Positions 1 through 38,234 of a DNA stretch of 38,234 nt are shown here, piece after piece. The notes beneath the pieces were generated by a model. That model was not told the origin of the DNA. It was given only the letters and a program-made list of their open reading frames with translations, and made no database searches. Location of the stretch: positions 1 through 38,234 of the forward strand of contig NZ_POTZ01000009.1 of assembly GCF_003236365.1 (NCBI RefSeq), written 5' to 3'. Made by a program: the position numbers and the translations under genes. This stretch comes from Streptomyces sp. NTH33 (GTDB lineage Bacteria; Actinomycetota; Actinomycetes; Streptomycetales; Streptomycetaceae). The stretch's first letter is position 1. The number at the start of each line of letters is the position of its first letter.

Positions 1-269
1 CGCCACACCTGCAGCGCGATGAGCGTACGCCGGGCACCGAAGCGGTCGCCGGCCGCGCCGATCGGCACCGTGGTCAGGAACCCCGCCACGCCCGAGATGG
101 CGAGGCCGGTACCGACCTCCCCGGCCGTGAGGCCCACGGCCCGCACGAAGAACACCGCGGACGCGGCCAGGTACAGGCCCGTGCCGATCGCGTTGACGAG
201 TGAGATGACCGCGAAGGTGCGGCCTCCGGAGGTGGCCGGGACGTAGTCGCGCCAGGTCGGAAGCCGCAT
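1..269 (-). CDS. MFS transporter, N-terminal part (cut by window edge)
   Basis: The complement reads from an ATG at 269 as MRLPTWRDYVPATSGGRTF and continues without a stop to the left edge. It has hydrophobic helices and a segment GAAGDRFGARRT, the charged loop between TM2 and TM3 that marks major facilitator superfamily proteins. About 89 residues are visible. The start overlaps the stop of the upstream tandem ATP-grasp gene (TGATG), so it is the last visible gene of the leftward biosynthetic operon. Inference: exporter or self-resistance pump for the cluster product. Substrate and full length cannot be seen. Confidence 0.85.
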   Translation of the reverse strand, partial: MRLPTWRDYVPATSGGRTFAVISLVNAIGTGLYLAASAVFFVRAVGLTAGEVGTGLAISGVAGFLTTVPIGAAGDRFGARRTLIALQVW

Positions 270-2881
270 CAGCGCTCCCCTTCCGCGCGCGCGCCCGAAT
301 CCGTCGTGCGCACCGTGACCAGGGCCAGTGCCTGCTCCGCGCGGCGCGCGGCCTCGGCTCCGTCCCGCCCGGTCGCGATGACGAACCCGGCGCGCTCCCA
401 GGAGCTGGTGACCGAGCGGAGGGTGGCGCCCGGTTCTACGGCCAGGTGCACCTCGTGCACGCCCTCGGTGGCCCGCGCCCCTTCGACGCCGCCGATCTCG
501 TCGACGCGCCCGGGCGGCGCGGTCAGGAAGCGCACGGCCGCGCCGCGCCGGACGGGCAGCGGGTCGACCGGGCCGCGGTCCTCGAGGACCTTCAGCAGGT
601 CGGCCAGGATGTCGGTGTCGTGGGTGAGGTCGATCAGGACGGTGATGGCGCCGCCGGGCAGCCGGCCCGCGCACTCGACCAGGTACGGCTGTCCGTCGTC
701 GGCGAGGATCCACTCGGAGTGCAGGACGCCGGTGCGGAAGCCCACGGTCTTCACGACCCGTGCCAGGCCGTCGCGCAGCGCGCCGGCCGTGGCCGCGGGC
801 AGGGCGGCGGGCACGGTGTGGCCGGTCTCGACCGGGTGTCGCGAGTCCTGGATCTGCTTGGCGGTGACGTTGACGAAGCCGAGTCCGCCGTCGTGGACGA
901 GGGCTTCGACGCTGAACTCCGGTCCCCGCAGGCGCTGTTCGGCCAGGAAGCGGGCGGTGTCCGGGTAGGCGGCACGCAGCGTGGGCTCGTCGGCGGCGGT
1001 GGTGTGGCGCCAGGCGGCGGCCACGTCGTCGGCCGGGCCGAGCAGTTGGACGCCCAGGCTGGCCTGGCGGTTGGCGGGCTTGAGCACTGCCTCGCCGCCC
1101 TGCGCCTCCCGGAACGCGGCCACGTCGGCGGCGGTGTCGACCACCGCCCACGCGGGCTGCGCGACCCCGGACCCGTCGAGCGCGGCACGCAGCCGACCCT
1201 TGTCGCGCAGGATCCGGGCGGCACCGAGGCCCGCACCGGGCAGACCCCAGGCCTCGGCGAGCGCGGCCGCCGTCACGACCGCGTACTCGACGACCGGGAC
1301 GACCGCGCGCACTCGCTCCGGGCGCGGCACGGCGCCCGCGATCCGCTCGGGGTGCGCCTCGTCCTGGGTCGGCGCGGGCCGCAGCGCGGCCACGGACGGG
1401 TGCCGCTCCGGCAGGCCCGCAAGGCCGCGTGCCGCGATGACGGCGGGCTCCTCCAGGACGAGAACCGACCCGGCGGGCAGCTGGGCGTCCAGCTTGGCGA
1501 GCATGACCGGGCTGTAACCGACGAGGACGTGCGTGACGCTCCGCGGCACCTCGGATTCAACGTCCAGGGTGATCGCGGCCCGCACCCGCTCCTCCAGGGC
1601 GTCGAGCTCGGCGATGGTCGGGGCGTCGATGAAGAAGGACACGGCGCGGTCCTCGGAGTTGCGCAGCTCGGTCAGGCGGGCACCACGGTCCTTGTGCACA
1701 AGGACGGCGCGCAGGGCGGGCGCGTCACCGGCGGCGCCGGGCGCGATACGGGGCCACAGGCCGCCGTCGCCGACCCAGACGGGCTCGGTGTCGAAGCCGT
1801 CCACGGTGACGTCGCGCAGCACGCCGGGCGTGTGCTCCAGGTAGACCTGGCGGGCCACCCGGGCCGGCGCCGGGTAGGAGGCGGGCTCGCCGAGGGCGAT
1901 GCGGACGATCTCAGGCTCCAGCGGGGCGCCGGTGGCCAGTTCGTACAGCACGCACAGCCCGTCGCCCGGCGTACGGGCCGCGACCTCCATCAGGTACGGA
2001 CGCCCCGCGACGTCGACTCGCCACTCGGCGTGCGCCATGCCGTCCTGGAAGCCGAGCGCGGCGAGCATCCGCGCGTTGGCGTCGAGCAGCACCGCGTCGT
2101 GGTCGAGTCGGTCGCTGGGCACGGTGTGGGACAGCTCGACGAACGTATGGGCGTGGGAGTCGGTGGTGTCCTTGCGGGTCGCGGAGGCGAACAGGACGTG
2201 CCCGTTCTGCACCAGGGACTCCACCGAGTACTCCTGTCCGGCGATCTTCTCCTCGACGAGCACGGTCTCGTGCTCCGGGTAGGTGTCGAGCAGTACCCGC
2301 AGCGCACCGGCGTCCGCCACGGTCTCGACACCTGAACTGGAGTGCCGGCTCGCGGGCTTGACGACGGCCGGATACGGCACCGCGGCCGCATCGAGCCCGG
2401 CCCGCTCCTCCGGCGGCACGGTCAGGGACACGGGGCTGAACTCGGGCAGGTACCAGCGCTGCAGGTACTTGCTGCGGCAGGCCCGGGTGGCGCGCAGCCC
2501 CGGTGTGGGGACGCCGAGGGCGTCGGCGAGCAATCCGGTCGGTTCCACCTGGGTCTCGCCGACGGCGTACGCGCCGACGATGCGGTAGGCCTCCCGCCAG
2601 CGCCGCGCCGCGGTGATCACACCCGGCAGGTACGAGTTGTCGCGGGCGACGTCGCCGTCGACGAACGCGAACTCGTCGATGAGAGCCGCCGGGTGGGCCG
2701 GGTCCTCGGACGCGGCCAGGGCCTCGTCCCGCCACGCGGACGGCGTGACGAGCAGGATCTTCAGCCCGCGCCGGGCCAGCTCCTCCAGGTACAGGGGCGC
2801 ACGGCACACGACCAGGAAGGATCCGGTGAGGACGAAGGCGTCCGGGCACACGGTCTGGGGATTCGACTCGTTGATGGTCAC
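269..2881 (-). CDS. Tandem (double) ATP-grasp ligase
   Basis: About 870 residues if translation starts at the GTG at 2881, which has AGAGGA just upstream. A longer reading from 2947 adds a low-complexity leader that overlaps an intergenic hairpin and is less likely. Two ATP-grasp modules lie in series. Module 1 has a lysine strand near residues 168-185 (VVKPASRHSSSG) and an acidic metal-binding strand near 290-312 (PYLMEVAARTPGD). Module 2 repeats this near 595-610 (VLKPANRQASLG) and 720-742 (PYLVECAGRLPGG). ATP-grasp enzymes form acyl-phosphates and join carboxylates to amines. The lineup in an aminophenylalanine cluster suggests amide or peptide bond formation. Both modules keep their lysine and acidic residues, so both may be active. 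It follows the Rv2466c-like gene after a hairpin-bearing gap and is coupled to the MFS gene. Substrate unknown. Confidence 0.88.
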   Translation of the reverse strand: MTINESNPQTVCPDAFVLTGSFLVVCRAPLYLEELARRGLKILLVTPSAWRDEALAASEDPAHPAALIDEFAFVDGDVARDNSYLPGVITAARRWREAYRIVGAYAVGETQVEPTGLLADALGVPTPGLRATRACRSKYLQRWYLPEFSPVSLTVPPEERAGLDAAAVPYPAVVKPASRHSSSGVETVADAGALRVLLDTYPEHETVLVEEKIAGQEYSVESLVQNGHVLFASATRKDTTDSHAHTFVELSHTVPSDRLDHDAVLLDANARMLAALGFQDGMAHAEWRVDVAGRPYLMEVAARTPGDGLCVLYELATGAPLEPEIVRIALGEPASYPAPARVARQVYLEHTPGVLRDVTVDGFDTEPVWVGDGGLWPRIAPGAAGDAPALRAVLVHKDRGARLTELRNSEDRAVSFFIDAPTIAELDALEERVRAAITLDVESEVPRSVTHVLVGYSPVMLAKLDAQLPAGSVLVLEEPAVIAARGLAGLPERHPSVAALRPAPTQDEAHPERIAGAVPRPERVRAVVPVVEYAVVTAAALAEAWGLPGAGLGAARILRDKGRLRAALDGSGVAQPAWAVVDTAADVAAFREAQGGEAVLKPANRQASLGVQLLGPADDVAAAWRHTTAADEPTLRAAYPDTARFLAEQRLRGPEFSVEALVHDGGLGFVNVTAKQIQDSRHPVETGHTVPAALPAATAGALRDGLARVVKTVGFRTGVLHSEWILADDGQPYLVECAGRLPGGAITVLIDLTHDTDILADLLKVLEDRGPVDPLPVRRGAAVRFLTAPPGRVDEIGGVEGARATEGVHEVHLAVEPGATLRSVTSSWERAGFVIATGRDGAEAARRAEQALALVTVRTTDSGARAEGER

Positions 2882-2924
2882 GGCTTCCTCTGTCGATACT
2901 GGTGCCGGTGTGGTCGTGAGGGGT

Positions 2925-2957
2925 GGGGTGGGGGTGCGCCGCCGCACACCCCACCCC
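2925..2957. terminator. Strong GC-rich stem-loop between two genes of the operon
   Basis: Bases 2925-2938 (GGGGTGGGGGTGCG) pair with 2943-2957 (CGCACACCCCACCCC) around a four-base loop, with one small bulge. A second inverted repeat, CCGGCC/GGCCGG, lies just beside it near 2970-2983. It sits in the roughly 105-base gap between the Rv2466c-like gene and the ATP-grasp gene. There is no U tract, so it may be an attenuator or mRNA-processing structure and not a full terminator. Confidence 0.5.
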
Positions 2958-2986
2958 GCGGTCCGAGGGCCGGCCTCGGCCGGACC

Positions 2987-3601
2987 TCAGTCGAAGCGGA
3001 GCGACCCCGTACGCGTCCTTTTCAGCTCGAAGAAGTCGGGGTGACCCGCCAGCGTCCGCGCCGCGTCGAAGAGTCTCGCCGCCTCCTCACCACGGGGGAT
3101 CGAGTTCAGAACGGGGCCGAAGAAGGCCACCCCGTCGATGTGGATCGTGGGCGTGCCCACGTCCTCGCCGACCGGGTCCATCCCCTCGTGGTGGCTCTTG
3201 CGCAGATGCTCGTCGTACGCGTCACTGTCCGCGGCGTCGAGCAGCGACTCCGGCAGCCCGAGCGCGGCGACGGCCTCGGCGGCGACGGCCCGGTAGTCCT
3301 TGTTGCCGCCGTTGTGGATGCGGGTGCCGAGCTCGGTGTAGAGGTCGGCCAGGACCTCCTCGCCGAGCTCCTGAGCGGCCGCCGTGCAGATCCGGTTCAG
3401 CGCGAGGGAGTTGTCGACGAGCGTGCGGTACCAGTCCGGTAGCTCGCGGCCCTCGTTGAGCACGTACAGACTCATCAGCCGGAACCGCAGGTCGAGTTCG
3501 CGCAGCTGGGCGACCTCCATGATCCAACGGGAGGTGATCCAGGCGAAGGGGCAGGCCGGGTCGAAATAGAAGTCGACCTTCGGGATACGGGTCTCGGTCA
3601 C
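2987..3601 (-). CDS. Rv2466c-family (mycothiol-dependent nitroreductase-like) DsbA-fold protein
   Basis: 204 residues from a GTG at 3601 that overlaps the stop of the AMP-ligase gene (GTGA). The thioredoxin/DsbA fold is shown by [17 protein letters not shown] at the N-terminus and by the family hallmarks [19 protein letters not shown] and FFELKRTRT near the C-terminus. From memory, these match Mycobacterium Rv2466c almost word for word. Rv2466c uses a CPWC active site and mycothiol. Here the site is C17-P-F-A20, so the second cysteine is missing and only monothiol chemistry is possible. The protein is cytoplasmic, with no signal peptide. In this cluster it could reduce, isomerise or ligate a thiol to an aromatic nitrogen intermediate. 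That role is inference. Confidence 0.88.
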
Positions 3602-5274
3602 GCGGACACCTCGGCGGTGGCGGCGAGCGTCTTGCCGTCGGCGGCGGCGAGGTAGGCGGTCAGGTCCGCGTACTTCTCGCGCAGCTGCCGCTTGAGGACC
3701 TTGCCGGTGACGCCGACCGGGAAGTCGGCCTCGCTCTGCGCGATCTCCAGCAGGCCGAGCAGCGGGTGGCCCGCGGCCTGCAGCGCCTCGTTGGCCTGGA
3801 CGAGCAGCTTCTCCGGGTCGGTGCCGGCGGCGGTGACCACGGCGACCGGGACGACCCTGTCGTCCTTGCGGCCCGCGATCACGGTGACGTCGCCGGTGTC
3901 GGGCACGTCGTTGAGGACGACCTCCTCCATGAACACCGAATAGCCGGTGCCGTTCTCGGTCTCGATGGCGTCGGCGGCGCGGTCGACCAGGAAGAAGTCA
4001 CCATGCTCGTCACGGTAGGCCATGTCGCCGGGCAGCCAGTAACCGGCCAGCTTGAAGCGGTAGGTGGTGTCGGAGTCGGCCCAGTAGCCGGGGGTGATGG
4101 CGGGTCCCCTGGCGGCGAGGTAGCCGACCTCGTTGTCGTCGGCCTTGCTGCCGTCCGTGCGCAGGATGGTGACCTCGGCGACGCCGACCGGCTTGCCGAC
4201 GCAGCGGTCGTTGCGCTCGGTGTCCAGGGTGCGGATCTTCAGCAGGACGCCCCAGCCGAGTTCGGTGGTGCCGAGCCGGTCGAAGAACGCGGCGGGCGCG
4301 AGGCCCTGGCTGCGCATCGACAGGACCTTGGTGATGTGCGCCTGGTGCACGGCGTCGCCGATGGACACCCACGCGTTGACGGAGTCGACCGAGCCCGGCT
4401 CCGGGTCGATGGCGGCCAGCTCGGCGTAGCCGTGCGCGAACGACATCACGGAGGTCGGCTGGTACCGCTTGACGGCGGCGGCGAGTTCGGTGCCGCTGCG
4501 GTCGCTGAGCGCGACGATGGGGGTGCCGCCGAGGACCGCGTACACGGTGTACGCGACGCAGCCGAGGTGCGACTGGGGCAGCGCGGTCATCATCAGGGCG
4601 CCCGGCTGCTCCTCGTGGTCGACCAGGCGGAACTTCGGGCCCGAGACGATCGACTTGTGGGTGTGGATGGTGGGCTTCGGCCGGCCCGTGGTCCCGGAGG
4701 AGTGCAGGAGCGCGACCGGGTCCTCGTCGTGGTGGTTCCAGTACGCGTCCTCGGGCAGGCTCGCCGCGGGCGGCGCCGGCAGCTCGGCGGCGGACTGGAT
4801 CCACCGCAGGCTCGTCAGGTCCTGTGCGGCGGAGCCGAGCAGGTCGATGCGGGCCTGGTCGGCGTAGAGGCCGACCGGCGTCGTCTGCTCGATCAGGGAG
4901 ACCGCGATGGCCTGCGACGCATTGGAGTTGATGAGCAGGGCGACCGCGCCGATCTGGGCGAGGGCGTAGAAGTGCAGGGAGTACGCGATGGAGTCCTCGA
5001 ACCAGACGGCGACGCGGTCACGGGGCTGCACGCCCTGCTCCCGGTACCAGGTCGACCAGCTCTGGGCGAGTACGTCGAACTCGGCAAGGCTGAAGTCCTG
5101 CTTGGACCCGCCGTCCGGGGTGGCGATGGGGCGCGCGGCGTAGATGAACGGCACGTTTGGGTGCGGGTTCACGGCGAGGGCCTTGCGCAGCAGGTTGCCG
5201 CCGCCGATCGAGCTGTCGGCGGCCACGGCCGCGCGCTGCTCCGGCGTGAGGACGGTCGGGGCGAATGTGGTCAT
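3598..5274 (-). CDS. AMP-forming acyl/aryl ligase (ANL superfamily)
   Basis: 558 residues from an ATG at 5274. ANL motifs are visible: the P-loop [11 protein letters not shown] near residues 191-201, a core motif [12 protein letters not shown] near 333-344, the hinge aspartate region in [21 protein letters not shown], and a C-terminal lysine in [11 protein letters not shown] near 518-526. It should adenylate a carboxylate and may pass it to CoA or directly to an amine. The glycine-rich A5 motif deviates from the common YGxTE form, which suggests an unusual substrate. It overlaps the following Rv2466c-like gene by four bases. A 132-base gap separates it from the aminodeoxyprephenate dehydrogenase gene, and that gap could hold an internal promoter. 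Some ANL enzymes in other clusters act on nitrogen (diazotisation); nothing here proves that. Confidence 0.85.
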
Positions 5275-5406
5275 GAGGCACCTTTTCGGTATTCTGGGTC
5301 GGACATCGGTGCGAATGCGGGCAGGCCTGGTCGGGCTTGACCGGGTCTGTCCTGGGCGCGCTGAAGTGCCGTGCGGACTCTGGGGCGCGGAAAACGCGCG
5401 GACGCC

Positions 5407-8662
<3,256 letters not shown>

Positions 8663-8901
8663 GAGTCTGCCCCCCATTGGCACAGGGAACTCTGCAGGTC
8701 CGCGGGCCGCGGTGGCCACCCGGTCGATAGCTCGGGTCACCGCACTGCACACAGTACGGGGATACATAACACCCAAATCGGAACATAGGCCCCAAGCTGT
8801 AGCATCCTGTCGTGCCGAGAGCCGACCCTTGCCAAGATCGGCGCTCCGAACCCATAGTTTCTTCCGTCCGAGGGGGAGGACAGGACGGAGATGGGGGAGA
8901 A
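8663..8901. promoter_or_regulatory. Divergent promoter region of the biosynthetic cluster
   Basis: 239 bases without a gene lie between the mutase (leftward) and the NRPS (rightward), so promoters for both units should be here. The middle (about 8745-8815) is clearly more AT-rich than its surroundings, with candidate -10-like sequences such as GGATACATAACAC and TGTAGCAT. The NRPS start has a G-rich Shine-Dalgarno tract (GGGGGAGAA) just before the ATG at 8902. No cluster-specific regulator is visible in the window, and I could not fix individual operators. Confidence 0.55.
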
Positions 8902-11900
8902 ATGAGTACGGTGAACCACACCGGGAAAACCGGAATCGAATCGGCCGGAATCGAGGAATCCGCCGGCGTCGGCGACCTGATCGGACTGCTCGACGCGCAG
9001 GTGCGGACCCGGCCCGACGCCGTCGCGGTCGGTCACGGCAACGACACCCTGACGTTCCGGGAACTGGCCGAGTCCGCTCGCTACCTGGCACTCCACCTGC
9101 GCACTCTCGGCGTCGGCAAGGACACCTGCGTCGGTCTGTTCACCAGCCTGGGGCTGCAGCAGGCGATCGGGGTCTGGGGCATCCTGCGCTCGGGCGGCGC
9201 CTATCTGCCGCTGTCGCCGGAATATCCGGACGAACGCATTAGCACCATGATCGAGGACTCCGGAATCACGGTCGTGCACACCGAGGAGAAACTACTCGAC
9301 CAGGTCCGAGAACTCGCGGGAGCCGGGGTTCGCATCGTCACAGAAAGAAACGTGGAGGAGTTCAGGAAGAGTCTCGAAGAAAACGCTAAGAGCGTTCCAA
9401 TTCCACAACCGGATCCGGAAGACCTGGCCTATGTCATCTACACCTCGGGAAGCACCGGACGCCCCAAGGGCGTGATGATCGAGCACCGCGCCATCGCCCA
9501 TCAGATGACCTGGCTGAAGAGCGCGTACGGGCTCGGTCCCGATAAAGTAGTCCTGCAGAAGACACCCCTCAGTTTCGACGCCGCTCAATGGGAGATCCTG
9601 GCCCCCGCATGCGGCGCCAGAACAGTGATGGCACCGGCCGGCTCCCATCGCGACCCGGACCGTATCATCGACGAAATCGTGGTGCACTCGGTGACCACGC
9701 TGCAATGCGTTCCGACTCTTCTCGCCGCGCTCCTCGATCACCAGGGAATGAGCCGCTGCACTTCTCTGCAACAGATATTCAGCGGCGGTGAGAGCCTGTC
9801 CCGGAAACTCGCACTGCACTGCACCCGGATCCTGCCGCACTGCACCTTGGTGAACCTCTACGGCCCCACCGAGTGCACCATCAACACCTCCGCGCACACC
9901 GTCGATCCCGCGGCCCTCGCCCCGGAGGACGGTCCGCGGTCGGTGCCCATCGGCCGCCCCGTACCGGGCCTGCGCTACCACGTCCTGGACGACCGGGGCC
10001 GCCCGGCCGGCCCCGGCGAGACCGGTGAACTGCACATCAGTGGAGTGCAGTTGGCCCGCGGCTATCTGCACCGCCCTGACCTGACCGCGGAGCGCTTCGT
10101 CCCGTCGCCGCACCCCGCGCCACACGACCGGCTCTACCGCACGGGCGACCTGGCCCACTGGAACGCCGACGGCACCGTGCAGTTCACGGGCCGCGCCGAC
10201 AACCAGGTCAAGCTGCGCGGCCACCGCATCGAGCTGGACGAGATACGCCTGGCGATCGAGGCGCACGACTGGGTCAAGAACGCAGCCGTCCTGGTCCGCG
10301 ACGACCCGCGCACCGGATTCCAGAACCTTGTCGCCTGCCTCGAACTCAGCCCACGCGAGGCCGTGCTCATGGACCAGGGCACGTTCGGCGACCATCACAT
10401 CTCGAAGGACTCCAGGCTCCAGGTCCGGGCACAGCTGTCGACGGCAGGCGTCCGCGACGACCTCGCGGAGGCGCGGGCCGTGGACCTGCCCGGCGCCGAG
10501 GCCACGTCCGAACAGCGCCGTCGCGCCTTCGCCCGCAAGACCTACCGCTTCTACGAGGGGGGAGCACCCACCGAGCAGGACATCCTCGCCGCGCTCTCCC
10601 GCGTGGTGCCCTCGGCTCCGCCGCGCCGCCCCGAGCAGCTCACGCTCACCGAACTCGGCGTCATCCTAAGGGATTTCGGCCCGCACACCAGCGCCGAACG
10701 CCTGCTGCCCAAGTACGCCTACGCGTCTCCGGGGTCGCTGTACGCCACCCAGCTCTACGCCGAGATCACGGGCTGCCTGCCCGGCCTCGCCCCCGGCCTG
10801 TACTACTACCACCCGCTGCGCCACCAGCTGGTGCTCGTCCGCCCGGCCCACGCCACCGACGCGGCGTTCGGCATCACCTTCCACTTCGTGGGCCGCAGAT
10901 CCGCCATCGAACCGGTCTACAAGACCAACATCCAGGAAGTCCTGGAGATCGAGACCGGTCACATGCTCGGCCTGTTCGACGAGATCCTGCCCGCGTACGG
11001 CCTCGGTCTGCGGACGCTGCCCCACGACCCGCGGGCCCGCGACCGGTGCGGCTGCGCCGACGACGACCCCTGCCTCGGCTCGTACGCCCTGGTCCCGGCG
11101 GACCCCGGCACCCGCCCCGAGTGGCGCGACCGCGTGGACGTCCACGTCCAGATCCACCCCGGCAGCGGTACGGGCCTGCGCCCCGGCCAGTACCGCCACC
11201 GCGCCGGCCGCCTGGAGCGGATCGCGGACGAGCTGGTGCTCAGGCGGCACGTCATCGCCATCAACCAGCAGGTCTACCAACGGGCGTCCCTCGGCATCAC
11301 CCTCACCGTCCACACCCCCGGGGACGAACCGGAGTACGTGAACCTCGGCCGGGCCCTGCAGTACCTCCAGCACAACACGGCCGGCCTCGGCTTCATGCCG
11401 GCCGGCTACAGCTCGCGCTCGGGCCGCGACCTGCCCGCCGCCCGCCGCATGACCACGCTGCTCGAAGGTCTCGGCCTGCCCACCGGGCCCCTGTACTTCT
11501 GCGTCGGCGGCCGGATAAGCGACGACCAGATCGCGCACGAGGGCATGTACGAGGACACCGTCCACATGAAGGGCCCGGCCGAGCTGGTCAAGGACGACCT
11601 GGCCGCCCGGCTGCCCGAGTTCATGGTCCCGAACCAGATCCTGATCCTGGAACGGCTGCCGCACACCGCCAACGGCAAGCTGGACGTCCAGGACCTCACC
11701 GAGCTCGCGGACACCGCGGTGGCCCGCGGCATCCGGCCCGTCGTACCGCCCCGCAACCGCACCGAGGCGCGCCTGTGCGAGCTGTGGAAGGCGGCCATGC
11801 ACCGCGACGTGGTCTCCGTCAGGGACGACTTCTTCGCCTGCGGCGGCAACTCTCTGATCGCGGTGTCCCTGGTGCACCGGATCAACCGCGAGTTCGGCTG

Positions 11901-12804
11901 TTCCCTGCCCCTGCAGGTGCTGTTCACCGCACCCACGGTGGAGCAGCTCGCCGAACGCATCGCCGCCGACACGACCCCGCCGCCCCGGCTGGTACCACTG
12001 TCCCGGGGCCACCGTGCGGCACACCCGCGGCCGGACGGCACCGGCGACCGGCCCGTTCTGTGCTGGCCGGGCCTCGGCGGCTACGCCATGAACCTGCGGC
12101 TGCTCGCCTCCCGCTTGGCCGAGGGCCCGGACTCCCGCCCCCTGTACGGGATCCAGGCGTACGGCCTCAACGAGGGCGAAATCCCCCATGACAGCCTGGA
12201 GGAGATGGCCGCGGCCGACGTACGCGCCCTGCGGCGGGTGCAGTCCGAGGGCCCGTACACGCTGTGGGGCTACTCCTTCGGCGCGCGGGTCGCCTTCGCC
12301 GCCGCGCGCCGGCTGGAGCACTCGGGCGAGAAGGTCGACCGCCTGGTCCTCCTCGCGCCCGGTTCACCGCGGCTGCCGGGCCCACCGTCCTGGACGGCGG
12401 CAGGAGCCGACTTCGGCGACCGGACGTTCCGTACGATCCTGTACTCCGTCTTCGCCGGCCGCACCGACGGCCCCCTGCTCGACACCTGTCTGCGCGAGGG
12501 CACCGACGAGGAGAGCTTCGCGCGGTTCGTGCTGCGCCACTTCCCCGACCTCGGCCCCGCCACGGTCCGCCGGGTCATCCGCGTCGCCTGCCGTACGTAC
12601 GGCTGGGAACCGGCACCCGGCCCCGTCACGGCCCCGGTCACCGTCCTCGTGGCCCGCGGCGACGAGGAGTCCTTCATCGAACGCGACCCGGCCTTCGCGG
12701 CCGGCGCGTCCACCGTCGTCCGCCTGGACACGAACCACTACGGGCTCCTGCGGAACCCGGGTGTGGACGAACTCGCCCATGTCATCCGCCATTCGATCAT
12801 CTGA
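8902..12804 (+). CDS. Indigoidine-synthetase-like NRPS, A-Ox-T-TE
   Basis: 1300 residues, close to the length of BpsA/IndC. Domains in order: an adenylation domain (A3 motif YVIYTSGSTGRPKG near 179; LSFDAAQWEIL near 223; NLYGPTECTIN; A8 near 434-450); a flavin-type oxidase domain inserted between A8 and A10 (about 540-850, starting with ARKTYRFYEGG); A10 TANGKLDV near 919-926; a carrier domain with FFACGGNSLIA (Ser near 984); and a thioesterase with GYSFG (Ser near 1125). I read the specificity code as DAWQFGLINK, very close to glutamine codes and to my recollection of BpsA. Expected chemistry: load L-Gln, cyclise and oxidise it to an aminopyridinedione that can dimerise to blue indigoidine. 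The usual indA/indB neighbours are absent. The first roughly 900 bases use noticeably more A/T-ending codons than the rest. Confidence 0.93.
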   Translation: MSTVNHTGKTGIESAGIEESAGVGDLIGLLDAQVRTRPDAVAVGHGNDTLTFRELAESARYLALHLRTLGVGKDTCVGLFTSLGLQQAIGVWGILRSGGAYLPLSPEYPDERISTMIEDSGITVVHTEEKLLDQVRELAGAGVRIVTERNVEEFRKSLEENAKSVPIPQPDPEDLAYVIYTSGSTGRPKGVMIEHRAIAHQMTWLKSAYGLGPDKVVLQKTPLSFDAAQWEILAPACGARTVMAPAGSHRDPDRIIDEIVVHSVTTLQCVPTLLAALLDHQGMSRCTSLQQIFSGGESLSRKLALHCTRILPHCTLVNLYGPTECTINTSAHTVDPAALAPEDGPRSVPIGRPVPGLRYHVLDDRGRPAGPGETGELHISGVQLARGYLHRPDLTAERFVPSPHPAPHDRLYRTGDLAHWNADGTVQFTGRADNQVKLRGHRIELDEIRLAIEAHDWVKNAAVLVRDDPRTGFQNLVACLELSPREAVLMDQGTFGDHHISKDSRLQVRAQLSTAGVRDDLAEARAVDLPGAEATSEQRRRAFARKTYRFYEGGAPTEQDILAALSRVVPSAPPRRPEQLTLTELGVILRDFGPHTSAERLLPKYAYASPGSLYATQLYAEITGCLPGLAPGLYYYHPLRHQLVLVRPAHATDAAFGITFHFVGRRSAIEPVYKTNIQEVLEIETGHMLGLFDEILPAYGLGLRTLPHDPRARDRCGCADDDPCLGSYALVPADPGTRPEWRDRVDVHVQIHPGSGTGLRPGQYRHRAGRLERIADELVLRRHVIAINQQVYQRASLGITLTVHTPGDEPEYVNLGRALQYLQHNTAGLGFMPAGYSSRSGRDLPAARRMTTLLEGLGLPTGPLYFCVGGRISDDQIAHEGMYEDTVHMKGPAELVKDDLAARLPEFMVPNQILILERLPHTANGKLDVQDLTELADTAVARGIRPVVPPRNRTEARLCELWKAAMHRDVVSVRDDFFACGGNSLIAVSLVHRINREFGCSLPLQVLFTAPTVEQLAERIAADTTPPPRLVPLSRGHRAAHPRPDGTGDRPVLCWPGLGGYAMNLRLLASRLAEGPDSRPLYGIQAYGLNEGEIPHDSLEEMAAADVRALRRVQSEGPYTLWGYSFGARVAFAAARRLEHSGEKVDRLVLLAPGSPRLPGPPSWTAAGADFGDRTFRTILYSVFAGRTDGPLLDTCLREGTDEESFARFVLRHFPDLGPATVRRVIRVACRTYGWEPAPGPVTAPVTVLVARGDEESFIERDPAFAAGASTVVRLDTNHYGLLRNPGVDELAHVIRHSII

Positions 12805-12825
12805 CGCCCGAGAAGGAGCAGGACC

Positions 12826-13050
12826 ATGCCCCACGTGATCGTCAAGCACTTCCCCGCCCCGCTCGACGACGAGCGCCGCGCCCGCCTCGCCGCCCGCATC
12901 AGCGAGGCCCTCCAGGAGGCCTTCGGCGTCGACGACGGCGCCGTGTCGATCGTGCTGCAGCCCGTCGAGCCCGAAGTGTGGGACACCGAGGTCTACCAGC
13001 CGGAGATCGCGGACCGCCGCGACCAGCTGCTGAAGGTGCCCTCGTACTGA
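12826..13050 (+). CDS. 4-oxalocrotonate tautomerase family protein
   Basis: 74 residues from an ATG at 12826 with GAAGGAGCAGG upstream. The start lies 21 bases after the NRPS stop, so the two are almost certainly co-transcribed. It begins Met-Pro, and removal of Met would expose the catalytic N-terminal proline of this superfamily (PHVIVKHFPAPLDDERR). The length fits the small 4-OT family, which forms oligomers. These enzymes catalyse keto-enol tautomerisations and related Pro-1 chemistry. Directly after an indigoidine-type NRPS it could isomerise or tailor the pyridinedione product or an arylpyruvate. The substrate is inference only. Confidence 0.85.
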   Translation: MPHVIVKHFPAPLDDERRARLAARISEALQEAFGVDDGAVSIVLQPVEPEVWDTEVYQPEIADRRDQLLKVPSY

Positions 13051-13153
13051 GCCGCGGTCACCGTCGGTCGTTCACTTCCGCGTTCGGCCCGCCACCCGTT
13101 CCGTTGAAATGAACGGATGGGCATGTCCCGGCCGCATCCCGCGGCATTGCCTG

Positions 13154-13183
13154 GAAGGGGGCCTTTGCCCAAGGGCCCCCTTC
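13154..13183. terminator. Stem-loop terminator after the NRPS-tautomerase unit
   Basis: GAAGGGGGCC (13154-13163) pairs perfectly with GGCCCCCTTC (13174-13183) around a ten-base loop. It lies about 100 bases after the tautomerase stop. It probably ends the rightward transcript. There is no T run, as is common in Streptomyces. Confidence 0.65.
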
Positions 13184-13219
13184 TGCGATGGGGTACGCGT
13201 GCGAATCGCTGAGCAATGG

Positions 13220-13640
13220 CCCCTTCTCGAACGCATCGCGGAGGAGAGCCGACAGGGCCCGGCAGACGTTCAACTGGTGCCCACGGCCCACCCCCTCCGC
13301 CTCCAAGTGATCGAGGAAGTCCTCCACCACGGTCGGTGTCACCGCATTCAGCTTCCGCGATCCGATCACCGGGTTGATCTGTGCCCTGAAGCGGCTCGCC
13401 AGGGTTTTCGCGGTCGAGTACTCGGTTGTCTTGCGCTGCCGGGGCAACCACGTCCGGGCGTACTCCTCCATCGTCTGCCGGCCCAGTTCGCGGCGTGCCT
13501 CGGCCACCGGGGGAGCCGTCTTCTCCCGGTCGGCGTACAGCTCCGTCAGCCCTTCGACCGCCGCGTCCTGGGTCCGGTACCCGGTTTCCTCTCGCTGTCT
13601 CCCCCGAGCGTCGCGGAACCGGATGGTGCAGGCGTGCGGG
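13220..13640 (-). pseudogene. Tyrosine recombinase (integrase) remnant
   Basis: The complement encodes an integrase N-terminal region: TIRFRDARGRQREETGYRT (arm-binding domain), EYARTWLPRQR, and the core-binding SAM-like domain ending in NVCRALSALLRDAFEKG. The catalytic domain with the R-H-R-Y residues is absent. After about 13220 the frame runs into unrelated sequence and the terminator. The N-terminal side abuts a truncated rhomboid gene on the other strand. It is a dead fragment of an actinobacterial integrative element. No tRNA or clear att site is visible beside it. Confidence 0.75.
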
Positions 13641-13662
13641 CAACAGTTGGGCTTGGAACAGC

Positions 13663-13950
13663 GCCTACCTGGTGCTCTACCCGAGGGCACGGGTCTGGAT
13701 CCTCGTCCCCTTCCTCCTCTTCCTGCCGCTGCGGCTGCCGGCCTGGCTGGTGCTGGGCTTCTGGTTCGTGCTGCAGGCGTTCTACTCCACCGGCGAGGCC
13801 ATCGCCGAGGCGGGCACCGTGGCATACCTGGCCCACGTCGCCGGTTTCGTCGCGGGCATGCTGCTCGCCTGGCCCCTCAAGCCCGGCACTCCCCCACCAC
13901 CCGAACCGGGCGGCATCCTCTTCGGACGCCAGACGCGACGGGCCTGGTAA
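13663..13950 (+). pseudogene. Rhomboid-family intramembrane protease, C-terminal remnant
   Basis: The frame reads AYLVLYPRARVWILVPFLL, then three more hydrophobic segments and AYLAHVAGFVAGM, which holds the conserved histidine of the rhomboid catalytic dyad, and ends at a stop at 13948-13950. The N-terminal helices and the GxSG serine that should precede AYLVLYP are missing. Upstream the frame is antisense integrase sequence. The break near 13640-13660 therefore marks a fusion of two unrelated fragments. Not expected to be functional. Confidence 0.75.
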
Positions 13951-14098
13951 GGAACACACGCCAGAGGCCGGGCAGCGCGAGGAAACCTGAACAAGCCTGC
14001 ACCAGCAACATTTGCCCTACCGAGTCAGCCGTCGATCATTGAGTCGACCACCTGCATGTTTACCAGGCCTTTGAGCTTCCAGCACCTCCCGCACAGCG

Positions 14099-14191
14099 GG
14101 GGAAGCTCAGGCACGTCCTTGAACAGCACGCCGAAATTCCGATCGGAGTCCGGGCCCCGTCGAGGATGACGATTTCCTCGGCACCGGCCAT
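14099..14191 (-). pseudogene. Thiolase (acetyl-CoA acyltransferase) N-terminal remnant with frameshift
   Basis: From an ATG at 14191 the complement reads MAGAEEIVILDGARTPIG, the typical start of thiolases. A one-base shift then restores FGVLFKDVPEL, also thiolase-like. No further thiolase sequence follows: the active-site cysteine region is absent. Only about 30 codons survive. Confidence 0.6.
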
Positions 14192-14329
14192 GCCCGCGTC
14201 CCCTCTCACACGCCGCCCAGCGAGAACCTCCAGCGACGGGAGTTGACGGCGCCCCGCGGTCACACGAAAGAGCAGGGCGCCCTACTATCGTGCCGCCACG
14301 AGGGATCCGTCACACCGAGGGAAGCCGAA

Positions 14330-15094
14330 ATGCCTCTGCTGCACGACGACATGGGCACCGCCCTGAACCTCGTTCGTCCGCCACGTCGGGTGGTGTCCCT
14401 GGTGCCGTCGCTCACGGAGGCGATCGCTGCCGCCCGGCCGGACGTCCTCGTCGGGGCGACCCACTGGTGCACCCACCCCGGCGACCTCGACGTGGTACGG
14501 GTACGAGGCACCAAGAACCCGGACCGTGAGGCGATCGTGGCACTGCGGCCGGACCTCGTGATCGCGAACAAGGAGGAGAACCGCGAGCTGGATGTCACCC
14601 GGTTGCGGGCTGCGGGGGTGCCGGTGTGGGTGACCGTCATCGAGACCGTCCCGCACGCCCTGGACTCACTCGAGCGGATGCTCGTCGAGGCTCTGCAAGC
14701 CCCGATCCCCGACTGGCTCGACGCGGCACGAGCTTTCTGGTCGGGCCCGCTTCCCGACGTCACCGCCACCGTGGCGGTCCCGATCTGGCGGGATCCCTGG
14801 ATGGCAGTCGGAAGGTCCACCTTCACCGGCGACCTGCTGCGCCGGGCCGGTCTCGCCAACGCGTTTGCCGAGCATCCGGACCGCTACCCGCACGTGGCGC
14901 TGGAAGAGATCGACCGGACGGACGTGGATGTCGTACTGCTGCCCGACGAGCCGTACGAGTTCTCCGAGAGCGACGGTCCCGAGTCCTTCCACCGCGCGCC
15001 GACCCGGCTGGTGAGCGGTCGGCTGATCACCTGGTACGGTCCGTCCCTCCTCCCGGCACACGACATGTTGCGGCAGCTCGTGGCGACGTTGTGA
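14330..15094 (+). CDS. Helical backbone metal receptor (BtuF-like, cytosolic)
   Basis: 254 residues from an ATG at 14330 with GAGGGA upstream. It has the periplasmic-binding-protein class III fold signatures: RRVVSLVPSLTEAIAA, VGATHWCTHP, LRPDLVIANKEENR, and DVDVVLLPDEPYEF in the C-terminal lobe. These are shared with vitamin B12 and siderophore receptors. There is no signal peptide or lipobox, so it should stay in the cytoplasm, as is common for this subgroup in actinobacteria. No transporter genes lie beside it. The ligand is unknown; a metal complex or corrinoid is possible from the family. It stands alone between remnants. Confidence 0.8.
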   Translation: MPLLHDDMGTALNLVRPPRRVVSLVPSLTEAIAAARPDVLVGATHWCTHPGDLDVVRVRGTKNPDREAIVALRPDLVIANKEENRELDVTRLRAAGVPVWVTVIETVPHALDSLERMLVEALQAPIPDWLDAARAFWSGPLPDVTATVAVPIWRDPWMAVGRSTFTGDLLRRAGLANAFAEHPDRYPHVALEEIDRTDVDVVLLPDEPYEFSESDGPESFHRAPTRLVSGRLITWYGPSLLPAHDMLRQLVATL

Positions 15095-15601
15095 GCGCTG
15101 TGTCGTGAGCGCTCACAGCACCGCCGTCCGATCGGCCAAGCACGCGGTTCGGCGGGAGGCGCTCCGGGTGGCCGCGGCTGTTACCGGGCTGCTGTCGGCA
15201 GAGCGGCAGGCACCCGTCGTGACTCAGGCCGACAGCGGCCATGCTCGTCGCCGCGCGGTCCACGCCACCGCACCCGGCCGGACTGGTGGAGATCATCGCC
15301 GATGATGGCGCCGGCCCTGTCCCCGGAACGACAGCTTCCCGTGGCGGCGAATCACTGCCCTCGGACCGGCGCTTCACCAGCCTGCTCACCCTCGATCCGG
15401 ATATCGGCCTCACCGCGGCCGCCCACTGGATCGCGACTGCCGGTGCGGCGCCGCTGTCCGCGAAGGACGCCTTCCAGGCCATCCGCACACATCAACCGTT
15501 CGATGGCGTACCAGGCGCGGCGTGCACACCCTCGCGTCGGAGCTGACGTGGACGCGTCGAGCTCCGCAGGGCGCGTCAGTTCATCGGGCGCTTCCCCGAA
15601 C
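15095..15601. other. About 500 bases without a supportable gene
   Basis: Short open frames exist, for example one at 15241-15546, but I recognise no family in them and see no good ribosome binding site. The stretch lies between the metal-receptor gene and a broken acyl-CoA dehydrogenase, so decayed sequence is likely. Confidence 0.5.
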
Positions 15602-16123
15602 TCAGGGCAGGTTGCGGGCCATGACGATCCGCTGGATCTGGTTGGTGCCCTCGTAGATCTGGGTGATCTTGGCGTCGCGCATCATGCGTTCCACCGGGTA
15701 GTCACGGGTGTAGCCGTAGCCGCCGAGGAGCTGGACGGCGTCCGTGGTGACCTCCATGGCGACGTCGGAGGCGAAGCACTTGGCCGCGGCGCCCTGGAAG
15801 GTCAGGCCCCCTTCCCCGTGTAGAACTCCGAGACGCCGGCGTTGGTGATCCAACGCTTGACGCCGTTCAGGACGTAGGCGTCGCCGTCACGGACCGCCCG
15901 GGTCCTCATGCCGGCCGCGTCCGAGCCCGCGTCCGGCTCGGACAGGCAGTACGAGAACATCGCCTTGCCCCGGGCCAGCGGGGCCGGGTACCTCTTCTTC
16001 AACTCCGCGGAGCCGGAGAGGAGCACCGGCAGCGAGCCCAGCTTGTTCACCGCGGGGATCAGGGACGAGGACGCGCAGACCCGCGCGACCTCCTCGATCA
16101 CGATGACCGTCGCGAGGGCGTCG
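15602..16123 (-). pseudogene. Acyl-CoA dehydrogenase with both N-terminal loss and internal deletion
   Basis: The complement reads ATVIVIEEVARVCASSSLIP, then FSYCLSEPDAGSDAAGM (flavin/substrate region) and [16 protein letters not shown]. The frame then breaks near 15825 and resumes in another frame with [36 protein letters not shown] and [18 protein letters not shown] at the natural C-terminus. Compared with ordinary members of about 380 residues, the first 70 or so residues and a block of roughly 170 residues in the middle are gone, including most of the second half of the active site. Clearly inactive. The N-terminal homology stops at about 16123, exactly where the TetR remnant on the other strand begins. 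Confidence 0.85.
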
Positions 16124-16741
16124 GACAACACCACCGTCGACGACATCGTGCGCCGGGCCGGCGTAGGCCGCCGTTCCTTCTTCAGGTACTTCCCCACCAA
16201 GGAGGAGGTCGTCTTCCCCGACCACGAAAGAGCCCTCGCCGACATGGTCGAGTACCTGGAAGAAGGCGCTCAGGACCCCGACCCCGTCGGCCGCGCCTGC
16301 GGCGCGGCTCGCCTGGTGATGCGCACGTACGCGGAGAACACCGAGTTCTCGGTGAAGCGGTATGCGCTCACCCGCAGGGTCGCGGCTCTGAAGGCCCATG
16401 AAATCTCTGTCGTGTGGCGATACGAGCACGCCCTCGCCGCCTACCTCAAGCGCCGGTTCGCCTCCCTGCCGGACGGCGACGCCCGGGCGTACACAGTCGC
16501 CGCGAGCGTGGTCGCCGCGCACAACTACGGACTGCGCACCTGGCTGCGCTCCGGGGCCCGCGGCGATGTGGCCGCAGGCGTCGATCAGGCCCTTGACCTG
16601 GTCCGTCGCACCTGGGGCGACACCGGAGAAACCCTTGTCCTGGTCGCCAGGAGCAGCACTCCCCTGTGGCAGATCGTCCAACGACTCGAAGGCATCCGAC
16701 CGGACAGTTCCCACCGGGCAACCCCTGGGATGGGGAACTGA
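16124..16741 (+). pseudogene. TetR/AcrR regulator lacking its first helix
   Basis: The sequence DNTTVDDIVRRAGVGRRSFF is the recognition part of a TetR helix-turn-helix. It is followed by RYFPTKEEVVFPDHER and an all-helical ligand domain to the stop at 16739-16741. The first helix (normally about 20 residues before DNTTV) is replaced by antisense acyl-CoA dehydrogenase sequence. The frame stays open upstream, but I see no plausible start with a ribosome site. It is probably a truncated pseudogene. If translated as a fusion, its DNA-binding domain would be incomplete. Confidence 0.7.
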
Positions 16742-16770
16742 ATCCCCTCAGGTGAGGGAATTCAGTTCCC
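16733..16770. terminator. Long inverted repeat overlapping the end of the TetR remnant
   Basis: Arms 16733-16750 and 16753-16770 pair as GGGAACTGAAT.../...ATTCAGTTCCC over about 18 bases with one mismatch. The TGA of the TetR frame lies inside the left arm. It may terminate transcription in both directions, since the next gene to the right converges on it. Confidence 0.65.
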
Positions 16771-16890
16771 TTGAGAGGGACTTCGTTCGCGCTCTTTCTC
16801 CGTCCTCCCCCGGTGCAGGCCGGTGGCGCGCCACGCGTTTCCTCCGGCAGCGGTGCTCCCGGGGCCACTTGCCACCGAGCGGGCACGGGG

Positions 16891-17925
16891 TCAGACCCCG
16901 GCGGGCTCCGGCGCCTTGGCTGCCCCACCGGCACGGGTTGCCCTGGCTCCTCGCCGGTCGGCGACGAGGAACAGGGCCAGGCCGAGCACGACCCAGACGG
17001 TGAGCACCAGGGCCGGGCCCGCCGCGCCGGTTCCGTCGAAGAAGGCATTGGCGCGCAGGAGGCTGCCGGACGCACCCGGCGGCAGGAGCCGGCCGATGGC
17101 GGCCCAGCCGGAGGGCAGCCAGTACGGGCCGGTGCCCAGGCCGGACAAGGGGTTGCCCAGAAGCATCATCACAACCGCCCCGATTCCGATGCCCGCCATG
17201 CCGATCAGGGCTTCCAGGCCGATGAAGGTCATGGAGAGGGCGGCCATGCCCAGGGTGAGGCCGAGGGCGGTGAGCCAGTAGTCGCCCGCCAGGGATCCGG
17301 TTGCGTACTGGAGGAACGCGGTGGCCGCGGCCCCGGCGAACAGGGAGAAGAACACGGCGCCGGCCAGACGTATGCACAGGCCGGCATGGCCGGGGAAGAG
17401 ACGGGTGAGGATCACCGCGGGGAAGATCCCACCGAAGATCATCGGTAGTCCGGCGGCGGCGAAACCGGCTCCGCGGGGGTCGTCCTCGGGGTAGGGCACG
17501 AGATCGTGGACGGTGGCCTTCGCCTGCTGCTGGGCGGCGACGGTGTTCCCCAGGGCGGTCAGCGCGCCGCCGGCCATCGGGGCGCCGGCGGTGGCCGTGT
17601 AGACGTCGACGCCGCCGGAGGCGAGAGCCATGCCCCCGGTGATGTCCCGGTCCTTGATCGCGGAGGTGAGAGCCTCGGCGCTTTCGTAGACGGTGACGTC
17701 CCAGGCGTCCCCGTCGAGCGTCTTCTGGAGTGCCTGGGCGGCAGTCTGCGGTCCGGTCACGCCGATCGGGACCCGGTGCGGACCGCCGTGCACGCCGGGC
17801 AGGGCGAACGCGCAGAGCATCAGGGTGACCACGGCGGTCAGGCCGAGCAGGACGGCGGCCAGTCTTCGCGCGGCACCAGGCTGCGAGGCCTCGGGCCCCG
17901 GCGTGGGAGTGGAGTGATCGGACAT
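16891..17925 (-). CDS. Integral membrane protein, ABC-2/YhgE-like
   Basis: 344 residues from an ATG at 17925. One N-terminal membrane helix (LAAVLLGLTAVVTLMLCAFAL) precedes an extracytoplasmic domain of about 150 residues (VPIGVTGPQTAAQALQKTL ... YTATAGAPMAGGAL). Five or so membrane segments follow near the C-terminus, ending in a basic tail. This layout resembles YhgE/Pip-type and ABC-2 permease-like proteins, which often act in export or in phage and secretion contexts. No ATPase gene is adjacent. It is divergent from a TetR-type regulator that starts 139 bases away and probably represses it. Substrate unknown. Confidence 0.72.
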   Translation of the reverse strand: MSDHSTPTPGPEASQPGAARRLAAVLLGLTAVVTLMLCAFALPGVHGGPHRVPIGVTGPQTAAQALQKTLDGDAWDVTVYESAEALTSAIKDRDITGGMALASGGVDVYTATAGAPMAGGALTALGNTVAAQQQAKATVHDLVPYPEDDPRGAGFAAAGLPMIFGGIFPAVILTRLFPGHAGLCIRLAGAVFFSLFAGAAATAFLQYATGSLAGDYWLTALGLTLGMAALSMTFIGLEALIGMAGIGIGAVVMMLLGNPLSGLGTGPYWLPSGWAAIGRLLPPGASGSLLRANAFFDGTGAAGPALVLTVWVVLGLALFLVADRRGARATRAGGAAKAPEPAGV

Positions 17926-18064
17926 GGCGATGCGGTTCCTTCCGGCCCGCGAACCCGTTGTGGGACACAGGGCCGGGCAGGGCGATGGTGTGAATCGGCG
18001 GTGTGGCGTGGGGCGTTGGGCAACACCTTTATGTGAGACTCGATTACAGGGTAACCTTATCCAT

Positions 18065-18895
18065 GTGTCAAAGCTCAGCAATCTCTCAGCGGGAGCGGTA
18101 CCGGAAGAGGTGGTGCGGGCGGCCCTGCGCGCATCGCGCGTCCGGGGCGTGCCTGTCGCCGATGTCCCGCTGCTCGCCGTCGCCGAGGAAGCCGGCATCT
18201 CACGCAGCACCTTGATGCGCCGCCTCGGAGGCACCCGTCGCGCCCTGGACGAGGCGGTACGCGCGGCCGGGGTGGACCCCGGAGGCCAGAAGCCGGTCCG
18301 CCAACGCGCCGTGGAGGCCGCCGCCGCACTCATCAGCGAGCAGGGCCTCGCCTCGGCCACTCTGGAACGGGTGGCCGCCGGTGCCCAGTGCTCCGTGCAC
18401 AGCCTGTACGCGGCGTTCGGCGGACGGGACGGACTGCTGCACGCCGTCTATGAGCGCTACAGCCCGATCCTGGACGTCGAAGCGGTCCTCGCAGGCCCGC
18501 ACCATGACCTGGCGGACACCGTCCGCGAGATCTACCGCCTGCTGGTCGGCTCCCTCAGCCGCGAACCGCGGGTGCTGCCGGCCATGATCGCCGACGCCCT
18601 CTCACGCCCCGGGGACCCGATGGTCCAATCCGTGTACCAGCAGTTCTTCCCCCGCATGCTCAGCGGCATCGGGCAGTGGCTGACCGACGAAATCGCCGTC
18701 GGCCGCATCCGCGACCTCCCCCTGCTACTGCTGACGCAGCAGCTGGCCGGCCCCGTTTTCTCCCACTTCCTGATGCGTCCTGCCGCCTCGCGGGTGCCCG
18801 GGGTGGACCTGCCCACGGCCGAGGAGGCCGTCGAGGTCTTCGCACAGACCTTCCTGCGCGCCGTCGCCGTGCTCCCGCCCGCCGACCGGACCTGA
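18065..18895 (+). CDS. TetR-family regulator with an extra N-terminal HTH
   Basis: 276 residues from a GTG at 18065. The usual TetR domain starts only near residue 78 (RQRAVEAAAALISEQGLASATLERVAAGAQC... SLYAAFGGRDGLLHAVYERY). Before it lies a second helix-turn-helix-like segment (LLAVAEEAGISRSTLMRRLGG). The rest is a helical effector domain. It is divergent from the membrane-protein gene at 16891-17925, the classic arrangement for a repressor and its target transporter. The AT-rich stretch just upstream (near 18030-18063) probably contains the promoter and operator. The GTG lacks a strong Shine-Dalgarno sequence, so a leaderless or slightly different start is possible. Confidence 0.78.
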   Translation: MSKLSNLSAGAVPEEVVRAALRASRVRGVPVADVPLLAVAEEAGISRSTLMRRLGGTRRALDEAVRAAGVDPGGQKPVRQRAVEAAAALISEQGLASATLERVAAGAQCSVHSLYAAFGGRDGLLHAVYERYSPILDVEAVLAGPHHDLADTVREIYRLLVGSLSREPRVLPAMIADALSRPGDPMVQSVYQQFFPRMLSGIGQWLTDEIAVGRIRDLPLLLLTQQLAGPVFSHFLMRPAASRVPGVDLPTAEEAVEVFAQTFLRAVAVLPPADRT

Positions 18896-19034
18896 CGCCT
18901 CCGCGCGTCCTGACGAGACCGGCCGGCCGGGTCGGCAAAGAACCGGCCGACGCCTCCCGCAAGCGGCCGCACCCTGAAGTCGGCCGCCGCCTCGACCCGG
19001 GTGAGCGAGTCCGGTGTCGTGCCGGCCGCGACCA

Positions 19035-19268
19035 TCCGGCTACCGCAACCACGAGTACCGGCACTCCGGAATCGGCCTGCACACCCCCGCCTCGGTCCAC
19101 TTCGGCGCCGCCCACGAAGTGCGGGACCAACAGTCCGCCGCCCTGGCCGACACCTGCAGACGCCACCCCGAGCGCTTCGCCCGACGGCCGAAACCACCCG
19201 AGACACCCGGCCATGCCTGGATCAACGATCCCGCCAAACGAGCACAACCCGAACCACAAAGCCCATAG
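19035..19268 (+). pseudogene. IS3-family transposase (OrfB) C-terminal remnant
   Basis: The frame reads YRNHEYRHSGIGLHTPASVH, then HEVRDQQSAALADTCRRHPE and PGHAWINDPAKRAQPEP up to a TAG at 19266-19268. This is the tail of the integrase-core transposase of IS3-type elements in Streptomyces. The catalytic D-D-E core and OrfA are absent here. It is a dead insertion-sequence fragment. Confidence 0.72.
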
Positions 19269-19782
19269 CGACGAAAACGCCTCATTTGACTTGACAACCA
19301 CGTGCGCCGTGGAAAGCGCTGTTCGACCGAGTGGAGGTGGAAGACCTGCACCGCGCGCCCCGTCGCAGCGGGGTGGGCGTAGCCGGCGGCAGCCTGATCC
19401 GGGAGGTGCCGGGGAGGGTGGGAGCAGCCGCGACAAAGCCGGGACGGTCCAGGACTGCCAGAGGGGTCGGGTCCGGCGAGCGAGACGCAGAGGTGTACGA
19501 GAGGAACCGGCGTTTACGCCCCGAAATGAGTCACCGGCTCGAACCTGGCGGATCCGGGCCGGATGCGGTGCGCACCCAACTCCGCAAGGGAGTTGGGGAA
19601 CTTCCGGGCAGGTTTGTATGTGCAGGCCCGGGAGGCCGTGGTGAATGACTGCGGCGTAACGGGTACGCCGGGTTCGGCGAGCGGCCTGGAGAAACGAACC
19701 GGTGGCAACACCGGCACCGCGCTCCAGGCCGACTCAACCGCATCCGCGCAGGGCCGGTCCCGCCCGGCCCTGCGCGGCACGC
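19269..19782. other. About 510 bases, no gene; several potential RNA stem-loops
   Basis: No recognisable protein is encoded. The part from about 19430 to 19740 has many short hairpins, for example AACTCCGCAAGGGAGTT at 19578-19594 and a GAACCGG...CCGG pair near 19697-19720. Its wording is like a structured RNA such as a group II intron fragment, but no canonical domain V is seen. It could equally be decayed mobile DNA. Confidence 0.35.
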
Positions 19783-22560
19783 TCAGCCGTCGGTCGGGGC
19801 TGCGGCGTGCGGTCCGCCGTCGAGCATGCGGTCCACGACCCGCGCTGTCGCGAGACCGTCCCCGGGTTCGCAGAAGTCCTTTATGAACTGAGCGTACTTC
19901 TCCCGGTACTCCGCTTCGACGGCATCGACGTCGCGCAGGGCCTTGACCAGGTCTTCGGAGGTCTGCAGCAGCGGGCCGGGCGCCCGGGTGGTGAGGTCGA
20001 AGTACAAGCCGCGCAGCGTGTCCCGGTAGTGCTCCAGGTCGTAGGTGAAGAACAGTATCGGCTTACCCGAGTGCGCGAAGTCGAAGAACGCCGAGGAGTA
20101 GTCGGTGACCAGCACATCGGCGACGAGGTACAGATCGGCGATGTCCGGGTAGCGGGTGACATCCCACACGAAGCCCCGGCCGGCACCCGGTACGTTGTCA
20201 TGGACCCTCGGGTGCTTGCGGAAGAGCAGCACATGGTCGTGACCGAGTTCGGCCTGGGCCGCGGCCAGGTCGATCCGCAGATCGAGTTTGTACAGCTTGC
20301 TCGCGTGCTTCTGGTCTTCCCGCCAGGTAGGAGCGTAGAGCACCACCTTCTTGCCCTCGGGCAGGCCGAGCCGCTCCCTGACCCGCGCGGCCCGCGCGTC
20401 GCGGTCGGGGGCGTGGAAGACGTCGTTGCGCGGATAACCGCTCTCGAGCATTTCGCCTTCGATGCTGTACGCCCTGCGCATGATCTCTGTGGTGTACGCG
20501 TTCGGCGACACCACGAAGTCGAACTGCCGGTAGCTGTGCGGCAGGCTGGCGATATAGGCGGGATTCGACTTGGTAGTGCCGAGGAGGTCCTTGCCGATCT
20601 TCTTCAGCGGCGTGCCGTGCCAGGTCTGCACGACCCGCTGCCCGGGGCGGGTGACGAACCAATCGCCTATTGTCGTGTTGACGACGACGTAGCGGCTGCG
20701 CGCCAGTGCCTCGTACCACTCGCGACTGCCACGGCCCACCACACGCGCTCCCGGCGGCATCTCGGGCAGTCCCCCGTCCTGGGTCCAGATGTGCTCGACG
20801 TCGACCCCCCGGCGCACCAGCTCCTCGTAGACCGCCCGCGGCGAGTCCGAGAACTGCTTGCCGCTGAGGCTCATGTAGAGCACCGCGTCGCGCAAGGGGA
20901 GCTCGCGCTGCTCGTGGAAGTACACCTCGCACAGCATGCGCTGCCGGTAGGCGCCGTGCTCATCGGGGCCGAGCAGCCGTTCCGGCTCGATGAAGATGCG
21001 GTCGAAGTGGCGGCGGTCCACGGTGTAGGCACGCTGCGGGCCGCTGAAGCACATGGGCAGCTCCTGCACCTGCTCCGGACGCAAGGTCACCGGGACGTCC
21101 CCGGACTTGTCCCAGGCGTCCGCGTCGCGGAAGTACAGGTACCAGCGACCGGGGCACAGGGGCAGCTCGGGACCGTGCGCCTGCGGGGCCGCCTCGGGCT
21201 TGATCCGGACCGTGAACCGCCCGTCGGCAAGCTCGACCGGCAGCTCCTTCTCCTCGAAGCGGGTCCCGTGCCGCAGGATGACCTTCTTCCCGGCCACTTC
21301 CTCAGCGGGATACGTACCCTCGAGCACCAGCTCCCCCGACCCCGTCACGGTCATCGCGTCGACCACGGGTCGGACGGCTCGCGTTGCCAGCACCAGCCTG
21401 CCGGGCCCGTCGCGGTGGACGGCCAGCTCGCGGCCGGGGGCAAGCCGGTGCCTGCTGGTCGTGAAGCCCTCGGCGAGGAGGGCCGCCTGGCCCCGGCCGT
21501 CGGCTCCCCTCAAGGTCACCTTGAATTGCCGGGTCTTGGTTCCCGGCAGGTCGTTCGCGGCCAGCTGGGCAAGGCTGAAGACCGACTGGTGGCGCCGGAA
21601 CGCGTCAGGGGAACCGGACAGGGGAGTGAGCGGGCTGTCGAGTCTGGTGTCGCCTTCGACGACGGTCACGGCGGTGGGGACCTTGGCGCCGCTCCGCGCC
21701 CTGGTGACCAGTCGCAGTTCGCCGTCGGCGACGGTGCAGGACTCGACCTCGACAGGGGGCTGCTGCACCGTGATGCTCACGGCATTCTTGGTGAAGCCGA
21801 CCACGAGACGTGAGCCGTCCGCCAGATGGCGAACCTGGTTGTGCCCGGCCGTGCCCGCGTCGCGCTGGCGCACCCGCGCGCCGTAGATCCCGCCCGGTCC
21901 CAGGATCCCGACTTGCAGAAACCACTGGCCGGCACCGCGCCCGGCGAGCTCGCGCAGCCGACGAGCGGAGACGACGACTTCGAAGCCCGTGTGGTCGTAG
22001 CAGTGCAGGGCCTGTCCGGAGGCGACGGTGGCCTGCTCGCTGCGGGTGCGGCGCATGCGCAGTCTGATGCGGCGGCCGGTCTCGTCGTTCTTCAGCACCG
22101 CGAATCGGCCGACGGCGCGGCCCGATGGACGCGGCAGGTTCGCGACGAACGCGTACCCTTCCCATACCAGATCGTCGCCGCGCCAGCCGACCGAGGTGAG
22201 CTGCGCCGTCGCCGGCAAGTCGCGACGCGTGAGCGCGGCGATCCGTTCAGGCAGCGCCAGGCCCCGCAGCCCCGGCAGCACCAGCCGGGGGCGCCGGGCG
22301 CCTGCCACGAGGAAGGCGCCCGGGTCCCTGCGCTGGTGCCGGACCACCTCGACAAGATCCTCGGCGCGCCCCTCGGCAGCGAGATACCACATGACGCGCT
22401 CGATCGGAGGGAGGACAGTGAGCACCCCCTCGCCGTGGACGTCGAGCAGTTCCCGCGCCGTGGCGCGCAACTCCTCGCGCTCGGCCTGCGAGCTCTCGGG
22501 AAAATATCGCAAGATCCCCCGTACTCTTGCCGACGCGAGATCGGCGAGAGACTGCGCCAT
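19783..22560 (-). CDS. CDP-glycerol glycerophosphotransferase family protein (TagF-like)
   Basis: 925 residues from an ATG at 22560 with GAAGAAGGG upstream. The C-terminal 370 residues are the CDP-glycerol:polyglycerophosphate transferase domain: VVNTTIGDWFVTRPGQRVVQ, TWHGTPLKKIGKDL, a Rossmann half VVLYAPTWREDQ, the histidine-bearing LLFRKHPRVHDN, and ADVLVTDYSSAFFDF. It should polymerise or attach glycerol-phosphate units of teichoic-acid-like wall polymers at the inner membrane face. Residues 1-550 are beta-rich accessory sequence. Many streptomycete relatives, as I recall them, have a GT2 glycosyltransferase domain in front. Here the gene starts inside the linker helix region, right beside IS3 debris, so the N-terminus may have been lost. 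A stop lies six codons upstream in frame. Confidence 0.85.
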   Translation of the reverse strand: MAQSLADLASARVRGILRYFPESSQAEREELRATARELLDVHGEGVLTVLPPIERVMWYLAAEGRAEDLVEVVRHQRRDPGAFLVAGARRPRLVLPGLRGLALPERIAALTRRDLPATAQLTSVGWRGDDLVWEGYAFVANLPRPSGRAVGRFAVLKNDETGRRIRLRMRRTRSEQATVASGQALHCYDHTGFEVVVSARRLRELAGRGAGQWFLQVGILGPGGIYGARVRQRDAGTAGHNQVRHLADGSRLVVGFTKNAVSITVQQPPVEVESCTVADGELRLVTRARSGAKVPTAVTVVEGDTRLDSPLTPLSGSPDAFRRHQSVFSLAQLAANDLPGTKTRQFKVTLRGADGRGQAALLAEGFTTSRHRLAPGRELAVHRDGPGRLVLATRAVRPVVDAMTVTGSGELVLEGTYPAEEVAGKKVILRHGTRFEEKELPVELADGRFTVRIKPEAAPQAHGPELPLCPGRWYLYFRDADAWDKSGDVPVTLRPEQVQELPMCFSGPQRAYTVDRRHFDRIFIEPERLLGPDEHGAYRQRMLCEVYFHEQRELPLRDAVLYMSLSGKQFSDSPRAVYEELVRRGVDVEHIWTQDGGLPEMPPGARVVGRGSREWYEALARSRYVVVNTTIGDWFVTRPGQRVVQTWHGTPLKKIGKDLLGTTKSNPAYIASLPHSYRQFDFVVSPNAYTTEIMRRAYSIEGEMLESGYPRNDVFHAPDRDARAARVRERLGLPEGKKVVLYAPTWREDQKHASKLYKLDLRIDLAAAQAELGHDHVLLFRKHPRVHDNVPGAGRGFVWDVTRYPDIADLYLVADVLVTDYSSAFFDFAHSGKPILFFTYDLEHYRDTLRGLYFDLTTRAPGPLLQTSEDLVKALRDVDAVEAEYREKYAQFIKDFCEPGDGLATARVVDRMLDGGPHAAAPTDG

Positions 22561-23084
22561 GAGTAACGCCCTTCTTCAACGTGCCAGTGAACTCCAAGCC
22601 ATCGCACGTTAACCGAGTCACTCGTGTGCCGCACGTTTCGCGTGATAACAGTGCGGGCACATGCAGCTTGGATCCGCTGCCCCAGGCCAGGACGTGCCCA
22701 GGGTCCCTTGCAGGATTGAGCTTCGTCCGGTTCGCCGGAGTGGCATGGAAACGGACAGAATGTCCCCGTTCGGGCGGGGAGCGATCGCAGTGCGGGCACG
22801 GTCTCGGTGATCATGTGAGTGTCGAAGTCCCATGAACACGTGGCGAGTCCGTGCCTGCTCCTGCATCTTCCCTCATGCCCGCCGGCCTGGGCCAACCGGC
22901 CCGGGCTTTTGCCCCGGCCCCGCCGGCGGACGCGGTCCGTCTGTCCGGATTTCTGGGCCTGGTGCCTGATCCGCGAGGCGTCCACGGCCGTCGCTGTCCG
23001 CTGTCCGCGCTGGTGGCCGCTGCCGCAGCGAGTGTGCCGGCCGGCGCCCGGTCGCTGACGTTGAGCACTCTCGTCGCCGTCTGC
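22561..23084. other. Decayed sequence between TagF-like gene and IS3 remnant
   Basis: No intact gene is seen. On the complement, one frame ends in SCMCPHCYHAKRAAHE (around 22620-22665), weakly like the tail of an HNH nuclease, and another has CPHC-like fragments. The frames are broken and I cannot support a product. Confidence 0.4.
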
Positions 23085-23348
23085 GTGGATGGCCAGTTCC
23101 GCCTCCAGTTCGGTGATCCGCCGTCGTGCGGCCACCAGCTCGGCCTGGTCCTCGCTGGTCGGCCCCGGCAGTTTCCCGGTGTCGATGAGGTGCCGACGGC
23201 ACCAGACATAAATCGTCTGCTCGCTGATGCCGAGGCCATAGGCGATCTGCCGGGTCGGCCGGCAGACTTCGACAAAATCGAGGACCTTGCGTCGGAACTC
23301 GACCGGGTAACTACGGGGCACAGAAGCCACCTTGAGTGTCTGGAGCAT
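23085..23348 (-). pseudogene. IS3-family OrfA remnant
   Basis: From an ATG at 23348 the complement reads MLQTLKVASVPRSYPVEFRR, then KVLDFVEVCRPTRQIAYGLG and ISEQTIYVWCRRHLIDTG (the HTH_Tnp_1 domain), and the leucine-zipper start ITELEAELAIH. After this the sequence leaves the family. OrfA normally lasts another 10-20 residues and is followed by OrfB, which is missing here. Inactive. Confidence 0.75.
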
Positions 23349-23694
23349 CATCTGTCCAGCAAGGTGACTCCACCAGACCTGGGGCACATCACCGGTGATC
23401 TTTTTTCAGGCGGACTGGGAGTTGCTCCTGGCTCCACCAGGAGGCTTCCTCAGGAACCTCCCAGGCCACCGGCTGCCGCTACCCCCACGAGGCCATCGAC
23501 GCCCTGGCCGACGAGGCCCCGAACTGCACGAAGTGCTGGACGGCACCCCGCCGCGAGTCCCGACGTCGAGCCCGGATCCGTCCACGGCCTGCGCGGCATC
23601 CGGGCCCTGAGCGAGCGAGCCGCACCCGTCCTCAACGACTCATGGAAGTGAATGCTCCTGAAAAACTTCAGCGGATGCCTTTCGAAAAGGACAG
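23349..23694. other. About 350 bases without an assignable gene
   Basis: A short rightward frame contains CRYPHEAIDALADEAPNCTK near 23467-23526, which has protein-like composition but lacks a credible start and is interrupted. I do not recognise it. The rest shows nothing. Confidence 0.35.
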
Positions 23695-23724
23695 AAAGGG
23701 CCTTCCGGTTCGGGAAGTCCCTTT
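23695..23724. terminator. Stem-loop terminator after the CsbD-family gene
   Basis: AAAGGG-C-CTTCC (23695-23706) pairs with GGAAG-T-CCCTTT (23713-23724) around a short GGTTCG loop, just downstream of the leftward csbD-like stop at 23744. Confidence 0.7.
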
Positions 23725-23743
23725 CCGAAAGGAGCAGGTGACG

Positions 23744-23917
23744 TCAGCGCTTGAAAGCGTCCTTGGCCTTCTCCTTGGCCTCGCGAGCGTCACCCGCGCT
23801 CTTTTCCACCTGCCCCTCGGCGGTCATGCGGTCGTTACCGAGGGCACTTCCCAGAGCCTCCTTGATCTTGCCCTTGGCCTGCTCGGCCTTCGCCTTGGCC
23901 TTCTCGCCGGCAGTCAT
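23744..23917 (-). CDS. CsbD-family stress-response protein
   Basis: 57 residues from an ATG at 23917 with GAGGAGG eight bases upstream. It is rich in Lys, Ala and Glu: MTAGEKAKAKAEQAKGKIKE, then ALGSALGNDRMTAEGQVEKS and AKEKAKDAFKR. This is the CsbD pattern, in which the motif G-[DN]-x-x-x-x-A-x-G is preceded by an amphipathic helix. In Bacillus, CsbD is a general-stress protein under SigB; its biochemical role is unknown. It is divergent from the small membrane protein at 24056 and close to an RsbW-like ATPase, consistent with a small stress locus. Confidence 0.88.
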   Translation of the reverse strand: MTAGEKAKAKAEQAKGKIKEALGSALGNDRMTAEGQVEKSAGDAREAKEKAKDAFKR

Positions 23918-24055
23918 GGAACACGCCTCCTCGTAACTTCTGATCCGCTGTCTCGACAACCGGCTCGTGCCCCGGCTTTGCCTCCATAAACAAGGCTCCT
24001 CGGGGGAATGGCAACCATCGCGCAGGGCAGACGGAACGCCAGGAGGTCGATAACT

Positions 24056-24226
24056 ATGGTTCCCTTGCTGCTCGTTCTGCTCCTCGCGCTGATCCTTTTC
24101 GGTGCCGGCTTCGCCGTCAAACTCCTGTGGTGGGTCGCCCTCGCCGTCCTGGTGCTGTGGCTGCTCGGCTTCGTCATGCGTTCCACCACCACCGGTGGCG
24201 GCCGCGGCCGCTGGTACCGATGGTGA
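24056..24226 (+). CDS. Tiny hydrophobic membrane protein
   Basis: 56 residues from an ATG at 24056 with a perfect AGGAGG upstream. Two hydrophobic stretches (VPLLLVLLLALILFGAGFAV and WWVALAVLVLWLLGFVM) are followed by a polar, glycine- and arginine-rich tail ending GRWYRW. Such short two-helix proteins occur across actinobacteria and Firmicutes beside stress genes. Function unknown. It is divergent from the CsbD-family gene, with 138 bases between starts. Confidence 0.8.
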   Translation: MVPLLLVLLLALILFGAGFAVKLLWWVALAVLVLWLLGFVMRSTTTGGGRGRWYRW

Positions 24227-24250
24227 CCTGACACCACACTCACACCCCTG

Positions 24251-24284
24251 CGTAGGGCCCGGCCGTCACCGGCCGGGCCCTACG
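24251..24284. terminator. Perfect 15-bp stem-loop terminator
   Basis: CGTAGGGCCCGGCCG (24251-24265) and its complement (24270-24284) enclose the loop TCAC. It lies 25 bases after the small membrane-protein stop and probably works for it. Confidence 0.85.
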
Positions 24285-24434
24285 GGCACGCCTGACGAGC
24301 AAGCACACGGACCGCACCCGGCCGGGCGAATGCGTCCGAAAGGGAAAAGGGGGTAGGTGCGTTGCAGTCGGGGGCGGGACGGGCACGCGCGGAAGGAACC
24401 GGCGCGACCTCCTGCCGAGTCTCCGCCCCCGACC

Positions 24435-24872
24435 TCACCCGTCGCCGCTTGCGCCGGGCTGGACGGGTGCGGGCGGCTGGAAGCAGGCGGTGACGTCTTT
24501 CCCGCGAGGACAGCGGTGGGCCCGCCAGCCATCGGCGAGGGCATCGACCAGGAGCAGCCCGCGCCCCCCGAGAGCTTCGTCACCAAAGTGGCGCTGCTCG
24601 GGCAGCCGAGTCGAGGCGTCATGCACGGTCACGTGCAGGCATTCCCGGTCCCAGGTGAGGATGAGCTGCGCGTTGCTGTGGGCGTGGACGTGGGCGTTGG
24701 TGACCAGTTCGGACACGGCCAGCACGACCGAGTCCACCAGATCCGGTGCTGTCCGTGACCAACCGAGGGCCGTCAGATGCTCACGCGTCCAGTCCCTGGC
24801 CGCCTTCACCCCGCTGCTGATCGGCAGCGAACGCGCCCATCCCACAGCTCTCAGTGATGAGTCCTGTTCCAC
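24435..24872 (-). CDS. RsbW/SpoIIAB-like ATP-binding regulatory protein
   Basis: 145 residues if it starts at the GTG at 24872, which follows AAGGAGGGG closely; a TTG at 24890 is a weaker option. It has a HATPase_c_2 fold: the N box LVDSVVLAVSELVTNAHVHA, then VHDASTRLP (G1-like) and GGRGLLLVDALADGW (G2). These proteins are serine kinases/anti-sigma factors, or stand-alone ATPases that are very numerous in Streptomyces. No sigma factor or anti-anti-sigma gene is adjacent. It lies next to the CsbD locus but has its own orientation and spacing, so the partner is unknown. Confidence 0.85.
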   Translation of the reverse strand: MEQDSSLRAVGWARSLPISSGVKAARDWTREHLTALGWSRTAPDLVDSVVLAVSELVTNAHVHAHSNAQLILTWDRECLHVTVHDASTRLPEQRHFGDEALGGRGLLLVDALADGWRAHRCPRGKDVTACFQPPAPVQPGASGDG

Positions 24873-25018
24873 TGCCCCTCCTTCAGCCAACCGCGATACC
24901 TGTCCCGTCTACCCGGCAAACAGCAGACACATCCCACCCCCGCCGGAGCCGCGCCGCCTGCTGTTCGGCAGGTAGGCGCGGCCCCGGCAGACCTGGTGGG
25001 CCGGCCGGTCGGCCCGCG

Positions 25019-25993
25019 TCACAGGTCGAGCACCAACCGGGCACACCGGGCGCGGCCGACGCAGATCATCATGGTGTCGTTGGCCGCGCGCTCCTCCGGC
25101 GACAGCAGACTGTCCCGGTGGTCGGGGATGCCCTCGACGACCTTGGTCTCGCAGGTGCCGCAGATGCCCTCGCGGCAGGAGTTCGGCGCCTCGATGCCGT
25201 GGTCCTCCAGCGCGTCCAGCACCGTCCTGCCCGCGGGCACGGTGACGGTGCGTCCGGTCCGCTGCAGCACCACCTCGAACTCCCCGTCGGCGTCGCCGCC
25301 GTCGGGTTCCCGGGGGGCCGCGGCGAACCGTTCGGTGTGCAGGGCGCCCGGGGGCCAGGGGGCGCAGAGCCGCTCGACGGCTGCGAGCAGCGGCTCGGGG
25401 CCGCAGCAGTACACCGCCGTGCCCTCACGGGGCGCACCCAGGAAGGGCTCCAGGTCGAGCAGGCCGTACTCGTCCTGCGGGCGCACCAGCACCCGGTCGC
25501 CGTAGCGGGCCAGCTCCGGGAGGAAGGCCATGCTCGCCCGCGTCCGCCCGCCGTACAGCAGGGACCAGCGGACACCGCGGGAGGCCGCCCGCTCCAGCAT
25601 CGGCAGCAGCGGGGTGATGCCGATGCCGCCGGCGACGAACAGGTACTCGGGGGCGTCGACGAGCGGGAACCGGTTGCGCGGCCCGGTCACCTCGACCTCC
25701 TCCCCCGGGCGGAGGACCTCGTGCACCGCCCGGGAGCCGCCGCGGGAAGCCGGTTCCCTGAGGACGGAGACGCGCCAGACGGACCGGTCCGCGGGCGGTC
25801 CGTTGAGGGAGTACTGCCGGGTGGCGGAGCCGGGCAGGCACAGGTCCACGTGCGCTCCGGGCTCCCATGCCGGCAGGTCGCCGCCGTCGGGCCGCCGCAG
25901 GTGCACCGAGACCACCCCTTCGGCTTCCCAGACCAGGGCGGCCACGCGCAGCCGCAGCCGCTGCTCCCCGTCCGCGACGGGTGCCGCCGCCAT
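25019..25993 (-). CDS. VanB-like oxygenase reductase (FMN/NAD/2Fe-2S)
   Basis: 324 residues from an ATG at 25993 that overlaps the stop of the preceding gene (TGATG). Domains in order: a flavin-binding barrel (RQYSLNGP near residue 60), a nucleotide-binding domain (FVAGGIGITPLLPMLE, YCCGPEPLL), and a C-terminal plant-type ferredoxin with CREGICGTC and a later ICVGRA cysteine for the 2Fe-2S cluster. This order (FMN-NAD-ferredoxin) is that of phthalate dioxygenase reductase and VanB. It would pass electrons from NAD(P)H to the Rieske oxygenase encoded at 30370-31395, at the other end of the same operon. Confidence 0.92.
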   Translation of the reverse strand: MAAAPVADGEQRLRLRVAALVWEAEGVVSVHLRRPDGGDLPAWEPGAHVDLCLPGSATRQYSLNGPPADRSVWRVSVLREPASRGGSRAVHEVLRPGEEVEVTGPRNRFPLVDAPEYLFVAGGIGITPLLPMLERAASRGVRWSLLYGGRTRASMAFLPELARYGDRVLVRPQDEYGLLDLEPFLGAPREGTAVYCCGPEPLLAAVERLCAPWPPGALHTERFAAAPREPDGGDADGEFEVVLQRTGRTVTVPAGRTVLDALEDHGIEAPNSCREGICGTCETKVVEGIPDHRDSLLSPEERAANDTMMICVGRARCARLVLDL

Positions 25994-26496
25994 CAGGGCA
26001 CCCAGCTCAGGGCGCGGTCCCCGGCGGGACTCAGGCGGACCAGCGCAAGCCGTGCATCCGGGCCGTCGGGTACGCCGCGGCCGTCCGGGTGCCGGACCTC
26101 CACGCTCAGGGGGTCGTCGGCCCCCGCCAGCACCATCGCGTCCGCGTCCGCCAGCAGGTGCCGTCCCTCCACCAGCAGCCGTCCCCCGCAGGCGACCAGG
26201 ACCAGCACGTCGCTCTCGGCGCGGTCCACGGTCGTGCCGGCGCCGGGGTCGACGATCTCCACGTCCGGGCAGACCGCGGCGGGATCGGCGGCGACCTCCA
26301 GGACCGTCCCGTCCGGCAGGGGTTCGGCGATCCGTCGCGCCCCGGGAAGCGGGGCGGTGGTGGGGCCGTGTCCGCCGGCGAGCAGCCGCACCTGCCACTG
26401 CCAGGGCTCGCGGCGGGGTGTGTCCGGTGCGGCCGCGACCTCCCGGCCGCCGCCGTCCACCGGCCGGTGGGCGTTGGCGCGGAGCAGGAGCCTCAT
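25993..26496 (-). CDS. HutD-like protein (tentative)
   Basis: 167 residues from an ATG at 26496 with AAGGAGG six bases upstream. The start LLLRANAHRPVDGGGREVAA, the segment EPWQWQVRLLAGG and the beta-rich remainder recall HutD-family double-cupin proteins of amino-acid catabolic operons. A stretch seen in typical HutD proteins appears shortened, and the normal KNGGG motif is reduced to VDGGG. HutD itself has a regulatory or metabolite-sensing role in histidine use. Its place between the ABC transporter genes and the reductase gene, overlapping the latter, makes it part of this pathway. I am not certain of the family. Confidence 0.45.
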   Translation of the reverse strand: MRLLLRANAHRPVDGGGREVAAAPDTPRREPWQWQVRLLAGGHGPTTAPLPGARRIAEPLPDGTVLEVAADPAAVCPDVEIVDPGAGTTVDRAESDVLVLVACGGRLLVEGRHLLADADAMVLAGADDPLSVEVRHPDGRGVPDGPDARLALVRLSPAGDRALSWVP

Positions 26497-26575
26497 CGTC
26501 GTCCTCCTTCGTCACTCACTCGTCACTCACTCGTGGGAACTCTTGGCGGGGAACCCGTGTGCCGGTCCCGTCGAC

Positions 26576-27361
26576 TCACCGCACCGCGGCCAGGAAGGCC
26601 CTGGTCCGCGCGTGCCGGGGTGCGGTGATGACCTGCTGGGCGGGGCCGACCTCGACGACCTGGCCGGCGTCGAAGAAGGCCACCCGGTCGGCGACCTCAC
26701 GGGCGAAGCCCATCTCGTGAGTGACCACCACCATGGTCATGCCGGAGGTGGCCAGGTCCCGCATCACCGTGAGCACGTCGCCGACGAGTTCGGGGTCCAG
26801 GGCCGAGGTGGGCTCGTCGAACAGCATCAGCTTGGGCCGCATGCACAGCGCCCTGGCGATGGCCACCCGCTGCTGCTGCCCGCCGGACAGGTGCCGGGGG
26901 AAGGCCCGGGCCTTGTCCCTGAGTCCCACCTGGTCGAGCAGGCCCAGGGCCCGCTCGGTGGCCACCTCCTTGGACTCCTTCAGCGCCCGCCGGGGTGCCT
27001 CGACGAGGTTCTCCAGCACCGTCATGTGGGGGAACAGGTTGAAGTGCTGGAACACCATGCCGATCTGGGTGCGCCGGCGGCAGATCTCCCTGTCGCCGAG
27101 CTCGTGCAGCTTGTCTCCGCGCTGCTCGTAGCCCATGACCTGGCCGTCCACCCACATCCGGCCGCCGTCGACGGTCTCCAGGTGGTTGATGCAGCGCAGG
27201 AAGGTGCTCTTGCCCGAGCCGGAGGGGCCGATGAGGCAGACCACCTCGCCCCGCCGGACCTCCAGGTCGACTCCCTTGAGGACCTCCAGTCGCCCGAAGT
27301 GTTTGCGGACCTTCTCGGCCCTGACCATCGGGACCGGTTCCGCGACGCTGTCGGCGGTCAT
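26576..27361 (-). CDS. Amino-acid ABC transporter ATPase (GlnQ-like)
   Basis: 261 residues, ATG at 27361 overlapping the permease stop by ATGA. Walker [11 protein letters not shown]-loop in [11 protein letters not shown], signature LSGGQQQR, Walker [13 protein letters not shown], and H-loop VVTHEMGFA are all intact. The motif [13 protein letters not shown] and the closing region [13 protein letters not shown] are typical of polar-amino-acid importers. It powers uptake with the permease and binding protein encoded just upstream. Confidence 0.95.
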
Positions 27362-28296
27362 GACTTTCTCCCGGTGGCGATCGGCGCATGGGTGCTCAGC
27401 ATCTGCTTGAGCTGCTGCAGCGGGGTCGGCGGCAGCGTGCGGTTGCCGCGCGCGAAGCGGCGCTCGACGTAGAACTGGCCGACGGTGAGGACGCTGGTGA
27501 CGACCATGTACCAGATGCTGGCGACGATGAGCAGCGGGATGGTCTGGAAGTTGCGCGAGTACAGGATCTGCGCGGAGTAGAGCAGGTCGGGTACGGCCAG
27601 CACGCTCACCAGGGCGGTGGTCTTCAGCATGCCGATCGTCTCGTTGCCGGTCGGCGGGATGATCACCCGCATCGCCTGCGGCAGGATCACCCGGCGCATG
27701 GTCTGCATCCTGGTCAGGCCCAGCGCTCCGGCGGCCTCGGCCTGGCCCTGCTCCACGGACAGGATGCCGGCCCTGACGATCTCCGACATATAGGCGGCCT
27801 CGTTGAGGCCCAGGCCGAGGATGGCCGCGACCAGCGGGGTGATCAGCCGGTTGGCGTCCAGGGACAGTCCCGGGATACCGAAGGTCAGCGTGGGGTAGAG
27901 CGCCGCCAGGTTGTACCAGAACAGCAGTTGCACCAGGACCGGTGTCCCGCGGAAGAACGAGACGTACAGGAACGCCGCCGACCGTACGACCGGGTTGACC
28001 GACAGCCGCATCACCGCCAGGACGACGCCCAGCACGACACCGAGAGCCATGCAGATCGCGGTGAGTTCCAGCGTGACGACCAGTCCGCGGCCGATGGAGA
28101 CGTCCCGCAGGTAGGTGTTGACGACATCCCAGCCGAAGCGGGGGTTGGTGAACACCGACCGCAGTGTCGCCACGCCGACCAGCAGCAGCACGGCTGCGGT
28201 CAGCCAGCGGATCGGGTGCCGTTTGGGGACGACGGTCAGGTCGGAGTCGGACACCTTGTCGATGTCCAGTGCTGAAGGGGCCGGCAGGGTGGCCAT
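27358..28296 (-). CDS. Amino-acid ABC transporter permease (HisM/GlnP type)
   Basis: 312 residues from an ATG at 28296, one base after the binding-protein stop. About five or more membrane segments are visible, with the coupling loop [21 protein letters not shown] characteristic of the family. [15 protein letters not shown] is another hallmark. An N-terminal cytoplasmic extension of about 25 residues precedes the first helix. A single permease gene implies a homodimeric channel. Confidence 0.94.
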
Positions 28297-28297
28297 G

Positions 28298-29215
28298 TCA
28301 ACTCCCGGACTTCAGGAGCAGGCCGGCCGGGATGTCCCACTTCTTCATGAGCGACTCCATGGTGCCGTCGTTCAGAAGGCTCTTCATGGCCGCGTCCAGG
28401 GCCGGCTTGAGCGGGGAGTCCTTGAGCAGGGCGATGCCGGTGGGAGTCGGCTCGTAGTCGGTGCCGGGTGCGAGTTCGAACTGGCCGTTGGACGCCTTGG
28501 CCTGCAGCGCGAGCGAGACCGAGTCGGCCATGACCGCGTCGACCCGGCCGCTGACGACCGCCAGGTTGGCGCCGTCCTGCGAGGGGAACAGGTCGATCTT
28601 GACGGGAGCCTTGCCGGCGCCGGTGCACTTCTTGGAGATCGCGGGGAGTTGTTCGAGGCCCTGGATGCTGCCCTTCTGAGCGGAGAGGGTGCGCCCGCAC
28701 AGCACTGCCGGATCCATCTTGAGTCCCAGCGGGTTGCCCGTCCTGACCGCGATACCGGATCCGCCGTTGAGGTAGGGCACGAAGTCCACGGTCTTGGACC
28801 GCTCGGGGGTGATGGAGAAGGCGGAGGCGCCGACGTCGAACTTGCGGGCGGCCAGGCCGGGCAGGATGCCGTCGAACCCGGCGTTGACGTGGCCGACCTT
28901 CAGGCCCAGCTTGGCGCCGAGGGCGTCGGTCAGGTCGATGTCGAAGCCGATCATCGTCTTGTTGTCGGTGTCGAAGTACTCGAACGGCCGGTAGGACGCG
29001 TCGCTCGCCACCGCGAGCACGCCCTTGGATTTGACATCGGCGGGGAGCAGCGCGACGGCCGCGGTGTCCACCGCCGTCGCGGCGGCGGACCCGCCGGACG
29101 CCGGGGCGGACGGTCCCGAGCCGGTGGAACCGCTTCCGGCGGATGCGTTGGTACAGCCGGCGACGGCCAGTACGAGGGCTGCCGCGAGGAGGGGGAGACG
29201 TATCGGATGGCGCAC
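28298..29215 (-). CDS. Amino-acid ABC transporter lipoprotein (substrate-binding)
   Basis: 305 residues from a GTG at 29215, with GAAGGA eight bases upstream. A lipoprotein signal peptide ends in the lipobox LAVAGC, and a Ser/Gly/Ala-rich linker follows. The mature part is a family 3 solute-binding protein: YRPFEYFDTDNKTMIGFDID, AGFDGILPGLAARKFDVGAS, FSITPERSKTVDFVPYL. Such proteins bind polar amino acids or similar compounds. As it is coded with an oxygenase and a deacylase, its ligand is probably a modified amino acid. Confidence 0.92.
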   Translation of the reverse strand: MRHPIRLPLLAAALVLAVAGCTNASAGSGSTGSGPSAPASGGSAAATAVDTAAVALLPADVKSKGVLAVASDASYRPFEYFDTDNKTMIGFDIDLTDALGAKLGLKVGHVNAGFDGILPGLAARKFDVGASAFSITPERSKTVDFVPYLNGGSGIAVRTGNPLGLKMDPAVLCGRTLSAQKGSIQGLEQLPAISKKCTGAGKAPVKIDLFPSQDGANLAVVSGRVDAVMADSVSLALQAKASNGQFELAPGTDYEPTPTGIALLKDSPLKPALDAAMKSLLNDGTMESLMKKWDIPAGLLLKSGS

Positions 29216-29287
29216 GGGATCGTCCTTCTTGAGGGAGGGCAGGACAGGGAGGTGGTGCGTCAGCGGGTGGCCGGCCGGAGGGGCGGC

Positions 29288-29355
29288 GGGTGACCGCACC
29301 GGCGGCACCCGGAGGGTCAGCGGGTGACCGCACCGGCGGCACCCGGAGGGTCAGC
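29288..29355. repeat. Two perfect tandem copies of a 34-base unit
   Basis: Copies 29288-29321 and 29322-29355 are identical. A third, degenerate copy begins at 29356 (GAGTGGCCGCACCGGCGG), and traces of another lie upstream near 29265. The unit includes the TGA stop of the deacylase gene, so the repeat looks like an expansion of the gene's 3' end into the spacer before the binding-protein gene. Confidence 0.9.
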
Positions 29356-30364
29356 GAGTGGCCGCACCGGCGGGGTCGGGGCGGTCGGCGGCCAGGTGGT
29401 AGAGGGCGTCGCCGAAATCCACCAGCGGTGGCCGCCGGACGACGGCGACGACGCCCGCGCGGTGTGCGAGGACGGGGACGGAGGGCCGGGCGAGTTCCTC
29501 GACGGGGTGGACCCGGCCGACCAGATCGCCCTCCCCGACCTCCTGGCCGAGGACGGCGAGCGGCTCGAACAACCCGCGTGCGGGGGTGTACACGGCGCCG
29601 TCGGCGAGCAGGTCGATCCAGCGGGTCGGCGGGGCGGGCGGGGTGTCCGGCTCCGCCGGGAGGATTCCGGCCCCCGCCAGCACCCGGCGCAGTCCGTGGA
29701 CCGCGTCGGAGGCGAAGGCGGGATTGACCTCACCGCCACCGCCGAGCTCGGTGGAGATCATCGCGACCCCGGCGTCGTCGGCGGCGGTGGAGAGCGAGCC
29801 GGGTTCGAACCGCGCGGGGACGACCATCGTCCAGGGCAGCCCCATCTGCTCCGTCAGCCGCCGCTTGGCCTGCCAGGCCTCGGGGGTCGGGCCGTCGTAG
29901 GCGAAGACCGACGGGAGGTAGTGGCTGGTCGATCCGCCGGAGTGCAGGTCCATCACCAGGTCGGCGTGCGGCAGCAGTTCGCCGACCAGGGCGTGGGCGA
30001 TCTGGTCGGTGGGGCCGCCCCTGTCGTTCCCGGGGTAGCTGCGGTTGAGGTTCCCGCCGTCGAGCGGCGAGACCCGGGACGCGGTACGGACCGCGGGCAG
30101 GTTCAGCGCCGGCAGGACGACGAGCCGGCCGGTCAGCCGCTCGGGATCGGTCTCACGCAGCAGGCGGTGCAGGACCACCTGCCCCTCGTACTCGTCGCCG
30201 TGCGTCCCCGCGACGAGCAGGGCCGTCGGGCCCGGTGCGCCGGAGAGCACCGCGACCGGGACCGGGACGACTCCGTTGTCGTGCCGGTTGTCCGAGTGGG
30301 TGAGGTGGAGGGCGCCGATCTGGCGCCCCGGTGCGTCGAGGTCGATGCCGCGGAGCCGTGTCAC
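29351..30364 (-). CDS. M14/AstE-AspA-type deacylase (DoeB-like)
   Basis: 337 residues from a GTG at 30364, five bases after the Rieske-gene stop. Zinc ligands are visible in GTHGDEYEGQ (H and E) and DLHSGG (H), with the catalytic glutamate in MISTELGGGG. DGGNLNRSYPG provides the substrate-binding Asn-Arg pair. The family includes aspartoacylase, succinylglutamate desuccinylase and DoeB, the acetyl-diaminobutyrate deacetylase of ectoine degradation. The C-terminal 80 residues form a beta domain (GLFEPLAVLGQEVGEGDLVG). It would remove an acyl group from an amino-acid-like substrate. The stop lies in a 34-base tandem repeat. Confidence 0.88.
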   Translation of the reverse strand: MTRLRGIDLDAPGRQIGALHLTHSDNRHDNGVVPVPVAVLSGAPGPTALLVAGTHGDEYEGQVVLHRLLRETDPERLTGRLVVLPALNLPAVRTASRVSPLDGGNLNRSYPGNDRGGPTDQIAHALVGELLPHADLVMDLHSGGSTSHYLPSVFAYDGPTPEAWQAKRRLTEQMGLPWTMVVPARFEPGSLSTAADDAGVAMISTELGGGGEVNPAFASDAVHGLRRVLAGAGILPAEPDTPPAPPTRWIDLLADGAVYTPARGLFEPLAVLGQEVGEGDLVGRVHPVEELARPSVPVLAHRAGVVAVVRRPPLVDFGDALYHLAADRPDPAGAATR

Positions 30365-30369
30365 GGCGG

Positions 30370-31395
30370 TCAGCCCTTCGCGGCCTGGCCGGCGGCCTGC
30401 TCGGCGGCCAGCATCCGGGTGAGGATCCGGCGGGCCTTGGCGACGCCGGCGTCCTGGCCGATGAGCACGTCGTGCTCGCCGTCGGGGCGCTCCCGCATGC
30501 CGATCTCCTGCTCCCGCAGCGCGTCGGCGTCCTCGCGCAGCACGGTCTCCAGTCCGACCTCGAGCTCCTTGGTGGCCCACTCGGCGTCGACCGCGAAGTT
30601 GCGGCTGAAGGCGTAGTAGTACCAGGTGGTCCGCTCGTCGACCGGGGTGATCCCGTTGAGCACCTTGATGAGGTAGCCCTCCTCGCGCGGGCGCCCCTGG
30701 GCCGTGATGCCGGAGTGCAGCACGTGGTAGCTCGGGATGTGGAACTCGGTGGCGTGGAAGCGGTCGTACAGGCCCTCGGTGCCCATGGTCCGCGCGTACA
30801 GCGGCGGTGCCTCGACGCCGGGCATGAGCCGGTCCACGGTCACCACGTTGCCGTCCACCTCGACCGTGATGCCGTACTCGGGGATGTAGTCGTCACCGAC
30901 GGTCGTCTTGTGCAGGAACGTCTCGTGGGTGAGGTCGAGCAGGTTGTCGTGGATGAGGTCGTGGCGGCACTCGAAGAGCATCGTGTGGGTGACCGTCGCC
31001 CACGCGGGGTCGTTCATCCAGTGCGTGTCGGGGACCAGGCTCTCGTCGGCGAGGTCCTCGTCACCGGTCCACACCCAGATCCAGCCGTCCTTCTCCACGA
31101 CCGGGTAGCGTCGCACGCGGGCCCGGGCGGGGATGGCGGCCTGGGCGGGGACGCGGGTGCACACGCCGTCGGGCCCGTAGGCGAAACCGTGGTACCCGCA
31201 CTCGACGGAGTCCCCCACGGTGCGGCCGGCCGACAGCGGATAGGCGCGGTGGGCGCAGCGGTCGGCGAGGGCCACGGCCGCGCCGTCCTGGGTGCGGTAC
31301 AGCACGAGGGGTTGCTTGCAGACGACCCTGCGTACGGGCTCGCGGGTGACTTCGGTGGACCAGGCAGCGACATACCAGGTGTTCAGAACGAACAC
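30370..31395 (-). CDS. Rieske oxygenase, alpha subunit (VanA-like)
   Basis: 341 residues from a GTG at 31395 with GGAGG seven bases upstream. The Rieske cluster motif is complete: CAHRAYPLSAGRTVG, then CGYHGF (C-x-H and C-x2-H). The mononuclear iron site is visible in DNLLDLTHETFLH with the expected Asp and His residues. The length and start (FVLNTWYVAAWSTEV) match the vanillate-demethylase-like group, which oxidises or demethylates aromatic or small quaternary compounds. First gene of a leftward operon; electrons should come from the VanB-like reductase at 25019-25993. The substrate cannot be read from sequence. Confidence 0.93.
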   Translation of the reverse strand: MFVLNTWYVAAWSTEVTREPVRRVVCKQPLVLYRTQDGAAVALADRCAHRAYPLSAGRTVGDSVECGYHGFAYGPDGVCTRVPAQAAIPARARVRRYPVVEKDGWIWVWTGDEDLADESLVPDTHWMNDPAWATVTHTMLFECRHDLIHDNLLDLTHETFLHKTTVGDDYIPEYGITVEVDGNVVTVDRLMPGVEAPPLYARTMGTEGLYDRFHATEFHIPSYHVLHSGITAQGRPREEGYLIKVLNGITPVDERTTWYYYAFSRNFAVDAEWATKELEVGLETVLREDADALREQEIGMRERPDGEHDVLIGQDAGVAKARRILTRMLAAEQAAGQAAKG

Positions 31396-31423
31396 GGCCA
31401 GACCTCCTCTGGATGCAGTGCGC

Positions 31424-31438
31424 ACACCGTATACAGTG
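31424..31438. promoter_or_regulatory. Candidate FCD-GntR operator overlapping the operon promoter
   Basis: The palindrome ACCGTATACAGTG with core GTATAC (31429-31434) lies in the 139-base gap between the Rieske and GntR starts. FCD-type GntR proteins often bind short GTNTAC-like palindromes. On the complement, GTTGTC about 16 bases ahead of TATACG could be the -35/-10 pair, so bound regulator would block the operon promoter. Confidence 0.5.
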
Positions 31439-31534
31439 AGTTCAGGGAAGACAACGGTCCGCACGAGGTGGAATTCTTCGGCGGACCGGAACCGAAATCC
31501 CGGTCCGGAACGGCGCTCAGGACGGAGAACAGAG

Positions 31535-32242
31535 GTGCGGCCTTTGCGCAGCGACCCCAGGGACACCCGGCCGTTGGGAGTCCGGGTGTACGAACAACTC
31601 CGCGACGAGATCGTCTCGGGCGGTCTGGAAGCCGACGCCACCCTGGTGCAGGAGCAGGTGGCGGAGCGGCTGGGCGTGTCCCGCACCCCGGTACGGGACG
31701 CGCTGAACCGCCTCGCCCACGAGGGGCTGGTCACCTGGCTCCCGGGCAGCGGATACATCGTCAACGCCCTGCAGCCCAAGGACATCGCCGAGGTCTACCA
31801 GGTGCGGCAGTCCCTGGAGACGCTGGCCCTGCGACTGGCCTGCGGCCGGCACGACCGGGCCCGGCTGGCCCGGCTGGCGGCGGTGATCGAGGAGATGGCG
31901 GCCGCCGAACCGGCCGACGCGGCGGCCCAGTTCGAACTCAACCGGGCGTTCCACCGCCTGCTGATCGAGCCCTGTGACAACGCGCTGCTCCTGCGGATGA
32001 TCGACACCCTCTGGGACCACCCGGTCAACCGCCGCATCACCCGCTCCTACGTCCACGAGGCGGGCAACGTCCCGCTCATGGTGAGCGAGCACCGCGCCCT
32101 CCTGGAGGCCGCCCGCGCGGTGGACGAGGAGCGCCTCGTCCGTCTGGCGACCGAGCACATGTACACCGGCTACCGCGAGACCCTGCCCGCCGACAGCGGC
32201 CTCGACCTGGTGCCACGGCCGGAGTCCGAGGAGCCCGGCTGA
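31535..32242 (+). CDS. GntR-family regulator, FCD subfamily
   Basis: 235 residues from a GTG at 31535 with GGAG eight bases upstream. The winged helix reads RVYEQLRDEIVSGGLEADAT, then VAERLGVSRTPVRDALNRLA and HEGLVTWLPGSGYIVN. A helical FCD effector domain follows, with metal-ligand-like residues in FELNRAFHRLL and SEHRALLEA. It is divergent from the Rieske/ABC operon and is probably its substrate-responsive repressor. FCD members usually sense organic acids or amino-acid-like metabolites of the pathway they control. Confidence 0.92.
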   Translation: MRPLRSDPRDTRPLGVRVYEQLRDEIVSGGLEADATLVQEQVAERLGVSRTPVRDALNRLAHEGLVTWLPGSGYIVNALQPKDIAEVYQVRQSLETLALRLACGRHDRARLARLAAVIEEMAAAEPADAAAQFELNRAFHRLLIEPCDNALLLRMIDTLWDHPVNRRITRSYVHEAGNVPLMVSEHRALLEAARAVDEERLVRLATEHMYTGYRETLPADSGLDLVPRPESEEPG

Positions 32243-32254
32243 GGACGGGCCGCC

Positions 32255-32349
32255 TCACACGGAGGACAGGTCGAGTTCGGCGCGGACGGTCTTGCCGGGC
32301 AGGGCCACTCCCCCGGACACGCGGGACGCGGGTGCGCGGGAGGTGGCCG
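32255..32349 (-). pseudogene. Possible C-terminal scrap of an RsbW-like ATPase
   Basis: One complement frame ends GVALPGKTVRAELDLSSV and stops at 32255-32257. Similar endings (GKTVWAEL) close HATPase_c_2 proteins that usually sit divergent from XRE-DUF397 pairs, which is the arrangement here. No ATPase motif survives, so this is a weak call. Confidence 0.35.
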
Positions 32350-32651
32350 ATGGTGGCGGACAGCACGAGTATGGCGGGAGCGGGCACGGGCGGCGAGCCC
32401 GAGTGCTCGGACAGTCCGCGGACGTTCGGCGCGGTCGTCCAGGCGTTGCGGGAGCACGCCGGCCTGAGCCGGACGGAGCTGGGCGAGCTGGTCCGCTTCT
32501 CCAAACACACGGTGACGTCAGTGGAGTTGGAATGCCGTCTTCTCCGACTCGAAAGAGGTCGGCGTCCTCCAAATGCGGTATGCCAGGATGCGTTCGCAGG
32601 CTCTCTCTCGAAGACTTCCTGGGCCTGTTGCAGCAGATGCGAGGAGCCTGA
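32350..32651 (+). pseudogene. XRE regulator with large internal deletion and frameshift
   Basis: From an ATG at 32350 (GGGAGG upstream) the frame encodes TFGAVVQALREHAGLSRTEL, then GELVRFSKHTVTSVEL, the N-terminal XRE helix-turn-helix of Scr1-type regulators. The frame is then lost near 32535. A different frame supplies a short end (LSLEDFLGLLQQMRGA) with a TGA that overlaps the next ATG (TGATG). Normal relatives have about 280 residues with a DUF5753 ligand domain, which is missing here. Confidence 0.75.
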
Positions 32652-32854
32652 TGAGCACGAGTGAACTGGCCTGATTCAAGAGCACTTACAGCAGCGGCGG
32701 AGACGGTGACTGCGTCGAGGTGGCCGTCCCCTGGCAGGAGCCGGCAGCCGCCGCGGCGGTCCGCGTCCGGGACTCGAAGGACAGGCGCGGCCCGCAGCTC
32801 GCCCTCTCCCCCACCGCGTGGAACGGCTTCGTCTCGTACGCCGCCCAGGCTTGA
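32651..32854 (+). pseudogene. DUF397 protein interrupted by an in-frame TGA
   Basis: Codon by codon from the ATG at 32651: MSTSELA, TGA at 32672-32674, then FKSTYSSGG-type sequence (FKSTYSSSGGDGDCVEVAV) and VRVRDSKDRRGPQLALSPTA, WNGFVSYAAQA and a natural TGA at 32852-32854. The whole 67-codon frame is otherwise a textbook DUF397 gene. The TGA takes the place where relatives usually have Trp (ELAWFKSSYS), consistent with a single TGG-to-TGA change. DUF397 proteins pair with XRE regulators. Since the partner is also broken, this is most likely a true nonsense mutation. Confidence 0.85.
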
Positions 32855-32879
32855 CGCCGTACGGCAAAGCGTCCCGCAC

Positions 32880-33108
32880 CGGTCAACTCCGATGCGGGAC
32901 GCTTGCTTTCGATCGCTTGCCCTTGGCCTGCGCGCCCTTCAGCCGCTTCTCGAAGCAGGCGTGCGCGGTTCCGCAACACCCACTCGCGCAGGGTGGCCCG
33001 GTTGATACCCGGGTGGGCGGCGATGCCCTTGCAGGTCGCCCCGGGCGTGGACTCGTACAGGGCCACGGCATCGGCCTTGAACTCGTCCGAGTAGTCCTTC
33101 ATCGCCAT
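32880..33108 (-). pseudogene. IS3-family OrfA remnant
   Basis: From an ATG at 33108 the complement reads MAMKDYSDEFKADAVALYES, TPGATCKGIAAHPGINRATL and REWVLRNRAR, the OrfA helix-turn-helix of a Streptomyces IS3-type element. After that two frames compete (EAAEGRAG or EKRLKGAQ), showing a frameshift, and no OrfB follows. Dead fragment; no clear terminal repeats were found. Confidence 0.78.
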
Positions 33109-33155
33109 TGGAGCCCGACACCCGATCAACCGGACGGTATACGAGCGCCTCTGCA

Positions 33156-33644
33156 TCAGCTCCGTCCATGCCGCACGGATCCGGGCCGAGCCCGCATGAC
33201 CCACATGTACCCGGCCAGGCCAAGTGATCCGCGCACCATGGCGTCAGCCCACACGGGCACGATGCCGCCCCAGGCGTTCCCCGCCAGGCTCCACAGGAGG
33301 AGCAAGGTCAGTGCGCTTGCCACTACGACCGCGCTCCCGTACTTGACCAGTGTCGTACGGCTTCTGCCCAGCCAGGCGCCCAAAAGCCCAGCCGGGATCT
33401 GCACCATCATGTGGAAGCTTGCGCATGCCAGCGGCACAACAAGGACGAGGATGAAGGGAGCATCCGCGGTGGGATCGTCCGGCGGGGTCGCGTAGGCGGC
33501 GTCCAGCATCCAGAACGGCGGTAGCAAGAACGTGAGCAGGAGGATGGCTCCGCTCAGATGCATAGCGCCAAGGTGCCGCAGGGCGGGATGTGACGTCCCG
33601 CTGCTTCGCCCCCGGACAGTCGGGCCATCGGTTCTCTCGCCCAC
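33156..33644 (-). CDS. Small integral membrane protein, unknown function
   Basis: 162 residues from a GTG at 33644 with GGGAGGGG upstream; an ATG at 33563 is an alternative without a ribosome site. Four hydrophobic segments are visible: HLSGAILLLTFLLPPFWML, ILVLVVPLACASFHMMV, GSAVVVASALTLLLLWSL and MVRGSLGLAGYMWVM. It has a short polar N-terminus and a basic C-terminus. I do not recognise the family. It stands alone next to the IS3 remnant. Confidence 0.65.
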   Translation of the reverse strand: MGERTDGPTVRGRSSGTSHPALRHLGAMHLSGAILLLTFLLPPFWMLDAAYATPPDDPTADAPFILVLVVPLACASFHMMVQIPAGLLGAWLGRSRTTLVKYGSAVVVASALTLLLLWSLAGNAWGGIVPVWADAMVRGSLGLAGYMWVMRARPGSVRHGRS

Positions 33645-34327
33645 GTTTCCCCTCCCACCGCCGTATGCGGCCTCAGGTCATGGTAGTCGGGTGGTTGCCC
33701 CGTTCTCACACGGCGCAGCACGTCCTGCGTGGCAGTCGTCATGATCCGCCGGACAGGGGGAGGCTCCAAAGCCGTTTCCAGCAAACGTCACCGGCGTCCT
33801 CCGGCACTCGCCATCAAGCCACCCGCGTCACGACGGGCGGAGGAGCCTGGCTGAGGACGGGTCCGTGCACGGCCGACCACGCTCGTCCGTCCTTCTCCCT
33901 CGGCGGCCCGCCGGGGACAGCGGCGGATGAACGTGCTTACAGCAAACGGACGTTGAGGAGCGGAAGGTGTGGTCATGGACCCCATCCGGTGGCCCGGAGC
34001 GCCCTTTCACCGGCCAGGCCCAACGCCTCACGACAGCGCCTCGCAACGGTCAACTCCGGTGCGGAGTCGGCTCGTCCGTCCGGAGGCGAACGCCCGCACA
34101 ACCGCCGGGCGGGCCCGACAGCCTCGGGCCCCGGCCTCGAAGCGCAAGGTCCAGCAGTGCCGCCCCGGGGCGGTGCCACGGCTGATCATCGTGTGTCAAC
34201 GATGATATTCCGCAACTCAACGATCGTATTGAGCCGGAGTCGCGGTCGCACGTGGCCGGGGGCACGGTGGGACGTAAAGTGCCAGGTGCACCAGAGCCGT
34301 TGGCCCCCTACCTCACGGAGCCCTCCG
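33645..34327. other. About 680 bases, mostly without gene
   Basis: Apart from the paired operator-like repeats at 34196-34230, I see no convincing coding sequence. Long open frames here are consistent with GC-rich background and lack start signals. Confidence 0.5.
34196..34230. promoter_or_regulatory. Direct repeats 21 bases apart upstream of the four-gene operon
   Basis: TCAACGATGATATT (34196-34209) and TCAACGATCGTATT (34217-34230) share TCAACGAT-NN-TATT. The 21-base period equals two helical turns, so two protomers would bind the same DNA face. The patch is AT-rich compared with its surroundings and lies about 100 bases before the GTG of the HTH gene. Probable operator for that regulator. 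Confidence 0.55.
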
Positions 34328-34936
34328 GTGGAACCGGCCTCGCCACTGCCCGAGACGCTGCGGCGTCTCCGCATGCTCATCCGCGAACAGGGCCTGGACT
34401 CCGCCGAACTGGTCGATCCGGGCAGTCTGGCCGAGCAGACCGCACTGCCCGAACAGACGGTCCGGGACCTTCTCGACGGCGCCGGCCCGCCCGACGACTC
34501 CGTGAACGACCGTGTGCGGGACAGAATCAGAACGCTGGCCCAGGCCGACCTGGCGAACACGGGAAGGCGCATGTCCGACCTCGCTGCCGGCATCTCCGAG
34601 CGTCTGGGGGTTTCCGCGGTCTGGGCGCGCCTGGTGTGCGACGGCAAAAAGGTTCCCAGCGTTGAACTCCTGCACGGCCTGGTGGGCTTCTTCGGCGTCG
34701 AGGGAGGAGAGGCCTTCTTCACCGCACGGGCCGACGAGGCCCTCGACCGCGCGCTCCTGCGCATTCTGCGCAGGCTGGAAACCCCCGGGAGCGACCCGGT
34801 CCAGGCCCTGATGGACCGTTACGGCGTCAAGACCGCCGACCTGCGCATGCACGGATCCTTCACGCGAGAGCAGGTGGAGCGCATCCTCGAGGGCGTCTTC
34901 CGATCGGTTCTGCCCCCGGAGGGAGACAAGCGGTGA
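34328..34936 (+). CDS. HTH (XRE-like) regulator of an ImmA/IrrE operon
   Basis: 202 residues from a GTG at 34328 with CGGAG nine bases upstream. Two helix-turn-helix-like parts are seen: residues about 25-50 (LVDPGSLAEQTALPEQTVRD) and about 83-125 (SDLAAGISERLGVSAVWARL, then VELLHGLVGFFGV). The second is a conventional XRE fold. The C-terminal part is helical. Its stop overlaps the next start (GTGA), so it is translationally coupled to the metallopeptidase. Regulator-plus-ImmA pairs usually work as repressor and anti-repressor protease, so cleavage of this protein by its neighbour is a reasonable inference. Confidence 0.82.
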   Translation: MEPASPLPETLRRLRMLIREQGLDSAELVDPGSLAEQTALPEQTVRDLLDGAGPPDDSVNDRVRDRIRTLAQADLANTGRRMSDLAAGISERLGVSAVWARLVCDGKKVPSVELLHGLVGFFGVEGGEAFFTARADEALDRALLRILRRLETPGSDPVQALMDRYGVKTADLRMHGSFTREQVERILEGVFRSVLPPEGDKR

Positions 34937-35544
34937 CCACCAAGGCGATGAAGGTTCTGCTCTCCGCGCTGGGGAGGGAGGCGGCGCGGTCCGTGCAGCG
35001 GCCGGCTGAGCCGCGGGAGGTCATGGACGGATTCATCAGGGCCATGAGCGTGCGCTCCGGGCGGCCGATCCAGCTGGTCTTCCGGTCCTTTCCCCCGGAC
35101 ATCCCCGTCTCCGGCATGCGTCTGGACTGCGGCGACAACAGCATCATCGTCGTGGAGGAACGCATGGCGCCGGAAGCGCAGTTGGTCATTCTCGGACACG
35201 AACTGTGGCATGAGGAGCAACGAGACTGCGGTCACCACGTCGCCGGATTGCCGACAGCCGCCCGCTCTCTCACCGGGGATCGGTCACCCGCGGCGATCGA
35301 GCGCGCCGTGCAGGAGGTCCTCGCCGCACACGAGATCTCGCGCGAGGCCCTGCTGACCATCGCGGCCCGAGCCGGTTCGGCCGACGACCATGAAGTCGAC
35401 GCCGAGACCTTCGGCCTGCTCTTCGGCCGCGAAGTCCGCACCTGGATGAAGGGCCGGTACGCCGAAGGCCCGCTCACCCAGTCCACGGTCGAGGGGCGAA
35501 TCCAGTTATCCCTCACCAGCCGCGGCGGTCGCATCCTCTCATGA
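34933..35544 (+). CDS. ImmA/IrrE-type zinc metallopeptidase
   Basis: 203 residues from the GTG at 34933 that overlaps the upstream stop. The zinc motif HELWH (H89-E90-x-x-H93) follows a predicted beta strand (NSIIVVEERM), as in ImmA/IrrE proteins. A conserved acidic residue further on (DDHEVDAETFGLLFGRE) may give the third ligand. No signal peptide, so cytoplasmic. Family members cleave XRE-type repressors to induce mobile elements or stress genes. It is coupled by ATGA to the MAB_1171c-type gene. Confidence 0.85.
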   Translation: MTTKAMKVLLSALGREAARSVQRPAEPREVMDGFIRAMSVRSGRPIQLVFRSFPPDIPVSGMRLDCGDNSIIVVEERMAPEAQLVILGHELWHEEQRDCGHHVAGLPTAARSLTGDRSPAAIERAVQEVLAAHEISREALLTIAARAGSADDHEVDAETFGLLFGREVRTWMKGRYAEGPLTQSTVEGRIQLSLTSRGGRILS

Positions 35545-36731
35545 GCCCCTCCTTCCACATCCCCTACGCGGTCCCGACGGTCCTGCTGGCACTGGCGCTG
35601 CTGATCAAGCTCCCCACGTTTCTTCGTGCCTGGCGTGACCCCGAGGTACGGGCGACCACCCTGCTGCTCTTCTGGGCCACCTCCGCCCTCGTGGTGATCA
35701 TCCCCGTCAACATCGAACGCCTCAACGAACTGACGGGCGTGCCGAACATCGCCGCCCCGTGGGCCTATTCGTTCCTCACCGCCTCCTGCGCCACCGGCCT
35801 GACCATGATCATGCGGTGGAGGGAGGAACCCTCGCAACGGCGCCGCCGCAGGATCCGGCGCATCCACTGGATCTACGCGGGCATCATCGCGGCACTGTGG
35901 GGGACCTTCGCCCTGGCGGACGCACCACAGGCGCGGATCTACGACCTCGACACCTACTACGCGAGCACGCCCTGGATGCGGGAGCACATCCTGCTCTACC
36001 TGCTCGCCCACCTGGTGTCCTGTCTCACCGCGGTCCGCATGCTGTGGAAGTGGTTCCACGAGGTGGAAAACCCCTGGCTGAAGACAGGTGTCGTCTTCCT
36101 CCAGGCCGGCTTCTCCAGTGGACTGGTCTTCGATTCGGCGAAGCTGACCGCGGTCACGGCCCGCTGGTGCGGCACCGACTGGGACTGGCTCAGCACCAAG
36201 GCGGCCCCGCCCTTCGCCCTGCTGGAGGCGGCCCTGGTGGCCTTCGGGTTCATCGTTCCCCAGGCCGTTCCCGCCGTGCGGCGCGGGATTCTCGATCAGG
36301 GCGAATACCTGCGGCTGCGCCCTCTGTGGCGTGCGGTGCGCGTCCTGGGGCCCGCGGCGGCTCCCGCGCGGTTCGGCTTCTGGATCCCCCTGGACCTGCG
36401 CGTCGTAGAGCGCCAGCAGCGCATCCACGACGCTCTGCGCCTGCTGTCCCCCTACTTCGACGCGGATCTCTTCCACACGGCATACAGGGAGGCAACGATC
36501 ACCCACACCGAGTCCAGAGCACGTGCCATCGCCGGCGCCCTGGCCATCCGCGACGCGATTGCCCGGTACGGCGCCAAGACCCCCGTCCACGGCAAGGCGG
36601 ACCCTCCCCACATCGGCCCGGAAGTCACCGGCCATCTCAGCACCATCTCAGCAGCCCTCTACCGCCCTCGCTCCATCGACCGCGTCCGCCGGCGGGTGGC
36701 CCGCACAGAAAGCCTGAACGCGCATGCCTGA
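35541..36731 (+). CDS. MAB_1171c-type (DUF6545) membrane protein
   Basis: 396 residues from the ATG at 35541 that overlaps the protease stop. The N-terminal 240 residues hold about seven membrane segments (for example VPTVLLALALLIKLPTFL, ATTLLLFWATSALVVIIPV, HILLYLLAHLVSCLTAVRML). The C-terminal 150 residues are cytoplasmic and helical (LRPLWRAVRVLGP ... DLRVVERQQRIHDALRLL). The layout matches the MAB_1171c putative transporter family, which often follows XRE and ImmA genes in actinobacteria; its function is not known. Its end overlaps the oxidoreductase start by eight bases. Bases 35644-35741 recur inverted at the window end. Confidence 0.85.
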   Translation: MSPSFHIPYAVPTVLLALALLIKLPTFLRAWRDPEVRATTLLLFWATSALVVIIPVNIERLNELTGVPNIAAPWAYSFLTASCATGLTMIMRWREEPSQRRRRRIRRIHWIYAGIIAALWGTFALADAPQARIYDLDTYYASTPWMREHILLYLLAHLVSCLTAVRMLWKWFHEVENPWLKTGVVFLQAGFSSGLVFDSAKLTAVTARWCGTDWDWLSTKAAPPFALLEAALVAFGFIVPQAVPAVRRGILDQGEYLRLRPLWRAVRVLGPAAAPARFGFWIPLDLRVVERQQRIHDALRLLSPYFDADLFHTAYREATITHTESRARAIAGALAIRDAIARYGAKTPVHGKADPPHIGPEVTGHLSTISAALYRPRSIDRVRRRVARTESLNAHA

Positions 36732-38121
36732 CAGCTTCACCACCCGTCGGCCCACCGCCGTAGTGATAGGGGCCGGCGCCGCCGGACTGTTCACCGCGGC
36801 GGTGCTCACCGAGTTCGCCGACGTTACCGTCGTCGAACGGGACCGGCTGCCCGACGGGCCCCGGCCACGCCGCGGCGTCCCCCAGGCCCGGCACGCCCAC
36901 ATTCTCTGGAGCGGCGGCGTCAAGGCCTTCGACGAGCTGCTTCCCGGCGTCGTCGACGAGGCCGTCTCCCAAGGAGCCCGCCTCGTCCACATCATGGGCG
37001 ACATGGTGTCGCGGGCCCCCAACGAGGTGTGGTTCCGCCGCTTCCTGGCCACCCACCACCGCAACCTGGTCTGCTCTCGCAGCCTGCTGGACTTCGTCCT
37101 GCGCGAACGCGTCCTGAACCACGCGCGCGTGGCGGTCCGCCAGGAGACTACGGTGGTCGGGCTGGAAGGCGACGCCACACGGGTCACCGGGATCCGCGCG
37201 CGGGCGGCGGACGAGGAGTTCACCCTCTCCGCGGACCTGGTCGTCGACTCCTCCGGCCGCGGCTCGCACGCCGCGCGCTGGCTCACCGGCCTCGGCCTGC
37301 CCCAGGTGTCCGAGCGCGAGGTCAACGCCGGTGTCACCTACGCCACCCGCCTGTTCAAGGCCCCGGGCAGCGCCGGCGGCAACTTCCCGCTGGTCAACGT
37401 GCAGGCCAACCCGGCCAAACCCCCGGGCCGGGGCGGCATCATCCTGCCCATCGAGAACGACCAGTGGCTCGTCACCCTGGCCGGTACCCGGGGCGGCGAA
37501 CCCACCGCCGATCCCCAGGCGTTCGTGCCGTTCGCCCTCGGGTTCGACGACCCGGTCATCGGCGAGCTCATCGCCGACGCCGAACCCCTCGGCGACGTCA
37601 TCACCACCCGCAGCACCGCCAACCGCCGCCGCTACTTCGAGAAGATCAGGCGCTGGCCCGACGGCTTCGCCGTCCTGGGCGACGCCATAGCCGCCTACAA
37701 CCCCGTCTACGGCCACGGCCTGACCGTCGCCGCCCAGGGAGCCGTCGCCGTCCGCGACGTGCTGCGTGCCACCGGCCTCACCGCCCACGGTACGGCGCGC
37801 CGTCTCCAGCGCGCCGCGGCCAGACCCGTCGCCGCCGCGTGGGACCTGGCCGTCGGCCAGGACGCCTTCTATCCGGGGGCTGCCGAGACGCCGCCCACCC
37901 CGACGGAACGCTTCCTCGCCCGCTTCGTGGACAAGGCCGTCGAGACCGGTGCCCGCAATCCGCGCGCCATGGGCGCGCTGCTGGACGTGATGAGCATGGA
38001 GAAGCCCGCCACCCGCCTGTTCTCCAAGGACATGCTCATCCCCATGCTGTTCGGCCCGAAGAAGCCCCATCTGCAGGGCCCGCCGCTGAGCGAGGCCGAA
38101 CGCAAGGCGGCCGCCTCCTGA
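36724..38121 (+). CDS. FAD-dependent oxidoreductase (group A monooxygenase/GGR-like)
   Basis: 465 residues from the ATG at 36724. The FAD signatures are an N-terminal AVVIGAGAAGLFTAAVL, a middle LVVDSSGRGS (DG-type motif) and a GD motif VLGDAIAAYNPVYGHGLTVA. The last is typical of squalene-epoxidase-, halogenase- or geranylgeranyl-reductase-like flavoproteins. No halogenase WxWxIP motif is seen. It is probably cytosolic or membrane-associated and acts on a lipophilic substrate. Tight overlap with the MAB_1171c-type gene puts it in the same regulated operon. Substrate unknown. Confidence 0.85.
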   Translation: MPDSFTTRRPTAVVIGAGAAGLFTAAVLTEFADVTVVERDRLPDGPRPRRGVPQARHAHILWSGGVKAFDELLPGVVDEAVSQGARLVHIMGDMVSRAPNEVWFRRFLATHHRNLVCSRSLLDFVLRERVLNHARVAVRQETTVVGLEGDATRVTGIRARAADEEFTLSADLVVDSSGRGSHAARWLTGLGLPQVSEREVNAGVTYATRLFKAPGSAGGNFPLVNVQANPAKPPGRGGIILPIENDQWLVTLAGTRGGEPTADPQAFVPFALGFDDPVIGELIADAEPLGDVITTRSTANRRRYFEKIRRWPDGFAVLGDAIAAYNPVYGHGLTVAAQGAVAVRDVLRATGLTAHGTARRLQRAAARPVAAAWDLAVGQDAFYPGAAETPPTPTERFLARFVDKAVETGARNPRAMGALLDVMSMEKPATRLFSKDMLIPMLFGPKKPHLQGPPLSEAERKAAAS

Positions 38122-38136
38122 CCGGTTCCCCACCCG

Positions 38137-38234
38137 CACGCCCGTCAGTTCGTTGAGGCGTTCGATGTTGACGGGGATGATCACCACGAGGGCGGAGGTG
38201 GCCCAGAAGAGCAGCAGGGTGGTCGCCCGTACCT
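38137..38234 (-). repeat. 98-base exact inverted copy of 35644-35741
   Basis: Reading the complement from the window end gives AGGTACGGGCGACCACC and continues identically to positions 35644-35741 of the MAB_1171c-type gene, ending at GACGGGCGTG. Beyond 38137 the sequences differ. On this strand it encodes TTLLLFWATSALVVIIPVN, as in the full gene, but then runs out into unrelated sequence. Confidence 0.95.

Follow-up and report, generated by a model that had tools for sequence, protein, structure and literature searches.

A putative aryl-amine diazotase beside a probable 4-aminophenylalanine pathway in a two-module gene cluster of actinobacteria

4-Aminophenylalanine is supplied by PapABC-type enzymes in the pristinamycin, chloramphenicol and obafluorin pathways. 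The gene cluster analysed here has an equivalent trio of 4-amino-4-deoxychorismate (ADC) synthase with a predicted mutase and dehydrogenase. In the known systems the trio adjoins genes for N-methylation, N-oxidation or NRPS loading, whereas here it adjoins that of a putative diazotase. The latter enzyme has in common with CreM, AvaA6, CmaA6, SpiA7 and Tri17 the fold (compared for CmaA6 and Tri17), ATP-binding motifs, and nitrite-making genes in the clusters of its relatives, but those enzymes belong to 3,4-AHBA, hydroxyanthranilate or hydrazone pathways rather than to a 4-aminophenylalanine route. Most known diazotases need a hydroxyl on the substrate, according to PMC11705231, and the diazotase-type cluster with 3,4-AHBA genes presented in PMC11429834 is different from the present one. 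The original prediction knew of no described product with this gene set, and a full-text search of open-licence PMC papers likewise found no described cluster that has it.

Gene content and conservation of the cluster

The window, i.e. the whole stretch of DNA that was analysed, comprises 38,234 nucleotides of a contig of Streptomyces sp. NTH33. Every gene named in the original prediction is located at positions 1-13050, as follows.

<1..269, minus strand: 5' part of an MFS exporter gene, truncated at the end of the contig
269..2947, minus strand: double ATP-grasp enzyme, L-amino-acid-ligase type (PF13535 118 bits, PF18603 104.6 bits)
2987..3601, minus strand: thioredoxin-fold protein resembling Rv2466c, with one Cys in the active site, CPFA (PF22234 271.9 bits)
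3598..5274, minus strand: enzyme of the ANL family, predicted to diazotise aryl amines with ATP and nitrite (AvaA6 model, solved relatives, CreE/CreD in relatives)
5407..6273, minus strand: predicted 4-amino-4-deoxyprephenate dehydrogenase, PapC-type (PF02153 38 bits, PF20463 22.8 bits)
6270..8360, minus strand: ADC synthase, PabA-PabB fusion (TIGR00553, TIGR00566)
8357..8662, minus strand: type II chorismate mutase, predicted PapB-type with 4-amino-4-deoxychorismate as substrate (PF01817 65.5 bits)
8902..12804, plus strand: A-Ox-T-TE synthetase, indigoidine-synthetase type (PF00501 296, PF00550 57.6, PF00975 72 bits)
12826..13050, plus strand: tautomerase, 4-OT/PptA-like, 74 aa (PF01361 35.7 bits)

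The gene starts at 8360 (ADC synthase), 8662 (mutase) and 8902 (synthetase), and that of the MFS gene, were read from the sequence. The MFS fragment matches the MFS protein of L009:15005-16330 (PF07690, 85.2 bits) at 93% over 89 aa, and another contig of this genome, C720, holds the remainder of the gene. The genes are real and were well placed by the original prediction, but they are only part of a cluster that continues on two other contigs of the assembly, C720 and C386. Its nitrite supply, a cysteine-synthase-like enzyme and further ATP-grasp enzymes all lie off the window and had been missed.

A chorismate mutase, an ADC synthase and a dehydrogenase (together with the diazotase, the core) were found near the putative diazotase in 31 of the 33 loci examined, from three families, and Streptomyces sp. 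NWU339 matches the window region at ~97% from 1 to 13184. The gene set is therefore not a chance association. The 31 core loci are the window and thirty other genome stretches; G316b and G023, 46-47% homologues lacking the trio, are counted among the 33 only, and L020-L022 (22-27% identity) were left out of the survey. Genes in the relatives were called with a home-made codon-position filter, and absence was judged by tblastn (>60 bits) within the fetched stretch only. Fisher values, where calculated, count related genomes as independent. The window carries one end of a conserved two-module actinobacterial cluster, in its hybrid form.

The ADC synthase scores above the NCBIfam cut-offs for both of its parts (TIGR00553 pabB, 349.5 against 328.4 bits; TIGR00566, 161.9 against 121.05), in agreement with the 4-aminophenylalanine route originally proposed. 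The mutase and dehydrogenase fall into the CM_2 and PDH families, with all prephenate dehydrogenase models scoring below cut-off for the product of 5407-6273; their amino-specificity was assigned by linkage. The core likely supplies 4-aminophenylalanine.

ATP-grasp ligases accompany the core in 28 loci and were not found by tblastn in the stretches fetched for the other three (L018, G177, G636). The double ATP-grasp enzyme of the window has ATP-grasp_4 and LAL_C2 domains as expected of an L-amino-acid ligase, and its halves are 33% identical over 262 columns. The N-terminal half is the one that aligns with single-domain ligases from other core clusters, those of L014-L017 and L019 covering residues 21-461 at 60-63% identity.

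The CxxC motif of Mycobacterium tuberculosis Rv2466c aligns with CPFA in the window protein. CPFA is present in all 22 core loci in which the gene was found, and CxxC in none of them, which bears out the earlier remark that the protein is monothiol. The gene was not detected by tblastn in the fetched stretches of nine loci (L015, G309, G502, L019, L018, G701, G910, G177 and G636). An obligatory role as diazonium reductase was rejected on these two grounds, the missing cysteine and the nine loci.

The ANL enzyme and its nitrite supply

The best NCBIfam model for the ANL enzyme is that of the AvaA6 diazotase, at 343.7 bits. This is well under the cut-off of 975 for the equivalog itself (NF058622, 3-aminoavenalumate diazotase AvaA6). 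Its nearest characterised relatives by both sequence and fold are the nitrite-using CmaA6 and Tri17, at ~30% identity; these rank top in a fold search with a structure model of the enzyme, so its closest fold is that of solved diazotase-type enzymes. Among solved chains 9xb8 is nearer in sequence (65%), followed by CmaA6 and Tri17. 9xb8 and 9xbs were deposited as 'Fatty-acid-CoA ligase FadD', and are 92% identical to the ANL enzymes of G781, G830 and G970, whose clusters share the same core; 9xb8 was not among the matches listed in the fold search (library up to April 2026).

The ATP/Mg motifs SSGTTG (S192-G197), the catalytic E338 and the C-terminal K525 are invariant in 29 sequences. We note that these are common to ANL enzymes in general, and are not specific to diazotases.

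CreE and CreD are both present in 21 of the 31 core loci, and the nitrosuccinate lyase of L014 scores 740.2 bits against a cut-off of 650. Neither was found in the fetched stretch of nine loci: seven with no more than 10 kb of downstream sequence (the window, which has no nitrite gene, L010, L011, L012, G112, L018 and G177) and two with 18-19 kb (G459 and G636). In Streptomyces sp. NTH33 creE and creD occur only in pieces, on C386, with ~1.06 and 1.6 kb missing relative to NWU339, so the supply in this strain may be broken or misassembled. Nitrate reductase was considered as a general source of nitrite and rejected, occurring only in L018 and three clusters of family f17 (tested for G781); the latter carry CreE and CreD besides.

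Since the ANL enzyme groups with diazotases and its relatives adjoin nitrite-making genes, formation of an N-N bond from an aryl amine is more likely than acylation. Amide formation, the activity originally proposed, was dropped after the matches in sequence and fold to CmaA6 and Tri17. From the comparison of sequence and model we predict that the enzyme is an ATP- and nitrite-dependent aryl-amine diazotase; we would guess its substrate to be 4-aminophenylalanine or a derivative. The low AvaA6 score, the FadD label of 9xb8 and the nine loci in which neither CreE nor CreD was seen speak against this assignment.

The synthetase and the second module

The synthetase has an A domain with an insert, followed by T and TE domains (from Pfam). 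The insert matched no Pfam oxidase model, but is aligned with P0159, a protein named putative IndC, at 61% identity, giving the order A-Ox-T-TE. The specificity positions also agree with those of P0159, suggesting a glutamine code. This is in line with the glutamine-type synthetase of the original prediction, and conversion of glutamine into an aminopyridinedione is likely from these similarities. The tautomerase accompanying the synthetase scores 73.6 bits with PRK01271 (cut-off 83), and a PF01361 domain lies within the synthetase protein itself in P0146, P0175, P0184 and others.

The second module consists of synthetase, tautomerase, a cysteine-synthase-like PALP enzyme and ATP-grasp ligases. 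In 14 loci the synthetase lies no more than 12 kb from the core, and in 17 it was not seen, although for L018 and G502 less than 5 kb of upstream sequence was covered. PALP accompanies 12 of these 14 and none of the 17. That of L009 just exceeds the cut-off of the cysteine-synthase subfamily (TIGR01136, 344.8 against 344.15 bits) and lies below that of the cysK equivalog (337.3 against 350.95); our guess is that its nucleophile is the glutamine-derived ring. One free second module has PALP and an ATP-grasp domain in a single fused protein. In G316 the synthetase is 55% identical to its counterpart, whereas the diazotase, ADC synthase, ligase and PALP reach 71-79%, which weakly suggests that the synthetase has been replaced; PDH and the Rv2466c-like protein, however, also reach no more than 61-63%. 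The labels of the synthetase tree are incomplete, and separate positions were used in place of the number of label changes.

Proposed pathway, alternatives and comparison with known systems

We consider it probable that the core makes and diazotises 4-aminophenylalanine (or its peptide), and that the second module makes an aminopyridinedione, within one conserved two-module cluster. What was observed is which genes are present, how they are arranged and conserved, and how they match in fold and motif; all the reactions, what becomes of the diazonium, and the end product or products we infer. Chorismate would be converted via 4-amino-4-deoxychorismate and 4-aminophenylpyruvate to 4-aminophenylalanine, with an aminotransferase in the cluster. 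CreE and CreD would make nitrite from aspartate, and the ANL enzyme would adenylate it and then pass the nitroso group on to the aryl amine to form the diazonium. The relatives of the ANL enzyme, CreE/CreD and the linkage to the trio make diazotisation of 4-aminophenylalanine or a derivative the most likely function of the core, with the ATP-grasp ligases placing the diazotised residue into a peptide that the MFS pump would export. The monothiol protein would probably handle thiol adducts of the diazonium, for self-protection or capture, a role suggested by the nine core loci that do without the gene in the stretch seen. In hybrids the cysteine-synthase-like enzyme would attach the glutamine-derived ring to an alanine unit, and a second double ATP-grasp would ligate the resulting heterocyclic amino acid.

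In hybrids the synthetase lies on one side, while the core ligases are followed downstream by PALP and graspC. The genes of the second module flank and continue the core operon, so one joined peptide is expected, with two co-produced peptides possible. The original prediction also joined the two halves, whose association is genuine: they are neighbours in 14 of the 31 core loci, so the refuting case that it named, halves never adjacent, does not hold. They are separable modules, however, and a single joined product is a prediction. Each occurs without the other (core only in G369, L010, L012, G489 and others; second module only in G221 and G289), and Streptomyces bauhiniae has a core-only cluster and a hybrid ~100 kb apart on a single contig. 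This argues for a supercluster with two distinct peptide products, a diazo-type one and one that carries the glutamine-derived ring, whose shared regulation might reflect a joint action. We regard this as a serious possibility while inclining against it: the modules of hybrids are not simply side by side, with PALP and graspB sharing 35 bases in L009 when genes are taken from their first start codons, and nitrite genes beyond PALP/graspC in G142, G092, G158 and similar clusters. An Ox-synthetase was found elsewhere in the genome for three of four core-only genomes tested. Two exporters were rejected as a sign of two products, since the core-only G369, L010 and L012 also have two.

An amide bond between the 4-aminophenyl amine and the heterocycle from glutamine, formed by the ANL or ATP-grasp enzyme with no N-N chemistry, is now highly unlikely, as CmaA6 and Tri17 come first in fold and directly after 9xb8 in sequence, CreE and CreD would be left without a role, and most core loci have no visible synthetase. 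If the Rv2466c-like protein took part in reducing the diazonium to an aryl hydrazine, which the widespread ATP-grasp ligases then acylated, the product would be an aryl hydrazide like that retained in spinamycin from a diazotase pathway (PMC11705231). The Pfam name of PF22234, mycothiol-dependent nitroreductase Rv2466c, is consistent with this, but the loss of the second cysteine wherever the gene is found, and the loci where it was not seen, make it unlikely. Alternatively, diazotisation could serve to remove or replace the amino group, as in the avenalumic and p-coumaric acid pathways of AvaA6 and CmaA6 (PMC10777205), leaving a phenylalanine-, tyrosine- or thio-type residue without an N-N bond. 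The p-alkyl diazonium has no stabilising hydroxyl, and a thiol might come from the monothiol protein; yet 4-aminophenylalanine would be made and its nitrogen lost merely to give common amino acids, and we find this distinctly unlikely.

Within the preferred two-module pathway, the peptide diazonium might couple to the electron-rich glutamine-derived aminodihydroxypyridine to give an arylazo-pyridone. We offer this as a speculation that will very probably prove wrong; if true, nature would have its own equivalent of the synthetic azo-pyridone dyes, arising from the fusion of two pathways also found apart. More generally, nitrite-dependent diazotisation is apparently tied here to the hydroxyl-free 4-aminophenylalanine, in clusters of at least three actinobacterial families. 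NWU339 and other strains hold complete clusters, so the products are directly testable.

The window synthetase shares its domain order, specificity positions and neighbouring tautomerase with the indigoidine synthetases IndC and BpsA. Unlike those, in 12 core loci its family is linked to double ATP-grasp ligases and the gene of a cysteine-synthase-like enzyme, and the unit of indigoidine-type synthetase, cysteine-synthase-like enzyme and ATP-grasps recurs alone, with the ATP-grasp-PALP fusion, or with the diazo core. Tasikamide, made by the aha and tsk clusters, likewise pairs NRPS and diazotase pathways within a single strain; according to PMC11705231 an alkyl-AHA diazonium is joined there to a cyclic peptide by a Japp-Klingemann reaction. 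By contrast, the two modules here lie in the same cluster, with a single A-Ox-T-TE unit as the NRPS.

The gene cluster and its probable continuation

The genes that the original prediction listed at positions 1-13050 of the window are all present in the sequence:

8662-8357, minus: type II chorismate mutase (first in transcription order)
8360-6270, minus: PabA-PabB fusion (pabB equivalog passed, 349.5 against a cut-off of 328.4)
6273-5407, minus: PDH-type dehydrogenase
5274-3598, minus: ANL enzyme, a predicted ATP- and nitrite-dependent aryl-amine diazotase
3601-2987, minus: Rv2466c-like protein
2947-269, minus: double ATP-grasp ligase
269 to beyond the contig end, minus: MFS exporter (last in transcription order)
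8902-12804, plus: A-Ox-T-TE synthetase
12826-13050, plus: tautomerase

Several adjacent genes share one to four bases at their ends, an operon-like arrangement. Similarity to Streptomyces sp. NWU339 (L009) stops at 13184, with an additional 90% piece reaching 13591, and the edge of the cluster therefore lies just beyond the tautomerase. An integrase fragment (PF14659, PF22022; 13058-13825, minus) adjoins the tautomerase, near the end of this similarity. Outside the cluster there is a teichoic-acid-type poly(glycerophosphate) glycerophosphotransferase (PF04464; 19783-22560, minus), and a Rieske oxygenase of the vanillate O-demethylase type (30370-31785, minus) lies near an amino-acid-type ABC transporter (26576-29308).

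The assembly comprises 1200 contigs. C720 carries an MFS gene, ATP-grasp ligase B (graspB), a cysteine-synthase-like PALP and the start of another ATP-grasp, while C386 carries a methyltransferase, an aminotransferase, a LuxR-type regulator, pieces of the nitrite-making genes creE and creD, a class II DAHP synthase and a PEP-mutase-like gene. Because in NWU339 all of these form a single series following the double ligase, we assign them to the same cluster, which would thus be larger than the window. Compared with NWU339, two stretches of ~1.06 and ~1.6 kb are absent within creE/creD on C386 (L095, about 6178-6797), reflecting either assembly collapse or real loss. The PEP-mutase/isocitrate-lyase-like protein (PF13714; e.g. 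L042 244-975, minus) is kept in many clusters, with no obvious role.

Recurrence of the core

We compared 33 distinct loci having a diazotase homologue of at least 46% identity (11 named, 12 further including the window, 4, 5, and a second S. bauhiniae cluster found via its synthetase). Three named loci with diazotase matches only 22-27% identical were left out, and L009/G142, L013/G489, L014/G002, L016/G309 and L017/G502 were each counted once. The diazotase hits span three families (search labels f1, f4 and f17). Chorismate mutase, ADC synthase and dehydrogenase, which with the diazotase form the core, lie near it in 31 of the 33, and are absent near it in G316b and G023. One core subtype (L014 2825-5556, and equivalents in G309 and G502) is accompanied by a weak AMP-binding match and an aldehyde-dehydrogenase-like gene, a pair that we take to be perhaps LuxE/LuxC-like.

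An ATP-grasp ligase was found in 28/31 core loci, but only as fragments in the second S. bauhiniae cluster, and none in the stretches of L018, G177 and G636. The N-terminal half of the window double ligase matches the single ATP-grasps of L014-L017 and L019 at 60-63%. The Rv2466c-like gene is present in 22/31, all 22 with the single-cysteine motif CPFA.

CreE and CreD were both found in 21/31 core loci, and CreE alone in G679. Neither was in the fetched stretch of the other nine (the window, with its pieces on C386, L010, L011, L012, G112, L018, G177, G459 and G636), where downstream sequence was at most 10 kb for L010, L011, L012, G112, L018 and G177. The lyase of L014 passes the nitrosuccinate-lyase cut-off, and a nitrate-reductase-like gene, below cut-off, adjoins the diazotase in L018 and G781. 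L014 and NWU339 have a class II DAHP synthase and G781 and G701 a class I enzyme, consistent with a single metabolic need being served by enzymes of different classes.

The second module, with and without the core

The synthetase lies within 12 kb of the core in 14/31 loci, directly adjoining it in 12 and 8-12 kb away in G112 and G679 (49-50% identity). PALP occurs in all 12 loci with an adjoining synthetase (for the window, on contig C720) and is missing from the remaining 19 stretches (Fisher p 6e-7, treating related loci as independent; an earlier count over 22 loci gave 2e-4). Upstream sequence is below 5 kb in L018 and G502, so synthetase absence is weakly tested there. Among four core-only genomes searched, an Ox-synthetase is present elsewhere in those of L012 (in a second, hybrid cluster), L015 and L019, and nowhere in that of L010. 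S. bauhiniae has two diazotase clusters ~100 kb apart on one 641 kb contig (L012; L119/L120). Only one of them includes the second module, and there just fragments of the double ligase gene are seen.

Among 392 genus genomes taken in one draw, an Ox-synthetase occurs in 62 and a diazotase of at least 70% identity in 12. Both occur in 10 of the 12 diazotase genomes, in nine of them on a single contig and within 12 kb (p 2.6e-7). In a tree of 129 rows the cluster synthetases occupy at least three separate regions, which may reflect their exchange for other synthetases of this type. For G316, identity is 55% for the synthetase, against 71-79% for diazotase, ADC synthase, ligase and PALP, but PDH and Rv2466c also reach only 61-63%.

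By coordinates, a PALP match (E <= 1e-110) lies within 16 kb of 19/66 synthetase matches, 7 in hybrids and 12 elsewhere, of which five were inspected. In G221 the synthetase is accompanied by PALP, double ATP-grasp, MFS and methyltransferase genes on an 18 kb contig free of core genes. ATP-grasps also accompany synthetase and PALP in G289 and G324, with none within 20 kb in G345 and G056. The 20 kb stretches of five further synthetase loci without a diazotase (G044, G148, G302, G297 and G286) contain no PALP. PALP occurs with a further ligase, graspC, in G362 and G309 (contig C94), in stretches having no synthetase. Beside the Ox-synthetase and tautomerase of G324, a single 751-aa ORF (L149 10852-13107) joins an ATP-grasp ligase to a PALP domain; such a fused protein suggests that PALP yields an amino acid which passes to a ligase.

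Probable products and comparison with known clusters

Most likely the core would make 4-aminophenylalanine, diazotise it, either as the free amino acid or within a peptide, and ligate it by its ATP-grasp enzymes. The diazonium could be kept, coupled, reduced or lost. The second module would likely make a glutamine-derived ring and attach it to an alanine unit that is then ligated. The window is the hybrid form, comprising both. We lean towards one joined product, since the second-module genes flank the core on both sides and continue its operon; in L009 PALP overlaps graspB by 35 bases (genes as called). That the hybrid cluster makes two separate products is a strong rival to a joined one.

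No described cluster with this gene set was found in a full-text search of open-licence PMC papers. A structure deposited as 'Fatty-acid-CoA ligase FadD' (9xb8) matches the diazotases of three core clusters at 92%, and its deposition shows that other groups work on this enzyme family. Each part of the cluster is of a known kind; what appears to be new is their combination, and the tying of the diazotase to 4-aminophenylalanine.
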